NCBI GenBank assembly: GCA_028710895.1
Contig: JAQTTH010000001.1
Coordinates: 124,001 to 188,000, forward strand
Reading direction: 5' to 3'
Length of the DNA stretch: 64,000 nt
DNA from: Paludibacter sp.
GTDB lineage: Bacteria; Bacteroidota; Bacteroidia; Bacteroidales; Paludibacteraceae
The notes beneath the pieces are model-generated. The model saw only the letters and a list, made by a program, of their open reading frames with translations. It was not told the origin of the DNA and did no database searches. A program made the translations under genes and the position numbers. Shown here in pieces: positions 1 to 64,000 of this stretch; within the stretch, counting starts at the first letter, position 1, and each line of letters opens with the position of its first letter.

Positions 1-3000
1 TCATAATAGTTGAAACATCCGAAATAGATGGATTACCAACTATCGAAATTTTATTCAAATTGTCGTACACAACATAAGGTTGTGAGTTTGAAACGGTGCT
101 CAGTTTACTCTGACGATCTTTATTTCGGGCTAATTTTGCATTAGTAAGTACTTCGAATGGAAAATCAAATTTATTCTCAGGATACCACACAATATTCCGA
201 TCGGTGTTACTTTCGGGATTGTATAATCCGGCAGGAGTAATCTTCAACGGTATTTCATACTCGTAATAGTTGTTTACCATATCCGAACCAATACGTACGA
301 AACAGGTCAATTCGCCATCATTCAGACTACGATTATCTGCAGCCATTTTTTCGGCGTGAACAAACATTTGCAGGCGTTTATACTGACGCATATCATAAGC
401 CGTATTTTTGTAAACACCACGCGCATCATTTGTTGCCAAATCGGTTACACGTAAAACCATCGATTGCTCGTTCAGCTGCAATAATTGTTGTTGACCCGGG
501 TCAACTTCGCGGGTAACGCCCGGAGGCAACACATAATTTACAGGCGATTTACTTGCATTCTCTTCGATATTCACAGCCTGTACATCAAGGCTTGCAGTTG
601 TCGTTGGGAGTGTACTTCCCTGATATAGAATCTTATTAAACTTCCGCCATTCACCACGTACCAAATCGAGCGTTGCCAAACGAAGATGAGCTTCTTTCTC
701 AAATCCAGTGAGGAACATTCTGATAAAACGGATAGATTTAAAATTTCGAATACCTCCAATTGGATCGAGATTTTCACGAATCGGAATCTTAAACTGATAC
801 CAGTTCACTTTTTCGGTTTTACCATTTTTGAGATTTACGTTCGCTTCAACTTTGTCTGTAATAAAATTTGATCCGATTGACATGGCATTCGGGTCAATCT
901 TTACACGGTATTGATAATACTTTTCATATTCATTCAGCGTATTATCACCATTTATATCTTCATTGTCGGGCAACGAAGTGGCATTGGTTGTATATTGTTC
1001 GCTTACATTGGTTGCGTCTGGCGAATTTCCTTCGGTACCATTGTAATGTTTGTAACGTTGTAAAATTGTCAGTTTTTGCTCATCGTAGTCGGTGCCACGA
1101 TAAAAATGATAATTATCGCCCGCGGGGTCTTTCAATGGCGAAAATTGGTCAGCATTCATTTTATCAAGTTCGGTAGATGGCATTTTATTTTTGACCCCAT
1201 TGAGGTAGTCGCCATATGCCGGGTAGCTAAACTCCTTGTCGTTTGGTAATCCATCCAAACCAACATCCTGATTTTTGCGATCGCCGGAAAATGCTGTGAC
1301 TGTAGATTGAGTCTTAGGTACACGTCCCCAAACTGTTGCATCCGTTTTTGTTTCATCACCGTCAATAGGCAATCCGTGTTCAAACGATTTTTTACCATCT
1401 TTCAGAACATCTTCGCTAATATCACCCAAGTTGAAATATAATTCTCCTTTTTCATCCGATTTCATACCACCATTTACAAACGGATCCATCATCCAAAATT
1501 CAATGTATTCGATATTGGATGCATCAAAGTCAGTAGCATCAAGTTTCCTCATTATACCTCCCCAGCGACCTTTCGGATTTGTCAACGTACCATCAGCGTT
1601 CATTCCAGCCACATCCAGGTTGTATGGACCACGCTCAGTTGGATAGTACGACAAGTTCATAATCGTCATACGGGGCGATTTATTTACCTCAATTTGTTTG
1701 TTTGGGAAAATCTCGGTTTCAAGTACCTCTCTGGTCAGGTTGTTTGATAAAGCATCCAAATCGGTTCGGATGTACGTTGGATTGGATTTTGTGTCTTTGT
1801 TGTTGAACAATGGATCTACATAATACCAGGCTAGCAAAGCACGGTTTTTACCATAACTAACATCGTTACTTCTTACTCCTTCCGAAAATTTGCCGGTAGG
1901 CGTTGAAGCCAGATACCAGTTTATCGGATAATGAATATCAATGGTAGTTTTGGTCGATTCAAAATCGTCGATATATGCCAATCCATCTTTGCTTACAACG
2001 CTTGAGTGTCCGGGAATTAATTGAGCAAATTCAGCATTCAGAGCTATTGTCGATGGTTTGGTTGCATTTACAAACGGTATTTTATCCAACACATTGGTTA
2101 GCCATTGCGATTCGGTTCTCCATGATGTATTCAGTCCCCAAATGGTATTCGAAATTGGCTCGCTACCGGTGTTTACCTTGGTTGTAAGCGGCATTTCGGA
2201 CAAATGCATAATGGTACCACCCAGGCTGAAATCCTTATCAAACTTATACTCCAAATGTGTTCCAACCAACGATTTACGCTGCATGCTGAACATTGACTGA
2301 TTTTCCAGTTTCACATCGATTTTGGTACCTGAAGCAATAAGAGACTGATTCAGAATGGTTACTGTTCCCATCGTATAATCAACCGTATAATCAACATTCT
2401 CAACCAGCGTAGCACCACCAGCAGTTACAGTTACTGAACCCCGGGGCACATTCATGGCGTTCAGCCGTATCTCCGAACCCGACGAAGCTTTGTATTCACC
2501 CGTCAGTTTGAACTTATTTCTTTCGCTGAATTCCTGCGCTACAACAAGAGTTGAATCGTACAGTTCCTGATAAACATACTTTTTGGCAATATCATCATTT
2601 CCAATCGCTTTTCGTAAGTCTGAACCAAAAGGCTCTAACACAGGAAATATAACCCTACCCGATGAAGCAAGAATTGTTGATCCTTCAATAAAGTCAAACT
2701 TACCATCAGGGTTAGCTGCCTGTTTCGAATCGAGTCTATCCAGATTCATTACCCGAAGTAAAATTTTATTCTTGATAGCACCTTCGGTTATATATTGCAT
2801 ATCAGTACCAATTGAATCGTTCCGATACACGACATTCAGTTTGAAATTATCTTGCTGAATGTCCATAGCACCAAGATCGTAAACATTCTTCATCATCAAA
2901 TCCCATAATTTCAATTTAGGGGATTGCGAAGTACTTTTCAGTAACTTCACCACCAGAGCATTGGGGGCATTTATGGCGTCAGTCGAAAATTCACCCACCT

Positions 3001-4527
3001 GATGAGTTTGTCCACGATAGGTATATTCATAGGCCACAGCCAGCACTTCATCGGGGTTCAATGTATTGCGAAGCGAGATGGTACCAAGTTCTCTGTTCAG
3101 TGTATATTCCGATGGATCGAGGCGTCGGGCACTTTCAATTTTCTCATAATCTTCGCCGCCATTAATTCCGGTTGTTGTCGGATCATAAGCGCTATACAAA
3201 ACGGAATTGGTTTTCTGAACATCCCTAATATCCTGAAGCCCTGTCACAGATGAATACAAATCATTTGCTGTATTCTGAGGTATTTTATCTGCCGACAAAA
3301 CTTTCCATTGCTTATTATCAATTTCATCAGTTTCCGCCAAATCCATAAAAGCAACAATATTGCGTGCCTGATCGTAATTAGCCCGTTTATTCGTAATCCA
3401 CACCTCTACCCTGTTTACAGTTACTCCCGACGAAATATGCGGTAATGTTTTCATCCAGTTCTCGTAATTATCCCTGAAGAAATGGGCTAGGAAGAAATGG
3501 CGGTTATCATCATATTTATCAATGTTCACCTCAAATTTGGTGGTTTGTGTTCCCCCTTTTGAGCTTACTGTTTGTGTTTGCGATTGTTGTTGAGTGGCAA
3601 TGGCAGCAACACTCAGCTTACCAAACTGCATTTCGGTTTTGATACCAAACAGCGCAGTACTCCCCGATATAAGCGAACTGTTGAGTGGTAGACTTACGTT
3701 ACCAGCTTCCAGGGTTTTGATAATATCATCCTCTTTTCCTTTGTAGGCAAGTTTCACCATTTTTTGGTCAAAATCGAAGCTCGATTCCGTATTGTAATTC
3801 AGCCCAAGGCTCACCTTATCTCCTACGCTACCGGTTACATTCAACTGTATTTTTTCATCAAAATTAAAATTACCGGTCTTGCGCATACGCTCTGTCAGAG
3901 CCGGATTATCGAGTTTATTGGATTTGTAACCAAACACCAACTCGGCCGAACCCTGTGTTTTAATTTGCACACCACCGGGGCCAAAAACCTTATCGGCTGG
4001 CCCGATATTGAATTTCATATCCGAAACCGAAAACTTGTCTTCGTTATTTTTAGCCACCTTTCCGTTTTTCTCTTTCCAATAGCGTTGCAAATCAAGTTTT
4101 CCGGAGTAATTGCGGTATTCCTGAGCTGTCATCAAAAACGGAGATGCAATTTCATTTTCGCCCACAAAAGTGCGCAGAATGTAATTTCCCGTTTTGGCAT
4201 CGTACTCCACCATCGATTTCACATTTTTAGGATTAGGGGCATCCATCGGATATTTGGCTTCGATATCCTCGTAAGAGTTTTGAGTATATTTTTTGATCGG
4301 AAAGTTTGGAATCGGCCCCGTGGTAGTGTCTTTTACGGCAGGAGTCGGAGTTGCTGCATGTGCAGGAGCAGGTGTTTGGGTTTTCGGAGTTGCCGGAACG
4401 GGCATTTCTTCCAACAGCGACAAATCTGTATCAACATGAAAACCCGCGCTTACAAATGCATAAGCCGAGCTAAGAACAATGCCACAGAAAAATAATATAG
4501 AGAGAGTTTTTTTCGAAAAAATCATAA
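1..4527 (-). CDS. sprA: Cell surface protein SprA (type IX secretion translocon), C-terminus outside the window, start region out of frame
   Basis: SprA is the giant outer-membrane barrel through which type IX secretion cargo passes. About 1,500 codons read open from near 4507 to the window edge. They include family-typical stretches such as GLNYNTESSFDFDQK near residue 250, AYIDDFE, the segment IGGIRNFKSIRFIRMFLTGF and, at the edge, IVGNPSISDV. Family members run to roughly 2,300-2,500 residues, so about 1,000 are missing. The obvious ATG is at 4527 and begins MIFSKKTLS, but that frame stops 26 codons in. The true coding frame is entered only if one dinucleotide of the (AG)5 run at 4499-4508 is removed, which would give MIFSKKTLSILFFCGIVLSS, a textbook signal peptide. 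In the frame as written the first ATG is at 4405, after the signal peptide; a TTG lies farther upstream. Slippage, assembly error or a non-ATG start are all possible. It lies 88 bp downstream of ruvA and may be co-transcribed with it. The product call is firm; whether the gene is intact is not. Confidence 0.93.
4499..4508. repeat. (AG)5 dinucleotide run at the sprA frame break
   Basis: Five AG units on the plus strand (CT on the coding strand) lie between the only good sprA start codon and the in-frame signal peptide. Losing one unit joins ATG to the long reading frame. An A7 run lies directly beside it at 4509-4515 on the coding strand. This is short for a classical phase-variable tract. Confidence 0.9.
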
Positions 4528-4615
4528 ATATCAAAAAAATAAAGTGAGTAGCTCTTCAATCGTAATAAACTTGTTGTGCTCCTGACTCAGAACTCCAAAC
4601 TACTAACTTAATAAA

Positions 4616-5206
4616 TTACATCATTTTCAACGCCAGTTTAATTAATTGTTCCACCTTTAGCGTAGGTTGTTCTTTCAGGATGCTATCTACGGTTTTCTGA
4701 CTGGCTGCCGACGCAAACCCAAGCATAACCAATGCCGATACAGCTTCCTCTTTCACTTCGGAATGAGCACCCGAAATCATACCAGTGAAATCAGCACCTC
4801 CCACTCCTTTCACAATTTTATCCTTCAAATCAACGATAATACGTTGAGCAGTTTTTGTTCCAATCCCTTTGATAGCATTCAGTGCCGACACATTTCCCGA
4901 AGCAATCATTTCCTGAATTTCCTGTGCCGTGTACGACGACATAATCATACGGGCCGTGTTGGCACCAATACCCGAAACAGAAATCAACAACAGAAAAAGC
5001 TGGCGTTCGCTCTGATAACGAAAACCGTACAACACATGCGCATCCTCCCGAATAGCCTCATAAACAAATAACTTAGCCGATTTCTCCTCGCCCAAAAACG
5101 AATACGTTGGTAAAGTAATATGTACAAAATAACCAATTCCAACTGTTTCGAGCACCACAAATGCAGGAGTCAACTCGGTAATTTCGCCTTTTATATAATC
5201 TATCAT
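4616..5206 (-). CDS. ruvA: Holliday junction branch migration protein RuvA
   Basis: RuvA tetramers bind four-way Holliday junctions and load the RuvB hexamer motor. At 196 residues it has the usual length. The start MIDYIKGEI and the OB-fold N-terminal domain (about 1-63) are typical. Two helix-hairpin-helix motifs follow, SGIGANTA near residue 79 and KGIGTKTAQRII near 114, then an acidic linker and the C-terminal RuvB-contacting three-helix domain (about 150-196). The ATG at 5206 lies some 40 bp below a full Bacteroidota promoter. The ruvA-sprA neighbourhood recurs in the phylum and supports both calls. Confidence 0.97.
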   Translation of the reverse strand: MIDYIKGEITELTPAFVVLETVGIGYFVHITLPTYSFLGEEKSAKLFVYEAIREDAHVLYGFRYQSERQLFLLLISVSGIGANTARMIMSSYTAQEIQEMIASGNVSALNAIKGIGTKTAQRIIVDLKDKIVKGVGGADFTGMISGAHSEVKEEAVSALVMLGFASAASQKTVDSILKEQPTLKVEQLIKLALKMM

Positions 5207-5247
5207 TCCTGAAATATCTTAATCCGTTTAACCTTAATTTTAACCTG

Positions 5248-5279
5248 CAAATATACTGATTAATTGCGACCTCTCCAAA
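5248..5279 (-). promoter_or_regulatory. ruvA promoter, Bacteroidota type
   Basis: Read on the minus strand: -33 TTTG (5279-5276), a 20-bp spacer, then -7 TATATTTG (5255-5248). Transcription would start about 35 bp before the ruvA ATG. Both boxes match the consensus exactly. Confidence 0.7.
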
Positions 5280-5433
5280 ATGAAATCCATCTTTGAGTAT
5301 CAATATACTGAAGCATTGAAAACAATAACGCTTTATTTAAAAAAATAGTACAAACACAGCAAAAAAAGTACTTAAAATAAGATTAAAACTTTCACCCTAA
5401 TAACATTATGGAACATGATAGCTCAAAAAACAA

Positions 5434-5457
5434 AAAGCCACAACTTCTTGTGACTTT
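5434..5457 (-). terminator. Probable terminator after the TraB/GumN gene
   Basis: Ten-base arms with one mismatch (AAAGCCACAA against TTGTGACTTT) and a 4-base loop. On the minus strand a T-rich run follows. It lies about 190 bp past the stop of the TraB/GumN gene. The rest of the 440-bp gap 5207-5646 holds the ruvA promoter and otherwise nothing I recognise. Confidence 0.45.
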
Positions 5458-5646
5458 ATTTTATGAAAATTTATGTCAATCAACATAAATCAACTAACTT
5501 ATATATTTGGAATAAACTATAAATCAAAATTATACTTGCTTTGACGAACTTAATTTGGATCGCAACTAAACAAATCATTATTTAAAATTGGGCAAAAAAA
5601 AACACTGCACTCAATTAAGACCCTTTTTGTTTCTGAATAAATATCC

Positions 5647-6519
5647 TTATTCAACTGCTTTTACTTTATATCCGGCCTTTTCCAATTGTTTTATCAATCC
5701 GTTTTTACCTGCAAGGTGTAAAGCGCCTACAGCCACAAAACAAGATGATTCTTTCATCAAATCAGGCAATTGGGTCAACCATTTTGCATTTCGGTTATCA
5801 ACCAGCTTTACATACTCCTCATCTGTCATATCGGTAACGTTTCCTTTACCTTTGGTCAACATAACCAATTCGTCCAGCTTGCCGGTTTTATACAATTTAT
5901 TTAAATGATTCATTTCATTCATAATACTGTCTTTGTGCTGAATAGTTTCAACCAAAACCTCGGCTTGTCTTTTTAAACTTCCATTACCAAAAAGGACTTC
6001 AATTTGTTGTTCAACAGTCTCTAAACCAACAACTTTTTTACCCTTTTCCTCGGCTATCAATTGAAAATAAGAATCCGATTGCTTGTCATCAATTAAACCA
6101 GTACGTTTTTTATATAACTCCATTTCATAAAGCGTCAAAATCAAACTTGGATTCATCATTGACAGCTCTTTCAAACCGAATTTCAATACTGATTTTAGCT
6201 CTTTATCAACAACTCTATAGTTTTCTTCGGTCAACAATTCTTTCATTGTCTGATGATCTGGCATTATAGCAGCTTGTTGTATTTTAGCTGCAGCCTCTAC
6301 ATTGCTCATAACTATTTCGCCAACAACCATATCACTGGCATTAAAAGCTTTAAATAATCCCAGCACACTATCCAGAAATTGTATTGGAATAAGATGATGT
6401 GTTCCGAACAAATAGGATGTATGCTTTAATCCGTTTCCGCTAACCTTCCAAAGTAGTTGAGCCTTTGTAGTTCCAAAACAAAGAATAAGCAAACTGAAAA
6501 GTACGATTTTCTTTTTCAT
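5647..6519 (-). CDS. TraB/GumN family protein, exported
   Basis: The TraB/GumN (Tiki-like) fold is a putative metalloprotease-type domain; bacterial members have no settled role. A signal peptide (MKKKIVLFSLLILCFG, cleaved near AQ) is followed by the family hallmarks: the GTHH motif in SYLFGTHHLIP near residue 40 and the C-terminal GALH motif in FVAVGALHL near 265. The length of 290 residues is normal. An ATG at 6531 is also in frame, but 6519 puts the K-rich signal peptide first and leaves about a 20-bp leader after the -7 box. It is transcribed divergently from oxyR. The family is clear; the substrate is unknown. Confidence 0.88.
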   Translation of the reverse strand: MKKKIVLFSLLILCFGTTKAQLLWKVSGNGLKHTSYLFGTHHLIPIQFLDSVLGLFKAFNASDMVVGEIVMSNVEAAAKIQQAAIMPDHQTMKELLTEENYRVVDKELKSVLKFGLKELSMMNPSLILTLYEMELYKKRTGLIDDKQSDSYFQLIAEEKGKKVVGLETVEQQIEVLFGNGSLKRQAEVLVETIQHKDSIMNEMNHLNKLYKTGKLDELVMLTKGKGNVTDMTDEEYVKLVDNRNAKWLTQLPDLMKESSCFVAVGALHLAGKNGLIKQLEKAGYKVKAVE

Positions 6520-6543
6520 GTAGAGTTGCATTTAAATAGAACA

Positions 6544-6576
6544 CAAAGATAAAGAAGTTAATCTAAAACAAGCAAT
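6544..6576 (-). promoter_or_regulatory. Promoter of the TraB/GumN gene
   Basis: On the minus strand: -33 ATTG (6576-6573, three of four bases), a 21-bp spacer, then -7 TATCTTTG (6551-6544). It faces away from the oxyR promoter, with about 90 bp between the two. Confidence 0.6.
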
Positions 6577-6663
6577 CGCTATTTTACAATTAAATTTATT
6601 GTTGATTTTTTCTATTTTAGCAAGATTTGCAATGCAAACATAACAACAAAAACATATAATCAT

Positions 6664-6671
6664 TATCTTTG
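6664..6671 (+). promoter_or_regulatory. -7 promoter box of oxyR
   Basis: TATCTTTG matches the TAnnTTTG consensus 21 bp before the oxyR ATG. No convincing -33 TTTG lies 19-21 bp upstream, as is common for activator-dependent promoters. Confidence 0.55.
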
Positions 6672-6692
6672 CATAGATAAAAACTATAAGCA

Positions 6693-7619
6693 ATGACTTT
6701 ACAACAATTGGAATACATTTTAGCACTGGAGAAAACACGTCATTTTGTACGTGCAGCCGAATTATGTGGTGTAACACAACCCACACTTAGTGCAATGATT
6801 CAGAAACTGGAAGATGAGCTGGATTGCAAAATTTTTGATCGCTCCCGCCAACCTATAGAAGTTACAGAAATTGGGAATCAAATTATTCAACAGGCCCAGG
6901 TGATTATTTATCAAGCCAATCAATTGAAAGAAAGCATAAAAAGTGAGAAAGACACACTTTCAGGTACATTGCACATAGCTATTATCCCAACAATTGCACC
7001 TTATTTATTGCCACAGTTTATTTCTGCATTTAAAAGCGAACATCCTACTATCGCATTAAAGGTGAGCGAAATGCACACGGACACAATTATTGAGAAGCTA
7101 CGGGTTGCTGAAATAGATATGGCCATACTTTCAACTCCACTCGACGATCCGAAAATTCTGGAAGTTCCATTGTATTATGAGAAATTTACGGCATATATTT
7201 CCCCTTCCGAGCCTATTTATAGCCGAACTGAACTGTCTGCCACCGATATGCCTCTTGATAAACTCTGGGTGTTGGAAGAAGGGCATTGCCTGCGTAATCA
7301 GGTATTCAATTTCTGCATAGAAAAACCGGTTCAAAATTCTACCTATGAAGCTGGAAGTATTGACACGTTAGTGCGAATTGTCGACGTCAATGGAGGTTAT
7401 ACAGTAATACCCGAGTTACACATCGATCTGCTTACCGACAAACAAAAAATGAATTTACGGGAGATTGTGAAGCCGGAAGCTACACGCGAAATTTCGGTTG
7501 TTATTCGTCACGATTTTGTTCGGGAAGGTATGCTAAATGCCGTTGCCAACTGTATCAAACAGATTATACCCGCTCATATGCTGGATGCGCGATTGAAAAA
7601 ATTTGCCATAAGATTATAA
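6693..7619 (+). CDS. oxyR: Hydrogen peroxide-sensing LysR-type regulator OxyR
   Basis: OxyR senses H2O2 through a disulfide and activates peroxide-defence genes. The winged helix-turn-helix (residues 1-60, with FVRAAELCGVTQPTLSAMIQ) is followed by a linker helix and a LysR substrate domain. The redox pair sits in LEEGHCLRNQVFNFC. The cysteines fall at residues 199 and 208, exactly the numbering of the E. coli sensing pair. The length of 308 residues is normal. No catalase or peroxiredoxin gene lies beside it; the divergent neighbour is a TraB/GumN gene. It converges on the TPR gene with only a 20-bp gap. Assignment as OxyR rather than a generic LysR protein rests on the cysteine motif. Confidence 0.94.
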   Translation: MTLQQLEYILALEKTRHFVRAAELCGVTQPTLSAMIQKLEDELDCKIFDRSRQPIEVTEIGNQIIQQAQVIIYQANQLKESIKSEKDTLSGTLHIAIIPTIAPYLLPQFISAFKSEHPTIALKVSEMHTDTIIEKLRVAEIDMAILSTPLDDPKILEVPLYYEKFTAYISPSEPIYSRTELSATDMPLDKLWVLEEGHCLRNQVFNFCIEKPVQNSTYEAGSIDTLVRIVDVNGGYTVIPELHIDLLTDKQKMNLREIVKPEATREISVVIRHDFVREGMLNAVANCIKQIIPAHMLDARLKKFAIRL

Positions 7620-7639
7620 AAGCAACAGTCAACTACCTA

Positions 7640-9673
7640 CTACTTTTTAAACCGTTGTATCAGATTATAAGCCTGATAAATACCCAGTTCACCAGCTTTA
7701 CTCAAATCTGACAGTCCTTTTGCATCTTCACCAATAAACAAATAAGTGAGTCCGCGGTTGAAATACGCTTCTGCAAAATCGGGATCAATTGAAATGGACT
7801 TTGAATAATTGGAAATGGCTGTTTTAAAATCCTTTTGAGTACAAAGAATATTTGCTTTATTGAAATAGGCAAATGAGAAATCGGGATTCATCTCGTTCAC
7901 CTTGTCATAATCATGCATAATCATTTCGACATCAAATCTTGATTGCTTTTCAGTCGAAATCTTTTTATTCTTATCAATGGCCAGATTATTCGGGTCTGTA
8001 TTATTTTTCACGTATTCCACTAGTTTATAGCGAATATTTGCACGACAAAAATATGCCAGCATGAAGTTAGGACGCAATGAAATAGCTTTATTCAAATCTT
8101 CAACAGCGCTATTGAAATCCTGAACCAAGGCAAATTCCAGAGCACGATTGAAATAAATGTCAGCATTTGTCTCATCAGCTGCTAACCGGGTTGATATATC
8201 ATTTATGGCATCGAAATGCCCATTTACAAGTTCTGCGGTTAATGCTAATTCATTGTTAGTTATCTTTAATGTCGAACTAATCTTTTTTTCCTTATTATAT
8301 TGATCCAATGCCGGGTAATAAGTATTTGTACGGCGCACCTCATCTGTTTTGGCATAATAAGTCAGTACAAAATTACGCTCATTTACAATGTCGGTATATT
8401 TTTCCTGAACAGTTCCACGTACATTATCATCGCCATATTTAGCTTGAGTTGCATTATTATCATCCTCTTTATTTTGATTAGTGAATCGATTGAACAGCTC
8501 AGTCTTACGATTAGTCGTACTTTGTTGAGCAGTAACAATTTTGTTATTAGCCTGAATGTTCTGCTTGTTTTTACGATTTATATAATCTTTATTCTTTTCA
8601 ATGTTATTCGCCATCAAGCGGTATTGATAACCACCTTTCTGATTCCCCAATGCTTCTTCTGCTTCAGCAATCCCAAGATAAGCCGGAATAAAATAGGGGT
8701 ATTTTTTGATTATTATTTTATAATCATTGATTGCTTTTCTATTTTCTCCTACAGTAATTTCTAACATGGCTTTACGAAGCAATGCCTCTGTATTAGCTGT
8801 ATCAAGCTGTAAAACCTTATTTAAATCGGAAAGTGCATTATTATTATCGCCCAGGTTTGCTCTCAACAATCCTCTGTTATAATATGCCAAAGCACTATTT
8901 TTATCATATTTAATGGCTGTATTATAATCACTCAAAGCTTGTCGGTAGTTCTTGGTTTCAACATTCAGAATACCTCTGTTTATGTAATCGCCAAAATAAG
9001 TTGAATTATGTTTTATAGCCTGATTATAATCGTTTAATGCTCCTTTTTTATCGTCTTTTTGCATCCGGATTAATGCTCTGGCACTCCAGGCCAACACGTT
9101 TGTGCTATCAGCTTTGATAAATTCATTATAGGTTTTCTCAGCACCCAGCGTATCTTTCATAGCCAATTGGAGTCTTCCTTTTTCGTAATAAATATTGGGA
9201 TTCTTCGAATTCAGTTTCAGGTATAAATCCAAATCACTCATAGCGCCTTTATAATCTTCACTTCTTTCTCTGGAATCCATCCGGTTCATCAAATAAGTCA
9301 GATTATCGGGACTAAACTCAAGTGCTTTTGTGAAGTCAGCAGTTGCTTCTTTATAATACTCCAATTTTCGGCGGGCAAAGCCTCTAATGTAATATGCCTG
9401 AGGTAAAAATGGATTCCGTTCTATGGCTTCAGAACAATCCTGATCGGCACCCTGATAATCACCGAGTTGTACTTTAGCTTCAGCTCTGTACAAATAGGGT
9501 TCTGCCAAATGAGGTTTTATTTTAACTACCTGATTAAAGTATTGAATAGATAAGACATAGTCTTCAAAATACAGAGCATTTTGGCCTATGTCCAAAATGC
9601 GATCTGTATTCCATTGTGCCATGGCAAAAACCTGACACAAAAGACAAATGGTTATAAAAAATACTTTTTTCAA
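7640..9673 (-). CDS. Large exported tetratricopeptide-repeat protein
   Basis: The 677-residue protein opens with a signal peptide ending near AMAQ. Tetratricopeptide repeats run from about residue 27 to 355, with the recurring pattern A-Y-NRG-L...Y..A..D...AI. An N-, Q- and K-rich linker of roughly 100 residues (about 365-470) follows, and then further repeats to the end (about 485-677). TPR arrays scaffold protein complexes; this one should sit in the periplasm or at the outer membrane. It has no catalytic domain. The next gene in the same direction, the PBP, is upstream with its own promoter. The specific role is unknown. Confidence 0.85.
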   Translation of the reverse strand: MKKVFFITICLLCQVFAMAQWNTDRILDIGQNALYFEDYVLSIQYFNQVVKIKPHLAEPYLYRAEAKVQLGDYQGADQDCSEAIERNPFLPQAYYIRGFARRKLEYYKEATADFTKALEFSPDNLTYLMNRMDSRERSEDYKGAMSDLDLYLKLNSKNPNIYYEKGRLQLAMKDTLGAEKTYNEFIKADSTNVLAWSARALIRMQKDDKKGALNDYNQAIKHNSTYFGDYINRGILNVETKNYRQALSDYNTAIKYDKNSALAYYNRGLLRANLGDNNNALSDLNKVLQLDTANTEALLRKAMLEITVGENRKAINDYKIIIKKYPYFIPAYLGIAEAEEALGNQKGGYQYRLMANNIEKNKDYINRKNKQNIQANNKIVTAQQSTTNRKTELFNRFTNQNKEDDNNATQAKYGDDNVRGTVQEKYTDIVNERNFVLTYYAKTDEVRRTNTYYPALDQYNKEKKISSTLKITNNELALTAELVNGHFDAINDISTRLAADETNADIYFNRALEFALVQDFNSAVEDLNKAISLRPNFMLAYFCRANIRYKLVEYVKNNTDPNNLAIDKNKKISTEKQSRFDVEMIMHDYDKVNEMNPDFSFAYFNKANILCTQKDFKTAISNYSKSISIDPDFAEAYFNRGLTYLFIGEDAKGLSDLSKAGELGIYQAYNLIQRFKK

Positions 9674-9708
9674 GCGATTTAAATTGAATTAAAATTTGAA
9701 TTGAGTGA

Positions 9709-9716
9709 CAAAGATA
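9709..9716 (-). promoter_or_regulatory. -7 box before the large TPR gene
   Basis: TATCTTTG on the minus strand, 36 bp before the start codon. No properly spaced TTTG is visible. Confidence 0.5.
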
Positions 9717-9808
9717 CTTTATTGCAGATATCAAAACTATCACTTTAACTTCATTTACTACCTTTCATACCTTTTTTCAGAATTTAGCTATTTGAATCTG
9801 AAATTTTA

Positions 9809-12127
9809 TCATTCTGTAACACTGGCATCACATCCGGCATTGGCATTAAACGAGGTTGGAACGTCAAATTGCTCAGAGCTTGAATAACCAAGATCCGGAT
9901 CGGCAAGTACTTTTTTCATATACAATGCCCAGATTGGCAAAGCCATACTTGCCCCCTGCCCTTCGGCAATTCCATCGAAGTGAATGGAACGATCTTCACC
10001 ACCAACCCAACAACCTGAAACCAACGATGGCGTGTAACCCATAAACCAACCGTCGGAGTTATTCTGCGTTGTACCTGTTTTAGCTCCCATTGGCATCATC
10101 AGTCCATAACGATTTCGAATTCGGCTACCGGTACCCCCATCAACAACACCACGCATCAGATAAATCATTTTAAAGGCCGTGGTTTCACTAAAAATATCAT
10201 GCATTTGGGGTACAAACTTTCCAATTACATTCCCGTTTGCATCCTCAATACGCGTTACATAAACCGGTTCTACACGAACTCCTTTATTTGGAAATGCCGT
10301 GTAAGCATCAACCATTTCGGCTAAAGAAACATCGCAGATACCTAAACACAACGATGCAACAGGATCCAACTGACCTTGAATGCCAAATGAGCGCATAAGT
10401 TTAATAAGAGCACTTGGTGTAAACTGACTCATTAAATAAGCCGAAATCCAGTTATCTGAATTAGCTAACCCCCAACTAAGCGTAACAATGTCACCAATAT
10501 TTTTGCCTTTTGTTGTGGTCTTTGGTGTCCACGGTTTACCTCCGGCACCATTGGGGAAAGTTATTGGTCGCCATGGGGTTGTACTGCAAGGCCACATACC
10601 TTCTTCCATTGCTAGTGTATACAAATAAGGTTTAACCGTAGAACCCACCTGACGTCGACCAACATTCACCATGTCGTACTGGAATTGTTCAAAATCAGGT
10701 CCACCAACATATGCCTTCACATTTCCATTGTGAGGATCCATCGACATAAAACCACAACGCAGGAAATATTTATGATATCGCAGTGAATCTAGTGGCGACA
10801 AGATTGTATCAACAGTGCCATTATACGAAAATACCTGCATTTCAATCCGCTTATTAAATGCGGCATTTATCTCTGACTCACTATCACCATTTGCTTTCAT
10901 TTTGAGGTAGCGTTCCGATTGTTTCATCGAACGTGTCATAATTGAATTTATCTCCTCCTGATTTACATTCCGGGCAAAAGGAGCATAACTTCGTTTTCTC
11001 TTTTCTTTAAAAAAGGTCTTTTGTAAATCATGAATATGTTCATCAACAGCATCTTCGGCATAGCGTTGCATGCGTGAGTCAATTGTTGTGTATATTTTCA
11101 GACCATCGGTGTAAATATTATAATGACTTCCATCGGGCTTCGTATTTTTGTTACAGAAACCATACAACGGATTAGTCTCCCATTGAATTTTATCACTTTC
11201 AAATTTGTCTTGCTGCCAGCTTGCATAATCACTTCTGCTAGGCTCTTTTGCTGTGAGAATATTCCGCAGATATTCCCTGAAATAGGCTGCTAAACCCTGT
11301 CTGTGATCTACTTTCTGATAACGGAGTGTCAATGGAAGTTGTTGTAACGAGTCACATTGTTCACGGGTAATAAAATCAGCTTTACGCATCTGATTCAGAA
11401 CTGTATTCCGACGTCCTTTTGTCCGATCATTATAACGAACAGGATTGAAATAAGACGGATTCTTACACATTCCTACCAAAGTTGCAGCCTCTTCAATTTT
11501 CAGTTTTGCGGGAGAAGTGCTAAAATAAATTTGAGCGGCCGATTTAATACCCACAGCATTGTTCAAAAAGTCGAATTGATTGAGGTACATGGCCACAATT
11601 TCCTCTTTTGTATATAATTTCTCCAACTTCACAGAGATTACCCATTCAATTGGTTTTTGCAAAGCACGTTCCACAAAATTATCAGCCTGAGGCGAATACA
11701 GCTGTTTTGCAAGCTGTTGCGTAATTGTACTACCACCACCCGAACTTTTATGTCTTAATAAGCCCGTCAAAACAAAAGCTCTTGTCAGTGCTCTGCCGTC
11801 AATACCTGAGTGATCGTAATAACGCACATCTTCGGTAGCAACCAATGCATTGACAACATTTTCCGAAATTTCGTCGTAATGAACACCAACCCGGTTTTCT
11901 TTACTGTAAAAATAGCGTCCGATTGTTTGCATATCGGAAGAAAAAATCTCAGAAGCATTTTTATTTCTTGGATTTTGTAATTCATCAATTGGAGGCAAAT
12001 AACCAATCCATCCTATATTGATAAAAACAAACATCAAAACGACGCAAGTTATGCCAAAAGCAAATAGTAACCAAAAAATACGTCGGAATTTAGAGCGAAA
12101 ATCGCGCTTTGGAGTTATTTTTTCCAT
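9809..12127 (-). CDS. Class A penicillin-binding protein (PBP1A-type glycosyltransferase/transpeptidase)
   Basis: The bifunctional enzyme polymerises lipid II glycan strands and cross-links the peptides in the periplasm. A cytoplasmic basic N-terminus and one membrane helix (about 18-40) precede the GT51 domain, which has EDVRYYDHSG (catalytic Glu99) and GGGSTITQQLAK (130-141). The transpeptidase domain has SxxK in GSTVKPY (Ser496, Lys499), SDN (557-559) and KTGT (683-686). All catalytic signatures are intact and the length of 772 residues is normal for the family. It lies 48 bp downstream of hemW but has its own -7 box between the genes. It could equally be labelled mrcA- or ponA-like. Confidence 0.95.
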   Translation of the reverse strand: MEKITPKRDFRSKFRRIFWLLFAFGITCVVLMFVFINIGWIGYLPPIDELQNPRNKNASEIFSSDMQTIGRYFYSKENRVGVHYDEISENVVNALVATEDVRYYDHSGIDGRALTRAFVLTGLLRHKSSGGGSTITQQLAKQLYSPQADNFVERALQKPIEWVISVKLEKLYTKEEIVAMYLNQFDFLNNAVGIKSAAQIYFSTSPAKLKIEEAATLVGMCKNPSYFNPVRYNDRTKGRRNTVLNQMRKADFITREQCDSLQQLPLTLRYQKVDHRQGLAAYFREYLRNILTAKEPSRSDYASWQQDKFESDKIQWETNPLYGFCNKNTKPDGSHYNIYTDGLKIYTTIDSRMQRYAEDAVDEHIHDLQKTFFKEKRKRSYAPFARNVNQEEINSIMTRSMKQSERYLKMKANGDSESEINAAFNKRIEMQVFSYNGTVDTILSPLDSLRYHKYFLRCGFMSMDPHNGNVKAYVGGPDFEQFQYDMVNVGRRQVGSTVKPYLYTLAMEEGMWPCSTTPWRPITFPNGAGGKPWTPKTTTKGKNIGDIVTLSWGLANSDNWISAYLMSQFTPSALIKLMRSFGIQGQLDPVASLCLGICDVSLAEMVDAYTAFPNKGVRVEPVYVTRIEDANGNVIGKFVPQMHDIFSETTAFKMIYLMRGVVDGGTGSRIRNRYGLMMPMGAKTGTTQNNSDGWFMGYTPSLVSGCWVGGEDRSIHFDGIAEGQGASMALPIWALYMKKVLADPDLGYSSSEQFDVPTSFNANAGCDASVTE

Positions 12128-12151
12128 AAATTATATTACATAATGTGGGCA

Positions 12152-12159
12152 CAAAAGTA
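12152..12159 (-). promoter_or_regulatory. -7 box before the class A PBP gene
   Basis: TACTTTTG on the minus strand, 25 bp before the ATG, in the 48-bp gap after hemW. No good -33 element is seen. Confidence 0.5.
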
Positions 12160-12175
12160 CTATTTTTTTTATTAT

Positions 12176-13303
12176 TTACACCTTCATAAGTTCGATTAAA
12201 ATAATGTTGGAAATCATTATTCCATCGGGGGTTAAGCGAAGTTTTCCATCCGAATCTGAAACTTTTCCATTCTCAATGAAGGATTGTACATTTTGTAAAC
12301 AATATTCGTACAGTTCCAATCCAAATTCGGCTTTCATTATCTCCTTATCCAATCCATCCGAAGTACGCAACGACACCATTACAAAGTCGTTGTAACGATC
12401 GAATAAAGTCAGTTCTTCGCGCTCATAAAAGCTTGTTCCGGTCTCAATTGCTTTAATATAATTCTTTATAGACGATACATTCCATTGCCTCGAAACCAAA
12501 TCGTAGGAATGTGCTGATGGGCCGATACCCAGATACGGTTCCTGCTTCCAGTATGAAGTATTGTGCCTGGAACGTCGACCCGCTAATGCAAAATTCGAAA
12601 CTTCATACGCTTCGAAATCTTTTTGCTGAACTCTTTCAAGCAAAAGTAAATACATGGCGTTCATTATTTCATCATCTACATTGGTTACTTTACCCTTTTC
12701 ACGCTGTTTCCACAAAGCTGTTCCCTCTTCATAAGTCAAACCGTAAGATGAAATATGCTGAACATCCAAGCTTAATGCAATATCCAACTGCTTTTCCCAT
12801 GCTTCAAGTGTCTGAAACGGCAAGCCGTATATTAAATCAATACTCAGATTGTCAAATCCTGCCAATTGTGCATTCCTGACCGCCGCTATTGCTTCATTTC
12901 CGGTATGTCGACGATTGATTCGTTTCAAATCCTCATCGTCGAACGATTGAATGCCAATGCTGATGCGGTTAAATGGTAATGCTCTAACAGAAGATAAATA
13001 TTCCGGAGTCAAATCATCCGGATTTGCTTCAAAAGTAATTTCGGCATCATCATTCACATGAAATAACTCAAAAATAGTGCTGAAAATTTGTTGAAATTGT
13101 TCCGGGCTAAGAATACTTGGTGTTCCTCCGCCAAAATAAATTGTATTGATAGCTTCATTTTTCAAATAATCTTTTCGAAAACGAAGCTCTTTTTCGATAG
13201 AATTTACCAATGAAGGGATAAAATCAGGTGCTACGACCGTATAAAAATCACAATAGGTACATTTTTTTTTACAAAAAGGGATATGTATATAGATGCCTGC
13301 CAT
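12176..13303 (-). CDS. hemW: Heme chaperone HemW (coproporphyrinogen oxidase-like radical SAM protein)
   Basis: HemW is a radical-SAM relative of HemN that binds and delivers heme. The cluster motif CKKKCTYC places Cys11, Cys15 and Cys18 near the N-terminus. It lies in MAGIYIHIPFCKKKC, the short HemW-type start that lacks the longer N-terminus of true HemN. GGGTPS near residue 58 and the SIGIQSFDD stretch are the next family marks, and a HemN C-terminal domain closes the 375 residues. Many genomes mislabel it as oxygen-independent coproporphyrinogen III oxidase. The start sits about 65 bp below a -7 box. Confidence 0.93.
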   Translation of the reverse strand: MAGIYIHIPFCKKKCTYCDFYTVVAPDFIPSLVNSIEKELRFRKDYLKNEAINTIYFGGGTPSILSPEQFQQIFSTIFELFHVNDDAEITFEANPDDLTPEYLSSVRALPFNRISIGIQSFDDEDLKRINRRHTGNEAIAAVRNAQLAGFDNLSIDLIYGLPFQTLEAWEKQLDIALSLDVQHISSYGLTYEEGTALWKQREKGKVTNVDDEIMNAMYLLLLERVQQKDFEAYEVSNFALAGRRSRHNTSYWKQEPYLGIGPSAHSYDLVSRQWNVSSIKNYIKAIETGTSFYEREELTLFDRYNDFVMVSLRTSDGLDKEIMKAEFGLELYEYCLQNVQSFIENGKVSDSDGKLRLTPDGIMISNIILIELMKV

Positions 13304-13366
13304 TTTTTAAGTTTTTATTTTTCAGCTATTTGGAAATTCCAAATTATCAATCTGAATATTTTGTGA

Positions 13367-13374
13367 CAAAAATA
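13367..13374 (-). promoter_or_regulatory. -7 box of hemW
   Basis: TATTTTTG on the minus strand. It lies back to back with the tRNA-Pro promoter, which runs the other way from 13385. Confidence 0.4.
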
Positions 13375-13384
13375 CAACAAATAG

Positions 13385-13415
13385 TTTGCAAATTCGGAAA
13401 AAGCGCGTATCTTTG
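13385..13415 (+). promoter_or_regulatory. Promoter of the tRNA-Pro gene
   Basis: A perfect Bacteroidota promoter: TTTG (13385-13388), 19-bp spacer, TATCTTTG (13408-13415). It lies about 60 bp before the mature tRNA 5' end. Confidence 0.75.
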
Positions 13416-13477
13416 CACTCGCTTTTCAGAAATACTATTGCATTGCAAAACGCAAAAAGGTTTCAAAGAAAAACACT

Positions 13478-13552
13478 CGGGGTGTAGCGCAGTCCGGTTA
13501 GCGCACCTGCTTTGGGAGCAGGGGGTCGTGGGTTCGAATCCCGCTACCCCGA
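13478..13552 (+). tRNA. tRNA-Pro (anticodon TGG)
   Basis: The 75-base sequence folds as a cloverleaf. The acceptor arm CGGGGTG pairs with TACCCCG and leaves an A discriminator. The D arm is GCGC...GCGC, the anticodon stem CCTGC/GCAGG holds loop TTTGGGA with anticodon TGG at 13513-13515, and the T arm carries GGTTCGAATCC. CCA is not encoded. It has its own promoter and terminator. Confidence 0.97.
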
Positions 13553-13557
13553 CAAAG

Positions 13558-13595
13558 AAAAAGGATTTATCGATTTATCGGTAAATCCTTTTTTC
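13558..13595 (+). terminator. Terminator of tRNA-Pro
   Basis: A 12-base arm AAAAAGGATTTA pairs with TAAATCCTTTTT across a 12-base loop, and a T run closes it. It begins six bases past the tRNA. Confidence 0.8.
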
Positions 13596-13637
13596 TTTCG
13601 TTTCAAATTGACAATTACATTCAACTATCTAAAACAA

Positions 13638-13661
13638 AAAAAGGACATGAAAGTCCTTTTT
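13638..13661 (-). terminator. Terminator of mfd
   Basis: Arms AAAAAGGAC and GTCCTTTTT enclose a 6-base loop. Read on the minus strand it is followed by a T-rich run, as expected just past the mfd stop. Confidence 0.75.
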
Positions 13662-13674
13662 CTGTTTCTAGATA

Positions 13675-16600
13675 TCATTTTCCAATTTCAGAAAGTACCG
13701 CCCAGGCCTGTTCAACTGTTCGCACATCCGAAACTACCACAGAGCGACGATGATTCTGTTCACGCAACTGGCATTTCCGTGGATGTGAAGTCAGGTATTG
13801 CAACAAACTACCAAATGCCGGTGAAGAATAATAGGCAGACTGAGGATTAGAAACCAGGAAAGCCGTCATACGTTCGTTTTTCAGCACCAGTTTTTCAATT
13901 CCGTACCGCATTGCCAACCAACGTAACTTAACGACCAGAATAAGACTTTGTCCTTCTGCGGGTATTTTTCCAAACCGGTCTTCCAGCCGCTTTTCAAACT
14001 CAAGCAATTCGGCTTCATTATCGATGTTATCCAATTCACGATACAAACTGATACGTTCCGACACGTTTTCTATATATTCACCGGAGAACATTACCTCCAA
14101 ATCTGAATCAATCTGACAATCATTTACAAAGGCTGTTGAAGAATCTGCTTCAGCTCTTTCGTCGGCATACAATTCGGCAAATTCTTCGTCTTTCAGTTCG
14201 TGAACAGCTTCATTCAGAATCTTCTGATAGGTTTCGTAGCCCAAATCGGCAATAAAGCCACTTTGCTCCGCTCCCAGCATATTCCCGGCACCCCGAATAT
14301 CCAAATCCTGCATGGCAATATTAAAACCACTACCAAGCTCTGCAAATGTTTCCAAAGCCTGCAACCTTCGGCGCGCTTCCGGCGTAAGTAAGCTCATTTC
14401 GGGAGCCAGCAAATAACAGAAAGCCTTCCGATTGCTACGACCGACCCGACCCCGCAATTGATGTAAATCGCTCAATCCAAAATTATGTGCACTGTTTATT
14501 ATAATTGTATTTACATTCGAAATATCAATCCCGGATTCAATAATCGTTGTTGCTACTAAAACATCATACTCGTAATCAATAAAATCAACAATTATTTCTT
14601 CCAGTTTGTCCGGTGGCATTTGTCCGTGACCTACTGCTACCCGGCAGCCCGGAACCAAGCGTTTGATCATGGCCTCCATGGCATAGATGCTCTGAATACG
14701 GTTATTTACAAAGAAAACCTGCCCGTTCCGGTTCATTTCCAACTGAATGGCTTCGCGGATCACATCTTCGTCGAACAAATGAATTTCAGTTTGAACCGGA
14801 TAACGGTTTGGCGGTGGTGTATTGATAATTGACAAATCGCGAGCTCCCATCAACGAGAACTGCAAAGTACGGGGAATAGGCGTAGCTGTCATGGTGAGCG
14901 TATCCACATTCACCTTCATTTCCTTCAACTTTTCCTTTACTGTTACTCCAAATTTTTGTTCCTCATCAATAATCAATAATCCAATATCTTTAAATTTTAC
15001 CGATTTTCCAACCAGTTTATGCGTGCCAATCAGAATATCAACATCCCCTTTTTCCAATCGGTCGAGCACTTCTTTGGTCTGCTTAGCTGTACGGGCACGA
15101 CTCAGATATTCAATTGTACATGGAAAATCCTTTAAACGGTCTTTAAATGTATTGTAATGTTGCAAAGCCAGCACGGTAGTTGGAACAAGTACAGCTACCT
15201 GCTTGCTATCGGTAACTGCCTTAAATGCAGCACGAATGGCCACTTCCGTTTTACCAAAACCCACATCACCACACACCAATCGATCCATAGGCAAAGTTGA
15301 TTCCATATCTTTTTTCAAATCGGCTGTAGCTTTCACTTGATCGGGCGTATCTTCGTAAATAAACGAGGCTTCCAATTCTTGCTGCAAATAACTATCCGGC
15401 GAAAACTGAAAACCCTGCTCCGCCTTCCGTTTTGCATATAATTTTATCAACTCACGGGCAATATCTTTTACTTTGGTCTTGGTACGTTCTTTCAGTCGTT
15501 CCCAAGCTCCCGATCCAAGCTTATTGATACGTGGCGATTCACCTTCTTTTCCTTTATATTTCGAAATTCGGTGCAAGGCATGAATACTCACAAAAATAAT
15601 GTCATCATCTTTGTACACCAGCTTCACCATTTCCTGCATTTTACCGTTGACATTGGTTCTTACCAAGCCACCAAAAGTACCAACACCATGGTCAACATGC
15701 ACCATATAATCACCAATCTGGAACTGGTTCAGCTCTTTGAGCGTCATCACAACCTTGCCAAGCCGTGTTCTATCAGTTTTTAGCTGAAACTTATGGAAAC
15801 GGTCAAAAATCTGATGGTCGGTGTAACAAAGTAACGATAAATCATGATCGATAAAACCTTCGTGAAGGGTATTCTTTATTGCCTGAAACGAAATGTCATC
15901 CCCACGATCGGTGAAAATAGCCGCAATACGATCGGTTTGTTTCACACTGTCGCTCAACATGTAAAGTTTATAGCCTTCGTTGAGTTTTTGTTTCAGATTA
16001 TTGGCAACCAAATCAAAATTCTTATGAAAAATAGGTTGAGGAGAGGTATTGAAACTTATAGATGTTTTATGTTGAAAATAAACCTTTTCGCCCCACTCCA
16101 TTTTACGAAACTCTTGCACCTGATCCACAAACTGGTCACCGGTTATTTGTGTTTTAGCCAGATGAGGTGTTTTATGTTCCACTTCATTTGCCTTTACAAG
16201 TGCTTCATTATAAAGCTGATTAATCCGTTCCCGCACAAAACTGACATTACTAAAACTAAACCAACTGGCAGGTGGGATAAATTCAAAAAATGAAACATGT
16301 GGTGAAACTGTATCCAATTGTAAATCGGGAATAATGATTATCTCCGTTTTCTTTTCCTGCGAGAGTTGCGTTTCTATATCAAAAACCCGGATTGATTCTA
16401 CTTCATCACCAAAGAAATCGCAACGGTAAGGCAATTCATTGGCAAAAGAAAAAATATCAACAATGCTTCCGCGCACAGAAAACTGACCGGGTTCATACAC
16501 AAAATCAACCCGCTCGAAGTGGTATTCAAGCAGCATTTCTACCACAAAGTCAATCCCGAGATTTTCACCCACACTCATCCGAAGCATACGCGATTTCATA

Positions 16601-17010
16601 CTATCAGCCGAAACCATTTTTTGCATCAACGATTCCGGATAGGTTACTACAACGGTTGGCGCAGAAGTATTAGCAAGTCGGTTCAGCACTTCTGTGCGCA
16701 AAATCTCATTGGCAGTATCGAGTTGCGATAACTTTATAGCTCGTTTAAAGGAGGATGGAAAAAAGAAAACCTCTTCCGTTGAAAGAATTTGCTTTAAATC
16801 ATTGTATAAATAAGCTGCATCGTCGGCATCGTCACGCACAATAATGTGGGTATTTGGATTCGACTTGAATAGTGAAGCAATGGCCAAAGCCGATGAAGAA
16901 CCACTCAAACCGGAAATTTTTACGTTTGGTTCGAGTGAAGTTGCCCACTTTGCAAGTGCCTTGACTTGCGGGTGTAGGGCATAAAGTTGTTGAAAGTCAG
17001 AAAGATTCAA
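13675..17010 (-). CDS. mfd: Transcription-repair coupling factor Mfd
   Basis: Mfd is the ATP-driven translocase that removes RNA polymerase stalled at lesions and recruits UvrA. The 1,111 residues follow the family layout: a UvrB-like N-terminal part, the RNA-polymerase-interaction (CarD-like) domain near 430-500 (GDYMVHVDHGVGTFGGL), then superfamily 2 helicase motifs with Walker A GDVGFGKTEVAIR near 577 and DEEQKFG near 678. The TRG region and the C-terminal autoinhibitory domain follow. HQLRGRVGRS is the motif VI segment. Length and motifs are complete. A channel gene ends 35 bp upstream of the start, so the two may be co-transcribed. Confidence 0.97.
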   Translation of the reverse strand: MNLSDFQQLYALHPQVKALAKWATSLEPNVKISGLSGSSSALAIASLFKSNPNTHIIVRDDADDAAYLYNDLKQILSTEEVFFFPSSFKRAIKLSQLDTANEILRTEVLNRLANTSAPTVVVTYPESLMQKMVSADSMKSRMLRMSVGENLGIDFVVEMLLEYHFERVDFVYEPGQFSVRGSIVDIFSFANELPYRCDFFGDEVESIRVFDIETQLSQEKKTEIIIIPDLQLDTVSPHVSFFEFIPPASWFSFSNVSFVRERINQLYNEALVKANEVEHKTPHLAKTQITGDQFVDQVQEFRKMEWGEKVYFQHKTSISFNTSPQPIFHKNFDLVANNLKQKLNEGYKLYMLSDSVKQTDRIAAIFTDRGDDISFQAIKNTLHEGFIDHDLSLLCYTDHQIFDRFHKFQLKTDRTRLGKVVMTLKELNQFQIGDYMVHVDHGVGTFGGLVRTNVNGKMQEMVKLVYKDDDIIFVSIHALHRISKYKGKEGESPRINKLGSGAWERLKERTKTKVKDIARELIKLYAKRKAEQGFQFSPDSYLQQELEASFIYEDTPDQVKATADLKKDMESTLPMDRLVCGDVGFGKTEVAIRAAFKAVTDSKQVAVLVPTTVLALQHYNTFKDRLKDFPCTIEYLSRARTAKQTKEVLDRLEKGDVDILIGTHKLVGKSVKFKDIGLLIIDEEQKFGVTVKEKLKEMKVNVDTLTMTATPIPRTLQFSLMGARDLSIINTPPPNRYPVQTEIHLFDEDVIREAIQLEMNRNGQVFFVNNRIQSIYAMEAMIKRLVPGCRVAVGHGQMPPDKLEEIIVDFIDYEYDVLVATTIIESGIDISNVNTIIINSAHNFGLSDLHQLRGRVGRSNRKAFCYLLAPEMSLLTPEARRRLQALETFAELGSGFNIAMQDLDIRGAGNMLGAEQSGFIADLGYETYQKILNEAVHELKDEEFAELYADERAEADSSTAFVNDCQIDSDLEVMFSGEYIENVSERISLYRELDNIDNEAELLEFEKRLEDRFGKIPAEGQSLILVVKLRWLAMRYGIEKLVLKNERMTAFLVSNPQSAYYSSPAFGSLLQYLTSHPRKCQLREQNHRRSVVVSDVRTVEQAWAVLSEIGK

Positions 17011-17045
17011 ATTTTATTTTTTGTGTCGCAATTCGACAGTGCTGT

Positions 17046-18101
17046 TTACTTATTAATTTCCCTAAAATATTTATAATTCGCAATCGTTTTTAATTCATTA
17101 ATTTCCGAATCGATGCCAAACACAAGCAGCTTATCCTGAAGATTTATAATGTTATCGGCCTTAGGGTTTACCTGCAAATCGTTGGTCGAAGAATAAAAAC
17201 CAATTACAACCAGATTTGTTCGTTGAGGAATGTTAGCTTCGCGGTAAGATTTCCCAATCAAATCACTGCCTTCCTTAATTTCAACAAGCTCAAACTTATA
17301 GTCTTTCAGTTCCTCTTTACCCCCGGCAAACTCCACGAAACTATAAAAATCTGTTCTTTTTGTGGCAATAGAAATAATCCGATCAGTCGCAATTTCAATG
17401 GGTGAAATTATAAAATCGGCTCCTGCCTTTTTAAATTTCATGGTTGAATTTACATCTTCAACACGTGTAATCACTTTTATATCTTTGTTAAAGTCTTTAG
17501 CACTTAATGTTACGAACAGATTTTCAGCATCCGTAGTCAAAACCGAAATCAACATCCTTGCTTTTTCTACTCCTGCATGTTGTAAAATATCATCGTGAGT
17601 AGCGTCACCAATAACATGTACAAAATTCTTATCATACAAATCTTTCAGCCGTTCGTTACGCTCGGTATCATTCTCAATCAGAACTACTTTATAGTCCTTT
17701 AGTAATAGCTCTTCCAACACTTTTTTACCTGTTTTTCCGTAACCACATACAATGTAATGATCTTTCAGATTATTCAATGTTTTGTTCATTGTTCTAAGTT
17801 TTAATAATTTCGACAATTCTCCTTCCAATAAAAAAGCGGAAATCCGACCAATGGAATATATGCCAACCGTAAATCCGGAAATAATGAGCCCTATCGTAAA
17901 AATCCGTCCAACCTCAGAAAGTGGATGAACTTCTCCATAACCAATTGTGGCAAAGGTTATAACCAACATATAAAGTGAATCGACCGGCGAATATCCTTCA
18001 ATAAAAATATAACCCCAAAAACCGATTATAAGTATAGACCCCAAAGCCACCAATGGGATAAATAGCTTTTTCCAGATTAATGATTTGACGTTTGATTGCA
18101 T
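17046..18101 (-). CDS. Two-helix potassium channel with RCK (TrkA-N/TrkA-C) domains
   Basis: A ligand-gated K+ channel of the Kch/MthK type in the inner membrane. The first helix (about 12-35), the pore loop with selectivity filter TIGYG at 52-56, and the second helix (about 65-88) form the pore. The cytosolic RCK domain begins with the Rossmann motif GYGKTG (120-125), and a TrkA-C domain covers about 255-351. The length of 351 residues fits. The ligand cannot be told from sequence. The position directly before mfd has no obvious functional meaning. Confidence 0.92.
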   Translation of the reverse strand: MQSNVKSLIWKKLFIPLVALGSILIIGFWGYIFIEGYSPVDSLYMLVITFATIGYGEVHPLSEVGRIFTIGLIISGFTVGIYSIGRISAFLLEGELSKLLKLRTMNKTLNNLKDHYIVCGYGKTGKKVLEELLLKDYKVVLIENDTERNERLKDLYDKNFVHVIGDATHDDILQHAGVEKARMLISVLTTDAENLFVTLSAKDFNKDIKVITRVEDVNSTMKFKKAGADFIISPIEIATDRIISIATKRTDFYSFVEFAGGKEELKDYKFELVEIKEGSDLIGKSYREANIPQRTNLVVIGFYSSTNDLQVNPKADNIINLQDKLLVFGIDSEINELKTIANYKYFREINK

Positions 18102-18156
18102 ATTGCATTAATTATGAATTTTCAGCTACGTTTTAATAGCGCGTGCTACAAATTCG

Positions 18157-18627
18157 TCAATATTCTGTTTTATCCTCTGAATTTGCCCAGGCTTCAAATG
18201 CAACAATGGCTTCGTCGGCAAGAAACTGAGTTGTTTCTATTTTTCTATTCTCCGGTTTTAGTTCTATCTCATCGTAGATAAAAGAATCATCGAAACCAAT
18301 ATTCTTAGCATCCAGTTTCGTGTTTCCATAATACATTTTGTCTAAATGCGCCCAATAAACTGCTCCCAAGCACATTGGACAGGGTTCACACGATGTATAA
18401 ATTTCACACCCGGCCAAATCAAAAGTGCCCAATTTTTTAGCAGCCTTACGAATTGCATTAACTTCGGCATGAGCGGTAGGGTCATTATTCGCAGTTACAC
18501 GGTTTACTCCGGTAGAAACCACCTTTCCATCTTTCACAATCACAGCTCCAAATGGCCCACCACCGTTTTTTATATTTTCAACTGACAAAGCAATTGCTTT
18601 GCGCATGTATTTTTTTCTTAAATCCAT
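18157..18627 (-). CDS. guaD: Guanine deaminase, cytidine-deaminase fold
   Basis: The enzyme converts guanine to xanthine in purine salvage. The zinc site is explicit: HAE at 53-55 (His53 ligand, Glu55 proton shuttle) and PCPMC with Cys83 and Cys86. These are the same residue numbers as in the 156-residue Bacillus subtilis GuaD, and the length is also 156. The C-terminal stretch GFDDSFIYDEI is characteristic of GuaD and separates it from the tRNA adenosine deaminase TadA. The gene has its own -7 box. Confidence 0.9.
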   Translation of the reverse strand: MDLRKKYMRKAIALSVENIKNGGGPFGAVIVKDGKVVSTGVNRVTANNDPTAHAEVNAIRKAAKKLGTFDLAGCEIYTSCEPCPMCLGAVYWAHLDKMYYGNTKLDAKNIGFDDSFIYDEIELKPENRKIETTQFLADEAIVAFEAWANSEDKTEY

Positions 18628-18655
18628 ATTCTACTTTACTCATTAAATACAAACA

Positions 18656-18663
18656 CAAAGATA
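18656..18663 (-). promoter_or_regulatory. -7 box of guaD
   Basis: TATCTTTG on the minus strand, 29 bp before the ATG. Confidence 0.5.
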
Positions 18664-18933
18664 CAATTATTTTTAATAGATAAATCAGTTATAATTTCAA
18701 TCCAATCACTTTATATATAATACAATCAGCCTGAAAAACACATAAATGTAGGATTGCATTTCAAGCATTAAAATAATTATTCAACAAATATAAACTTTAA
18801 CTTCTTGTTATTACACAACCTTGTAATATCAATCAATAAACAAACACGTCCAATGAACCTGATATTTTTTGTAATTTTATTCATAAACTTACAATCTGTA
18901 ACGTTCAATAAAAATATCAACCATAAAACCATG

Positions 18934-18990
18934 TTTTGGATTAAATCCAAAATTTACCTGTTGATAAATATTCATACAATCTAAACAGGT
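18934..18990. promoter_or_regulatory. Two inverted repeats upstream of the TonB-receptor promoter
   Basis: A 19-base perfect palindrome TTTTGGATT-A-AATCCAAAA lies at 18934-18952. Just after it, ACCTGTT (18956-18962) and AACAGGT (18984-18990) form a 7-bp inverted repeat 21 bp apart. The second arm covers the expected -33 position. Their use as operators is inference. The rest of the 438-bp gap 18628-19065 holds the guaD promoter and a weak TATTACA/TGTAATA repeat at 18809-18828. Confidence 0.4.
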
Positions 18991-19007
18991 CTTAACATCA
19001 AATATCT

Positions 19008-19015
19008 TATATTTG
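19008..19015 (+). promoter_or_regulatory. -7 box of the TonB-receptor gene
   Basis: TATATTTG, 51 bp before the ATG, with no TTTG at the -33 position. Confidence 0.5.
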
Positions 19016-19065
19016 CGTAAATTACTAACAAAATAAAAACTACGTTTAATTAATTCAACAACTTT

Positions 19066-21705
19066 ATGAAAAAAGTTATTTCTTTTTTTGTTGTGATTAT
19101 GATTGCTCAGCTATCGTTTTCGCAAGGATTGGTGAAAGGAACAGTGGTAGACAAAGCCACTAACGAAACTCTTGCTGGAGTCAGCGTTGTAAATTCCTCT
19201 ACAGGTACTGGTGTAACAACTTCGCTCGATGGCAGTTTCTCGATCAAATTGCCAACCGGTAAGCAAGAGATTACGATTAATTACATTGGTTATACTTCTA
19301 AAAAAATTGAAGTGAATACTGCCAATCCCGATTTGGGAACAATTGCTATTGAAAGCGAAGCCATTGGTTTGAAAGATGTTACAGTAACATCTTCAGTTGC
19401 TATTCGCCGTAAAACCCCGGTAGCTCTTTCGGTTATTGAACCACTGATTATTGAAAACAAGTTGGGAACTCAGGAGTTTCCGGAAATTCTAAAATCAACT
19501 CCAGGTATCTATGCAACAAAACAAGGTGGTGGATATGGTGACTCACGTGTAAATTTACGTGGTTTTGAAGCACCAAACATTGCTGTAATGATAAATGGTG
19601 TTCCTATGAACGATATGGAATGGGGCGGTATTTATTGGTCGAACTGGGGAGCTTTAAGTGATGTAACCCGCTCGATGCAGGTGCAACGTGGTTTAGGAGC
19701 CTCAAAAGTGGCTGCTCCATCTTTAGGAGGTTCTATCAATGTCGTAACCCGTTCAACAGATGCCATTAAAGGTGGATCAGTTTCTTATGGAATTGGAAAC
19801 GACGGATATGAAAAAATTGGATTTGCCGTTTCGACAGGTTTAACAGCAAACAACTGGGCAATCACTTTATTAGGATCGAAAACGGTAAGCAACGGATATA
19901 TTCAGGGAACCGAATATGAAGCTTACTCCTATTTTATCAATATTTCAAAAAAACTCAGCGATAATCAACAACTTTCGTTTACTGCATTTTCAGCCCCACA
20001 ATGGCACAATCAACGAAATAGTGCTGACAAACTGTTGATTTCTGAATGGCAAAAACAACCGTTGAAATATAAGTACAATGCTTCTTATGGTTTTGATATG
20101 AATGGACAGCGCAAGCAATCTTCATACAATTATTACAACAAACCTCAAATTTCGTTGAATCATTCCTGGACAATTGACGAAAAATCAAGTCTTTCAACTG
20201 CAGTCTACCTATCTTTAGGTGATGGTGGTGGCTGGGGAGGTCAGGGTTACGAAAGTACCGACCGTAGCAACTGGTATGGCTCAACAGGTGGTGTTCCAAA
20301 CACCATGTTCCGTGCAGCTGATGGAACATTTGATTATGGTGCAATTTACAAATTGAATGCTGCAAGTGAAACAGGTTCTAAAATGGTTATGTCAACTGCA
20401 ATCAACAAACACGTTTGGTATGGTGCATTATCAACCTTCAACACCAAAATCGGACAAGACATTGACTTCTACGGAGGATTAGACCTACGTTATTATAAAG
20501 GTACACATACAAATGTATTGACAGACTTATATGGTGGAAAATTCTTTATTGATAATACTTCTCTCCGCCCTTCATTGAGTAATTCCGATTGGAAAACAAA
20601 GAAACTTGGAGTTGGCGATGTTGTTTATCGCGATTATGATGGCTTTGTTGCCAGCGAAGGAGTTTTTGGACAAGCTGAATACAATAAAGATGGTTTAAGC
20701 TCATTCATTTCACTTTCTGCTTCAAACACATCAAACTGGCGTTACGATCGTTTTTATTACGATCCTGCTCAGGCACTTTCTAAAACAGTGAATTTCTTAG
20801 GTTATTCTGCAAAAGGCGGTGCTAACTACAATATCAATACAAATCACAATGTATTTGCTAATATCGGTATTATATCACGCGCTCCATTCTTCTCTGGTGG
20901 TGCCTTCTTACAATCAACAACAAATAACCTCACAAACCCAAATGCAGTGAATGAAAAAGCATTCTCAGCTGAACTTGGATATGGGTATCGTTCAAAAGCA
21001 TTTACAGCCAACCTGAATGTATATCGTACAAACTGGATTGACAAAACAATGGTGCGTGCTATTAACGCCAATTCTCAATCAAGTTTAGTGGCAAACCTGC
21101 AAGGAGTAAATGCATTACACCAGGGTGTTGAACTTGATTTTGTATCAAAACCATTGAAAGACCTTGAAATCACTGGTATGATTTCGTTGGGTGACTGGAC
21201 CTGGCAAAACAATGCAAGTGGTTACGTTTACAATATCCAGGGTCAACCTACAGATGCGCAGGGAAATATTGTTGAATTGCTTAGCCCACAACATGCTAAG
21301 ATCGATGTAAATCTCGAAGGTATCCATGTTGGAAACTCTGCTCAGACTACTGCAGCTGTAGGTTTAAATTATCAAATTCTAAAAGGATTCCGGGTTGGAC
21401 TTGATGGTAACTATTTTGGTAGAAATTATTCGTACTTCAATATTTCATCAGTTGGAACAAGTGTAGCTTCATCAACATTTTCGCAACCATGGATGATACC
21501 AGATGCAGTAACATTTGATTTCTCAGCAAACTATCGTTTCAAAATTGGAACATTTGATGCTACTTTGGTAGGAAATATTTACAATTTATTAGATACGGAG
21601 TATATTACGGATGCTACAGATGGAGCTGACCATACATGGAAAACTGCAAGTGTATTTTATGGTTTCGGACGCACCTGGTCTATGAATTTGAAAATCAAAT
21701 TTTAA
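19066..21705 (+). CDS. TonB-dependent outer-membrane receptor with an N-terminal carboxypeptidase-regulatory-like domain
   Basis: The 879-residue receptor imports an unidentified ligand across the outer membrane using TonB energy. After a signal peptide (about 1-19) comes a CarboxypepD_reg-like beta-sandwich (about 22-105, GTVVDKATNETLAGVSV). A plug domain follows (about 115-230, RVNLRGFEAPNIAVMINGVP and SLGGSINVVTR), then the 22-strand barrel ending in a terminal aromatic, WSMNLKIKF. No SusD partner follows, so this is probably not a classical glycan (SusC) system. The next gene, 33 bp on, is a surface-type lipoprotein and ends in a strong terminator, so the two form an operon. Confidence 0.93.
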   Translation: MKKVISFFVVIMIAQLSFSQGLVKGTVVDKATNETLAGVSVVNSSTGTGVTTSLDGSFSIKLPTGKQEITINYIGYTSKKIEVNTANPDLGTIAIESEAIGLKDVTVTSSVAIRRKTPVALSVIEPLIIENKLGTQEFPEILKSTPGIYATKQGGGYGDSRVNLRGFEAPNIAVMINGVPMNDMEWGGIYWSNWGALSDVTRSMQVQRGLGASKVAAPSLGGSINVVTRSTDAIKGGSVSYGIGNDGYEKIGFAVSTGLTANNWAITLLGSKTVSNGYIQGTEYEAYSYFINISKKLSDNQQLSFTAFSAPQWHNQRNSADKLLISEWQKQPLKYKYNASYGFDMNGQRKQSSYNYYNKPQISLNHSWTIDEKSSLSTAVYLSLGDGGGWGGQGYESTDRSNWYGSTGGVPNTMFRAADGTFDYGAIYKLNAASETGSKMVMSTAINKHVWYGALSTFNTKIGQDIDFYGGLDLRYYKGTHTNVLTDLYGGKFFIDNTSLRPSLSNSDWKTKKLGVGDVVYRDYDGFVASEGVFGQAEYNKDGLSSFISLSASNTSNWRYDRFYYDPAQALSKTVNFLGYSAKGGANYNINTNHNVFANIGIISRAPFFSGGAFLQSTTNNLTNPNAVNEKAFSAELGYGYRSKAFTANLNVYRTNWIDKTMVRAINANSQSSLVANLQGVNALHQGVELDFVSKPLKDLEITGMISLGDWTWQNNASGYVYNIQGQPTDAQGNIVELLSPQHAKIDVNLEGIHVGNSAQTTAAVGLNYQILKGFRVGLDGNYFGRNYSYFNISSVGTSVASSTFSQPWMIPDAVTFDFSANYRFKIGTFDATLVGNIYNLLDTEYITDATDGADHTWKTASVFYGFGRTWSMNLKIKF

Positions 21706-21738
21706 TTAGAGTCATTCATTCAATAAAAATATAAAACA

Positions 21739-23010
21739 ATGAAAAAGATATATTTTATAGTTAGTTTGGCAGTAACGGCCTTACTTTCGGGTTGTCAGGA
21801 TTACAATGCCAGCAACTTCCCCGGCTTTGGGGATGACGCCACTCCCACAAATGTATTGTCTATGAGTTATGAATTAACTTCAACAGATTATACCGCAATT
21901 GCAACAATTATAAAGAAGCCGGTTACCGACTCCATTACCGCTCAAAAAGCATTGTTGGCAAAAGCCAAAACAAAAGCTGATTCGACTGCGATCCAATCTC
22001 TTATTACTGCATTAAATGGCAGATTGACGTCAGTGGCTACTTATGTAAATGCTACCAAAGTAGATGCAAACAAATACTTTGATGGAACATTGAAAGCTAA
22101 AGATTATCTACCTTATTTATTAGCTCAAAAGTATCCATATGCCGATCCTAATTCTGTAATTAAAGTTACGTATGATCAGGTTAACTCTGCTGATACGAGT
22201 GCAGTAGCTGCAGCTTATAAGTTCACTATTTCCGATGCAGAATACACTCAAATGGGAATTGCTACAAATCAGCCGGGAAAATCACTTTGCTTTTCTGCCG
22301 TTATGCCAATAATGACTTACCTGAATACCTATTTGAAATCAAAAAGTCCTTATGCAGCTGCTAACGATGTAAGAATGGTTAGGTATAAATTTAGTTCAAG
22401 CACAGGACTTTCTGTTCAATACAGAGTGTTGAAATTCAACGGAACTGACTGGAAGTGTACTACAGATCAATATGCCTTTAAAAAAGGTAAATGGTTGGAT
22501 GTTGTAATTTTAAGCGGATTAACTGCCGGACAAGGTGACTTCAAAGCATTCAGCATTGTGGGTGATCAGGTATGGGCATGGAACAGTTACAACTACATGT
22601 TGATGACAGGTTACGTTGCCGGATCGTATTTCGATAATGAAGACTGGTTAGTATCGCCTGCAATGAACTTAACAGAGCGGGTAAATCCCTGGTTGACATT
22701 TACACATGTTGGTCGTTACTTTGGTGATACAGGTACAAGTACAGATAAAATGCATATTGCAATAACTCTTTGGGTTTCTACAACAAGCGATGGAACAGGT
22801 ATTACTCCTGCAGATTGGACACAACTGACAATTCCTGCTGCAGGCTATCCAAGTGGAGCAAACTGGACATTTATCAGCTCTACTCCTATTGACCTGAGTG
22901 CTTATGCCGGTAAAAACAATGTACGTTTTGCGTTCAAATATCTAAGCAACAAATCAGATAATGCTGCAGGTAGCTGGGAAGTGAAGAATGTGTTAGTTGT
23001 TGAAGAATAA
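21739..23010 (+). CDS. Lipoprotein with a choice-of-anchor J-type C-terminal domain
   Basis: A signal peptide with lipobox LLSGC (Cys19) marks a lipoprotein, and the following QDYNAS lacks an obvious inner-membrane retention signal. Residues about 25-250 are helical and unrecognised. The C-terminal 160 residues carry the jelly-roll pattern of choice-of-anchor J domains (YFDNEDWLVSPAMNLTERVN, then VRFAFKYLS and SWEVKNVLV). The gene pairs with the TonB receptor upstream, so it probably binds or delivers that receptor's ligand at the cell surface. The ligand is unknown. Confidence 0.82.
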   Translation: MKKIYFIVSLAVTALLSGCQDYNASNFPGFGDDATPTNVLSMSYELTSTDYTAIATIIKKPVTDSITAQKALLAKAKTKADSTAIQSLITALNGRLTSVATYVNATKVDANKYFDGTLKAKDYLPYLLAQKYPYADPNSVIKVTYDQVNSADTSAVAAAYKFTISDAEYTQMGIATNQPGKSLCFSAVMPIMTYLNTYLKSKSPYAAANDVRMVRYKFSSSTGLSVQYRVLKFNGTDWKCTTDQYAFKKGKWLDVVILSGLTAGQGDFKAFSIVGDQVWAWNSYNYMLMTGYVAGSYFDNEDWLVSPAMNLTERVNPWLTFTHVGRYFGDTGTSTDKMHIAITLWVSTTSDGTGITPADWTQLTIPAAGYPSGANWTFISSTPIDLSAYAGKNNVRFAFKYLSNKSDNAAGSWEVKNVLVVEE

Positions 23011-23030
23011 TTACTCACCTAATCTCATAA

Positions 23031-23066
23031 AAATCCCCTCAAAGTTCTCAAGCTTTGAGGGGATTT
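23031..23066 (+). terminator. Terminator of the TonB-receptor operon
   Basis: Fourteen-base arms AAATCCCCTCAAAG and CTTTGAGGGGATTT with an 8-base loop. It lies 20 bp past the lipoprotein stop and also serves the convergent gene on the other strand. Confidence 0.85.
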
Positions 23067-23086
23067 CTATTTAAAAAAACCTACTA

Positions 23087-23803
23087 TCAGGCTTTCGGAG
23101 CAGCATCCGTTTTACCACCTTTAGATGTACCGATTCGTTTCAGAATAGTAGTCAGGGTATAATCACTCACCTTGGTAGCATCCACACCTTTGTAAATCGC
23201 TTTACCGGCATCGGTTACGAATACGTTCATATCCCAGAGGTCATTGAAAACAGCAATATTTTCGTCGGTATGGCGGTTACGTTCCGTAATCTTAAAGTTT
23301 TGGTCATTACCTAACTGCTCCACATCGTCGGCCAATTGGGTCAATTCAACCACGAAAGCCGCTTTAAGCCCTTTGGTCTGAAGTACTGCTGCATTATTGT
23401 TTACTCCTACCAACAGGCGACGTACCTGAGCCACTATACCTTCCGAATTTCCATTTTCTATACTGTCACGTACAAGTTTAGTTCCAATAGCCTTTGCGCT
23501 AACTGTCATTTCACCATCAGCCATATCCAGGTATACATCCAGCTTATTCAGTTTTAGACGAAGTGCTTTAATTTTGTCACTAATCTGAGCCGTAATTGTT
23601 GTGATCTCCTTTGTGAGCACATCCGACGAAATCAGTTGAGTAGATTGAGTGGTCTTCGCAACCAACCCTGTTACATAATCTTCGGAAAAAGCATCCGAAA
23701 ATTCAATAAAATCAGCCAAATCGGCCCGCAACCGTTGAGCCAGATAACCTGCCACTGCTGGCACATCTTCCAGTTTACACGTAAATTTTCTTTTTTCATT
23801 CAT
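23087..23803 (-). CDS. Unknown acidic all-helical protein beside a 21-bp repeat array
   Basis: I do not recognise a domain of known function. The 238 residues have no signal peptide, no membrane segment and no cysteines. They are rich in A, L, K, D and E, with heptad-like stretches such as DKIKALRLKLNKLDVYL and LTQLADDVEQL, so a helical bundle is likely. The tail is low complexity (SKGGKTDAAPKA). The conserved-looking segment ERNRHTDENIAVFNDLWDMN resembles stretches I recall from hypothetical proteins found in several copies in Bacteroidota; I cannot verify that here. A tandem 21-bp array begins about 55 bp before the start codon. The gene at 60133 has the same size, character and context. 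Confidence 0.75.
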   Translation of the reverse strand: MNEKRKFTCKLEDVPAVAGYLAQRLRADLADFIEFSDAFSEDYVTGLVAKTTQSTQLISSDVLTKEITTITAQISDKIKALRLKLNKLDVYLDMADGEMTVSAKAIGTKLVRDSIENGNSEGIVAQVRRLLVGVNNNAAVLQTKGLKAAFVVELTQLADDVEQLGNDQNFKITERNRHTDENIAVFNDLWDMNVFVTDAGKAIYKGVDATKVSDYTLTTILKRIGTSKGGKTDAAPKA

Positions 23804-23857
23804 AAGCCATTAAATTAAAAGTTAGTAATATTGAAAGTAAATCCTATTCCTATTGCA

Positions 23858-24067
23858 GTATTGTCTTCGGCTGTTCGAGTACGACCATCCGGTGTGATAG
23901 TACGACCTTCAGGTGGGCCAGTATCATCAACCGGCATGATAGTATGACCATCGGGCGTACGAGTACAATCAACCGATATGATAGTATGTCCTTCAGGTGC
24001 GATAGTACGACCTTCCGGCATGATTGCATGACTATCCGTTGTGTCTGCACGATCATCAGCAATATAT
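23858..24067 (-). repeat. Degenerate 21-bp tandem repeat array (array A)
   Basis: Ten contiguous 21-bp units begin at 23858, 23879, 23900, 23921, 23942, 23963, 23984, 24005, 24026 and 24047. On the plus strand most begin GTAYGAYC and end ATGATA; on the gene strand the core is CCGGAWGGTCRTAC. The outer units are the most diverged. No spacers separate the units, so this is not CRISPR. Because 21 is a multiple of 3 the array stays open in some frames (heptapeptides such as PEGRTIT), but nothing suggests translation. The remainder of the gap to 24368 is AT-rich with no gene. Confidence 0.9.
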
Positions 24068-24317
24068 TCAATCCATTTTTCAAAAATATATACAATAACA
24101 GGCCAATACAATCAGGAAGAACAAGTTACCGAATGCCTATTCACAAAGGATTTTTTATCAATCCGAAGTATTTAAGACCCGGTTAAATTTAAAGTGGTTA
24201 AATATATTGACTCTTTTTTAATTATCCAACTATTTGAATAAAAAGTTATCAACAATATATTAACACAAAAGAGGCGGTTGAATTCCTCAACAATCCAATT
24301 TCGGATGCAAAATAAAA

Positions 24318-24345
24318 AAGGCTATTCAGTTTCCCGAATAGCCTT
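24318..24345 (-). terminator. Terminator of the 406-residue TPR gene
   Basis: Arms AAGGCTATTC and GAATAGCCTT with an 8-base loop. On the minus strand a TTTTTTA run follows. Confidence 0.8.
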
Positions 24346-24368
24346 CTTATTTATTTTAATCGCTTTGA

Positions 24369-25589
24369 TTACATAGCGTCAAGATCTTTTTTCACCGCTT
24401 CAAAATCAGCATCCATTTTCAAACGATAATACAATGTTTTAAGTGTTTGTTTGTATTCGCGTTCTTTTGGTTTGAGAGCTGATGCTTTTTTGAAATAAGG
24501 AATAGATACTTTAAATGCTGCATCTACCTTTTTCGATTCGGCATTGTAAAGTTTGTTATCTTTAATCTTATTAGCTTCGTCGGACATTTTCACCGCTTTA
24601 TTGTAATACAAACGGCCTTTACCTCCCCATGCTTCAGCCAGGGTAGAATCCAATTGAATAGCCTTATCAAATGAAGCCAAAGCTTCGTCAGTATTGCCTA
24701 ATGATTCATCAAGGTTACCTTTCACGTAGCGGTATTGAGCCATATTTGGTTCGCGCTCGATAGCTGTTTTCAGGTAAACCAATGCATCAGCCGATTTGCC
24801 TGAATAGATGTAGTAGTTAATCAAATTTTGAAGGAACCATGCATCTGATGGGAAACGTTGAAGACCTTCTTTTAATGTTTTCACATAATTTACTGTATCC
24901 TTTTGTTTTACATATTCTTCGTACAACAATTGGTAAACAGTCAAAGTCTCATAGTTCTTATCTTTCAAATCTTCAAGATGAGCTATCGCTTTTTCATGTT
25001 TTCCACCATTAATTGCGCCAATGCAGGTATAATACTGAATCATACGATAAGTTGAATCCGGCTTAAGCTCATTATTCATCATTGGCAATTTAGGAATTTC
25101 CAAATAGGTTTCAAATGCATTCACAGCACCGTCATAATTTTTCTTTTCATACAAATATGCACCATAAGAAATCAGGTTTTGTTGAATTTTGTAGTACTCC
25201 TGAATTTTTGCTTTAATGTCTTTGGCATACTTTTCTTTTACTTTTCCTTTTGCATCGGGCAATTTATCCAATTCGGCAGCTTTCAGGAAATAAGCATACG
25301 ATTCCATGATAGCCTGACCTTTTACATCTTTGTCAAAGGCCTGATTCAGTAATGCTTTTTGATACAATAGATCATTCTCTTTATTACCAATCAAACCTGC
25401 CACATACCATGTCTCAGCAAGTTTATTAGTAGTTGAGTCTTTCAAAGCCAATTTAATAGCTTCACGTGCGCCGGCAAAATCCGGAGTTTCCATCAGGGCT
25501 TTATTCCTTGCCTTAGATACATTCGCCTTTTGAGCAAATGCAAAAGTAAAGCTTATCGCCAAAATCAGGGATAAAATAATTTTTTTCAT
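24369..25589 (-). CDS. Exported tetratricopeptide-repeat protein
   Basis: The 406-residue protein starts with a signal peptide (MKKIILSLILAISFTFAFAQ). Helical TPR-like pairs follow along its length. The clearest repeats are near 225-330 (ADALVYLKTAIEREPNMAQYR, then TDEALASFDKAIQLDSTLAEAW). It is probably a periplasmic or outer-membrane scaffold. Long intervals between clear repeats (about 20-140) suggest diverged helical repeats. It lies directly downstream of gyrA but after a hairpin, so it is probably transcribed separately. The function is unknown. Confidence 0.83.
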   Translation of the reverse strand: MKKIILSLILAISFTFAFAQKANVSKARNKALMETPDFAGAREAIKLALKDSTTNKLAETWYVAGLIGNKENDLLYQKALLNQAFDKDVKGQAIMESYAYFLKAAELDKLPDAKGKVKEKYAKDIKAKIQEYYKIQQNLISYGAYLYEKKNYDGAVNAFETYLEIPKLPMMNNELKPDSTYRMIQYYTCIGAINGGKHEKAIAHLEDLKDKNYETLTVYQLLYEEYVKQKDTVNYVKTLKEGLQRFPSDAWFLQNLINYYIYSGKSADALVYLKTAIEREPNMAQYRYVKGNLDESLGNTDEALASFDKAIQLDSTLAEAWGGKGRLYYNKAVKMSDEANKIKDNKLYNAESKKVDAAFKVSIPYFKKASALKPKEREYKQTLKTLYYRLKMDADFEAVKKDLDAM

Positions 25590-25622
25590 GACGAGTAATT
25601 TTTGTTTTTAGTAGTTTATATA

Positions 25623-25653
25623 AAGTGAACCACTATCAGCTAATGGTTCACTT
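25623..25653 (-). terminator. Hairpin after gyrA
   Basis: Ten-base arms AAGTGAACCA and TGGTTCACTT around an 11-base loop, immediately past the gyrA stop. The downstream T run is short, so it may terminate only partly. Confidence 0.55.
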
Positions 25654-25661
25654 CTTGGTTT

Positions 25662-28271
25662 TTATTCTTCAGTATTTTCTTCGGTTTCAACTACCGGAGT
25701 TTCTTCGGTCGATTCAATAACTTCACCTTCAACAGCCTCCGTTGTTTCGTCAATAACCTCTTCAACTTCAGGCTCAGAAAGCACTTTACAAACCGAAGCA
25801 ATTTCGTCGTTACGTTTCTCCAGATTTATCAAACGAACTCCCTGAGTTGCGCGTCCCATAATTCTAAAGTCAGCTACTTTGATACGAATGGTAATACCGG
25901 ATTTATTGATAATCATCAAATCATTTTCGTCGGTAACGCTCTTAATTGTAACAAGCTTACCTGTTTTCTCGGTAATGTTCATGGTTTTCACACCTTTTCC
26001 ACCACGGTTTGTAACACGATATACTGCTACCGGTTCGCCATTTTCGAGAACTAAATCACCATTTTCGTCCACTTCATCAAGCAAGGTACGTTTACCATAT
26101 CCTTGTTGCGAAACAACCATAATGCTTTCTTTATCTTCCTTGTTTACACATATCATGCCAACAACTTCGTCTTCTGCATCCTCGTCGAGCGTCATACCAC
26201 GTACTCCGGTTGCAGTACGACCCATTTCACGCACTTTAGATTCGTGGAAACGAATTGCACGACCATTGCGGTTAGCCATCAATACTTCAGCATTTCCGTC
26301 GGTTAAACGAACTTGTATTACCTGATCATCCTCGCGGATAGTTATCGCATTCACACCATTCTGACGTGGACGGGAATAAGCCTCGAGCGAAGTTTTCTTG
26401 ATTACACCATTCTTAGTTGCAAAAATCAGATAATGAGAGTTAATGTATTCAGCATCATTCAAACCTTTCACACGGATAAATGCATTTACTTTATCGTCAC
26501 CATCAATGTTCAACATATTTTGAATAGCACGTCCCTTCGAAATTTTTGTTCCTTCAGGTATATCGTACACTTTCAACCAGTAACATTTACCTTTTTGGGT
26601 GAAGAACAACATCGTGTTGTGCATCGAAGCAGGATAAATATACTCAATAAAGTCTTCGTCGCGCGAATTACCACCCTTCGATCCTACTCCACCACGGTTT
26701 TGAGCTCTAAACTCAGTCAAAGCAGTACGTTTGATATATCCAAGGTGCGAAATAGTAATAATCATTTCATCATCCGAATAGAAATCTTCCGGATTGAATT
26801 CTTCTGAAGAATATACAATTTGTGTACGACGTTCGTCACCATATTTTGCTTTTACTTCCAACAATTCATCCTTGATGATTTGCATACGCAATTCCACTTT
26901 TTCCAGAATTTCCTTCAAGCTGGCAATCAACTTCATCACCTCTTCATATTCAGCACGAAGCTTATCCTGTTCCATGCCTGTAAGCTGACGCAAACGCATT
27001 TCAACAATAGCACGCGATTGAATATCAGACAATCCAAAGCGTTCCATCAAGCGTGTACGGGCTTCTTCAGGAGTTTTTGAATCACGAATAATCTGTATGG
27101 CTTCGTCCAGGTTATCGAGAATGATCATAAATCCTTCCAACAGGTGAGCACGTTTTTCGGCTTCGCCCAATTCGAATTGAGTACGACGAATAACCACTTC
27201 GTGACGGTGTTCAACGAAATAATGAATCAGATCTTTCAGATTCAACATACGTGGACGACCTTTTACCAAAGCGATATTATTAACACTGAACGATGTTTGT
27301 AGAGCTGTGTATTTAAACAACTTATTCAATACAACGTTTGAGTTAGCATCACGTTTGATATCAATAACGATACGCATACCTTCACGGTCCGATTCATCGT
27401 TGATATGACTGATACCTTCTATTTTTTTATCTTCAACCAAAGCAACAACCGATTTAATCAGTTCCACTTTGTTTACCTGATACGGAATTTCATTTACAAT
27501 GATTTTTTCGCGACCCTGAGCATCAGTTTCAATCTCCACCTTTGAGCGAACAACAATACGTCCACGTCCGGTTTCAAAAGCATCTTTTACACCTGCATAA
27601 CCATAAATAATACCTCCTGTTGGAAAATCAGGCGCTTTAATATGGTGCATTAATTCAGCAATCTCAATCTCATTATTATCTATATAGGCAATAATGGCAT
27701 TTACAGCCTCAGTGAGGTTATGAGGAGCCATATTAGTAGCCATACCTACCGCAATACCCGACGAACCGTTTACCAACAAGTTTGGAATACGACTTGGCAA
27801 CACAGTTGGCTCTTTCATCGTATCATCAAAGTTCAATTGAAAATCAACTGTCTCCTTATTGATATCCACCAACATGTCTTCGGAAAGTTTGCGCAAACGT
27901 GCTTCGGTATAACGCATAGCAGCAGGGCTGTCACCGTCAATAGAACCAAAGTTACCTTGTCCATCCACCAACGGATAGCGCATCGACCAATGTTGAGCCA
28001 TACGAACCAATGTTCCGTAAATGGACGAATCACCGTGTGGGTGATACTTACCCATTACTTCCCCCACGATTCTGGCGGATTTTTTATAGGGTTTATCGGA
28101 GTTGTTTCCAAGTTCGTTCATTCCAAATAATACGCGGCGGTGAACCGGTTTGAAACCATCACGCACATCGGGCAATGCACGAGAAACTATCACCGACATG
28201 GAATAATCGATGTACGAAGACTTCATTTCTTCGTCAATGTTTACCTTGATAATTCTGTCTTGATCAATCAT
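25662..28271 (-). CDS. gyrA: DNA gyrase subunit A
   Basis: GyrA cuts and rejoins DNA while GyrB supplies ATP-driven strand passage, introducing negative supercoils. The catalytic tyrosine is Tyr121 in [10 protein letters not shown]. The winged-helix start and the C-terminal beta-pinwheel are present, and the GyrA-box-like NRGGKG near 770 separates it from ParC. The tail is strongly acidic (E, T and V rich), a common regulatory feature. The length of 869 residues is normal. In the quinolone region, [12 protein letters not shown] has serine at the E. coli Ser83 position but glycine where E. coli has Asp87. A possible weak promoter (TACTTTAG) lies about 40 bp upstream. Confidence 0.96.
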
Positions 28272-28369
28272 CTACTTTTTAATTTTATTACTACCTAAAA
28301 AATCGCACTAAAGTACTACAATTTCTTGGATTAGGCAAGCATTTTTTGAGTTATTTACCAACAATAAGA

Positions 28370-28409
28370 AAGCTGATTTATACCCAAATTTATCGGTATA
28401 AATCAGCTT
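28370..28409 (-). terminator. Probable terminator of ispE
   Basis: Perfect 15-bp arms AAGCTGATTTATACC and GGTATAAATCAGCTT with a 10-base loop. It lies about 40 bp past the ispE stop; the following T run is weak. Confidence 0.6.
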
Positions 28410-28445
28410 AAATTCACAATAATTCAGCCAAAAAGAATGGACAAT

Positions 28446-29264
28446 TTAATCTAAAACTCCTCCTGCCAGAAAACATCCATCAAACGCATCCGTTCTTTCG
28501 GGCTCAGTATCAAAAATACCATAAACAGACGAACCTGAACCGGACATGGAAGCATAAACAGCTCCCATTTCGTATAATTTATCTTTAATTTTTTCGATAG
28601 CAGGATATTTGGCAAAAACAGATACTTCGAAATCATTCTTGATAGTATCTTTCCACTCATTTACTGGCAGTTGAATTAAATCTGCCAACGAAACCTCAGG
28701 TTTTTGAGGAACAACTAAAGCATAGGCCTCAGGAGTCGAGACATGAATATCGGGTTTCACCAACACCAGAAATTTTCCTTTAAGCGATAATTTGATTGGC
28801 GCAAACACATTCCCAATTCCGGTCGCAAAAACAGCTTTATTCTTTATAAAAACCGGACAATCAGCCCCCAATTTTGCAGCAAGCTTCTCCAATCTGTTAG
28901 GTGTTGCTTTCAGTTCAAACATCTCGTTAAGCGCTTTGAGCATAAAAGCCGCATCCGATGAGCCTCCACCCAGTCCGGCGCCAAAAGGAATTTGCTTTAT
29001 CAGGGAAATATCCACTGCCGGAAACTGATAACCGGAACGCAATAAATGATAGGCTTTTACAATTAAATTATCTTCCGGGTCACCATCAATAGCAATACCC
29101 GAAGACGAGAAACTATAGTCGCTGCATGTTTCCGAAGGTTCAACTTCCAACACATCGCACAAACCAATGGGATAGAAAACAGTTTCAATATTGTGGTAAC
29201 CATCCGGACGTTTTTCGACAACGTTTAGACCCAGATTTATTTTTGCGTTTGGATATAAAATCAT
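28446..29264 (-). CDS. ispE: 4-diphosphocytidyl-2-C-methyl-D-erythritol kinase IspE
   Basis: IspE phosphorylates CDP-methylerythritol in the non-mevalonate isoprenoid pathway. It is a GHMP kinase of 272 residues. The start MILYPNAKINLGLNV carries the family PNAKINLGL motif, the ATP loop PFGAGLGGGSSDAAF lies near residues 92-106, and the third motif ASMSGSGSSVYG lies near 240. All three motifs are intact. It is transcribed divergently from dnaB. Confidence 0.96.
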   Translation of the reverse strand: MILYPNAKINLGLNVVEKRPDGYHNIETVFYPIGLCDVLEVEPSETCSDYSFSSSGIAIDGDPEDNLIVKAYHLLRSGYQFPAVDISLIKQIPFGAGLGGGSSDAAFMLKALNEMFELKATPNRLEKLAAKLGADCPVFIKNKAVFATGIGNVFAPIKLSLKGKFLVLVKPDIHVSTPEAYALVVPQKPEVSLADLIQLPVNEWKDTIKNDFEVSVFAKYPAIEKIKDKLYEMGAVYASMSGSGSSVYGIFDTEPERTDAFDGCFLAGGVLD

Positions 29265-29362
29265 AAAGAATTTTCGCTATTGTAATTTGACATCAAAAGT
29301 AATATTTTTTAATGACATTGAAAAACTGTATTATGTGAATTAAAATCAGCACATTAATCAAG

Positions 29363-29386
29363 TTATGAACACCTGGGTGTTCATAA
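29363..29386. promoter_or_regulatory. Palindrome between ispE and dnaB
   Basis: A perfect inverted repeat with 11-bp arms TTATGAACACC and GGTGTTCATAA and a 2-bp centre. It ends 6 bp before the dnaB -33 box. It looks like a dimer operator; no T run follows on either strand. Confidence 0.5.
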
Positions 29387-29392
29387 AAAGAA

Positions 29393-29423
29393 TTTGAGCA
29401 ATGGAAATTGTTTTGTACTTTTG
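29393..29423 (+). promoter_or_regulatory. dnaB promoter
   Basis: TTTG (29393-29396), 19-bp spacer, TACTTTTG (29416-29423), an exact consensus. It lies downstream of a possible TTG start at 29394, so that start cannot be used. Confidence 0.75.
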
Positions 29424-29459
29424 AATCCCACAAAAAGAAATAATATCTCAATAAGAAAA

Positions 29460-31016
29460 ATGGCTGAAAAACGCAACTATACCAAAAAACCTACAAGCCC
29501 TGCTCCTATTCAGGCAAATGAATTTGGCAAACTTCCACCACAAGCTCCTGAACTCGAAGAAGCTGTACTGGGAGCTATCATGATTGAAAAAGATGCCTAT
29601 TCACTCATTGCAGAAATTCTAAAACCGGAATGTTTCTATAAAGTAGCTCACCAAAAGATTTTTGAGGCAATTACCACGTTGGCTATGCATCAGGAACCGG
29701 TTGACATGCATACCGTCACCGAACAATTGCGTAAAAGTGGAACCATCGATGAAGTTGGTGGTCCTTATTATATCACATTGCTCACCGCCAAAGTATCGTC
29801 GGCTGCTCACCTGGAATATCACGCCCGTATTATCACACAAAAGTTTCTGGCTCGTGAACTGATACGCATTTCAACAGAAATTCAAACCAAAGCTTTCGAC
29901 GATAAATCTGACGTTGATGATTTGATGCAGGAAGCTGAAGGGATGCTTTTTGAAGTTTCACAACGAAACCTAAAGAAAGACGTAACTCAGATTAATCCGG
30001 TAATTGAAGAAGCTATCCATCGTATGCAGGCAGCCGCTGAAAAGCAAGGTGCCAGTGGTGTAGCAACCGGATTCCACAGCTTAGATAAAATTACATCGGG
30101 CTGGCAGAAATCCGATTTAATTATTATTGCAGCACGTCCTGCCATGGGTAAAACAGCTTTCATTCTCTCAATGGCAAAAAATATGGGTGTGGATTACAAC
30201 CAACCCGTAGCAGTTTTCTCGCTTGAGATGTCCAATGTTCAGCTGGTAAACCGTTTAATAATGAACGTTTGCGAGCTAGAAGGTGAGAAAGTAAAGAATG
30301 GGCAACTTGACAAAGAAGAGTGGAACAAGCTGGACAAAGATATTAAGGAGCTGATTGATGCTCCTATTTACGTTGACGATACGCCCAGTTTATCGGTATT
30401 TGAACTACGAAGTAAAGCCCGTCGATTGGTAAAAGAACATAAGGTACAGTGTTTGATTATTGACTACCTCCAGCTTATGAATGCCAGCGGTATGAGCTTC
30501 GGTAGCCGTGAACAGGAAGTAAGTATCATTTCGCGATCGCTTAAAGGACTGGCGAAAGAGCTTGACATTCCAATTATAGCACTTTCTCAGTTGAATCGTG
30601 GTGTTGAAGGCCGTTCAGGATTGGAAGGCAAACGTCCACAACTTTCCGATTTGCGTGAGTCCGGTGCCATTGAGCAGGATGCTGATATGGTTTGCTTTAT
30701 TCACCGCCCTGAATACTATCACCTGACCGAAGACGCTCAGGGAAATTCATTGTTGGGAATTGCGGAAATCATTATTGCAAAACACCGTAACGGTGCTACC
30801 GGTGATGTTCAATTGAAGTTTAAAGGCGCGTATGCCAAATTCATGAATAAAGATGATAAGGATAAAGATGACAATCCTTTCGACTCAGGTTATCAGGTTA
30901 TTTCATCCAAAATGAATGAGCCGGGAGCTGCAGCGGCTAATTTTTATGGAGATGGTTCTATCATTACGCCACCCAATCCCTTGGGAGGTGGACGCGTTGA
31001 TGAAGTTCCATTCTAA
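29460..31016 (+). CDS. dnaB: Replicative DNA helicase DnaB
   Basis: DnaB is the hexameric helicase that unwinds the replication fork and carries primase. I chose the ATG at 29460 (MAEKRNYTKK), giving 518 residues, because the promoter -7 box ends at 29423. The N-terminal collar domain (about 30-140, PPQAPELEEAVLGAIM) is followed by the RecA-like domain. That has Walker A ARPAMGKTAF near 228, the Walker B segment LIIDYLQLM near 335, and SQLNRGVEGR with the arginine-finger region EQDADMV. No intein interrupts it. It ends in a strong bidirectional terminator. Confidence 0.96.
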   Translation: MAEKRNYTKKPTSPAPIQANEFGKLPPQAPELEEAVLGAIMIEKDAYSLIAEILKPECFYKVAHQKIFEAITTLAMHQEPVDMHTVTEQLRKSGTIDEVGGPYYITLLTAKVSSAAHLEYHARIITQKFLARELIRISTEIQTKAFDDKSDVDDLMQEAEGMLFEVSQRNLKKDVTQINPVIEEAIHRMQAAAEKQGASGVATGFHSLDKITSGWQKSDLIIIAARPAMGKTAFILSMAKNMGVDYNQPVAVFSLEMSNVQLVNRLIMNVCELEGEKVKNGQLDKEEWNKLDKDIKELIDAPIYVDDTPSLSVFELRSKARRLVKEHKVQCLIIDYLQLMNASGMSFGSREQEVSIISRSLKGLAKELDIPIIALSQLNRGVEGRSGLEGKRPQLSDLRESGAIEQDADMVCFIHRPEYYHLTEDAQGNSLLGIAEIIIAKHRNGATGDVQLKFKGAYAKFMNKDDKDKDDNPFDSGYQVISSKMNEPGAAAANFYGDGSIITPPNPLGGGRVDEVPF

Positions 31017-31034
31017 ATAAAAGCCAGAAAAATC

Positions 31035-31071
31035 AAAGAAGCCGAAAATGATATTCATTTTCGGCTTCTTT
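31035..31071. terminator. Bidirectional terminator between dnaB and the nucleoside permease gene
   Basis: Seventeen-base arms AAAGAAGCCGAAAATGA and TCATTTTCGGCTTCTTT with a TAT loop, between two convergent genes. Confidence 0.85.
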
Positions 31072-31091
31072 ATGTTTCAAGGAAATAAGAA

Positions 31092-32345
31092 TCAATGATT
31101 TATATTTTCTAATTTGCTTGGATCATGTTTATGCTTAAAAAATACGGCAAATAATACTGCAACTACGAGCGCATATGCCGCAAAAGTGAACCAAATCCCC
31201 TGCCATTGAAAGTCACCATTTTCTGCTTTAAAAAAATGATCGATTAATAGACCACTTAATGAACTTCCCATTATAGCACCAAACCCGTTTGTCATCATCA
31301 TAAATACACCTTGTGCACTGGCTCTGATACTCGAATCGGTTTGTGTTTCAACATATAAAGAGCCTGATATATTGAAAAAGTCAAAGGCCATACCGTAAAT
31401 AATACACGAAAGAATAATCATCCAAAGCCCATCGGCTGGATTTCCAAAACCAAATAGTCCAAAGCGGAAAACCCACGCAATCATACTGAAAAGCATCACT
31501 TTTTTAATTCCAAATTTTCTCAGGAAGAAAGGTATTGTCAGAATAAAGAGTGTTTCGGACATTTGCGATATCGACATGATAATGGCCGGATATTTTATTG
31601 CCGTGAGACCTTTATAAGCATCTATTTTTGCAAAATCATGTAAAAAAGTATCACCGTAAGCATTAGTTAGTTGTAAAGCTGCACCAAGCAACATCGAAAA
31701 TATAAAAAACAAAGCCATTTTGCTATCTTTAAACAGCGTAAATGCCTTAAGTCCAAGTGTATCTACCAAGGTCTTTTTCTCAACATTTTTACTTACATCG
31801 CACGTAGGTAATGTAAACGAATAAACACCAAGAATTAAAGCTGCAATAGAAGCTACATAGAATTGCATGGAAGATGTTTCAATTTTCATTAAACTAACAG
31901 TCCACATGGCAACTATGAATCCAATTGTACCAAAAACCCGAATGGGTGGATATTCCTTCACAATATTCATATTAGCTTTTTTCATAGCCGAATACGACAC
32001 GGTAATTGACAATGAAATGGTGGGCATATAGAACATCATATTTACCAACATCAGAGAGAACATCTGAGTTGGATTTTGCATCTGTGGCACCAAGAAGAGA
32101 CAAACGGCACCCAACAAGTGAAATGCACCCAACAGTTTTTCTGCATTTACCCAGCGGTCGGCAATTACACCGGCTAAAGCAGGCATAAACAACGATGCTA
32201 TTCCCATAGTTGAAAAAATGGCACCAAACTCGGTGCCTGACCAACCTTTATTTTGAAACCAATAACCTCCGATTGTAATTAGCCATGAGCCCCAAATGAA
32301 GAACTGCAAAAAGCTCAAAAGCGTAAGACGAAACTTTAATCCCAT
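31092..32345 (-). CDS. Nucleoside:H+ symporter, NupG/XapB-type major facilitator
   Basis: A 12-helix inner-membrane permease of 417 residues. The start LRLTLLSFLQFFIWGSW-like segment, the GIASLFMPALAGVIADRW motif near 50-66 and PPIRVFGTIGFI near 135 are typical of the nucleoside:proton symporter family. The C-terminus is a short basic cytosolic tail (FKHKHDPSKL). It lies 24 bp after the bifunctional-nuclease-type gene and so probably shares its transcript. The exact nucleoside range cannot be read from sequence. Confidence 0.9.
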   Translation of the reverse strand: MGLKFRLTLLSFLQFFIWGSWLITIGGYWFQNKGWSGTEFGAIFSTMGIASLFMPALAGVIADRWVNAEKLLGAFHLLGAVCLFLVPQMQNPTQMFSLMLVNMMFYMPTISLSITVSYSAMKKANMNIVKEYPPIRVFGTIGFIVAMWTVSLMKIETSSMQFYVASIAALILGVYSFTLPTCDVSKNVEKKTLVDTLGLKAFTLFKDSKMALFFIFSMLLGAALQLTNAYGDTFLHDFAKIDAYKGLTAIKYPAIIMSISQMSETLFILTIPFFLRKFGIKKVMLFSMIAWVFRFGLFGFGNPADGLWMIILSCIIYGMAFDFFNISGSLYVETQTDSSIRASAQGVFMMMTNGFGAIMGSSLSGLLIDHFFKAENGDFQWQGIWFTFAAYALVVAVLFAVFFKHKHDPSKLENINH

Positions 32346-32369
32346 GATTTTTAATTATTTGATTTAAAA

Positions 32370-32963
32370 CTATTCACTCTTCTTTCTTCTGATAACATCC
32401 CTGATTTTCACCGCCAGTTCATACTTCTCCTCCTCCACTGCTATGTCGAGCAATTCTTCCAATGCACTCACAGTCATGGAATCAAAATCATCGGAATTAA
32501 CTTCATCTAAATCCTCAGCTACGTCCTCTTTTGCTTCATCAGTAGCAACCGGGTCAATTTCAGTCCCAACTATATTCAGAATTTCCGATTTAATAAAAAT
32601 GGGACAATCCGAACGAACAGCCAATGCTACAGCATCAGAAGTTCGTGCATCAATAATGAGCACTTCATCTGCCTTGCGAATATGCAATTCTGAGAAAAAC
32701 ACATCATTAACCATGTCGTAAATCAACACTTTTTCCAATTTCGATTCAAAAGTTGTCAGTATGTTTTTTATCAGATCGTGTGTTAATGGCCTTGGCGATT
32801 TTTTATGGTTCATTTTCATTGCAATAGATTGAGCTTCAGGCTCTCCAATCATTACAGAAAATCTTCGGTTCCCAAACTCTTCACTCAACACCAACCCGTA
32901 CGTACCAACAACTGTTTGATTATAAACCAATCCCGTAATCGTCAACTTAATTTCTGAATCCAT
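32370..32963 (-). CDS. Bifunctional nuclease (DUF151) domain protein with a C-terminal UVR motif
   Basis: The first 135 residues form a BFN/DUF151 domain (VVGTYGLVLSEEFGNRRF and ADEVLIIDARTSDAVALAVR). Members have been reported to have nuclease activity, but the biochemical role is uncertain. An acidic linker (about 140-160, D, E and S rich) leads to a UvrB/UvrC-type motif at about 163-195 (LEELLDIAVEEEKYELAVKI). That motif normally mediates UvrB-UvrC contact. The fusion is common in Bacteroidota as far as I recall. The next gene downstream is the nucleoside permease, which would fit use of nucleic-acid breakdown products, though this is inference. Confidence 0.88.
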   Translation of the reverse strand: MDSEIKLTITGLVYNQTVVGTYGLVLSEEFGNRRFSVMIGEPEAQSIAMKMNHKKSPRPLTHDLIKNILTTFESKLEKVLIYDMVNDVFFSELHIRKADEVLIIDARTSDAVALAVRSDCPIFIKSEILNIVGTEIDPVATDEAKEDVAEDLDEVNSDDFDSMTVSALEELLDIAVEEEKYELAVKIRDVIRRKKSE

Positions 32964-33055
32964 CCTTTTGTCGTTAATAATAAATTATCTGAAATAAATA
33001 ATTGATTATTTTAATGTATATTTATCTGATTTTATTTCACTTTTTCAACAGACAA

Positions 33056-33063
33056 CAAATATA
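33056..33063 (-). promoter_or_regulatory. -7 box before the bifunctional-nuclease gene
   Basis: TATATTTG on the minus strand, 93 bp before the ATG, which would leave a fairly long leader. Confidence 0.4.
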
Positions 33064-33158
33064 ACGATATTTTTAAAAGTAAAAATCATATTTAAATAAA
33101 ACTTCGCCCGAAAGTGCATAATTGACGTTAAAAACCTTAAAGGAACTTCGCTGTGAGT

Positions 33159-33190
33159 TTTGGGAGATTCATTACTTATGTGTACTTTTG
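33159..33190 (+). promoter_or_regulatory. smpB promoter
   Basis: TTTG (33159-33162), 20-bp spacer, TACTTTTG (33183-33190), 20 bp before the ATG. Confidence 0.75.
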
Positions 33191-33210
33191 CGGGATAAAA
33201 CAAAAAACGG

Positions 33211-33666
33211 ATGTTCAAAAAATCAAATATATTAATTAGAAATAAGCGTGCTACGTTCGATTACGAGATTCTGGATCGCTTTCTGGCCGGAATACAGTTG
33301 TATGGAACCGAAATCAAGTCAATTCGTGATGGAAAAGCAGGATTAAATGACACGTATTGCACTTTTATAAATGATGAACTGTGGGTCAGAAACATGCATA
33401 TTGCCACCTACTTTTTTGGATCTTATAATAATCATGATGTAAGACGCGACCGCAAACTACTTCTTACAAAACGGGAACTGAGCAAGTTATCAAGGGCTAC
33501 AAAAGAAACAGGAAACACAATAGTTCCTACGAAGCTGTTTATTAACGACAAGGGCCTAGCAAAACTGGAAATCGGGGTTGCAAAAGGGAAAAAGAATTAC
33601 GATAAACGCCAGTCGCTCAAAGAGAAAGAAGACAAACGATCCATCGACAGGGAAATGAAACGATAA
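33211..33666 (+). CDS. smpB: SsrA-binding protein SmpB
   Basis: SmpB carries tmRNA into stalled ribosomes for trans-translation. The 151 residues show the OB-fold core ([23 protein letters not shown], ending near 50) and [23 protein letters not shown], the tmRNA-binding segment. The basic C-terminal tail that enters the mRNA channel is [16 protein letters not shown], with the rest to 151. All parts are present. No tmRNA gene is seen nearby. A hairpin terminator follows the stop by two bases. Confidence 0.97.
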
Positions 33667-33667
33667 A

Positions 33668-33693
33668 AAAGGAGCTAATTATTTAGCTCCTTT
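33668..33693. terminator. Terminator between smpB and the acyl-CoA ligase gene
   Basis: Arms AAAGGAGCTAA and TTAGCTCCTTT with a 4-base loop, then CTTTTT. It overlaps the last codons of the convergent ligase gene. Confidence 0.8.
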
Positions 33694-35346
33694 CTTTTTA
33701 TCCTGTTTAGCATACAAAAACCGTTTGATTTTCTGAGAGGCAGTTTTCTCAAATGGTTCATCCATTATATCAACACGGTTTATTTGTGAAACCCTGTTTA
33801 ATTTAGCATTTATTTCCTGTTTTAGATGTTGAGTCCATACTTTATGTTTCTCTCTTTTATCTTCCAGAACGGATTTTAAATGTTCAATACTTTTTTCAAG
33901 TTCCTCTATATCAACTAATACCTTAGCAACAAGGAAACCATCTTCTTCCACAACCAGAGATTCTACAATCAGTTTATGATTATTGATTACGCTTTCAATA
34001 TCTTCAGGATAAATGTTCTCACCACTTGCACCAACAATCGTATTTTTCATTCGGCCTTTGATAAACAAGCGTTTGTGTGAATCAAAACGTCCAAAATCAC
34101 CCGTCCTAAACCAACCATCAGAAGTCAGCACTTCACTGGTAGCTTCCGGATTTTTGTAATAACCCTGCATCACATTCGGACCTTTTGCCCAAAGTTCTCC
34201 TACTCCTTTTTTATCAGGATTATTTATTTTCAGATCGACACCATGCACAGCAAAACCCGTAGATTGTAATTTCGTTTGATGAACTCCTGCACCGGCGAGC
34301 AATGGGGCTGTTTCGGTCAAGCCATAGCCGATGGCATAGGGAAAACGGGCTTCTTTCAGGAAGCGCTCCACACGCGAGTCGAGTTTCGCTCCACCGATTC
34401 CAAAAAATTTCAGTCTTCCACCAAAAGTTTGATATAACTTCTTTCCTGCAATTCGGTGAATTATCATCCTGAAAAATGGCGTTTTATAAATCATCCGTTT
34501 AAAACGGTTGCCGGTAAATTTACTTTGAATCTGAGATTTGTACAACTTTTCCATGATAAGCGGTACCGAAAGCATCATAGTAGGACGTATCTTTGTCAGT
34601 GCAGGCAATAATGCAGCTGGTGTAGGTGGTTTTTCGAGGTAAAAAATAGATGCTCCGTACATAATTGGATAGAGCATGCCAATCGTATTCTCATAGGTAT
34701 GCGACAATGGAAGTAATGATAAAAATACATCTGCACTTGAAATTGCACAAAATGTGTAGGATTGCATTGCAACGAATGTTATACTCTTGTGAGTCAGAAC
34801 AACACCTTTAGATCGGCCTGTAGTTCCTGATGTATAGATAATAGCTGCGATATCATCTTCTTTTACCGAAATTTTTTCCTTTATCACTTTATCAACCGAC
34901 CCTGCTTCAACATTCCCATTGATAAGAGTCAGGTCATCAACTAAAATTTTCGCTTCCAAAAATGGCCATTCCAAACCATCAATACGAGGTGATAATCGTT
35001 CGCTAACAAACAAAACTTTCGATTCGGAATGAATCATCACATTATCAATTTCTTCACGGGTAAAATCGGGTAAAATCGGAACAATTATCAAACCTTTTGA
35101 CACGACCGAAAAATAAGCAATTACCCAATTAGGCATATTATGACTCAATAAAGCAACCTTATCTCCCTTTTGCAAACCCAATGAGAATAAAACAGAAGCC
35201 ATTTCTTCAATCTTTTTTCCCAGTTCCTTATACGTTATCGGATTTCCATCCACAAATGAAACAGAGGGCAATTTAGCAAAATGCTTTACTGAATAATCTA
35301 TCAAAGATTGAAGGGTAAGTGGCTTTGGCTCGATTTTTTTACTCAT
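33679..35346 (-). CDS. Long-chain fatty acid-CoA ligase-type AMP-binding enzyme
   Basis: The enzyme activates a carboxylic acid, probably a fatty acid, through an acyl-adenylate to the CoA thioester. The 555 residues have the P-loop IIYTSGTTGRSKGVVLTH near 168-185, the GYGLTE motif near 343, and WFRTGDFGRFD with FIKGRMKNTIVGASGENIYP near 415-450. The final domain holds the usual lysine region (FEKTASQKIKRF). The shape is close to the FadD15/acyl-ACP-synthetase-like ligases of the phylum. Substrate chain length is not readable. It has its own -7 box. Confidence 0.9.
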   Translation of the reverse strand: MSKKIEPKPLTLQSLIDYSVKHFAKLPSVSFVDGNPITYKELGKKIEEMASVLFSLGLQKGDKVALLSHNMPNWVIAYFSVVSKGLIIVPILPDFTREEIDNVMIHSESKVLFVSERLSPRIDGLEWPFLEAKILVDDLTLINGNVEAGSVDKVIKEKISVKEDDIAAIIYTSGTTGRSKGVVLTHKSITFVAMQSYTFCAISSADVFLSLLPLSHTYENTIGMLYPIMYGASIFYLEKPPTPAALLPALTKIRPTMMLSVPLIMEKLYKSQIQSKFTGNRFKRMIYKTPFFRMIIHRIAGKKLYQTFGGRLKFFGIGGAKLDSRVERFLKEARFPYAIGYGLTETAPLLAGAGVHQTKLQSTGFAVHGVDLKINNPDKKGVGELWAKGPNVMQGYYKNPEATSEVLTSDGWFRTGDFGRFDSHKRLFIKGRMKNTIVGASGENIYPEDIESVINNHKLIVESLVVEEDGFLVAKVLVDIEELEKSIEHLKSVLEDKREKHKVWTQHLKQEINAKLNRVSQINRVDIMDEPFEKTASQKIKRFLYAKQDKKKGAK

Positions 35347-35377
35347 AATGTGTTATTTTTACACGAAGAATCTGGCA

Positions 35378-35385
35378 CAAATATA
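35378..35385 (-). promoter_or_regulatory. -7 box before the acyl-CoA ligase gene
   Basis: TATATTTG on the minus strand, 32 bp before the ATG. Confidence 0.45.
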
Positions 35386-35455
35386 AAGGATATATTTGAT
35401 AAATATACACATTATATTACTTTATGTGCAGATTCGACTAAAAATTGCTGGGGAA

Positions 35456-36157
35456 TTATTTGTACAAAATAAAAATACAAGGTCGTTTATTGAGTTCCGG
35501 AAGTTGGGTTTTCCACTCCTTAATGGATTTAGTTTTGATAAATTCAGTCTGAAGTGTAATGTCAACCGCAACACATAAACGGGTGCTTGGCTGGCAGGTT
35601 TTGAGAATTTCCTCCAGCATTTTCATATTGCGGTAAGGAGTCTCAATAAAGATCTGTGATTGGCTTTCGGAGTAAACTCTGGACTCCAATCTTTTCAATG
35701 CCTTTGAACGCTCATCAGGTTGAATAGGCAAATAGCCCACAAAAGCAAAGCTTTGACCATTAAAGCCGGAAGCCATGAGCGATAATAAGATAGACGAAGG
35801 TCCAACCAATGGTACAACCGTAAAGTTATTGCGCTGTGCAATGGCAACCACATCGGCACCGGGATCGGCAATCGCCGGACAACCAGCCTCTGACAAAACA
35901 CCCATATCCTGACCCGAAAACATCGGCTTCAGAAAACCACTAATTTCCTCGGGTGAAGTATGCTGATTGAGTATGAAAAAGGTCAATGAATCTATTTCAA
36001 TAGCCGGATTTGCTTTTTTCAGGAACCGGCGTGCTGTACGAACATCTTCAACAATAAAATACTTCAAATCAGTGACTATTTGTGTATTTGCTGCCGGGAG
36101 TATACTATCAAATGAACTTTCACCAAGTGAAGTTGGAACCAAGTATAATTTTGCCAT
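35456..36157 (-). CDS. RsmI-like tetrapyrrole-methylase-fold SAM-dependent methyltransferase
   Basis: The fold is that of RsmI, which 2'-O-methylates C1402 of 16S rRNA. The LSEAGCPAIADPGADVV segment (about 89-105), LVGPSSILLSLMASGF (about 118-133) and IFIETPYRN near 170 are diagnostic. At 233 residues it lacks the C-terminal extension of E. coli RsmI (about 286) and its start MAKLYLVPTSLGE is the short type common in Bacteroidota. It may therefore be a paralogue with another target. It follows the ABC-F gene with a 1-bp gap, so the two translation-linked genes form an operon. Confidence 0.85.
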   Translation of the reverse strand: MAKLYLVPTSLGESSFDSILPAANTQIVTDLKYFIVEDVRTARRFLKKANPAIEIDSLTFFILNQHTSPEEISGFLKPMFSGQDMGVLSEAGCPAIADPGADVVAIAQRNNFTVVPLVGPSSILLSLMASGFNGQSFAFVGYLPIQPDERSKALKRLESRVYSESQSQIFIETPYRNMKMLEEILKTCQPSTRLCVAVDITLQTEFIKTKSIKEWKTQLPELNKRPCIFILYK

Positions 36158-36158
36158 A

Positions 36159-38099
36159 TTATTGTTCGCTCATTAAATTTTCTAAATCCTCACTCAGAAT
36201 CTCCCATTCATATACTTTTTGCTCCAGTTCCCGTTGTTTTTTCTGGTAAAGCATAATGTATTCATTATCTGAAGCTTTTTCGGGTAGTTGAAGTAATTTA
36301 TCCATTTCAGCCAATTCTGATTCAAGTGTTGAAACCTGCTTTTCAATATCTTCAACAGCTCTTTCCGCTTTTTTTATTTTACGGCTAAGCTCCTTACGGG
36401 CTTCGTAACTTAGTTTATTTTCGGAAACTGATTTCTCGACCAAGGCATTTGCTGCCTTCAGTGAAGTTGAAACTTCCAACTCACGCAAAGTGTCCATTTT
36501 CTTATACTGCAGAAATTCATAGATACCACCTAAATGTTCACGAACTTTCTTATTTCCAAATTCGTAAACCTTAGTTACCAATCCATCTAAAAATTCACGA
36601 TCGTGCGAAACAACGATAACTGTTCCGTCAAAAGCTTTGATTGCCTCTTTAAGTACATCTTTTGATTTCATGTCGAGGTGATTGGTAGGCTCATCAAGAA
36701 TAAGCAAGTTCACAGGCTCCAACAGCAAACGAATCATTGCCAAACGACTGCGTTCGCCACCCGAAAGCACTTTTACCTTTTTATCGGAAGCTTCGCCACC
36801 AAACATAAAAGCTCCCAAGATATCACGAATTTTAGTACGAATATCACCAGTGGCAACATAGTCGATAGTTTCAAAAACAGTTCGATTTTCATCGAGTAAC
36901 GATGCCTGATTTTGTGCGAAATACCCAATTTTGACGTTATGACCGAGTTTTAAAGTACCTGAATATTCTATCTCGTCCATTATACACTTCACAAGCGTAC
37001 TCTTTCCTTCACCATTTTTACCAACAAAAGCAACTTTCTCGCCACGATTAATAATCATCCCAATATTATCCAAAATAAGCTGATTGCCATATGCTTTTGA
37101 AAGATGTTCAATCTCAACCGGTATACTTCCTGAGCGGGGTGCAGGTGGAAATTTTAAACTCAACCGGGAGTTATCTTCCAAATCAACTTCAATGCGCTCC
37201 AGCTTATCCAACTGCTTAATGCGCGATTGCACCTGAATAGCTTTTGTGGCCTGATAACGATAACGGGCTATAAATTCCTCCGTATCAGCAATCAATTTCT
37301 GTTGATTTTCGTAGGCTCTAACCTGCTGGTCATGGCGTTCTACCCGCAATTGCACGTATTTTGAGTAATTTACATTATAATCGTAAATTTTACCAAGCGA
37401 TATTTCAATTGTTCTTGTAGTCACTGCATCAATAAATGCCCGGTCGTGCGAGACAAGCAAAATAGCACTGTTTGATGTTGTCAGAAAGTTCTCAAGCCAT
37501 TGAATGGATTCAATATCGAGGTGATTAGTTGGCTCATCCAATAGCAAAACATCCGGACGTTGCAATAGTATTTTGGCAAGTTCAATGCGCATGCGCCAAC
37601 CGCCACTAAACTCGGCACATTGACGGTCGAAGTCAGTACGAAGAAAACCTAAGCCCAACAATGTTTTTTCAATTTCGGCGTAAAAGTTCCCGTTCCCAAT
37701 AATTTGCAGATGCTCGTTGGCATGAGTCAGGCGTTCGATAAGATTATGATAATCATCTGTTTCGTAATCAGTTCTCTCAGCCAAATCTATATTCATTTGT
37801 TCAATATCTGCCTGCAACTCGGTAATATGCTCAAAAGCCTTTTCAGCTTCCTGCATTACCGTTGTGCCTTCATTATGAATCATATGCTGAGGCAAATATC
37901 CAATAGTAAGATCTTTAGGAACTATTACTTTCCCTTTTGTTGGGAGTTGCTTTCCTGAAAAAATACGAAGTAAAGTTGTTTTCCCGGCTCCATTTTTGCC
38001 CACCAAAGCAATTTTATCTTTTGGATTGACCAGAAAACTTATTTCATCAAAAAGTGGAGATCCACCAAATTCAACAGTGAGTTGTTCTACAGAAATCAT
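36159..38099 (-). CDS. ABC-F family ATPase (Uup/EttA-type)
   Basis: ABC-F proteins act on ribosomes, not in transport; no membrane segment is present here. The 646 residues carry two ATPase cassettes. The first has Walker A GKNGAGKTTL near 35 and signature FSGGWRMRIELAKILL near 155. The second has Walker A GKNGEGKSTL near 350 and signature LSGGERSRLAMIRLL near 440. Both have LLDEPTNHLD Walker B segments. A linker helix pair lies between them and a coiled coil at about 545-640 resembles the Uup C-terminal domain. Whether it protects from antibiotics or serves assembly cannot be told. Confidence 0.93.
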   Translation of the reverse strand: MISVEQLTVEFGGSPLFDEISFLVNPKDKIALVGKNGAGKTTLLRIFSGKQLPTKGKVIVPKDLTIGYLPQHMIHNEGTTVMQEAEKAFEHITELQADIEQMNIDLAERTDYETDDYHNLIERLTHANEHLQIIGNGNFYAEIEKTLLGLGFLRTDFDRQCAEFSGGWRMRIELAKILLQRPDVLLLDEPTNHLDIESIQWLENFLTTSNSAILLVSHDRAFIDAVTTRTIEISLGKIYDYNVNYSKYVQLRVERHDQQVRAYENQQKLIADTEEFIARYRYQATKAIQVQSRIKQLDKLERIEVDLEDNSRLSLKFPPAPRSGSIPVEIEHLSKAYGNQLILDNIGMIINRGEKVAFVGKNGEGKSTLVKCIMDEIEYSGTLKLGHNVKIGYFAQNQASLLDENRTVFETIDYVATGDIRTKIRDILGAFMFGGEASDKKVKVLSGGERSRLAMIRLLLEPVNLLILDEPTNHLDMKSKDVLKEAIKAFDGTVIVVSHDREFLDGLVTKVYEFGNKKVREHLGGIYEFLQYKKMDTLRELEVSTSLKAANALVEKSVSENKLSYEARKELSRKIKKAERAVEDIEKQVSTLESELAEMDKLLQLPEKASDNEYIMLYQKKQRELEQKVYEWEILSEDLENLMSEQ

Positions 38100-38204
38100 A
38101 TTTCCTTTTAAAAATGAGCTCCTTTTGGAGTTGTATTATATTCAAAAATACCAGTTATTCTTCCGAAATAACTGGTAAGTTGTAATTTATTATTCGTGTT
38201 TAAA

Positions 38205-40142
38205 TCAAACATCTAATCGCTCGTACTGAGAATTCTTACTCAAGAACTCAGGCACGATTTTTTTCATCAACGAAACTGTGAGGAAGTTCTTACACATAAA
38301 GCTGTATTGTATTAACTCATTTATCTGAAGCGAAACAGTATCATAATCATATTCCTGCACCTTAGCAATCATTATTTTAGGATTATGTGTCTTTGTTGTA
38401 ATTTCCTTCTGGTTAAGGAGTTCTTCGTATAGTTTCTCTCCCGGACGCAATCCTGTATATTCTATTTTAATATCAATTTCAGGAACATAACCAGCCAACC
38501 GGATCATTTTGCGAGCCAGATTTACAATTTTCACAGGACTACCCATATCGAAAATGAAGATTTCACCTCCATCGCCCATTGCTCCAGCTTCCAAAACCAA
38601 AATACACGCTTCGGGAATTGTCATAAAATAACGAATAATCTCGGGGTGTGTAACTGTTACTGGTCCACCTTTTTCAATTTGCTTTTTAAAATGAGGGATT
38701 ACCGAACCATTTGATCCTAATACATTTCCAAAACGGGTGGTAATAAACTTGGTAGTTGCGTTACCCTCAGCCTGAAGTTTGCGAAACAAAGCCTGAACAT
38801 AAATTTCCGCAATACGTTTCGAGGCTCCCATCACATTAGTCGGATTCACAGCTTTGTCAGTTGAAACCATAACGAACCGTTCTACTTTATACTTCACGGC
38901 CAAATCTGCCATGATTTTTGTTCCATTTACGTTTACCTGAATACTTTCAACAGGATTGTCCTCCATCAATGGAACGTGCTTGTAGGCTGCTGCATGATAA
39001 ATAAGGTCAGGACGAAACAGGTCAAGCATATATTCCATGCGCTCCTTATTACGAACATCTCCTAAAAAAATGCTAAAATTCTGTTCCGGATATTGTTCTT
39101 CCAGTTCAAGTTTTAAGCTATGCATTGGAGATTCGGCCTGGTCTAACAGGATAATCAAATTGGGGCTAAACTGTATTACCTGACGGGCAATTTCACTACC
39201 AATAGAACCTGCAGCCCCTGTAATAAGAATTACCTTTGATTTAATCTGCGATGCAATATTGTCAGATGAAATTTCAATTTTAGGTCTTTCCAACAAATCT
39301 TCAATTTGAATTGATTTAATTTGTTTAATGGAAGGCATATCATTTTGCCAAATGCTCATCGGTGGTGATGTTAAAATAGCAAGATTGTGATTTATAAAGA
39401 TATCCAGATCAATATTTGGATCAATCTGATTCATTTTATTTGGAGATACAATAATTGCTCTTGCCTTATTAGCAACGACTCTCTTTACCGTATCCTCATC
39501 CAGGCGATAAACCTTTACGCCCATAATTACACGTTCAGAAGCATTTTTATCGTCATCGATGAATCCGACCAATTTATATTTCTTTTCCTCTGAAGAGCGA
39601 AGCATTTTGGCAATGCCAATAGCAGCAGATTGTGTTCCAAAAATCATTACAGGTGTAATCTGACCAGAGTTTTGGGTATAAAAATCATAAATCGTTTTCA
39701 CTGTTAATCGGGTAACAAACAGCAATAAGAATGCTAAAATCGCATAAATCAACAATCCTGAATAGTAGAAAAGTACCTGATTCGAAACAAGATTTAAAAT
39801 GAAATTTATCAGCGACAGAAACGAAATATTGAGGAAAACTGCAAAAAGTAATTTCACTGCATCAACATATCCGGAGTAACGCAAAACGCCGGAATAAGTA
39901 TGAAATAGCCAAAAAAAGATAATTTGACAAACTATTACAAATGCCATTCGCTGGAAACCAGTCAGAATTCGAATATCAACAGTGGAACCAAAAAGCTTTG
40001 TTGTAATAAAATATGATATGTAATAAGAAAAAAGACATAGAAATATATCAAACAATAATACAACCCAACGAGGGACATATTTCATACTCGTTAGATGCGA
40101 AAAAACATCCGAGCTATTCAAAAAACTAAATTTATCTTTCAT
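38205..40142 (-). CDS. Membrane-bound nucleotide-sugar 4,6-dehydratase/epimerase, CapD/PglF/WbpM type
   Basis: The 645-residue enzyme modifies UDP-sugars for surface polysaccharide or glycoprotein glycans. Four membrane helices (about 27-140) are followed by a CoA-binding-like Rossmann domain (VMIFGTQSAAIGIAKML near 165). The short-chain dehydrogenase domain has GAAGSIGSEIARQ near 308, a D-V-R (FLGDVRNKERM) segment, and the catalytic motif STDKAVNPTNVMGASKR near 435, where Lys replaces the usual Tyr. That replacement marks the long-form dehydratases. No other polysaccharide gene lies beside it. Confidence 0.93.
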   Translation of the reverse strand: MKDKFSFLNSSDVFSHLTSMKYVPRWVVLLFDIFLCLFSYYISYFITTKLFGSTVDIRILTGFQRMAFVIVCQIIFFWLFHTYSGVLRYSGYVDAVKLLFAVFLNISFLSLINFILNLVSNQVLFYYSGLLIYAILAFLLLFVTRLTVKTIYDFYTQNSGQITPVMIFGTQSAAIGIAKMLRSSEEKKYKLVGFIDDDKNASERVIMGVKVYRLDEDTVKRVVANKARAIIVSPNKMNQIDPNIDLDIFINHNLAILTSPPMSIWQNDMPSIKQIKSIQIEDLLERPKIEISSDNIASQIKSKVILITGAAGSIGSEIARQVIQFSPNLIILLDQAESPMHSLKLELEEQYPEQNFSIFLGDVRNKERMEYMLDLFRPDLIYHAAAYKHVPLMEDNPVESIQVNVNGTKIMADLAVKYKVERFVMVSTDKAVNPTNVMGASKRIAEIYVQALFRKLQAEGNATTKFITTRFGNVLGSNGSVIPHFKKQIEKGGPVTVTHPEIIRYFMTIPEACILVLEAGAMGDGGEIFIFDMGSPVKIVNLARKMIRLAGYVPEIDIKIEYTGLRPGEKLYEELLNQKEITTKTHNPKIMIAKVQEYDYDTVSLQINELIQYSFMCKNFLTVSLMKKIVPEFLSKNSQYERLDV

Positions 40143-40184
40143 CTTCAGCGGAAAATATGACTAATTCGATTAAAAATAAGTGTG

Positions 40185-40192
40185 CAAAGATA
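40185..40192 (-). promoter_or_regulatory. -7 box of the CapD-like gene
   Basis: TATCTTTG on the minus strand, 43 bp before the ATG. Confidence 0.5.
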
Positions 40193-40313
40193 AGTTTAAA
40201 ATGCGAAAAAGTAGAATAATTTCACACGAATATGACCTGCAAACAGTGAGCTTTCCCATAACTATCTAATATACTGCAACAAACAGGAAAGTATTGCATA
40301 AAAAGTGGCTGAA

Positions 40314-40345
40314 ATTGCAGTTTGAAAATATAATACTTATCTTTG
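40314..40345 (+). promoter_or_regulatory. panB promoter
   Basis: ATTG (40314-40317), 20-bp spacer, TATCTTTG (40338-40345). It overlaps a possible TTG start at 40343 and so argues for the ATG at 40373. Confidence 0.65.
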
Positions 40346-40372
40346 CAACCTAAAATAAAACATAAGAATATC

Positions 40373-41191
40373 ATGTCTATACACAGCGAAGACTCCAGAA
40401 GAGTAACTACTCATCGATTGTTGGAAATGAAACAACGCGGTGAAAAAATCAGTATGCTCACAGCATATGATTATACAATGGGAACTATTGTAGACCAGGC
40501 TGGTGTTGATATCATTTTGGTTGGCGATTCAGCCTCCAATGTAATGTGTGGCAATATAACCACTTTACCGATCACATTAGATCAAATGATTTTTCTGGCA
40601 AAATCAGTTGTCAGAGGTGTGAAACGGGCATTAGTTGTGGTTGATATGCCGTTTGGGAGTTATCAGGGAAACTCCAAAGAAGCACTTTCTTCGGCGATCA
40701 GAATAATGAAAGAAACACATGGTGATTGTTTAAAAGTTGAAGGTGGTGAAGAAATTCTGGAGTCAGTAAAGCGGATTCTTAGTGCCGGAATACCCGTTAT
40801 GGGACATTTAGGTTTAATGCCACAATCTATCAATAAATATGGCTCATATGCTGTGAGGGCAAAAGAAGAAACAGAAGCTGAAAAATTGCTGCGTGATGCA
40901 CATTTATTGGAAGAAGCAGGTTGTTTTGCAATTGTTTTGGAAAAAATACCGGCTTTATTAGCTCAACAGGTTGCCAGCGAATTGACAATTCCGGTAATTG
41001 GAATCGGAGCTGGTGGTTACGTTGATGGACAAGTATTGGTTTTGCATGATATGATTGGCTTAACACAAGATTTCTCTCCTCGTTTCCTTCGTCGTTACGC
41101 GAACCTTCAAAAGATAATGAACGAAGCCATTGAGCATTATGTTGACGATGTGAAATCGGGTGACTTCCCGAATGAAAAGGAACAGTACTAA
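40373..41191 (+). CDS. panB: 3-methyl-2-oxobutanoate hydroxymethyltransferase PanB
   Basis: PanB makes ketopantoate from ketoisovalerate and methylene-tetrahydrofolate, the first step toward pantothenate and CoA. The 272 residues form a TIM barrel. [31 protein letters not shown] contains the Mg2+-binding aspartate of [16 protein letters not shown] and KVEGG follow, then [10 protein letters not shown] and the catalytic Glu in [18 protein letters not shown]-adjacent FAIVLEKIP. No panC or panD is adjacent; coaE, farther along at 49.3 kb, is the other CoA gene in the window. Confidence 0.96.
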
Positions 41192-41203
41192 TTCTACGAA
41201 ATA

Positions 41204-41239
41204 AAAAAAGTCCCGTTGAAATTTCAACGGGACTTTTTT
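41204..41239. terminator. Bidirectional terminator between panB and yebC
   Basis: A perfect palindrome with 18-bp arms (core GTCCCGTTGAAA/TTTCAACGGGAC) flanked by A6 and T6. Confidence 0.9.
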
Positions 41240-41258
41240 ATTTTATATATGTTTAATA

Positions 41259-41972
41259 CTATTCTATCATATTATGAAATACGTTTTGAACGTCCTCATC
41301 ATCTTCTATTTTATCTAACAACTTCACTACCTGAGCTTTTTGCTCTTCGTTAAGTTCCTTCATATCATTCGGAATGCGTTCAAATTCAGCACTGAATATT
41401 TCAAATCCGTTTTCCTCTAAATATTTTTGAATCAAAGAGTATGATTGAAATTCTCCATATAAAATAATTGAATCCTCATCTTCCACCAACTCATCAACCC
41501 CAAAGTCAATTAATTCTAATTCGAGATCTTCAAGCGAAACACCATCTTTTGGAGCAATTTTGAATACACATTTGTGATCAAAAAGAAACTGCAAACAGCC
41601 GCTTGTTCCAAGAGATCCACCATGGCGGGTCAAATAACTTCTAATATTTGCAACTGTTCTGGTTGGGTTGTCGGTAGCAGTTTCAATTACAATGGCTATT
41701 CCATTTGGGCCATAACCTTCGTAAATAACTTCCTTGTAATCTGCCTCATCTTTCGAAATCGCTTTTTTGATAGCACGCTCCACATTCTCTTTGGGCATGT
41801 TTTCTTTTTTCGATTGTTGAATCAACACCCTTAAACGAGGATTGGTATCTGCTTCCGGACCACCTTCGCGTACAGCAATTGTAATTTGTTTTCCTAACTT
41901 CGTAAAAACGAGGGCCATATTCCCCCAACGTTTCATTTTTGTCGCTTTTCTATATTCAAACGCTCTTCCCAT
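41259..41972 (-). CDS. YebC/PmpR family protein
   Basis: The 237 residues match the YebC family, known as a transcription regulator in some bacteria and, in TACO1-like and YebC2-type members, as a translation factor that helps polyproline synthesis. The start MGRAFEYRKATKMKRWGNMA, the RAIKKA segment and YEGYGPNGIAIVIETATDNPTRTVANIRSY-type core (about 80-115) are typical. The three-domain length is normal. The start differs a little from the GHSKWAN seen in many family members, which marks the Bacteroidota branch. The gene has its own -7 box. Confidence 0.94.
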   Translation of the reverse strand: MGRAFEYRKATKMKRWGNMALVFTKLGKQITIAVREGGPEADTNPRLRVLIQQSKKENMPKENVERAIKKAISKDEADYKEVIYEGYGPNGIAIVIETATDNPTRTVANIRSYLTRHGGSLGTSGCLQFLFDHKCVFKIAPKDGVSLEDLELELIDFGVDELVEDEDSIILYGEFQSYSLIQKYLEENGFEIFSAEFERIPNDMKELNEEQKAQVVKLLDKIEDDEDVQNVFHNMIE

Positions 41973-42041
41973 GTTTGTATATTATGTAAATTAATTAACT
42001 GATTCGTTTATTGCTTTGGGTATAAATCCAATTTCGGCCCA

Positions 42042-42049
42042 CAAAAGTA
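42042..42049 (-). promoter_or_regulatory. -7 box of yebC
   Basis: TACTTTTG on the minus strand, about 70 bp before the ATG. Confidence 0.45.
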
Positions 42050-42191
42050 TTAAAACACTTGCAAAGTACCATCATTTGTTTTGTTTTTTTTCAAAAATTG
42101 AATCTGAAATCAATCAAGGAGTCTATCTTATTCAATTATTTAGGCAGTAAGCTGGTAACAATAGCATTCAATCGGCAATGAAACGGGAAAA

Positions 42192-43739
42192 TTAATTGCC
42201 ACAATTGCAATTATCTCCGTTATTAAATTTTGTTCGGAATAAGCCCGTTCTTGAATTTACTTCCCGCTTATTTCTTTCACCCAAATTATACTTTTGATGA
42301 ATAAATTCATCAAAAACGATATTAACACCAATAGAAAAATTAGAACTTTTTGTATTATAAGGTAACGGGATATTTTTCAGCGTTGTATTAAAAATGCTGA
42401 GTGATTTCAAAGTGGTTTTTCTTAAAGGAAGATAATCCAATGCAGCAAACCAGTGTATAAAACCGGTTCTGACACCAAGCCCTGCACCGAAAGTATTACT
42501 TCCGTTTAAAACCGAGTAACTCAAACTTGCATTCAACCAATCGTAAGGTACAGCATTTACCGAAGTAGTTATTTCGTGATTAATATAGTTAGCAGAATAA
42601 ATTTGTCTGTAGAGCAAACCAACACTTAATTTGTTCGACAAAAACTTATATTCAGCTCCTAAATTCAGTTTTGCGTTAGTTTGTATTCGATAGGAATTGT
42701 TTGTTTGATTTACTTGTATCGAATTTTGAAGTGCTGCTACCAAAGAATCAACGACAGGATTTACAGTTCCTAATCTATTGAGTGTAGATTGAAGGGTTGA
42801 CAAATCCATACCACCATTGATATGAGCTATTCCATCGTAAAGATAATCAGCGCTATAGTTTGTATTTGTTATGTTTTTATTCCATGTTATAAAACCCAAA
42901 TCAGTAATTGATGCAGAAAGATACAAATCTGAAGTCAATCGTAATTGAGCACCTAAATCAATACCCGCACCTAAACCTGATGGCTTTTTTATTGAGAAAG
43001 TTTTGGTTGTAAGAAAATTATTAAACGGTTCAATTTCACCAGCAAAATTTACTGTTCCTTTTGATTTTAATTGCCATTTATCCAATCCGGCATTCAGTGT
43101 AAAATAATCATTTGAGGTTGTTACATTAGCAGTACCATAAAGGAATTTTACTTTTGCACCCACGGTCCATTGTTCATCAATTTGTTGCGAATAGCCCAAT
43201 GCAGCTTCAGTGTAGTAATTCACTGATGACTGTAAATTAGTCAGATTATAGTTATTTTGGAACATATCGGGTGTTCCATACAAAGCTAATTTAAAGACAT
43301 CCTTTGGCATCAGTACATTACCATCCAGTTTTTGAGTCAGAGATAAATTCCAGAATGAATTTTCGTGTTTAAAACCAAACGAAAACAAATTCACATTGAC
43401 GAAGGCATTCACTGCAGTTGTTGATTTAAGCTTATTGTAAAATTTATCTACATTGCCGTCCTCATCCAGAAATGTGATTGTACGACCATTATGATTGTAT
43501 ATTATATCCTGCAACGTCACAGCATTGTTTGATGCACCTAAATTTATATTCCCAAGTAAAGGTATGCTTATATAATATTTTGTATCTGGTTGAAAAGCCG
43601 GATTTAATGTATGCCTTAAAGGCATGTTTTCCATAAAATAAAGCGTATTGATTTGCTGAGAATTAATCAATTGAAAATTGACAGCAAAAAATAGAATCAG
43701 AAGTACCTTAGTATAATATCCTTTCACAATTTCTGGCAT
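42192..43739 (-). CDS. Outer-membrane barrel-like protein, DUF5723 type
   Basis: The 515-residue protein has a signal peptide (about 1-28), then HTLNPAFQPDTKYYISIPLLGNINLG-type opening strands. Many alternating hydrophobic strands follow (for example LGAEYKFLSNKLSVGLLYR and FGAGLGVRTGFIHWFAALDY). It resembles the DUF5723/FadL-like outer-membrane family of Bacteroidota, with no known function. The C-terminal tail after the last strand is unusual, a 45-residue N- and K-rich extension ending CNCGN. It starts 10 bp after the lipoprotein gene, so the two are one operon and probably one envelope system. Confidence 0.78.
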   Translation of the reverse strand: MPEIVKGYYTKVLLILFFAVNFQLINSQQINTLYFMENMPLRHTLNPAFQPDTKYYISIPLLGNINLGASNNAVTLQDIIYNHNGRTITFLDEDGNVDKFYNKLKSTTAVNAFVNVNLFSFGFKHENSFWNLSLTQKLDGNVLMPKDVFKLALYGTPDMFQNNYNLTNLQSSVNYYTEAALGYSQQIDEQWTVGAKVKFLYGTANVTTSNDYFTLNAGLDKWQLKSKGTVNFAGEIEPFNNFLTTKTFSIKKPSGLGAGIDLGAQLRLTSDLYLSASITDLGFITWNKNITNTNYSADYLYDGIAHINGGMDLSTLQSTLNRLGTVNPVVDSLVAALQNSIQVNQTNNSYRIQTNAKLNLGAEYKFLSNKLSVGLLYRQIYSANYINHEITTSVNAVPYDWLNASLSYSVLNGSNTFGAGLGVRTGFIHWFAALDYLPLRKTTLKSLSIFNTTLKNIPLPYNTKSSNFSIGVNIVFDEFIHQKYNLGERNKREVNSRTGLFRTKFNNGDNCNCGN

Positions 43740-43749
43740 TTAGTTATAC

Positions 43750-45405
43750 TTATAAGGTTGTTGATACTTTACATTTCAAGAAAACACCTGCCTTTATATC
43801 AATATGATCGTTGGCTGTAAACCTAATCTTAGAGCTTAAATCTTTACCCTCAATTCTTACCTTAAAACGAATAGTCATTGCTGTTTTTAGTATGTCTAAT
43901 TCCTTTTTTGTCAATTGTACAAGTATGCTCTGTTGAGTTTCTTTACCCGGTTTAACTATGCCATCAACATCCACATTTCCGGCATTTAATGTATATTCCT
44001 TCTGAAAATCTGTTTGTATTTCTTTACCTGCTTCATCAATAAAATTCATCAACAAAATTGATTTTACCGGAAGTCCATTACCAACACTCAAAACTAAAGT
44101 CATCGAATCTATATCAGGTTGATTAATTTGACTCAACACATTTGATAAATCATCAAATCCATTTGAAACAGAATCGGTTATATCGTAGTAACTTTCAGGA
44201 TTTAAGCTTATAGGCAAAGTAACTTTATACTTTATCTGCATGTCCGGACTGGATGTTATGAAGCCGGGTGACAAATCTTTTTTCACAATATTTGTGTCAA
44301 TGACAAGAGCATATCTATATTCAAGAGTAGTAGGTTTATTTACATGCTCCAAGAGCTTATAAATCTCACCATTATCCTTATCAAAAGTTTTAAAATCTTT
44401 AGTAACCCAATCGCCCGGCCTGGCAGGTTTTTTATCTATACTTAAATCGAGTGCATTTGTAGTTCCACCATTAAATCTTGCGAAAACAGCATTAGTTGTA
44501 TCATTATCGATATACGATTTTAAATATTCAAGTTTATAAATAAGGTAAGTTCCGATATTCGAATTTACAGAAACATCAATTTTGGGGTTTGAGAGTTTTA
44601 TTAAACCTGTCGGTAAATATTTTTCTAAACTAAACTGAAATTTTTGCGTATTACTGGATAGGACAGTCGGTGGGAAGTATCCGTAAGCAACATCAAAATC
44701 CAGTTCTTTGATACTAAAATTAAATTGTAACTTTGAATTTGAAGTCAACAAAACAGAGCTATTACCTGTTTTCGAATTTATTCTTATAGTTAATGGTAAA
44801 AGTGCATTGGTGGTATTCAATTTGAAATTTTTCAATACAATCAGGTTCTCAACTCCATAAGCAACCGGGGTTACAACCAAGGTATTTGAATTGGGGAATG
44901 AAATGGTTGCAGTAATATTATCGGCCGGAACATCAAGATCTGACTGTATAATTGTCACAGAAAAAACAGCCTGCTTAACTGATACGCTATCAATACGTTG
45001 ATAATTATCATTTTTAATCCCTAAATCGAGGGTTCCTACATCTGAAATGGTTGGTAAATTTGTATTAGCAGGGATGGGCGGAACGAAGAGTCCGGTGGGA
45101 TTAAAGTAAAATTCTTTGGTTGCCGGTTTTATATTTTCAACTAAGTTTATCCTGGGGAATTCAAAATTTGTACTGTCTGAATATTGATATGTTATTTCAG
45201 AACTATCTGCAGATATCCTGCTGTCATTCGAATAATATTTATTAATCAAATCGCCAATATTTACACTTATTGTTCCGAGTGGTACTATAACAGATTCTTT
45301 TTTGGTAATTTTATTCGAAATATCAGCTAAATTGATGTCTGCTTCACAAGCAACAAAAATGAATGCTAAGAAAAGTATAGACAGATGGAATAGTTTGATT
45401 TTCAT
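43750..45405 (-). CDS. Unknown lipoprotein in an operon with a DUF5723-type barrel protein
   Basis: A signal peptide ends in FIFVACEAD, a lipobox with Cys20 followed by Glu and Ala. The rest of the 551 residues is beta-rich with repeated segments of about 130 residues (for example LDLGIKNDNYQRIDSVSVKQ, and KIDVSVNSNIGTYLIYKLEY), suggesting several Ig-like sandwich domains. I do not recognise a named family. The short gap to the barrel gene suggests the lipoprotein works with it at the outer membrane. A -7 box lies about 107 bp upstream of the start. Confidence 0.75.
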   Translation of the reverse strand: MKIKLFHLSILFLAFIFVACEADINLADISNKITKKESVIVPLGTISVNIGDLINKYYSNDSRISADSSEITYQYSDSTNFEFPRINLVENIKPATKEFYFNPTGLFVPPIPANTNLPTISDVGTLDLGIKNDNYQRIDSVSVKQAVFSVTIIQSDLDVPADNITATISFPNSNTLVVTPVAYGVENLIVLKNFKLNTTNALLPLTIRINSKTGNSSVLLTSNSKLQFNFSIKELDFDVAYGYFPPTVLSSNTQKFQFSLEKYLPTGLIKLSNPKIDVSVNSNIGTYLIYKLEYLKSYIDNDTTNAVFARFNGGTTNALDLSIDKKPARPGDWVTKDFKTFDKDNGEIYKLLEHVNKPTTLEYRYALVIDTNIVKKDLSPGFITSSPDMQIKYKVTLPISLNPESYYDITDSVSNGFDDLSNVLSQINQPDIDSMTLVLSVGNGLPVKSILLMNFIDEAGKEIQTDFQKEYTLNAGNVDVDGIVKPGKETQQSILVQLTKKELDILKTAMTIRFKVRIEGKDLSSKIRFTANDHIDIKAGVFLKCKVSTTL

Positions 45406-45511
45406 GCGATTTAAATTAACTTACTCTTTCAAACAATAAAAATAAGGTTATAGTTTAGTAAACAAATAAACGAGGGACTAAAAACGAAGTGTTATTATTC
45501 CGGTTTGAAAA

Positions 45512-45519
45512 CAAAAGTA
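45512..45519 (-). promoter_or_regulatory. -7 box of the lipoprotein/barrel operon
   Basis: TACTTTTG on the minus strand, leaving a leader of about 100 bases. The 274-bp gap 45406-45679 contains nothing else I recognise. Confidence 0.45.
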
Positions 45520-45679
45520 CAAAATTTAAAGTTGTATAAACCACTGTTATACTGTACATTTTGATATTTATTGTTATTTTCAGAAAATATATTTGATTTA
45601 TTGAAATATCAATTAGAAGCAAAAAAAATATTACTACAATAACGCAGATCGCTCGTAGCATTTATTTCTATGGCATATA

Positions 45680-47083
45680 TTAAGCTTTATCTTTAGGAAA
45701 ATTAACAAGATAAACAGTTTCCGAGGCACGTGTAAGGGCTGTATACAGCCATCTGTAAAAATCTGTATTTAATTGGTCATCGTTTATCTGACCCGGGTCG
45801 ATAAACACTTTTTTCCACTGCCCACCCTGTGCTTTATGGCAAGTAACTGCATAAGCAAACTTTACCTGCAAAGCGTTGAAATATTCATTCTCCATGATTT
45901 GCTTTACAAGCATCCTGCGATTTGTAATTTCGGGATAATCTTCAGCCACGGCCTGGAATAGTTGATTGGTCAGTTCATTCATCACGTTTGGTGAATCGGC
46001 CTGCAATCCATCGAGCCAAACCCGGGCGTCAATTTCCCAATTATAATCCAGGGAGCGCAAACTCAAATCGACAAAACGGAAACCATAAACATTGTGATAC
46101 TTCCGAACCCGAACAACCTCCAGAATATCGCCGTTGGCAATAAAATCAATTTCTTTATAGGGTTTATTCCAAAAGTAATTGTTACGTGTCACCATCAACA
46201 AGTCACCATTGGTCAACTCTTCTTCCTTCATCATCACCCGTGCCCGAATGCCATTATTGTACATATTTGCCCGTTTATTGGAGCGGGTTACAACAATGGT
46301 ATCCTCCACTCCTACTCCATCGTACGAACGCTGAATTTCATCAATCAACTCCATACCGTTGAGCTTCTTTATATCAGTAAAGCCATCCAATTCGAATTTT
46401 GGGAACTCAGTTGTACGCTCTTCTACAAGCATCTGACGAAGCAATGTTGCATTGTGTAATATTCCACTCTCCAACGCCTGACGAACAACATGTGTCAGCG
46501 TAAATTCATGCAGTTTTAATCCATAACCAAGTAACTTATCGCGCTCAAGAGCCGGACTGTGAGGTTGCATAACAGGTGGTAACTGAGCTGTATCGCCTAA
46601 TAATAAAAGACTGCAACCTTCGCCACTGTAAACAAATTCCACCAAATCGTCGAGCAACCGACCGGAACCAAAGGCCGTATCCGATCCGGTATTGGAAATC
46701 ATGGAAGCTTCGTCGACAATAAAAAGGGTATGATTGTAGAGATTGTCGGCCAACTGAAAGCGAAACTCCGACATGGATTTTTGCCTGTAAATCTTTTTAT
46801 GAATTGTGAATGCCGGGAAACCCGAATATCCGGCGATAACTTTGGCAGCACGCCCAGTGGGTGCCATAAGCATTGTTTTCTGTTTCAATTCATTCAAAGC
46901 ACGTACTAGAGCACTCACAACCGACGTTTTACCCGTTCCGGCATATCCTTTCAACAGAAAAATTTTCTCCGAATCGGTTGACATTAAAAAAACGCCCAAT
47001 GCATCCAACAACTGTACCTGCTGTTCGTTGGGCTCAAATGGGAGTTGTGATTGAATGCGAGAAGCAATGAAATTTTGTAACAT
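45680..47083 (-). CDS. RecD-like superfamily 1B DNA helicase
   Basis: The 467-residue helicase (from the ATG at 47083, MLQNFIASR) has Walker A LLKGYAGTGKTSVV near 42-55, Walker B FIVDEAS near 117, LLLLGDTAQLPPV near 157 and the UvrD-C2-like end VKFAYAVTCHKAQGGQWKKV with YTALTRASETVYLV. This is the RecD2/Dda-type 5'-3' helicase layout without RecB or RecC neighbours. It is shorter than full RecD2 and lacks its N-terminal extension. A longer start at 47140 is in frame, but a perfect -7 box lies at 47088-47095, inside that extension. Its role is probably DNA repair; the exact pathway is open. Confidence 0.9.
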   Translation of the reverse strand: MLQNFIASRIQSQLPFEPNEQQVQLLDALGVFLMSTDSEKIFLLKGYAGTGKTSVVSALVRALNELKQKTMLMAPTGRAAKVIAGYSGFPAFTIHKKIYRQKSMSEFRFQLADNLYNHTLFIVDEASMISNTGSDTAFGSGRLLDDLVEFVYSGEGCSLLLLGDTAQLPPVMQPHSPALERDKLLGYGLKLHEFTLTHVVRQALESGILHNATLLRQMLVEERTTEFPKFELDGFTDIKKLNGMELIDEIQRSYDGVGVEDTIVVTRSNKRANMYNNGIRARVMMKEEELTNGDLLMVTRNNYFWNKPYKEIDFIANGDILEVVRVRKYHNVYGFRFVDLSLRSLDYNWEIDARVWLDGLQADSPNVMNELTNQLFQAVAEDYPEITNRRMLVKQIMENEYFNALQVKFAYAVTCHKAQGGQWKKVFIDPGQINDDQLNTDFYRWLYTALTRASETVYLVNFPKDKA

Positions 47084-47087
47084 AGTA

Positions 47088-47095
47088 CAAAGATA
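47088..47095 (-). promoter_or_regulatory. -7 box of the RecD-like gene, suggesting a leaderless mRNA
   Basis: TATCTTTG on the minus strand ends 5 bp before the ATG at 47083. If used, transcription begins at or just next to the start codon. Confidence 0.5.
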
Positions 47096-47196
47096 GAAAA
47101 AGTTAGAATGCCCGAAAGAGCCAAGTGTAGAATAAAACATCTATTTTTGCAACAGAAAACAATAGTTCTCGTAATTCGTTCAATTCATAGTAAAAC

Positions 47197-49239
47197 ATGA
47201 AAAAAATAATCCTAATTTGTATGTCAAGTATGCTAATGGCTTGTGGTGCTGAAAAAGCTGCCACTCCAAAGATAGAAGATTTCAAATATTCGGTAGATAA
47301 ATTTGCCGATATTGAGATTTTGCGCTATCGTGTTCCCGATTTCGAAAAACTGAGTTTGAAACAAAAAGAGATGATTTATTATCTCTCGGAGGCTGCACTC
47401 GAAGGTCGTGACATTCTGTATGATCAGAACAATAAACACAATTTGTGCATTCGTCGTACGCTGGAAGCCATTTATCTGAATTATGGTGGCGATCGTGAAT
47501 CGAATGACTTTAAACGAATGACGACTTACCTCAAACGGGTGTGGATGGGCAATGGAATTCATCATCATTATTCCGAAGATAAATTTGTTCCTGAATTTTC
47601 GGAAGGATTCTTCAAACAAGCAATTGAAAGCATCGATCCTGCTAAACTTCCGTTATCTGTAAATGAGACACCTGCAATGCTTTATACCAAATTGGAGCCC
47701 ATCATTTTTGACCCAACAGTGTATCCAAAACGCACAAATCAGGCCGAAGGTGTAGATTTAATCAAAACTTCGGCAAATAACTATTATGGCGATGGTGTTT
47801 CGCAAGCTGAAGTGGAAGCATTTTACGGAAAAATGAAAAATCCGAACGACAGTACCCCTGTTTCGTATGGCTTAAACAGTAAATTGGTGAAAGAAAACGG
47901 ACAATTAGTTGAAAAAGCATACAAAGTTGGCGGCCTTTACTCTAGTGCCATTACCCGCATCACAGGTTGGTTAGAAAAAGCTGCTTCCGTAGCTGAGAAC
48001 AACAAACAAAAGGATGTTATAAACACATTGATTCAATTTTACAAAACCGGCGATTTAAAGACCTATGATGAATATTCGATTAAATGGGTGGAAGATTTAG
48101 CTTCGCAGGTTGACTTTGTAAACGGTTTTACCGAATCGTATGGCGACCCACTCGGTATGAAAGGCAGTTGGGAATCGTTGGTGAATTTCAAAAATATTGA
48201 AGCCACCAAGCGTACAGAAACTATCAGTGCCAATGCTCAATGGTTTGAAGACCACTCGCCTATCGATCCTAAATTTAAAAAAGAGAAAGTAAAAGGTGTT
48301 TCGGCCAAAGTTATTACGGCTGCAATACTAGCCGGCGATTGCTATCCCGCCACTCCTATCGGCATCAATCTTCCCAATTCAAACTGGATTCGTCACGAGT
48401 ATGGTTCAAAATCGGTAACAATCGAAAATATCACCGAAGCCTACGATCAGGCTTCGTTGGGCAACGGTTTTGCCGAAGAATTTATGTGGAGCGACGTGGA
48501 ACGCAAACGCGCAAAAGACTTTGCCTCACTTACAAATAACCTGCATACCGACTTGCACGAATGCCTCGGACATGGTTCCGGTAAATTGCTCCCGGGAGTT
48601 GACCCGGATGCGTTGAAAGCGTATGGTTCATGTATCGAAGAAGCCCGCGCCGACTTATTCGGATTGTATTATATGGGCGATCCTAAAATAGTTGAGCTTG
48701 GTTTGTTGCCGGATAAAGAAGCTTACAAAGCCGAATATTATCAGTTTGTAATGAATGGCTTGATGACTCAGCTCACCCGCATACAACCCGGTAAAAATAT
48801 TGAGGAAGCACACATGCGTAATCGTCAGTTAATTGCTTCGTGGGTATTCGAAAAAGGAAAAGCGGATAAAGTGATTGAAATAGTGAAACGTAACAACGAG
48901 ACCTTTGTCGTTGTAAACGACTATGTAAAACTACGTACATTGTTCGGGCAGTTACTTGCCGAGATACAACGCATAAAATCGACAGGCGATTTTGAAGGTG
49001 GGAAACTCCTGGTGGAAACTTACGGTGTGAAAGTTGATCAAACGCTGCATGCCGAAGTGCTCGATCGTTACAAGAAGTTGAATCTGGCTCCTTATCGTGG
49101 ATTTGTAAATCCGGTTTATACGCTCGTCAAAAACGATAAAGGTGAGATAACCGATGTAAAAGTATCGTACACCGAAGGTTATCTGGAGCAGCATTTACGG
49201 TATTCGAAAGATTATTCAAGCTTACCAACCTACAATTAG
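47197..49239 (+). CDS. Dipeptidyl-peptidase III (M49), lipoprotein form
   Basis: DPP III removes dipeptides from oligopeptide N-termini with one zinc ion. The metal site is HECLGH at 454-459 with EEARAD near 481, the M49 pattern HExxGH plus EExRAD. A lipobox MLMACG puts Cys16 at the start of the mature protein, so this is a periplasm- or surface-facing lipoprotein, unlike cytosolic eukaryotic DPP III. The length of 680 residues fits. A TATTTTTG box at 47142 is a possible promoter. It probably feeds on peptides together with the M3 peptidase at 53.9 kb. Confidence 0.93.
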   Translation: MKKIILICMSSMLMACGAEKAATPKIEDFKYSVDKFADIEILRYRVPDFEKLSLKQKEMIYYLSEAALEGRDILYDQNNKHNLCIRRTLEAIYLNYGGDRESNDFKRMTTYLKRVWMGNGIHHHYSEDKFVPEFSEGFFKQAIESIDPAKLPLSVNETPAMLYTKLEPIIFDPTVYPKRTNQAEGVDLIKTSANNYYGDGVSQAEVEAFYGKMKNPNDSTPVSYGLNSKLVKENGQLVEKAYKVGGLYSSAITRITGWLEKAASVAENNKQKDVINTLIQFYKTGDLKTYDEYSIKWVEDLASQVDFVNGFTESYGDPLGMKGSWESLVNFKNIEATKRTETISANAQWFEDHSPIDPKFKKEKVKGVSAKVITAAILAGDCYPATPIGINLPNSNWIRHEYGSKSVTIENITEAYDQASLGNGFAEEFMWSDVERKRAKDFASLTNNLHTDLHECLGHGSGKLLPGVDPDALKAYGSCIEEARADLFGLYYMGDPKIVELGLLPDKEAYKAEYYQFVMNGLMTQLTRIQPGKNIEEAHMRNRQLIASWVFEKGKADKVIEIVKRNNETFVVVNDYVKLRTLFGQLLAEIQRIKSTGDFEGGKLLVETYGVKVDQTLHAEVLDRYKKLNLAPYRGFVNPVYTLVKNDKGEITDVKVSYTEGYLEQHLRYSKDYSSLPTYN

Positions 49240-49262
49240 TTGATAGTTGACAGTTGATAGTT
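49238..49262 (+). repeat. Heptanucleotide tandem repeat after DPP III
   Basis: AGTTGAT, AGTTGAC, AGTTGAT and AGTT run head to tail from the stop codon of the DPP III gene. Confidence 0.8.
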
Positions 49263-49279
49263 AGAAAACTGCAAAAAAA

Positions 49280-49322
49280 AGAAACGCAAAGGATTGATTA
49301 TTATTCAATGCTTTGCGTTTCT
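49280..49322. terminator. Bidirectional terminator between the DPP III gene and coaE
   Basis: Arms AGAAACGCAAAG and CTTTGCGTTTCT, with a further ATTGA/TCAAT pairing in the loop. A-rich and T-rich flanks are present on both sides. Confidence 0.8.
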
Positions 49323-49328
49323 CGTTTT

Positions 49329-49928
49329 TTACATGCTATCAGCAGTTAACTCTGCCAGAATTTTCATCATTTTATCAATAAGCGGATGGCAATCGTCAGA
49401 ATGAATGACAAAATCAGCCTTAGCCATCTTTAGTTCATCTGAACTTTGATTAGCCATACGGGCTTTCACTTCTTCTTCGGTTATTCCATCGCGTTTAACA
49501 ACCCTTCTGATTCTCACTTCTTCGGATGCAGTCATTACAATCACTTTATCAACCAACAGATTAAAACCACTTTCAAATAAAATAGCTGATTCCATAAAAA
49601 GCAGCTTCTGGTCGGAATGCAAATGAATCCAATGTTCGAAATCTTCCTTTACAATGGGGTGAACTATGGCATTCAGTTGAGCTAATAACTCTTTTTGACC
49701 GAAGACTAATTTGGCCAATGCAGCCCGATTCAGCCCTTCTAAATTATAAATGTCTTCTCCAAATAAAGCTATCAGTTTTTTTCGGATAACAGGGTGCTGA
49801 TTCTGTAGTCGCCGGGCTTCCTTATCCGAATCGTAAACCTCATATCCTTCGGCACGTAGCTTAGTTGACAGTGTTGATTTTCCGCCACCAATGCCACCTG
49901 TAATTCCTATGAGTAAAGGTTTTGACAT
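49329..49928 (-). CDS. coaE: Dephospho-CoA kinase
   Basis: CoaE phosphorylates the ribose 3'-OH of dephospho-CoA, the last step of CoA synthesis. The 199 residues begin with the P-loop GITGGIGGGKSTLS (8-21), followed by the substrate-binding YDSDKEARRL and IVHPIVKEDF. The lid segment is RVVKRDGITEEEVKARMANQ near 145. The length is normal. It converges on the DPP III gene with a shared terminator. Confidence 0.96.
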   Translation of the reverse strand: MSKPLLIGITGGIGGGKSTLSTKLRAEGYEVYDSDKEARRLQNQHPVIRKKLIALFGEDIYNLEGLNRAALAKLVFGQKELLAQLNAIVHPIVKEDFEHWIHLHSDQKLLFMESAILFESGFNLLVDKVIVMTASEEVRIRRVVKRDGITEEEVKARMANQSSDELKMAKADFVIHSDDCHPLIDKMMKILAELTADSM

Positions 49929-50018
49929 AATGCAAATTATAGAAACTGAATGTAATTGTACAAGTTAATAAACAAATTTTCTACCTGAACAGTTCAATGC
50001 TTTTCTAATTCCTGTGAT

Positions 50019-51734
50019 TTAAAATCCAAAACTAAAACCAACTGTTACGGTTGCATGTTGTCCTTGTAAATACTTCGGAGAAAATAAATCAAGGTAACCC
50101 TGATCTGTCAAACGCTTCTCGCCTTCGATTGGAGTTGAACTTAAATTATAGCCCCGAATATCACTGTAAGCAACGTTTATTAAAGCATACGCATTATTTA
50201 TAACTTCGTATTGTGCGTTAAATCCAAGAGTTTTATTAGTCCAAGTAATCTCACCCAAAACCGGTTGGCTGATAATCTTTGTAATAGCATCGGCTCCAAA
50301 CGAATTGCGGCGAAGATAATCGTATTCGTTTCCGTGTTCGGCTGACATATACGACAATCCCAAATCCAGACCACGAATTGGTTTATAGCGCAGAGCCAGA
50401 TAGATTTCCTGCGAATTATCGCCCAGATAGCTACCCAGATTATACGAATTGGAAGCCCAGGTTAGAACCGGAATTGAATGTTTGTAATTGATAATGTTCG
50501 TACGGGTAAATTCAGCCGTTAAAGACAGATTATCGAGCGGGAGGTTACTCAAATTTCCACCGACTTTAAAAGATATCGGATTTTTAGCTGCACTACCGGG
50601 TGAAAAACGCGAAAAGCTTATTTCGTCGGCATAAGCGGAAGTATACAAATGTAGATGTTTGATATTTCGGGAGCTAAAATTGATAAATACCTGCGAATTC
50701 TGGTTTTCAAGTCCTAAACCTTTTGTCATTGTATGATCCATCGATTTATAAAAGGCAATTGGAATTAAATAGGCCGGTTGAATAGTGGATTCGGCATAAA
50801 TAATGGAATTTCCTACCGACAAATTCAGATTTTGAATTGGAGTAAATGTAAACATATTGGCAGCAATAAACTTGTTTGCCATGCGTGGGAATGCATTTCC
50901 AACATTGTCGATATAGTTTCGGGTTGAATCGGCAACATTTGAAACCAACCAACCATGGATGTATTGCAATTCGAACCATTTTACAGGTTTCAATCGCAAC
51001 GTAAGCATAGGAAAGGATGGCGCACGACCGGAAAGGATATTGGAACCGTGATAATTATCGCCCCAAACAACATTGTCCTTTACCAAACCTACCGAACCCC
51101 AGTTCCATGCATATTTTATTCCACCACGCGAGTCGCTGTAATCACCACCGGCAGAAGATTCTTTGTATTCGTAACCCGGATTATCGTTTAGGTAAGTGGG
51201 ACGAGCCAACAAAGCTCCCTGAATAGAAACATCGCGCAAACTTCCATAAACCGACAGATGTTTGCCAATCATCAATTGGATATCGGCACCATACCAACGT
51301 TTGATAATATTACCATTATCGTTGTGCGTAATGTGCATTCCCAACAATGGAGTTATACGAGCACGGAATATTGTATCGCGGTAATGAAAACCCGGTTGAA
51401 TCAAAGCGGCACTTGAAGCCTCATTCTTCCAAATATTCACATGTGATTCGGGCAATTTATCTTGTTCCAGAGCATAATCGTTCAAAAAGAAAACCAGTTC
51501 ATCGCGCTGACGTTTGTTCAATTCTCCTGTTCGTTTCTGTGCCTCAAGCAACTTATCCTTTATAAAAGAACGGGAATACGGTTTTATCACCGAATTCAGA
51601 CTTATAATACCATCGCCTGCCAACTCGTCGAGATAATCGTAGATGCGAGTATAGGAAATATGCTCGGGAATATCCTGTGCAAATACACTGAACGTGCAAA
51701 AAATCAATGATAAAACAAGAAGAAATCGTTGCAT
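50019..51734 (-). CDS. Wzi-like capsule assembly family outer-membrane protein
   Basis: The 571 residues start with a signal peptide (from the ATG at 51734, MQRFLLVLSLIFCTFSVFAQ). A helical N-terminal part follows (about 20-105, IYDYLDELAGDGIISLNS and ERLLEA-type helices). An 18-strand-like barrel fills the rest, ending in TVGFSFGF, a classical barrel C-terminus. This is the Wzi capsule-attachment layout, but many Bacteroidota members lie outside capsule loci and their role is not established. An ATG at 51767 is also in frame; it would bury the signal peptide. It follows the pullulanase gene by only a few tens of bases. Confidence 0.8.
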   Translation of the reverse strand: MQRFLLVLSLIFCTFSVFAQDIPEHISYTRIYDYLDELAGDGIISLNSVIKPYSRSFIKDKLLEAQKRTGELNKRQRDELVFFLNDYALEQDKLPESHVNIWKNEASSAALIQPGFHYRDTIFRARITPLLGMHITHNDNGNIIKRWYGADIQLMIGKHLSVYGSLRDVSIQGALLARPTYLNDNPGYEYKESSAGGDYSDSRGGIKYAWNWGSVGLVKDNVVWGDNYHGSNILSGRAPSFPMLTLRLKPVKWFELQYIHGWLVSNVADSTRNYIDNVGNAFPRMANKFIAANMFTFTPIQNLNLSVGNSIIYAESTIQPAYLIPIAFYKSMDHTMTKGLGLENQNSQVFINFSSRNIKHLHLYTSAYADEISFSRFSPGSAAKNPISFKVGGNLSNLPLDNLSLTAEFTRTNIINYKHSIPVLTWASNSYNLGSYLGDNSQEIYLALRYKPIRGLDLGLSYMSAEHGNEYDYLRRNSFGADAITKIISQPVLGEITWTNKTLGFNAQYEVINNAYALINVAYSDIRGYNLSSTPIEGEKRLTDQGYLDLFSPKYLQGQHATVTVGFSFGF

Positions 51735-51767
51735 AATTACTCTTTTAAATAACACTAAAACTGTCAA

Positions 51768-53762
51768 CTATTTGACATACATGATACTTGCCGATGACGG
51801 CGCTACAGTAAATGTAGTATCAGTAACCATGGAAATACCATTCATATTGATTTGACCATCGTGACATACAACATTCCATTCGCCCGAAGGAATATTCACC
51901 CGAACAGCATTGCGATTTCCATTGTAAATTACCAAAATATCTTTCCACGAATCGCCATTCACATGATCGGTAAGCGTAAATCCAACCACATTCGGAACAA
52001 GCATGTTCAGGAATTTCAGATGCTGCTGCACCATTTCCTGCGTTGGAATACGGAAAGCTCCGTGTGCCTTACGCAATGAAATCAGCCCTTTATAATAATC
52101 AAAAATGTCTTTGTGTGTGGTTTTGAAGTTCCAGTCAATCTGATTAATGGAATCGGGCGATTGATAGGTATTATGAATCCCTTTTTTGTTGCGATACATT
52201 TCTTCGCCGGCGTATATAAACGGAACACCCTGCGACGTATAAACAACGGTCTGAGCCAGTTTATTGAAACGAATCAACTCATCATCGGTTGCATTAGCCG
52301 GACGCGATTCGCGCAATTTATCCACAAGGCACATATCATCGTGACACGAAACATAGTTGATAATCTGAGTAGGGTTATTTACATAAGGCACTTTGGAATA
52401 GAGCAGTTTTGCATAATCTACCTGTGAATGTTGCGTTGCTCCCACCACACCGAATTTCACGCTTTCTTCCAAACTATCAATGCCCGACACAAAGCCCGGA
52501 ATCTGAGCATGCATCCAGCTGCCTTTCAATGCATCGCGAATATCGTCGCTAAAGACTGCCACATTGTTTAATTTCTTCGCATTTTTCTTTACAGCACGTT
52601 TCTCCTCAGCCAAAGGTGATGCACCGGCAGTCCAACCTTCGCCATAGATAAAAATAGTCGGGTCAATTCTGTCAAGCGCTTTCCGTATTTCATTCATTGT
52701 AACAATGTCGTGTATTCCCATTAAATCGAAACGGAATCCATCCACATGGTATTCGGTAGCCCAATAAACAACGGATTCAACCATCAATTTACGCATCATA
52801 CCACGTTCCGATGCAGTTTCGTTACCACAGCCCGAAGCATTCGACCAGGTACTATCGGCGTTCTGACGGTAGAAATATCCCGGAGCTAATAAATCGAGAT
52901 GAGAGCCCTTTCCCATTGATGTATGGTTATACACCACATCCATAATAACACGAATGCCCGATTGATGGAAAGACTGTACCATTTGCTTAAACTCACGAAT
53001 GCGCACAACCGGATCTTTGGGATTGGTAGAATAACTACCTTCCGGAACATTGTAATTCAACGGATCATATCCCCAATTGTATTTCTTTTCATACAGTTTT
53101 GTTTCGTCAATCGATGCAAAATCGAAGCTTGGAAGCAAATGAACGTGTGTAACACCCAGTTCTTTCAAGTGATCGATACCTGTAATTTCACCAGCCGTAT
53201 TTTTAGTTCCATGCTCTGTAAAAGCAAGAAATTTTCCTTTATTTTTCATGCCTGAGTTCGACGACATGGAAAAGTCGCGTACATGAACTTCGTATAACAT
53301 GATGTCGGTAAAATTCGTTTGTGCCGGACGTCTGTCGTTGTCCCAACCGGTTGGATTTGTCTCTTCAAAATCAATGATAGCAGCCCGTTTCCCATTAACA
53401 CCCGTTGCTTTCACCCATATTCCCGGAGTTTCTTCCATCCACTTTTCGCCGATTTTAATCTGAAAAGTATAGAATTTACCCTTCAGGTTTTCATTTACTT
53501 TGAGCGTCCAGGTTCCCTGTTCTGCTCTATCCATATCGATTGTTTGATATGCGCCACCTTCGTAACCATTATCATACAATAAGATTTTTACCTGATCAGC
53601 TGTTGGTGCCCAAACCCTAAACTTAGAGGATTGTTGAGAATAAGTCAGTTCCAGATCAGAACCTTCATAAACAGGATATTCTTCGAAAGTTTTGTAATGT
53701 GGTGTTGTATTGCAACTACATACTAATCCGGCAAGTAAAAGCATAACCAATTGTGTTTTCAT
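51768..53762 (-). CDS. pulA: Type I pullulanase (GH13), lipoprotein
   Basis: It cleaves alpha-1,6 branch points in pullulan, glycogen or starch. A lipobox LVCSC (Cys17) makes it an envelope lipoprotein. A CBM48-like N-terminal sandwich (about 40-130, RVWAPTADQVKILLY) is followed by the catalytic barrel with the pullulanase signature YNWGYDP near 225. The nucleophile is Asp346 in GFRFDLMG, the acid Glu375 in YGEGW and the third acid Asp475 in SCHDD. The length of 664 residues is normal. No other Sus genes flank it; the Wzi-like gene follows on the same strand. Confidence 0.93.
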   Translation of the reverse strand: MKTQLVMLLLAGLVCSCNTTPHYKTFEEYPVYEGSDLELTYSQQSSKFRVWAPTADQVKILLYDNGYEGGAYQTIDMDRAEQGTWTLKVNENLKGKFYTFQIKIGEKWMEETPGIWVKATGVNGKRAAIIDFEETNPTGWDNDRRPAQTNFTDIMLYEVHVRDFSMSSNSGMKNKGKFLAFTEHGTKNTAGEITGIDHLKELGVTHVHLLPSFDFASIDETKLYEKKYNWGYDPLNYNVPEGSYSTNPKDPVVRIREFKQMVQSFHQSGIRVIMDVVYNHTSMGKGSHLDLLAPGYFYRQNADSTWSNASGCGNETASERGMMRKLMVESVVYWATEYHVDGFRFDLMGIHDIVTMNEIRKALDRIDPTIFIYGEGWTAGASPLAEEKRAVKKNAKKLNNVAVFSDDIRDALKGSWMHAQIPGFVSGIDSLEESVKFGVVGATQHSQVDYAKLLYSKVPYVNNPTQIINYVSCHDDMCLVDKLRESRPANATDDELIRFNKLAQTVVYTSQGVPFIYAGEEMYRNKKGIHNTYQSPDSINQIDWNFKTTHKDIFDYYKGLISLRKAHGAFRIPTQEMVQQHLKFLNMLVPNVVGFTLTDHVNGDSWKDILVIYNGNRNAVRVNIPSGEWNVVCHDGQINMNGISMVTDTTFTVAPSSASIMYVK

Positions 53763-53790
53763 TTTTGTTTTTTGAGTGTATTATTGTTTA

Positions 53791-53798
53791 CAAAAATA
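53791..53798 (-). promoter_or_regulatory. -7 box of the pullulanase gene
   Basis: TATTTTTG on the minus strand, 28 bp before the ATG. Confidence 0.45.
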
Positions 53799-53879
53799 GT
53801 TGCTGTATTGAAATTGAGAACATTATATTCTCATGTTTACATAAAAAATAATTGCAATCGTTTCCGACAAAACCAGGTA

Positions 53880-55964
53880 TTATTTTATACCATTACGTTT
53901 GAGCAGGGCATCAATAGTAGGTTCTTGTCCACGAAAACGTTTATATAACACCATTGGATGCTCAGTACCACCCTTTTCAAGAATATTCTCCCTGAATGAA
54001 TCAGCTGTCTTTTTGTCAAAAATTCCATTCTTTGCAAATACCGAGAATGCATCAGCGTCGAGCACTTCAGCCCATTTATAGCTGTAATATCCGGCTGCAT
54101 ATCCTCCCGAGAAGATATGACTGAAGTTCGGGCTCATACCTGTTTCGTTTACAACCGGTAAAATCTGTGTTGAAGCCATTGCCTGTTTTTCATACGCTAT
54201 TGCATCGCCATCAAAAGGTTTTTCAATTGTATGCCAGGCCATATCTAAGTATCCAAAACTCAACTGACGCAAGCAGAAATTTGCTGCATTGAAGTTTTCT
54301 GACGCTTTAATTTTCGCAATCAATTCCGCAGGGATTTTCTCGCCCGTCAGGTAATTCACAGCAAAACCATCCAGAAACTCTTTTTCCGATGCCCAGTTTT
54401 CCATCAGTTGCGAAGGTAACTCCACAAAATCGCGATATACATTGGTTCCCGAAACTGATTCGTATGTACATTTAGTAAGCATGCCGTGAAGTGAATGTCC
54501 AAACTCATGCAGGAAAGTTGTCAGCTCATCGTAAGTCAACAAAGCAGGTTTTGTGCTTGTTGGACGGGTAAAGTTCATCACAATTGTAATCTGAGGACGA
54601 CTGTCGGTCTTTCCTTCCATCCATTGTGCTTTAAAATCATTCATCCATGCACCGGCGCGTTTTCCATCGCGTGGGTGAAAATCGGTATAGAGCACCGTCA
54701 GGAATTTACCATTCTCGTCAGTTACGTCATACGCATCCACTTCGGGGTTATAAACCGGAATCTTCGTATTTTTTGTAAAGTGAATGCCGTATAAACGCGT
54801 TGCCAAACCAAATACTCCTTTCCGAACGTGTTCAAGTTCAAAGTAAGGTTTCAGTATTTCATCGTTCACGGCATATTGTTCGTCCTTCAATTTTTCGGAG
54901 TAAAACGACCAGTCCCAGGGTTGTAGTTTGAAGTAGGCACCATGCTTGTCAGCATAAGCCTGCACAGCTGCATACTCTTTTTCGGCAGTTGGTTTATAGG
55001 CAACCAACAGTTTATCGAGCAAATCGTACACATGTTTCTTATCTTCCGCCATGCGATGTTTCAACACATAATCGGCATACGACTTATGTCCGAGCAAATT
55101 GGCTATTTTCAATCGTAAGTTGGCTATTTGCTTTACATTCTCGCGATTATCGAATTCGCCTCCCAACATACATTTGGTACTGTTGGCCATGTATAATTCG
55201 CGACGCAAGTCACGATTTTCGGCATATTTCATGACAGGAACCACCGTTGTAGTTTTCAGGTTCAGCATCCAACCTTCCTTACCCGCTTTCTTTGCGTTGG
55301 AAGCCAACATATCGAGCACATCGGCCGGTAATCCGGCAAGCAAAGCCTTATCGGTAATCAGCAAGCTGTATTTGTTTGTTTCTTTCAACACGTTTTGTCC
55401 GTACTGAAGTGTCAGCATATTCAGGTCTTTCGACAATTCACGATAAATGGCTTTATCGGCCTCCGACAAATTCGCACCGTTATCGGCAAAACCGTCGTAG
55501 GTGTTTTGAAGCAGCATGTGTTGCTCAGGAGTCAGTTTTAGTTTATCCTTTTGATCATAAACCACTTTTACGCGTGCAAAAAGCTTCTCGTTTAAGCTGA
55601 TAGAATTGGAATGTTCGGTCAACAAAGGAGATATTTTTTCTGCAATGGCCTGCAGGTCATCGTTTGTTTCGGAGCTAAGCAGGTTATAGAATGGTGAACT
55701 CACTTTGTTGAGTAATTTACCCGTATGCTCAAGTGCCACAATTGTATTTTCGAAAGTAGGAGCTTGTGGATTATTGATAATCGCATCCACTTCGAGCGTA
55801 TGTTGCTTCATAGCTTCCTCGAAAGCCGGGAAATAATGTTCTGTTTTTATTTCATTGAATGGAATTGTTTGATGCGGAGTTTTATAGGTTTCGAAAAACG
55901 GATTGCCCGCCAGAGCCGTAACGGCTACAGATAATGCTGTCATAATAATCGTTGTTTTTTTCAT
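53880..55964 (-). CDS. M3 family oligopeptidase (dipeptidyl carboxypeptidase Dcp-type)
   Basis: A zinc metallopeptidase that trims peptides, with dipeptide removal from C-termini in the Dcp branch. The metal site is HEFGH at 486-490, inside the family string FLHEFGHSLHGML. A signal peptide (about 1-19) sends it to the periplasm. The helical N-terminal half, the FSHIFSGGYAAGYYSYKWAE substrate loop near 620 and the length of 694 residues match the family. With DPP III and CoaE nearby there is no single operon, but two exported peptidases lie within 9 kb. Confidence 0.93.
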   Translation of the reverse strand: MKKTTIIMTALSVAVTALAGNPFFETYKTPHQTIPFNEIKTEHYFPAFEEAMKQHTLEVDAIINNPQAPTFENTIVALEHTGKLLNKVSSPFYNLLSSETNDDLQAIAEKISPLLTEHSNSISLNEKLFARVKVVYDQKDKLKLTPEQHMLLQNTYDGFADNGANLSEADKAIYRELSKDLNMLTLQYGQNVLKETNKYSLLITDKALLAGLPADVLDMLASNAKKAGKEGWMLNLKTTTVVPVMKYAENRDLRRELYMANSTKCMLGGEFDNRENVKQIANLRLKIANLLGHKSYADYVLKHRMAEDKKHVYDLLDKLLVAYKPTAEKEYAAVQAYADKHGAYFKLQPWDWSFYSEKLKDEQYAVNDEILKPYFELEHVRKGVFGLATRLYGIHFTKNTKIPVYNPEVDAYDVTDENGKFLTVLYTDFHPRDGKRAGAWMNDFKAQWMEGKTDSRPQITIVMNFTRPTSTKPALLTYDELTTFLHEFGHSLHGMLTKCTYESVSGTNVYRDFVELPSQLMENWASEKEFLDGFAVNYLTGEKIPAELIAKIKASENFNAANFCLRQLSFGYLDMAWHTIEKPFDGDAIAYEKQAMASTQILPVVNETGMSPNFSHIFSGGYAAGYYSYKWAEVLDADAFSVFAKNGIFDKKTADSFRENILEKGGTEHPMVLYKRFRGQEPTIDALLKRNGIK

Positions 55965-56030
55965 TTTGATTGAGTTGTGATTTTTCGAATATTAAACTAA
56001 GGTCGAATCAGTTGCATCCGTAGGAACTCA

Positions 56031-57380
56031 TTAATTCTTAATCAACTTCTGCGTAAGTAGTGCGTCGGCTGTCAGTACTTTCAGCACGTACACACCTTTG
56101 GGCAAATTGCTTATATCTATTACACCCGAGTTGAACGACTGCATGGCTTTCTTCATTATTCGTCCGTCCATATCGCTTACCATCCACGACTGAATATTGT
56201 AACTCTGCGTGTTGATATAATAAATACCGGTGGATGGATTCGGATAAACAGGAATTGAACGAACAGCCAATATTTGTGGTACCGATTGCAAAGTATCTGT
56301 CGGCAAATAGACAATTTGCACCCGCTTCCCTTTTTGTATTGTTTTTTCGTTATTAAAGTCAAAAGCAATAAACGAAGTTGTCAGCTCACCCGTTGTTCCG
56401 CCCCAAAACTCATATTTCGACTCCATCAATCCGGCTCTTGTACCCGAAAAATCCGAATAGTTTACCGAAATTAAATTGCGCCATTTGTGATAGACTGGCT
56501 GTACAAGTGTTTTTTTTAGCATTTTATTGCCATCGTATTCGTAGTTGTAGCGGGTATCGTATTCCCAAAACATAACCTTCCAGTGTTGGTAAGTCTCCGA
56601 AATCAATTGATTATTCAGGTTATATTCAAAATCGGTTCGTTGCGAATTCTCCCACAAGGAGTTAGTCGAATTCCAGTTTTTTATTCGTTCCGACGAAATG
56701 GTTGTTGAATTTGGGTTGTAATACCAGTTTATTTGTTTTGAGTTAAGCCAGCGGTTCAACGAATCGGTTTCCTGCAATAGCTGCGACTCAACCATACCAT
56801 TGGTTTTATAGATACTTGCAAGCAGGTATCGTTTAATTATACTTCCGGCAGAATAAACTGATGTTTTTACCGTATCGGTCTGTGTGGAGGGAGAATAAAC
56901 ATAATCCGAATACTGTGCCAACACCCACACATCGGCAGATCGGTCAAATTGTCTTTTCGATTTCAGCACGGAGGCATTGTACTGATAGTCGACATATTTC
57001 GTCAGTTGCGCTACGTCGTTTGTATAGGCAGTATGTGTTTCGGACATGAGCAAACCATTCACGCGAACATAATCAATGGTAAAGGTTACATGCCAGGCAT
57101 CGTTTTTCCACACACGTTCAATCTGATGAAGGCATTTATCGGCATCGAATTGCCATTCCGTTTGCGACATACGTATCCAGGAATTAGCGCTCTGATAATT
57201 TTTTGTTTCAAGCACTTTGTTTCCAAAGTTGTCGTACACATAATCAAAGCGGTATGTAGAATCGTTATCGAACACTTTCAGTTCGGTAATTAATTGATTT
57301 TGATTGGCGGATAGTATGGTTTGCGTACAAGTTATCAAAAGAAGAATGAATACAAGTATTGCTGAAAGCGTATATTTCAT
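56031..57380 (-). CDS. Secreted protein with a type IX sorting domain
   Basis: The C-terminal 80 residues are a type A type IX sorting signal (YPNPSTGIYYINTQ, then ISNLPKGVYVLKV and a basic end), so the protein is exported through the SprA machine. A signal peptide begins at the ATG 57380 (MKYTLSAILVFILLLITC). The middle has repeating Y-x-N and W-x-x-x-Q-T-x-F-x-Y motifs (about every 45-60 residues, for example QRTDFEYNLNNQLISETY), a beta-repeat seen in other type IX cargo; the role is unknown. An ATG at 57410 overlaps the -7 box and is unlikely. Confidence 0.87.
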   Translation of the reverse strand: MKYTLSAILVFILLLITCTQTILSANQNQLITELKVFDNDSTYRFDYVYDNFGNKVLETKNYQSANSWIRMSQTEWQFDADKCLHQIERVWKNDAWHVTFTIDYVRVNGLLMSETHTAYTNDVAQLTKYVDYQYNASVLKSKRQFDRSADVWVLAQYSDYVYSPSTQTDTVKTSVYSAGSIIKRYLLASIYKTNGMVESQLLQETDSLNRWLNSKQINWYYNPNSTTISSERIKNWNSTNSLWENSQRTDFEYNLNNQLISETYQHWKVMFWEYDTRYNYEYDGNKMLKKTLVQPVYHKWRNLISVNYSDFSGTRAGLMESKYEFWGGTTGELTTSFIAFDFNNEKTIQKGKRVQIVYLPTDTLQSVPQILAVRSIPVYPNPSTGIYYINTQSYNIQSWMVSDMDGRIMKKAMQSFNSGVIDISNLPKGVYVLKVLTADALLTQKLIKN

Positions 57381-57407
57381 TGAATATTTTTCTGTCAAAA
57401 AATTTTT

Positions 57408-57415
57408 CAAAAATA
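57408..57415 (-). promoter_or_regulatory. -7 box of the type IX cargo gene
   Basis: TATTTTTG on the minus strand. It overlaps the farther upstream ATG and supports the start at 57380. Confidence 0.45.
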
Positions 57416-57500
57416 CATATAATTATTCAATACTACAAGCAAAACAGAACACTGAAAAGGCTATTAAATGCAGTATTTGTCAATAGCTTAACACAAAAAA

Positions 57501-57524
57501 CACTACCAACAGAAATTGGTAGTG
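57501..57524 (-). terminator. Terminator of mgsA
   Basis: Arms CACTACCAA and TTGGTAGTG with a 6-base loop, followed on the minus strand by TTTTTT. Confidence 0.8.
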
Positions 57525-57549
57525 CTTGAGTTGCTTTTGGCAGAATATC

Positions 57550-57993
57550 TTATCTGTCGAATTTAATATAACGTGGTTCACTTGGGACATAATCATCATT
57601 ATCCCACAACGAACTTGTAATCATCAAGTCGGCACTGTAGCGGTTACAGGCAATAGGCACATTGTGTACACGGCACTGACGAAGCAACATTTGAATATCG
57701 GCTTCGTGCGGTTGTGCGTTGAGGTCATCAATCAGGAATACGGCTAAATTAACCTGCTTACGCACTACCAATGCTGCAATTTCTGCATCACCACCGAGCG
57801 GTCCGGAGTTCATGCAGGTAATTTCCACATCCACCCCTTTTTCTTCCATGGCTTTTTGTATCAAACTGCCGGTAGTTCCGGTACAAATCAATTTATGCTT
57901 TGAAAGCATATCAGCATTAAACACTGCCCACTCTACCATATCGGCTTTGCGTCTGTCGTGCGCTACCAAGGCTATTGTCAGTTGTTTTTTCAT
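57550..57993 (-). CDS. mgsA: Methylglyoxal synthase
   Basis: MgsA converts dihydroxyacetone phosphate to methylglyoxal and phosphate, a bypass when phosphate is short. IALVAHDRRKADMVEW at the start, CTGTTGSLI and MNSGPLGGDAEIAALV (with the catalytic Asp) and IDDLNAQPHEADI are the family motifs. From the ATG at 57993 the protein has 147 residues. The ATG at 58017 adds eight residues, but it lies only 5 bp after the -7 box at 58022-58029, so the shorter start is preferred. Confidence 0.95.
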   Translation of the reverse strand: MKKQLTIALVAHDRRKADMVEWAVFNADMLSKHKLICTGTTGSLIQKAMEEKGVDVEITCMNSGPLGGDAEIAALVVRKQVNLAVFLIDDLNAQPHEADIQMLLRQCRVHNVPIACNRYSADLMITSSLWDNDDYVPSEPRYIKFDR

Positions 57994-58021
57994 ACGTTGT
58001 ATATTTTCATTATTCATTCCA

Positions 58022-58029
58022 CAAAGTTA
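58022..58029 (-). promoter_or_regulatory. -7 box of mgsA
   Basis: TAACTTTG on the minus strand, back to back with the promoter of the glycosyl hydrolase gene at 58089-58120. Confidence 0.5.
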
Positions 58030-58088
58030 AGTATTATATTTTTAAAACAACCCCCGGCCACTAAAGTTCTTGAAAATTTAATACTGCG

Positions 58089-58120
58089 GTTGTTTCTTTT
58101 AGCATTTTTGGTTACTTTTG
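58089..58120 (+). promoter_or_regulatory. Promoter of the family 10 glycosyl hydrolase-like gene
   Basis: GTTG (58089-58092, three of four bases), 20-bp spacer, TACTTTTG (58113-58120), 23 bp before the ATG. Confidence 0.6.
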
Positions 58121-58142
58121 TATTCACACACTTCAAATACTT

Positions 58143-59666
58143 ATGCGTACAAAAATAATTCTACTCCTTTCCTTATTCCTATTGACAATAGAACTTCAGG
58201 CACAACACCAGAAACGCGAAATGCGTGCTGTGTGGATTGCCACGGTGGCAAATATCGACTGGCCAAGTTCCCGTACACTCACTCCCAAAGCACAACGCGA
58301 CGAAATGCGCGCCCTGCTCGATGGTTGCGTGAAGAATAATATCAATGCGGTGATTATGCAGATACGCCCCACGGCCGATGCATTTTATCCTTCGCAGTTG
58401 GAACCGTGGTCGAACTGGTTGACAGGCCGACAGGGACAACGCCCCAATCCGTTTTACGATCCGCTGCAATTTATCATCGAAGAAGCACACAAACGCTGCA
58501 TCGAAGTGCATGTATGGCTGAACCCGTACCGTGTGACAAACTCCGACAACCTGAGCATACTGAACAAAGACCATCTGTATTTTAAAAATAAAAACCTCTT
58601 TGTAAAATACGGCGATAAATACTACTTCAACCCCGGACTGGACGAAACTCGTGAATTTCTGAATCATGTGGTGGAAGATGTGGTGGAACGCTACGATATT
58701 GATGCCATTCATTTCGACGATTATTTTTATCCTTACCGCGTGGCGGGCGAAGAATTTCCCGACGAAGCGGCTTTCCGTGCAAACCCACGGGGATTTACTC
58801 CCGACCAGAAAAACGACTGGCGACGCAATAACGTAAACCTTGTGATACAGGAATTGCAACAAACAATCAAAAGCATTAAGCCCTGGGTGGAATTTGGCGT
58901 GTCGCCATTTGGTGTGTGGCGCAACGATAATGTCGACCCACGCGGTTCGGCTACCCGCGCCGGCGTGCAAAACTACGACGACCTGTATGCCGATATTCTG
59001 AAATGGCTGAAAGAAGGTACTATCGACTACGTGGTGCCGCAACTGTACTGGGAAATTGGCAAAAAAGTGGCCGACTACGAGATACTGGCTAAATGGTGGA
59101 GCGAAAACTCGTTTGGAAAAAATCTTTACATTGGTTTGTATGCCTCGCAACTCGGTTCGCCCGATGCACCGGCTGCCTGGCGCAAGGGCAATGAGCTTTG
59201 CCGACAGTTGAAAATGAATCAGAACTTTCCGCAAATCGACGGTGCTGTATATTTCAGCGTGAAACCGTTTCTGAAAAACAAACAGGGACTCAACGACAGC
59301 CTGCAGGCAAATTACTATAAATATCCGGCAATTTGCCCCGTAAACCGCAACATACAGGGCGAAGCTTCGGCACAACCGCAAAACGTACGCATACTGAAAG
59401 ATGGCAGAGATGCTTACCTGCTTTGGGACGATGTGAACGAAGAAGGCGGTTGCCAAATTGCCTACTATGTGGTGTATGCCTTCAAAGGCAGCAAAGTGGG
59501 CGATATGAACGATCCGTCGAACATCATTGCCCGCACAACCGAAAATTGCCTGGAACTGGACACCCTCAACCGGAAATTCAAAGGCCGCTATGCCTTTGTA
59601 GTGACAGCCATTAACCGCTACAAACGCGAAAGTGTACCCACTCAGGGCGTAACACGGAGGTTGTAA
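58143..59666 (+). CDS. Exported glycosyl hydrolase-like protein, GHL10 (DUF187, YngK-type)
   Basis: A 507-residue exported protein with a signal peptide (about 1-20, to LQAQ). The barrel carries the family marks MRAVWIATVANIDWPS near 26, IMQIRPTADAFYPS near 76, the EVHVWLNPYR segment near 120 and HFDDYFYPYR near 195. Members are thought to cleave peptidoglycan-linked or other glycans, but activity is rarely shown. A fibronectin III-like domain (about 415-505) closes the protein. The gene has visibly higher GC than its neighbours and leaves a 506-codon frame open on the opposite strand. Confidence 0.9.
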   Translation: MRTKIILLLSLFLLTIELQAQHQKREMRAVWIATVANIDWPSSRTLTPKAQRDEMRALLDGCVKNNINAVIMQIRPTADAFYPSQLEPWSNWLTGRQGQRPNPFYDPLQFIIEEAHKRCIEVHVWLNPYRVTNSDNLSILNKDHLYFKNKNLFVKYGDKYYFNPGLDETREFLNHVVEDVVERYDIDAIHFDDYFYPYRVAGEEFPDEAAFRANPRGFTPDQKNDWRRNNVNLVIQELQQTIKSIKPWVEFGVSPFGVWRNDNVDPRGSATRAGVQNYDDLYADILKWLKEGTIDYVVPQLYWEIGKKVADYEILAKWWSENSFGKNLYIGLYASQLGSPDAPAAWRKGNELCRQLKMNQNFPQIDGAVYFSVKPFLKNKQGLNDSLQANYYKYPAICPVNRNIQGEASAQPQNVRILKDGRDAYLLWDDVNEEGGCQIAYYVVYAFKGSKVGDMNDPSNIIARTTENCLELDTLNRKFKGRYAFVVTAINRYKRESVPTQGVTRRL

Positions 59667-59689
59667 AAACTCATGATCTATAAACAAAG

Positions 59690-59720
59690 AAGGCTTCACA
59701 AATTATTTGTGAAGCCTTTT
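59690..59720 (+). terminator. Terminator of the glycosyl hydrolase-like gene
   Basis: Arms AAGGCTTCACAAA and TTTGTGAAGCCTT with a 3-base loop and a TTTT end, 23 bp past the stop. Confidence 0.85.
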
Positions 59721-59745
59721 CTGTTTAAAAACCGAATACTATCTC

Positions 59746-60018
59746 GACACATCGGAATGACATCTCAACACATCCGAATGACAACTAAACACATCGGAAT
59801 GACAACTCAACACATCGGAATGACATCTCAACACACCCGAATGACGTCTCAACACACCCGAATGACGTCTCAACACATCCGAATGCCGTCTCAACACATC
59901 GGAATGACATCTCAACACATCGGAATGACAACTCAACACATCGGGATGACAACTCAACACATCGGAATGACGTCTGAACAATAGCGAATGACGTCTCAAT
60001 ACTACCGGAAGCCATTTT
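59746..60018 (+). repeat. 21-bp tandem repeat array (array B)
   Basis: Thirteen head-to-tail 21-bp units from 59746. Units 1-11 are nearly identical (core ACATCGGAATGAC, then ATCTC, AACTC or GTCTC); units 12 and 13 (59977 and 59998) have decayed. Alternation of CGG with CCG and of the last five bases is the main variation. There are no spacers. The array ends 44 bp before a perfect promoter for the next gene, so it is upstream of, not inside, that transcript. Confidence 0.95.
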
Positions 60019-60061
60019 ACACATTAACCACATTTTTTTTTGAAAGTTTTTTGTATTTTGT

Positions 60062-60092
60062 TTTGTTATCTAAAAAATTATATTTAGTTTTG
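60062..60092 (+). promoter_or_regulatory. Promoter of the helical protein gene beside array B
   Basis: TTTG (60062-60065), 19-bp spacer, TAGTTTTG (60085-60092), 41 bp before the ATG. Both boxes are exact. Confidence 0.7.
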
Positions 60093-60132
60093 AGGCGTTA
60101 ATTTTAAGTACTCACGATTAAAAAATTCAGAC

Positions 60133-60819
60133 ATGAACACTTTTCAAAATTCTCTCCTCAACTCGTACAAGCTGATTGTTGTCGAGTCGAAAAAAAGCCC
60201 CGAAATTGTGTCATTAATTCCAAAGTTTGACAAAGGAATTACACAGTTGAACGAAATTACCACTGAGATTGACAGTTTACGTATTCAGCAGGCCAAAAAT
60301 ATCAAGGGGATTACCCAGGATAAAAATGATCGGTTAGAAGAATTAGGCGATTTTATAATTGATGTGGCCGGGGCCATACACTCGTATGCCGTGGAAAAAG
60401 GCGACAAAACGCTGCAGGCAAAGGTCGATTACAAAATCAACAAGGTACACTCGATGAAACAAGGCGAACTTAAAACGGCGGCGGGCATAGTACTCGAAGA
60501 AGTCGCTAAATTACCTGCAACTGCCCTCACTGAAGAAGGTATTACTGACGAAGAAATGACAGAATTTGAAGCCTTGTACAACGATTTAAAAGACACAACC
60601 AACGGCAACCGCGAAGCTGTGATTGAACGCTCAAGCCACACCGACCGCATAGCAGAGCTATTTGCCCAAGCTGCCAGTCTGAAGAAAAACACACTCGACC
60701 GCCTTGCCACTCAGTTTCAACGCAAAGCTCCGGAGTTTTACCAGCGATACAAAGATGCCTCTACCGTTATTTACCGACGTGCTCCAAAAAGCAGCAACAC
60801 ACCCGAAGTAAAAGCGTAG
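60133..60819 (+). CDS. Unknown acidic all-helical protein beside 21-bp array B
   Basis: I recognise no domain of known function. The 228 residues lack a signal peptide, membrane segments and cysteines. Heptad-like stretches (ITQLNEITTEIDSLRIQQAK near 36, DDEMTEFEALYNDLKD-like near 150 and LFAQAASLKKNTLDRLATQF near 180) indicate a helical bundle or coiled coil. The end is low complexity (APKSSNTPEVKA), as in the gene at 23087-23803. The two proteins do not align obviously, but they share size, composition, a disordered K/A-rich tail and an upstream 21-bp array. The protein is likely cytosolic. Confidence 0.78.
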   Translation: MNTFQNSLLNSYKLIVVESKKSPEIVSLIPKFDKGITQLNEITTEIDSLRIQQAKNIKGITQDKNDRLEELGDFIIDVAGAIHSYAVEKGDKTLQAKVDYKINKVHSMKQGELKTAAGIVLEEVAKLPATALTEEGITDEEMTEFEALYNDLKDTTNGNREAVIERSSHTDRIAELFAQAASLKKNTLDRLATQFQRKAPEFYQRYKDASTVIYRRAPKSSNTPEVKA

Positions 60820-60857
60820 CGCGACACGATAAACAGAAAATTTTCTGTTCACTACCA

Positions 60858-60923
60858 CTCTCCGATAATTCCTCCAACAAACCCATAATTGTTGGAGGAA
60901 TTTAATTATTTATTATCGGGGAG
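60858..60923 (+). terminator. Nested hairpin after the array-B gene
   Basis: An inner stem of 14 bp (AATTCCTCCAACAA with TTGTTGGAGGAATT, 60867-60880 and 60889-60902) lies inside an outer stem of CTCTCCGATAA with TTATCGGGGAG (one mismatch). The inner stem alone would serve as terminator. Confidence 0.6.
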
Positions 60924-60947
60924 GTAGGCAAATTAAGAAATAGTATT

Positions 60948-60955
60948 TATCTTTG
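60948..60955 (+). promoter_or_regulatory. -7 box of the small exported protein gene
   Basis: TATCTTTG, 20 bp before the ATG at 60975. It makes the in-frame TTG at 60960 an unlikely start. Confidence 0.5.
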
Positions 60956-60974
60956 GAACTTGATAAAGAAAAAC

Positions 60975-61454
60975 ATGAAAAAGTATTTAGTAATTATTTT
61001 ATTTTGCTTAGGTTCCCATTCCTATGCTCAAGATAGAATTTCTGTTTCAACAAGTAAATCTGGAACAATAATAGAAGTATCCGAATATTCTCATATTCTA
61101 GCTTATAGATTGGGACCAGCAAGTGCAAATATTCTTAAAAATGGGCTGAATACAGCTCTTAAGTGGATTGACTTGAATTCAATTCATCAAAAAAACTTTG
61201 AAAAAGAAATATGTCGCTTTAAAGCAATGGATTATGAAACATATAAATTCCATGGCTATATTGATCAACTTGCAAGTGAAATGAGAATTTTATTCAACGG
61301 AAATTCGGACGGAACATTTGAACTATTAATAGGAAAATATGATTCTAGACAAGGATTTCTAAGTTTTAGTGATAAAGCAACAATTTTAGATTTTATAGAC
61401 CTATTAAATGGAAAATCTGTTAACAATGAAATTGATGATATTTTTAAAAGATGA
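60975..61454 (+). CDS. Small exported protein of unknown function
   Basis: A 159-residue protein with a clear signal peptide (MKKYLVIILFCLGSHSYAQ). The mature part of about 140 residues is mixed helix and strand, with one cysteine (IC in FEKEICRF) and no recognised domain. The codon usage is AT-rich, unlike the GC-rich gene 1.3 kb upstream. A hairpin with a conserved flank lies 44 bp past the stop. It may be a recently acquired gene; no mobile gene is seen. Confidence 0.72.
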   Translation: MKKYLVIILFCLGSHSYAQDRISVSTSKSGTIIEVSEYSHILAYRLGPASANILKNGLNTALKWIDLNSIHQKNFEKEICRFKAMDYETYKFHGYIDQLASEMRILFNGNSDGTFELLIGKYDSRQGFLSFSDKATILDFIDLLNGKSVNNEIDDIFKR

Positions 61455-61495
61455 ATTATACATTAGCCACCGAATATTCGCAATATACGTAGTCT

Positions 61496-61523
61496 AACCT
61501 GAGTCTTCAGGGATATGCAATAA
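61496..61523 (+). other. Hairpin with GATAYGCAATAA flank, copy 1
   Basis: CCTGA (61498-61502) pairs with TCAGG (61507-61511), and GATATGCAATAA follows. A second copy lies at 62433-62459 with the same flank but a different, still paired stem. Confidence 0.6.
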
Positions 61524-61548
61524 TCATGAAATGCGGAAATTTGACGGC

Positions 61549-61591
61549 CCCTTCTTAGTCCAAGTCTATAATAGACTTGGACTAAGAAGGG
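61549..61591. repeat. 43-base perfect palindrome
   Basis: Two perfect 21-base arms (left arm begins CCCTTCTTAGTCCAAGTC) flank a single A at 61570. No T run follows on either strand, so it is not a normal terminator. One arm recurs at 62905-62922. Confidence 0.9.
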
Positions 61592-61667
61592 AAAGAAGTA
61601 AAAAAACAAATACTAAATTCCATCTATCAAAATTTCAACAATTATTTACCTTTAAAACTTATTTTAT

Positions 61668-62387
61668 ATGAAAAAAATCAGCAAATTATATGTTCTTACT
61701 TACATTTTTCTAACATTAGTTTTTGCAATATTTACTGGCTGTACAAAAATAGTGGATCTACCAGATGGTAGCAGTATAGAAACTGTAAAAGACAAAGATG
61801 GAAATGTTTATCATACAGTAAAAATTGGGACTCAAGTATGGATGGTCGAAAACCTGAAAACCACCCATTATCGCGATGGTAGTTCAATAGCCAACGTAAC
61901 CGACAATACTGCATGGGCTTCTTTATCTACAGGTGCTTGGTGCGATTACTCCAACTCCGCTGCCAATGGCACAAAATACGGACACCTCTATAACGGGTAT
62001 GCTGTCATCGATGTCCGCAATATAGCTCCCGTGGGATGGCATGTACCTACCGATGCCGAATGGACAACCCTTACCACATATCTGGGTGGTGAAGCGGTAG
62101 CCGGAGGTAAATTGAAGGAAACGGGAACGCTTAATTGGATAAGTCCAAACACTGGTGCCACCAATGAAGCTGGTTTTTCAGCTCTTCCGGGTGGTGGCCG
62201 TAGTAGCGATGGTCCATTCGATTACTTTGGCGGACTCGGCGGGTACTGGTGGAGTTCTACGCAGGTCGGTAAGAACTGCGCTTGGTACAGGGGAATGGGC
62301 TACATTGAAAGCCGCATATACAGGGCCAACTACGGCTTCGGCTTCGGGAATGGTTTCTCCGTGCGTTGTGTCAGGGATTCTAAATAA
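61668..62387 (+). CDS. FISUMP-domain lipoprotein
   Basis: The 239-residue protein has a lipobox (IFTGC, Cys25). It then carries a Fibrobacter succinogenes major paralogous (FISUMP) domain from about residue 48 to the end. Marks are VKIGTQVWMVENLKTTHYRDG, the YGHLYNGYAV segment, VGWHVPTDAEWTTL, GFSALPGGGR, WWSSTQ and the terminal FSVRCVRD. Such domains occur in large sets of secreted or surface proteins of Bacteroidota and Fibrobacteres; their binding role is not settled. The W, G and Y richness and codon bias match the family. No promoter with a full consensus is evident upstream. Confidence 0.9.
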   Translation: MKKISKLYVLTYIFLTLVFAIFTGCTKIVDLPDGSSIETVKDKDGNVYHTVKIGTQVWMVENLKTTHYRDGSSIANVTDNTAWASLSTGAWCDYSNSAANGTKYGHLYNGYAVIDVRNIAPVGWHVPTDAEWTTLTTYLGGEAVAGGKLKETGTLNWISPNTGATNEAGFSALPGGGRSSDGPFDYFGGLGGYWWSSTQVGKNCAWYRGMGYIESRIYRANYGFGFGNGFSVRCVRDSK

Positions 62388-62432
62388 TTTATTTGTCTAT
62401 TAGTTTATTTGATTATTTTTCTTCGATTTTTT

Positions 62433-62459
62433 AACCCCAGTATTGGGGATACGCAATAA
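62433..62459 (+). other. Hairpin with GATAYGCAATAA flank, copy 2
   Basis: CCCCA (62435-62439) pairs with TGGGG (62444-62448), then ATACGCAATAA. It lies 46 bp after the FISUMP gene stop. The remaining part of 62388-62638 holds a small AAGGGT/ACCCTT palindrome (62576-62590) and no gene. Confidence 0.6.
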
Positions 62460-62638
62460 ACAGTAAATAAACAAATAGTTCGGCATGGTTGGTGGAATTT
62501 ATTTCAATCCCACCTCCTGAATTCTTAGGTCCCGAATAGCTCTAAGTGATTTTTTCAAAGTACAAGCGGTTTTAAAAGGGTGTAACCCTTGTGGCAAAAA
62601 AGGACCAAATCAAATTTACTAATCTAAAAATAAATCCA

Positions 62639-62860
62639 ATGTCAAAGCTTTTCAAAGTCTGGCCTAAAAAGCCAAGAAACACAAACAGTGTAATTATTTC
62701 TCCAGCAATGGAAGTGATTGTAACAACTAAATCACATACTGGTGATCCATTTTATAATGGAGCAGTTGAAGTTAAAGAAGCATACATGAGACTGTATGGA
62801 GTTGATTTAAAGAAAGGGTGTTATACAAAAGGTGATTTTGAGGTACAAGTATTGGGTTAA
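62639..62860 (+). CDS. Small unknown protein
   Basis: A 73-residue basic protein from the ATG at 62639 (MSKLFKVWPKKP). A GTG at 62591 would add 16 residues. The segment EVKEAYMRLYGVDLKKGCYT reads like a conserved small domain, and I have a vague memory of similar short Bacteroidota proteins without a known role. There are no signal peptide or membrane segments and one cysteine. It stands alone between repeat-rich gaps. The likelihood of a real gene is moderate. Confidence 0.55.
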   Translation: MSKLFKVWPKKPRNTNSVIISPAMEVIVTTKSHTGDPFYNGAVEVKEAYMRLYGVDLKKGCYTKGDFEVQVLG

Positions 62861-62904
62861 TTGAAATATAATTATTAAAGTTTATATAACAAAGCTTTAC
62901 TTTC

Positions 62905-62922
62905 CCCCTTCTTAGTCCAAGT
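62905..62922 (+). repeat. Second copy of the palindrome arm
   Basis: CCCCTTCTTAGTCCAAGT is identical to 61548-61565. The matching right arm is absent here; the following bases are a decayed version. Confidence 0.85.
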
Positions 62923-62965
62923 ATAGTAGACGAAACTAACTCTAGTTCAAGTCTTTCTTGAAAAT

Positions 62966-63060
62966 TGTCTGAACCTGGATTAAGCTGATAAATCAGATAA
63001 AAACATATTCTCAAAGAATCTGATACATCGTTTAAATCTGATTTAATCGTGGTTCAGACA
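62966..63060. repeat. Compound inverted repeat
   Basis: Outer arms TGTCTGAACC (62966-62975) and GGTTCAGACA (63051-63060) are perfect. Inside, GATTAA (62978-62983) pairs with TTAATC (63043-63048). AAATCAGAT (62990-62998) can pair with either of two later AATCTGAT copies at 63017 and 63035. The gap 62861-63149 has no gene beyond this. Confidence 0.75.
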
Positions 63061-63149
63061 TTGCAGTTCAGAACTACTTTAATTTCGCTGAAGAACATTG
63101 AGTTTGAAAAGTTGTTGATATACTTGAAGGAACTATAAATCGATTTAAT

Positions 63150-63812
63150 ATGCAACCCGAAATGACAGAATCTCTCGAATTGTTGATGAAACAGTATCAC
63201 AACCGTAAACATCCACTCAATTACAAAAGCCGTTATCAGTTGTTGGTAATGGTTATTCTTTCGGCACAAGATTCCGACAAACATATTAATGAACTTGCGC
63301 CGGTAATCTTTGAGGCGTACCCGTCTATGAATAGTTTGGCCCAGGCAACTGTTGAAGATTTACACCAATATATAAGTACTGTCCGTAATTTTGGAAACAA
63401 AGCCAACTGGCTGGTAAAACTGGCCCAACTGATTGGCGACGATGACAATATCCCCACCAATATGGCCGAACTTACCAAGTTACCCGGCATTGGACGAAAA
63501 TCGGCCAACGTAATTATTCGTGAATCGGGCAATGAAGCCGAAGGGGTAATTGTTGATTTGCATGTTGTTCGAACAGCACCACGTATTGGGATTGCAAGCG
63601 GCACACAACCTGAGAAAATTGAGAAGCAAATAATGGCAATAGTTCCTCAAAAACGTTGGAACGACATTGGAATGGCTATTTCGTTTCTTGGTCGGGAGAT
63701 ATGTCGCCCTAAAAACCCCAAATGCAATGAGTGCGTAATGAGTGCTGTTTGTCACTTTCACAACGGAATTTCTACGAACGAAGAAAACACAAACGGGTTA
63801 AAGTTGTTCTAA
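63150..63812 (+). CDS. Endonuclease III-like DNA glycosylase/AP lyase
   Basis: Base-excision repair enzyme that removes oxidised pyrimidines and nicks the strand. The 220 residues have the helix-hairpin-helix LPGIGRKSAN with catalytic Lys117 and the Asp136 of VDLHVVR. The [4Fe-4S] loop is C-x6-C-x2-C-x5-C in ICRPKNPKCNECVMSAVC near 185-202. LSAQDSDKHIN replaces the LSAQATD of E. coli Nth. In the D motif the usual VDTHV threonine is Leu. The length is normal. It begins 90 bp after the compound inverted repeat. Confidence 0.92.
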   Translation: MQPEMTESLELLMKQYHNRKHPLNYKSRYQLLVMVILSAQDSDKHINELAPVIFEAYPSMNSLAQATVEDLHQYISTVRNFGNKANWLVKLAQLIGDDDNIPTNMAELTKLPGIGRKSANVIIRESGNEAEGVIVDLHVVRTAPRIGIASGTQPEKIEKQIMAIVPQKRWNDIGMAISFLGREICRPKNPKCNECVMSAVCHFHNGISTNEENTNGLKLF

Positions 63813-63840
63813 TTTCAAAACAACAGTCAATTAAGCGCAT

Positions 63841-64000
63841 ATGACCAACACATTAAGCACCAAAGAAAAATCAGTAGGAATCAATTTACATTCGAAGTAT
63901 TACGGTGCAATAGCCGAAATAGGTGGCGGACAGGAAACTGCCCGTCATTTGTTTCAGGCAGGTGGAGCATCCAATACCATTGCGAAATCCATTTCGGCTT
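63841..64000 (+). CDS. Start of a conserved Bacteroidota protein, cut by the window edge
   Basis: The first 53 codons read MTNTLSTKEKSVGINLHSKY and then YYGAIAEIGGGQETARHLFQ with AGGASNTIAKSISA. This N-terminus resembles a family that databases label variously as TonB-dependent receptor or as nicotinamide-nucleotide adenylyltransferase; I cannot confirm either label from this fragment. It has no signal peptide. It lies 28 bp after the endonuclease gene on the same strand, so both may share a transcript. Confidence 0.7.
   Translation, partial: MTNTLSTKEKSVGINLHSKYYGAIAEIGGGQETARHLFQAGGASNTIAKSISA

Follow-up and report, generated by a model that had tools for sequence, protein, structure and literature searches.

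Tandem arrays with a two-helical-turn period and private units lie upstream of several protein gene families in Paludibacter and other Bacteroidales

Small proteins that bind tandem repeats of about 10-22 bp upstream of their own genes are known from the type II ParR-parC and TubR-tubC systems and from plasmid iterons, in which the repeats are operator and structural site in one and which are found on plasmids together with ParM or TubZ or with a replication initiator. Unlike these, the system considered here is chromosomal, occurs in many orthogonal copies and has no detectable sequence relation to them. Our starting point is a single locus in the window, the whole stretch of 64,000 nucleotides that was analysed (G000:C14:124001-188000), within a Paludibacter genome of 4.9 Mb. 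Proteins with the domain DUF6261 (PF19775), to which the window protein does not belong, resemble the window locus in having an upstream array with a two-turn period and, sometimes, a remote array with the same unit (hereafter a sister); the sole mention of DUF6261 in the literature searched is reportedly in a study of daptomycin resistance in Streptococcus oralis.

The nearest described system by mechanism is BldC of Streptomyces, a 68-residue MerR-like protein with many targets (PMC5859096), whereas the proteins described here are helical, span about 200-310 aa and have a unit each of their own. In arrangement, the nearest is the BrickBuilt minisatellite/MITE of Porphyromonas gingivalis, which has spacer-free intergenic tandem repeats of 23 nt at 19 sites, within a larger unit that has a leader and a tail, promoter elements and small inverted-repeat ends (PMC4596501). 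The present arrays share with it the spacer-free intergenic repeats of about two helical turns, the many loci in the same order and the promoter elements; however, BrickBuilt as described has one unit and no attached gene family, whereas here private units are tied to gene families, and dispersal of the BrickBuilt type was rejected for the window unit, which is found at just two genome places rather than many. BrickBuilt is cited in a further report (PMC5771137), and the two sets of 7-bp TAACTGA arrays in P. propionicigenes are a different feature (PMC4679880). No description of the layout set out below was found in the literature searched, which left aside most subscription journals.

At the window locus, all features of which lie on the forward strand, a terminator-like hairpin seen by eye at 59690-59719 (AAGGCTTCAC...GTGAAGCCTTT) stands 3' of the upstream GHL10 gene and 5' of the array; among 63 arrays such hairpins occur in the adjoining 130 bp on the 5' side of only 6, and in the 130 bp beyond that of 1, and so are no rule for arrays. 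The home array of 21-bp direct repeats runs from 59741 to 60018, and its TRF row (59741-59999; period 21, 12.3 copies, 89% matches) has a score of 355, the highest among the 11 TRF rows of the window. In the phase starting at 59746, 11 good units agree with the consensus AACACATCGGAATGACATCTC at 18-21 of 21 positions, and the two decayed, promoter-proximal units 12 and 13 at 15 and 12 positions respectively; the thirteen units of the earlier note thus stand if these last two are counted, and are otherwise eleven. Both TRF and the unit table bear out the spacer-free arrangement and the 21-bp period claimed there, the units abutting with no spacers of the CRISPR type between them. Unit 13 ends at 60018, 43 bp short of an exact promoter, TTTG-N19-TAGTTTTG, at 60062-60092 (TTTG at 60062-60065, TAGTTTTG at 60085-60092), which was read correctly in the earlier note and which we take to be of the Bacteroidetes -33/-7 type. 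The 700 bp upstream of the start codon give a self-match score of 187, compared with a maximum of 15 over 300 Markov shuffles. The gene itself (60133-60819) encodes 228 aa with an all-helical model and belongs to what we term family B; it is followed by a hairpin at 60867-60902, again seen by eye (AATTCCTCCAACA...TGTTGGAGGAATTT) and probably a terminator, and by a promoter-like element, AGAAATAGTATTTATCTTTGGA, at 60936-60957, which is also present behind two further family B genes of the same genome. Further downstream lies an ordinary FISUMP-domain (Fib_succ_major) gene (61668-62387). A second helical gene on the reverse strand of the window (23087-23803; 238 aa), presumably the locus A of the earlier note, belongs to family A, a remote homologue of family B, and has its own home array of 21-bp period upstream at 23876-24043, with a sister outside the window at G000:C5:78308-78514.

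The window protein gave nothing above cut-off in Pfam or NCBIfam and nothing at E<=0.01 in PADLOC or PHROGs, in keeping with the earlier statement that it is of no known family. Candidates rejected for it include a Phage Mu Gam-like protein (PF07352; E 0.7, 10.3 bits against a cut-off of 28.3), membership of DUF6261 (no PF19775 match at E<=1) and a ParR, TubR or Rep family (below cut-off in Pfam and NCBIfam, none in PHROGs). An AlphaFold2 model consists of helices only (mean pLDDT 81.8, pTM 0.50), and a Foldseek search with it returned no significant solved relative and no DNA-binding fold (best E 0.31). A C-terminal CarboxypepD_reg domain is matched by 10 of 28 aligned family B members (E<=0.1). 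The family is not especially basic, with a median pI of 6.8, and the acidic character ascribed to the window product does not extend to the family at large (10-90% range 5.2-9.4). Family B is present in 14 of 60 relatives and in 43 of 295 genomes of the order (the window's own genome being in both counts), often in several copies per genome, and the sources of the named relatives of the window gene (8 loci) are MAGs of Paludibacter and other Bacteroidales or Bacteroidetes. Neither plasmid records (72,556) nor phage records (50,697) contained a family B match (E<=0.01), a pattern-based scan of viral contigs gave no relative of the family, and plasmid records gave no match to family C (introduced below); a phage or plasmid origin was rejected on these grounds.

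Association between array and gene was examined in the relatives of the window gene, using the strongest self-match within 700 bp upstream at any of the 31 lags from 15 to 45, and counting a score of at least 20 as an array. From 101 located genes, 5 duplicates, 2 lacking a usable start and 3 of fewer than 180 aa were removed, and 86 of the remaining 91, having at least 400 bp upstream, formed the sample. An upstream array was found at 68 of these 86 genes, from about 40 genomes by our own count, and all 68 lags fall within 20-22 or 41-44; a further 8 genes score 15-19 and 10 score under 15. Downstream, 4 of 80 score at least 20, two of these at lag 21. Array and gene therefore belong together, as the earlier note had supposed, and its equation of the 21-bp period with two helical turns is supported; its alternative of a decaying minisatellite does not, as the whole story, fit arrays that are linked to genes in this way. 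The array ends 47-640 bp before the ATG in the 68 cases. Of 53 regions, 14 have a Bacteroidetes-type promoter between array and start codon, one base of one box being allowed to be missing, where 2.3 would be expected. Because the promoter sits between the two, the array is probably outside the gene's transcript, as had been proposed for the window locus.

The same layout recurs in further families, a breadth which, like the sister of the window array, the earlier note had missed. Profiles of families A and B align collinearly across 181-184 columns (hhalign probability 89%, E 2e-6), and by this collinear profile similarity the two form one superfamily. Homology of B and C is unproven (probability 10%, E 0.003, 66 columns), and the profiles of family B and DUF6261 show no homology (0.8% and 3%). 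For family A, 7 of 9 intact relatives have an upstream 20/21-bp array, one has none and one has it downstream, two broken relatives being left out of the count. Family C, whose members are of about 208 aa and helical with a sub-threshold fn3 match, has an upstream array in 28 of 29 distinct genes, against 3 of 29 rows downstream. Among DUF6261 genes (proteins of about 245 aa), 30 loci less 7 at which no gene was picked and 2 with less than 300 bp upstream leave 21, of which 19 have an upstream array, every lag being 41 or 42, compared with 2 of 23 downstream. In the window's own genome the best lag is 41 or 42 in all 12 DUF6261 copies, three of which score 20 or lower, and in genome G016 in 11 of 11, one of which scores 17. 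A possible fifth family, E, is represented by a single case in G016 (L318, C1:3572599-3573270, minus strand, 223 aa), with an array upstream at 3573444-3573663 and a sister at 606557. Families A, B, C and DUF6261 together account, by our own count, for 28 genes in the window's own genome.

A census served as a control. On C14, the 519,682-bp contig that holds the window, the upstream score reaches 20 or more at 20 of 368 genes, and all 8 family genes are among them (hypergeometric P 1.6e-11, which is no clean test, since DUF6261 and family C were first noticed through their arrays; the homologue surveys are the clean test). The contig has 11 long two-turn arrays, of which 7 are linked to genes and 4 are orphans, each a sister: that at 31747 shares its unit with a family C gene on C31, that at 99673 with the window array, that at 209106 with a family B gene on C21 that carries a frameshift (74% identity), and that at 277973 with a member of DUF6261 on C15. 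Across 400 kb of G016, arrays of at least about four 21-bp units or two 41-bp units were counted; the nine seen comprise 4 linked to genes, 1 family E sister and 4 unattributed, the last being 771556 and 860735 (one unit), 837124 and 989869. Scattering of arrays with no link to such genes, named by the earlier note as telling against its view, is accordingly not seen on the 520-kb contig, where all four orphans share a gene-linked unit; in G016, 4 of 9 arrays are unattributed. The G016 pair at C1:771556-771962 and 860735-860924 has one 22-bp unit in opposite orientation, with neither copy beside a known family gene.

Whilst the period is shared, the units are private. Amongst the matches listed, none connects the arrays of two genes, the near-duplicates L200 and L201 excepted, and of 1711 pairs of 21-bp arrays only 14 in the same orientation and 2 in opposite orientation exceed a similarity of 0.6, on which count a universal unit motif was rejected. 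Dyad symmetry was scored in arrays scoring at least 25, drawn from 49 DUF6261, 91 B, 28 C and 9 A loci. DUF6261 arrays have dyads in 19 of 38 cases at p<=0.05 and 8 at p<=0.01 (mean 6.3 of 8 pairs, null 5.0); the corresponding figures are 2 of 60 and 0 for family B, and 6 of 23 for family C and 1 of 5 for family A at p<=0.05, with 0 for both at p<=0.01. Were the arrays bound by protein, this pattern would fit DUF6261 proteins that act as symmetric dimers and family B proteins that recognise their units directionally. It bears also on the proposal, which we consider very improbable, that the array is read out in the form of an RNA or of a peptide of heptad repeats. Arrays of 21 bp do keep frames open, 59673-59984 in the window coding for 7-residue repeats, and DUF6261 arrays could form hairpins; however, arrays of 20, 22 and 41 bp break the frame, on which ground a coding heptad repeat was rejected, and the promoter comes after the array. 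RNA hairpins were likewise rejected, as family B arrays lack dyads and the dyad mismatches, 11 A-C against 13 G-T, are about equally frequent and so give no sign of a preference for RNA wobble pairs.

A conserved period with free unit sequence is also what would be expected if DNA shape mattered irrespective of sequence, the phased repeats bending or stiffening the DNA at these promoters in a way that is sensed by RNA polymerase or a general nucleoid protein. Curvature, calculated from wedge parameters, is slightly raised in family B over column-permuted arrays (the mean percentile being 0.65, with 9 of 63 arrays exceeding the 95th), but no excess is present in family C (1 of 22) or DUF6261 (2 of 34), and curvature as an explanation was rejected. 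The distance from array to promoter, moreover, ranges from 55 to 431 bp across the 14 family B regions with a promoter, and shape would predict neither the sisters nor a concentration of dyads in one family; we regard this explanation as improbable.

Array turnover outpaces protein change. The family A orthologues L058 and L059 (proteins 79% identical) and the family C pair L246 and L256 (74% identical) all have arrays, and within each pair the arrays have no similarity; it is only where proteins are more than about 50% identical that unit similarity follows their identity (Mantel 46 of 500). The DUF6261 genes L200 and L201, with 98% protein identity, have units that changed in concert within each array, and array and gene were duplicated as one 1.23-kb block that ends at the stop codon. 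An array on C24 resembles that of L201 over 156 bp at 90% and that of L200 over 109 bp at 76%. All 6 amino-acid differences between the two proteins lie in residues 172-192 (2 of 100,000 permutations), whilst synonymous changes number 1 within these residues, 5 flanking them and 11 elsewhere. The cluster may be a specificity switch or a conversion tract, the latter being possible because 5 synonymous changes flank it. In other pairs the differences do not cluster at this location, and a segment under positive selection was rejected, the case being a single DUF6261 pair with other pairs not clustering there. Some family C pairs differ most at residues of about 25-50 (L257/L261, 0 of 1000 permutations, unadjusted for many related pairs).

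The unit of the window array is found at two places in its genome, C14:183741 and C14:99673 (up to 3 mismatches in 30). The second is the sister array G000:C14:99626-100022, of 16.7 copies, which lies 84 kb away, 24 kb before the window, beside a caspase-domain (Peptidase_C14) gene and with no family gene; its other neighbour is presumably an alpha-L-rhamnosidase-like gene. The flanks of this sister match those of the home array over 21 and 23 columns, and nothing longer is shared. At G000:C21:119740-120457 a family B gene is split over two frames, with its upstream array retained and a sister on C14, which lies between genes that we take, from their sequence, to be kbl and tdh. Sisters keep the period class of the home array, 22 with 22 and 41 with 41 (TRF). 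In the window's own genome 20 of the 28 genes contributed arrays, those of the other eight, weak or found late, being left out; the 20 correspond to 19 units (L200 and L201 being near-duplicates), of which 13 have one detected sister, 6 none, one of these having only a 24-bp match, and 0 two, with 40 of 56 candidates scored; the units of L199 and L251 are counted only through an orphan array's match, and when they are left out 11 of 17 units have a sister. The units of G016 divide into 12 with no sister, 7 with one and 1 with two (40 of 50 candidates scored), and those of G015 into 5, 3 and 1; pooled over the three genomes, 23 of 48 gene-linked units have no detected sister, and the limited share of candidates scored in the first two means that sisters may be missed. 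One family A case in G016 is doubtful, its array being on the other side of a broken gene. At L327 (G016:C1:1170250-1170553), a 21-bp array behind a broken family A gene stands in an open frame with heptads, whether as coding sequence or by chance.

No unit was found at more than two further sites. The evenness of the sister counts was put at 0.004 in the window's own genome (19 units), 0.009 with G016 added and 0.012 overall, and after doubtful units were dropped the values are 0.014 (17 units), 0.72 for G016 alone and 0.054 for all (44 units, three genomes). A rule of one sister per gene was rejected as weak once these units are dropped, and 'exactly one' is only a hint. By our reading of the tables, sisters lie in convergent, tandem and divergent gene gaps alike, and promoter control of their neighbours was rejected on that basis. 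The G015 sister regions contain no relatives of the genes that flank the corresponding own-genome sisters; two of them have paralogue-like matches, of 48% and 24%, to genes near other sisters.

These observations bear on the main and serious rival to a protein-binding role, which we nonetheless hold to be rather unlikely, namely that array, promoter, gene and 3' flank form a mobile or self-copying cassette, the parts of which move or duplicate together. Sisters would then be gene-less copies, comparable to MITEs that accompany a full-length parent, and the array would serve at the ends of the element or in its replication rather than as a landmark for a protein. The L200/L201 block argues for such a cassette, as do sister sites that are unconserved in G015 and present in all kinds of gene gaps. 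At some loci, shared flanks and 3' pieces also favour a copied cassette that lacks its gene: the sister on C32 of the array labelled a9 has both home flanks, matching over 86 bp (86%) on the 5' side of the array and over about 110 bp (84%) 3' of the gene, but lacks the gene; L201 and its sister have 84 bp 5' of the array in common (93%), L258 and its sister 89 bp directly after the array, and L005 and L258 share with their sisters promoter-like pieces from behind the gene, of 41 and 54 bp. Three family B genes of the window's own genome, one of them the window gene, are followed after about 96-117 bp by the 22-bp element AAAAATAGTATTTATCTTTGGA with one mismatch; with four mismatches it also follows two family C genes. 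Against the cassette, 8 of 14 home-sister pairs are similar no further than about 30 bp beyond the array, and few family genes have the 3' element (4 of 84 in B, 2 of 27 in C, 0 of 48 in DUF6261, 0 of 9 in A). The proteins, furthermore, have no convincing transposase match, a mobile repeat would be expected at many sites, although the evenness of sister numbers does not clearly exceed that due to chance, and the fixed two-turn period with one array per gene in unrelated families is left unexplained. Promoter-like 22-bp elements at 60936-60957 in the window and at G000:C14:407185 stand at a similar distance behind their respective family B genes, and copies are also found beside sisters.

The explanation that we tentatively prefer, though we would put it somewhat short of an even chance, is that the array is a cluster of helically phased candidate sites for the protein encoded directly downstream. 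It draws on the family surveys, the fixed lags, the C14 census, the sisters, the private units, the dyads of DUF6261 and the concerted change at L200/L201; counted against it are the want of a known fold, the unremarkable basicity of family B, arrays that change faster than proteins, the 23 of 48 sisterless units, the unconserved G015 sister sites, the gene-less flanks of the a9 sister on C32 and the low-scoring family B genes. With one candidate binding site per two helical turns, about a dozen units would present themselves on one face of the DNA and could allow cooperative loading as a row or filament, and loading beside its own promoter could give the protein control of itself. The protein might also load on the remote array that carries the home unit, marking and, speculatively, joining two places on the chromosome, and private units would let the 28 such genes work in parallel with no cross-talk. 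An extension of this, which we regard with strong doubt, is that the roughly 28 orthogonal protein-array pairs per genome constitute a chromosomal address system, in which each protein coats home and remote array and holds the loci together, contacts being rewritten as arrays move.

As judged from sequence, the results suggest a little-known set of proteins, each recognising or travelling with its own DNA landmark. Several families of unknown function, DUF6261 included, gain a shared anatomical rule and a testable partner array. Were the arrays binding sites, they would offer a large natural collection of orthogonal protein-DNA pairs for studies of specificity and of chromosome organisation in Bacteroidales; were they parts of a mobile cassette instead, this would be a new kind of element with no recognisable transposase. 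In both cases, repeats commonly masked as noise show a gene-linked anatomy. Two smaller features of the arrays may be recorded. In the arrays of L064 and L050 there are signs that the 21-bp period is subdivided into 7 bp, either lags 21 and 28 being alike or TRF giving a row of period 7, and in G015 two remote arrays of one DUF6261 unit (L362 and L363) each abut a second, 42-bp array of another unit and so form composites.
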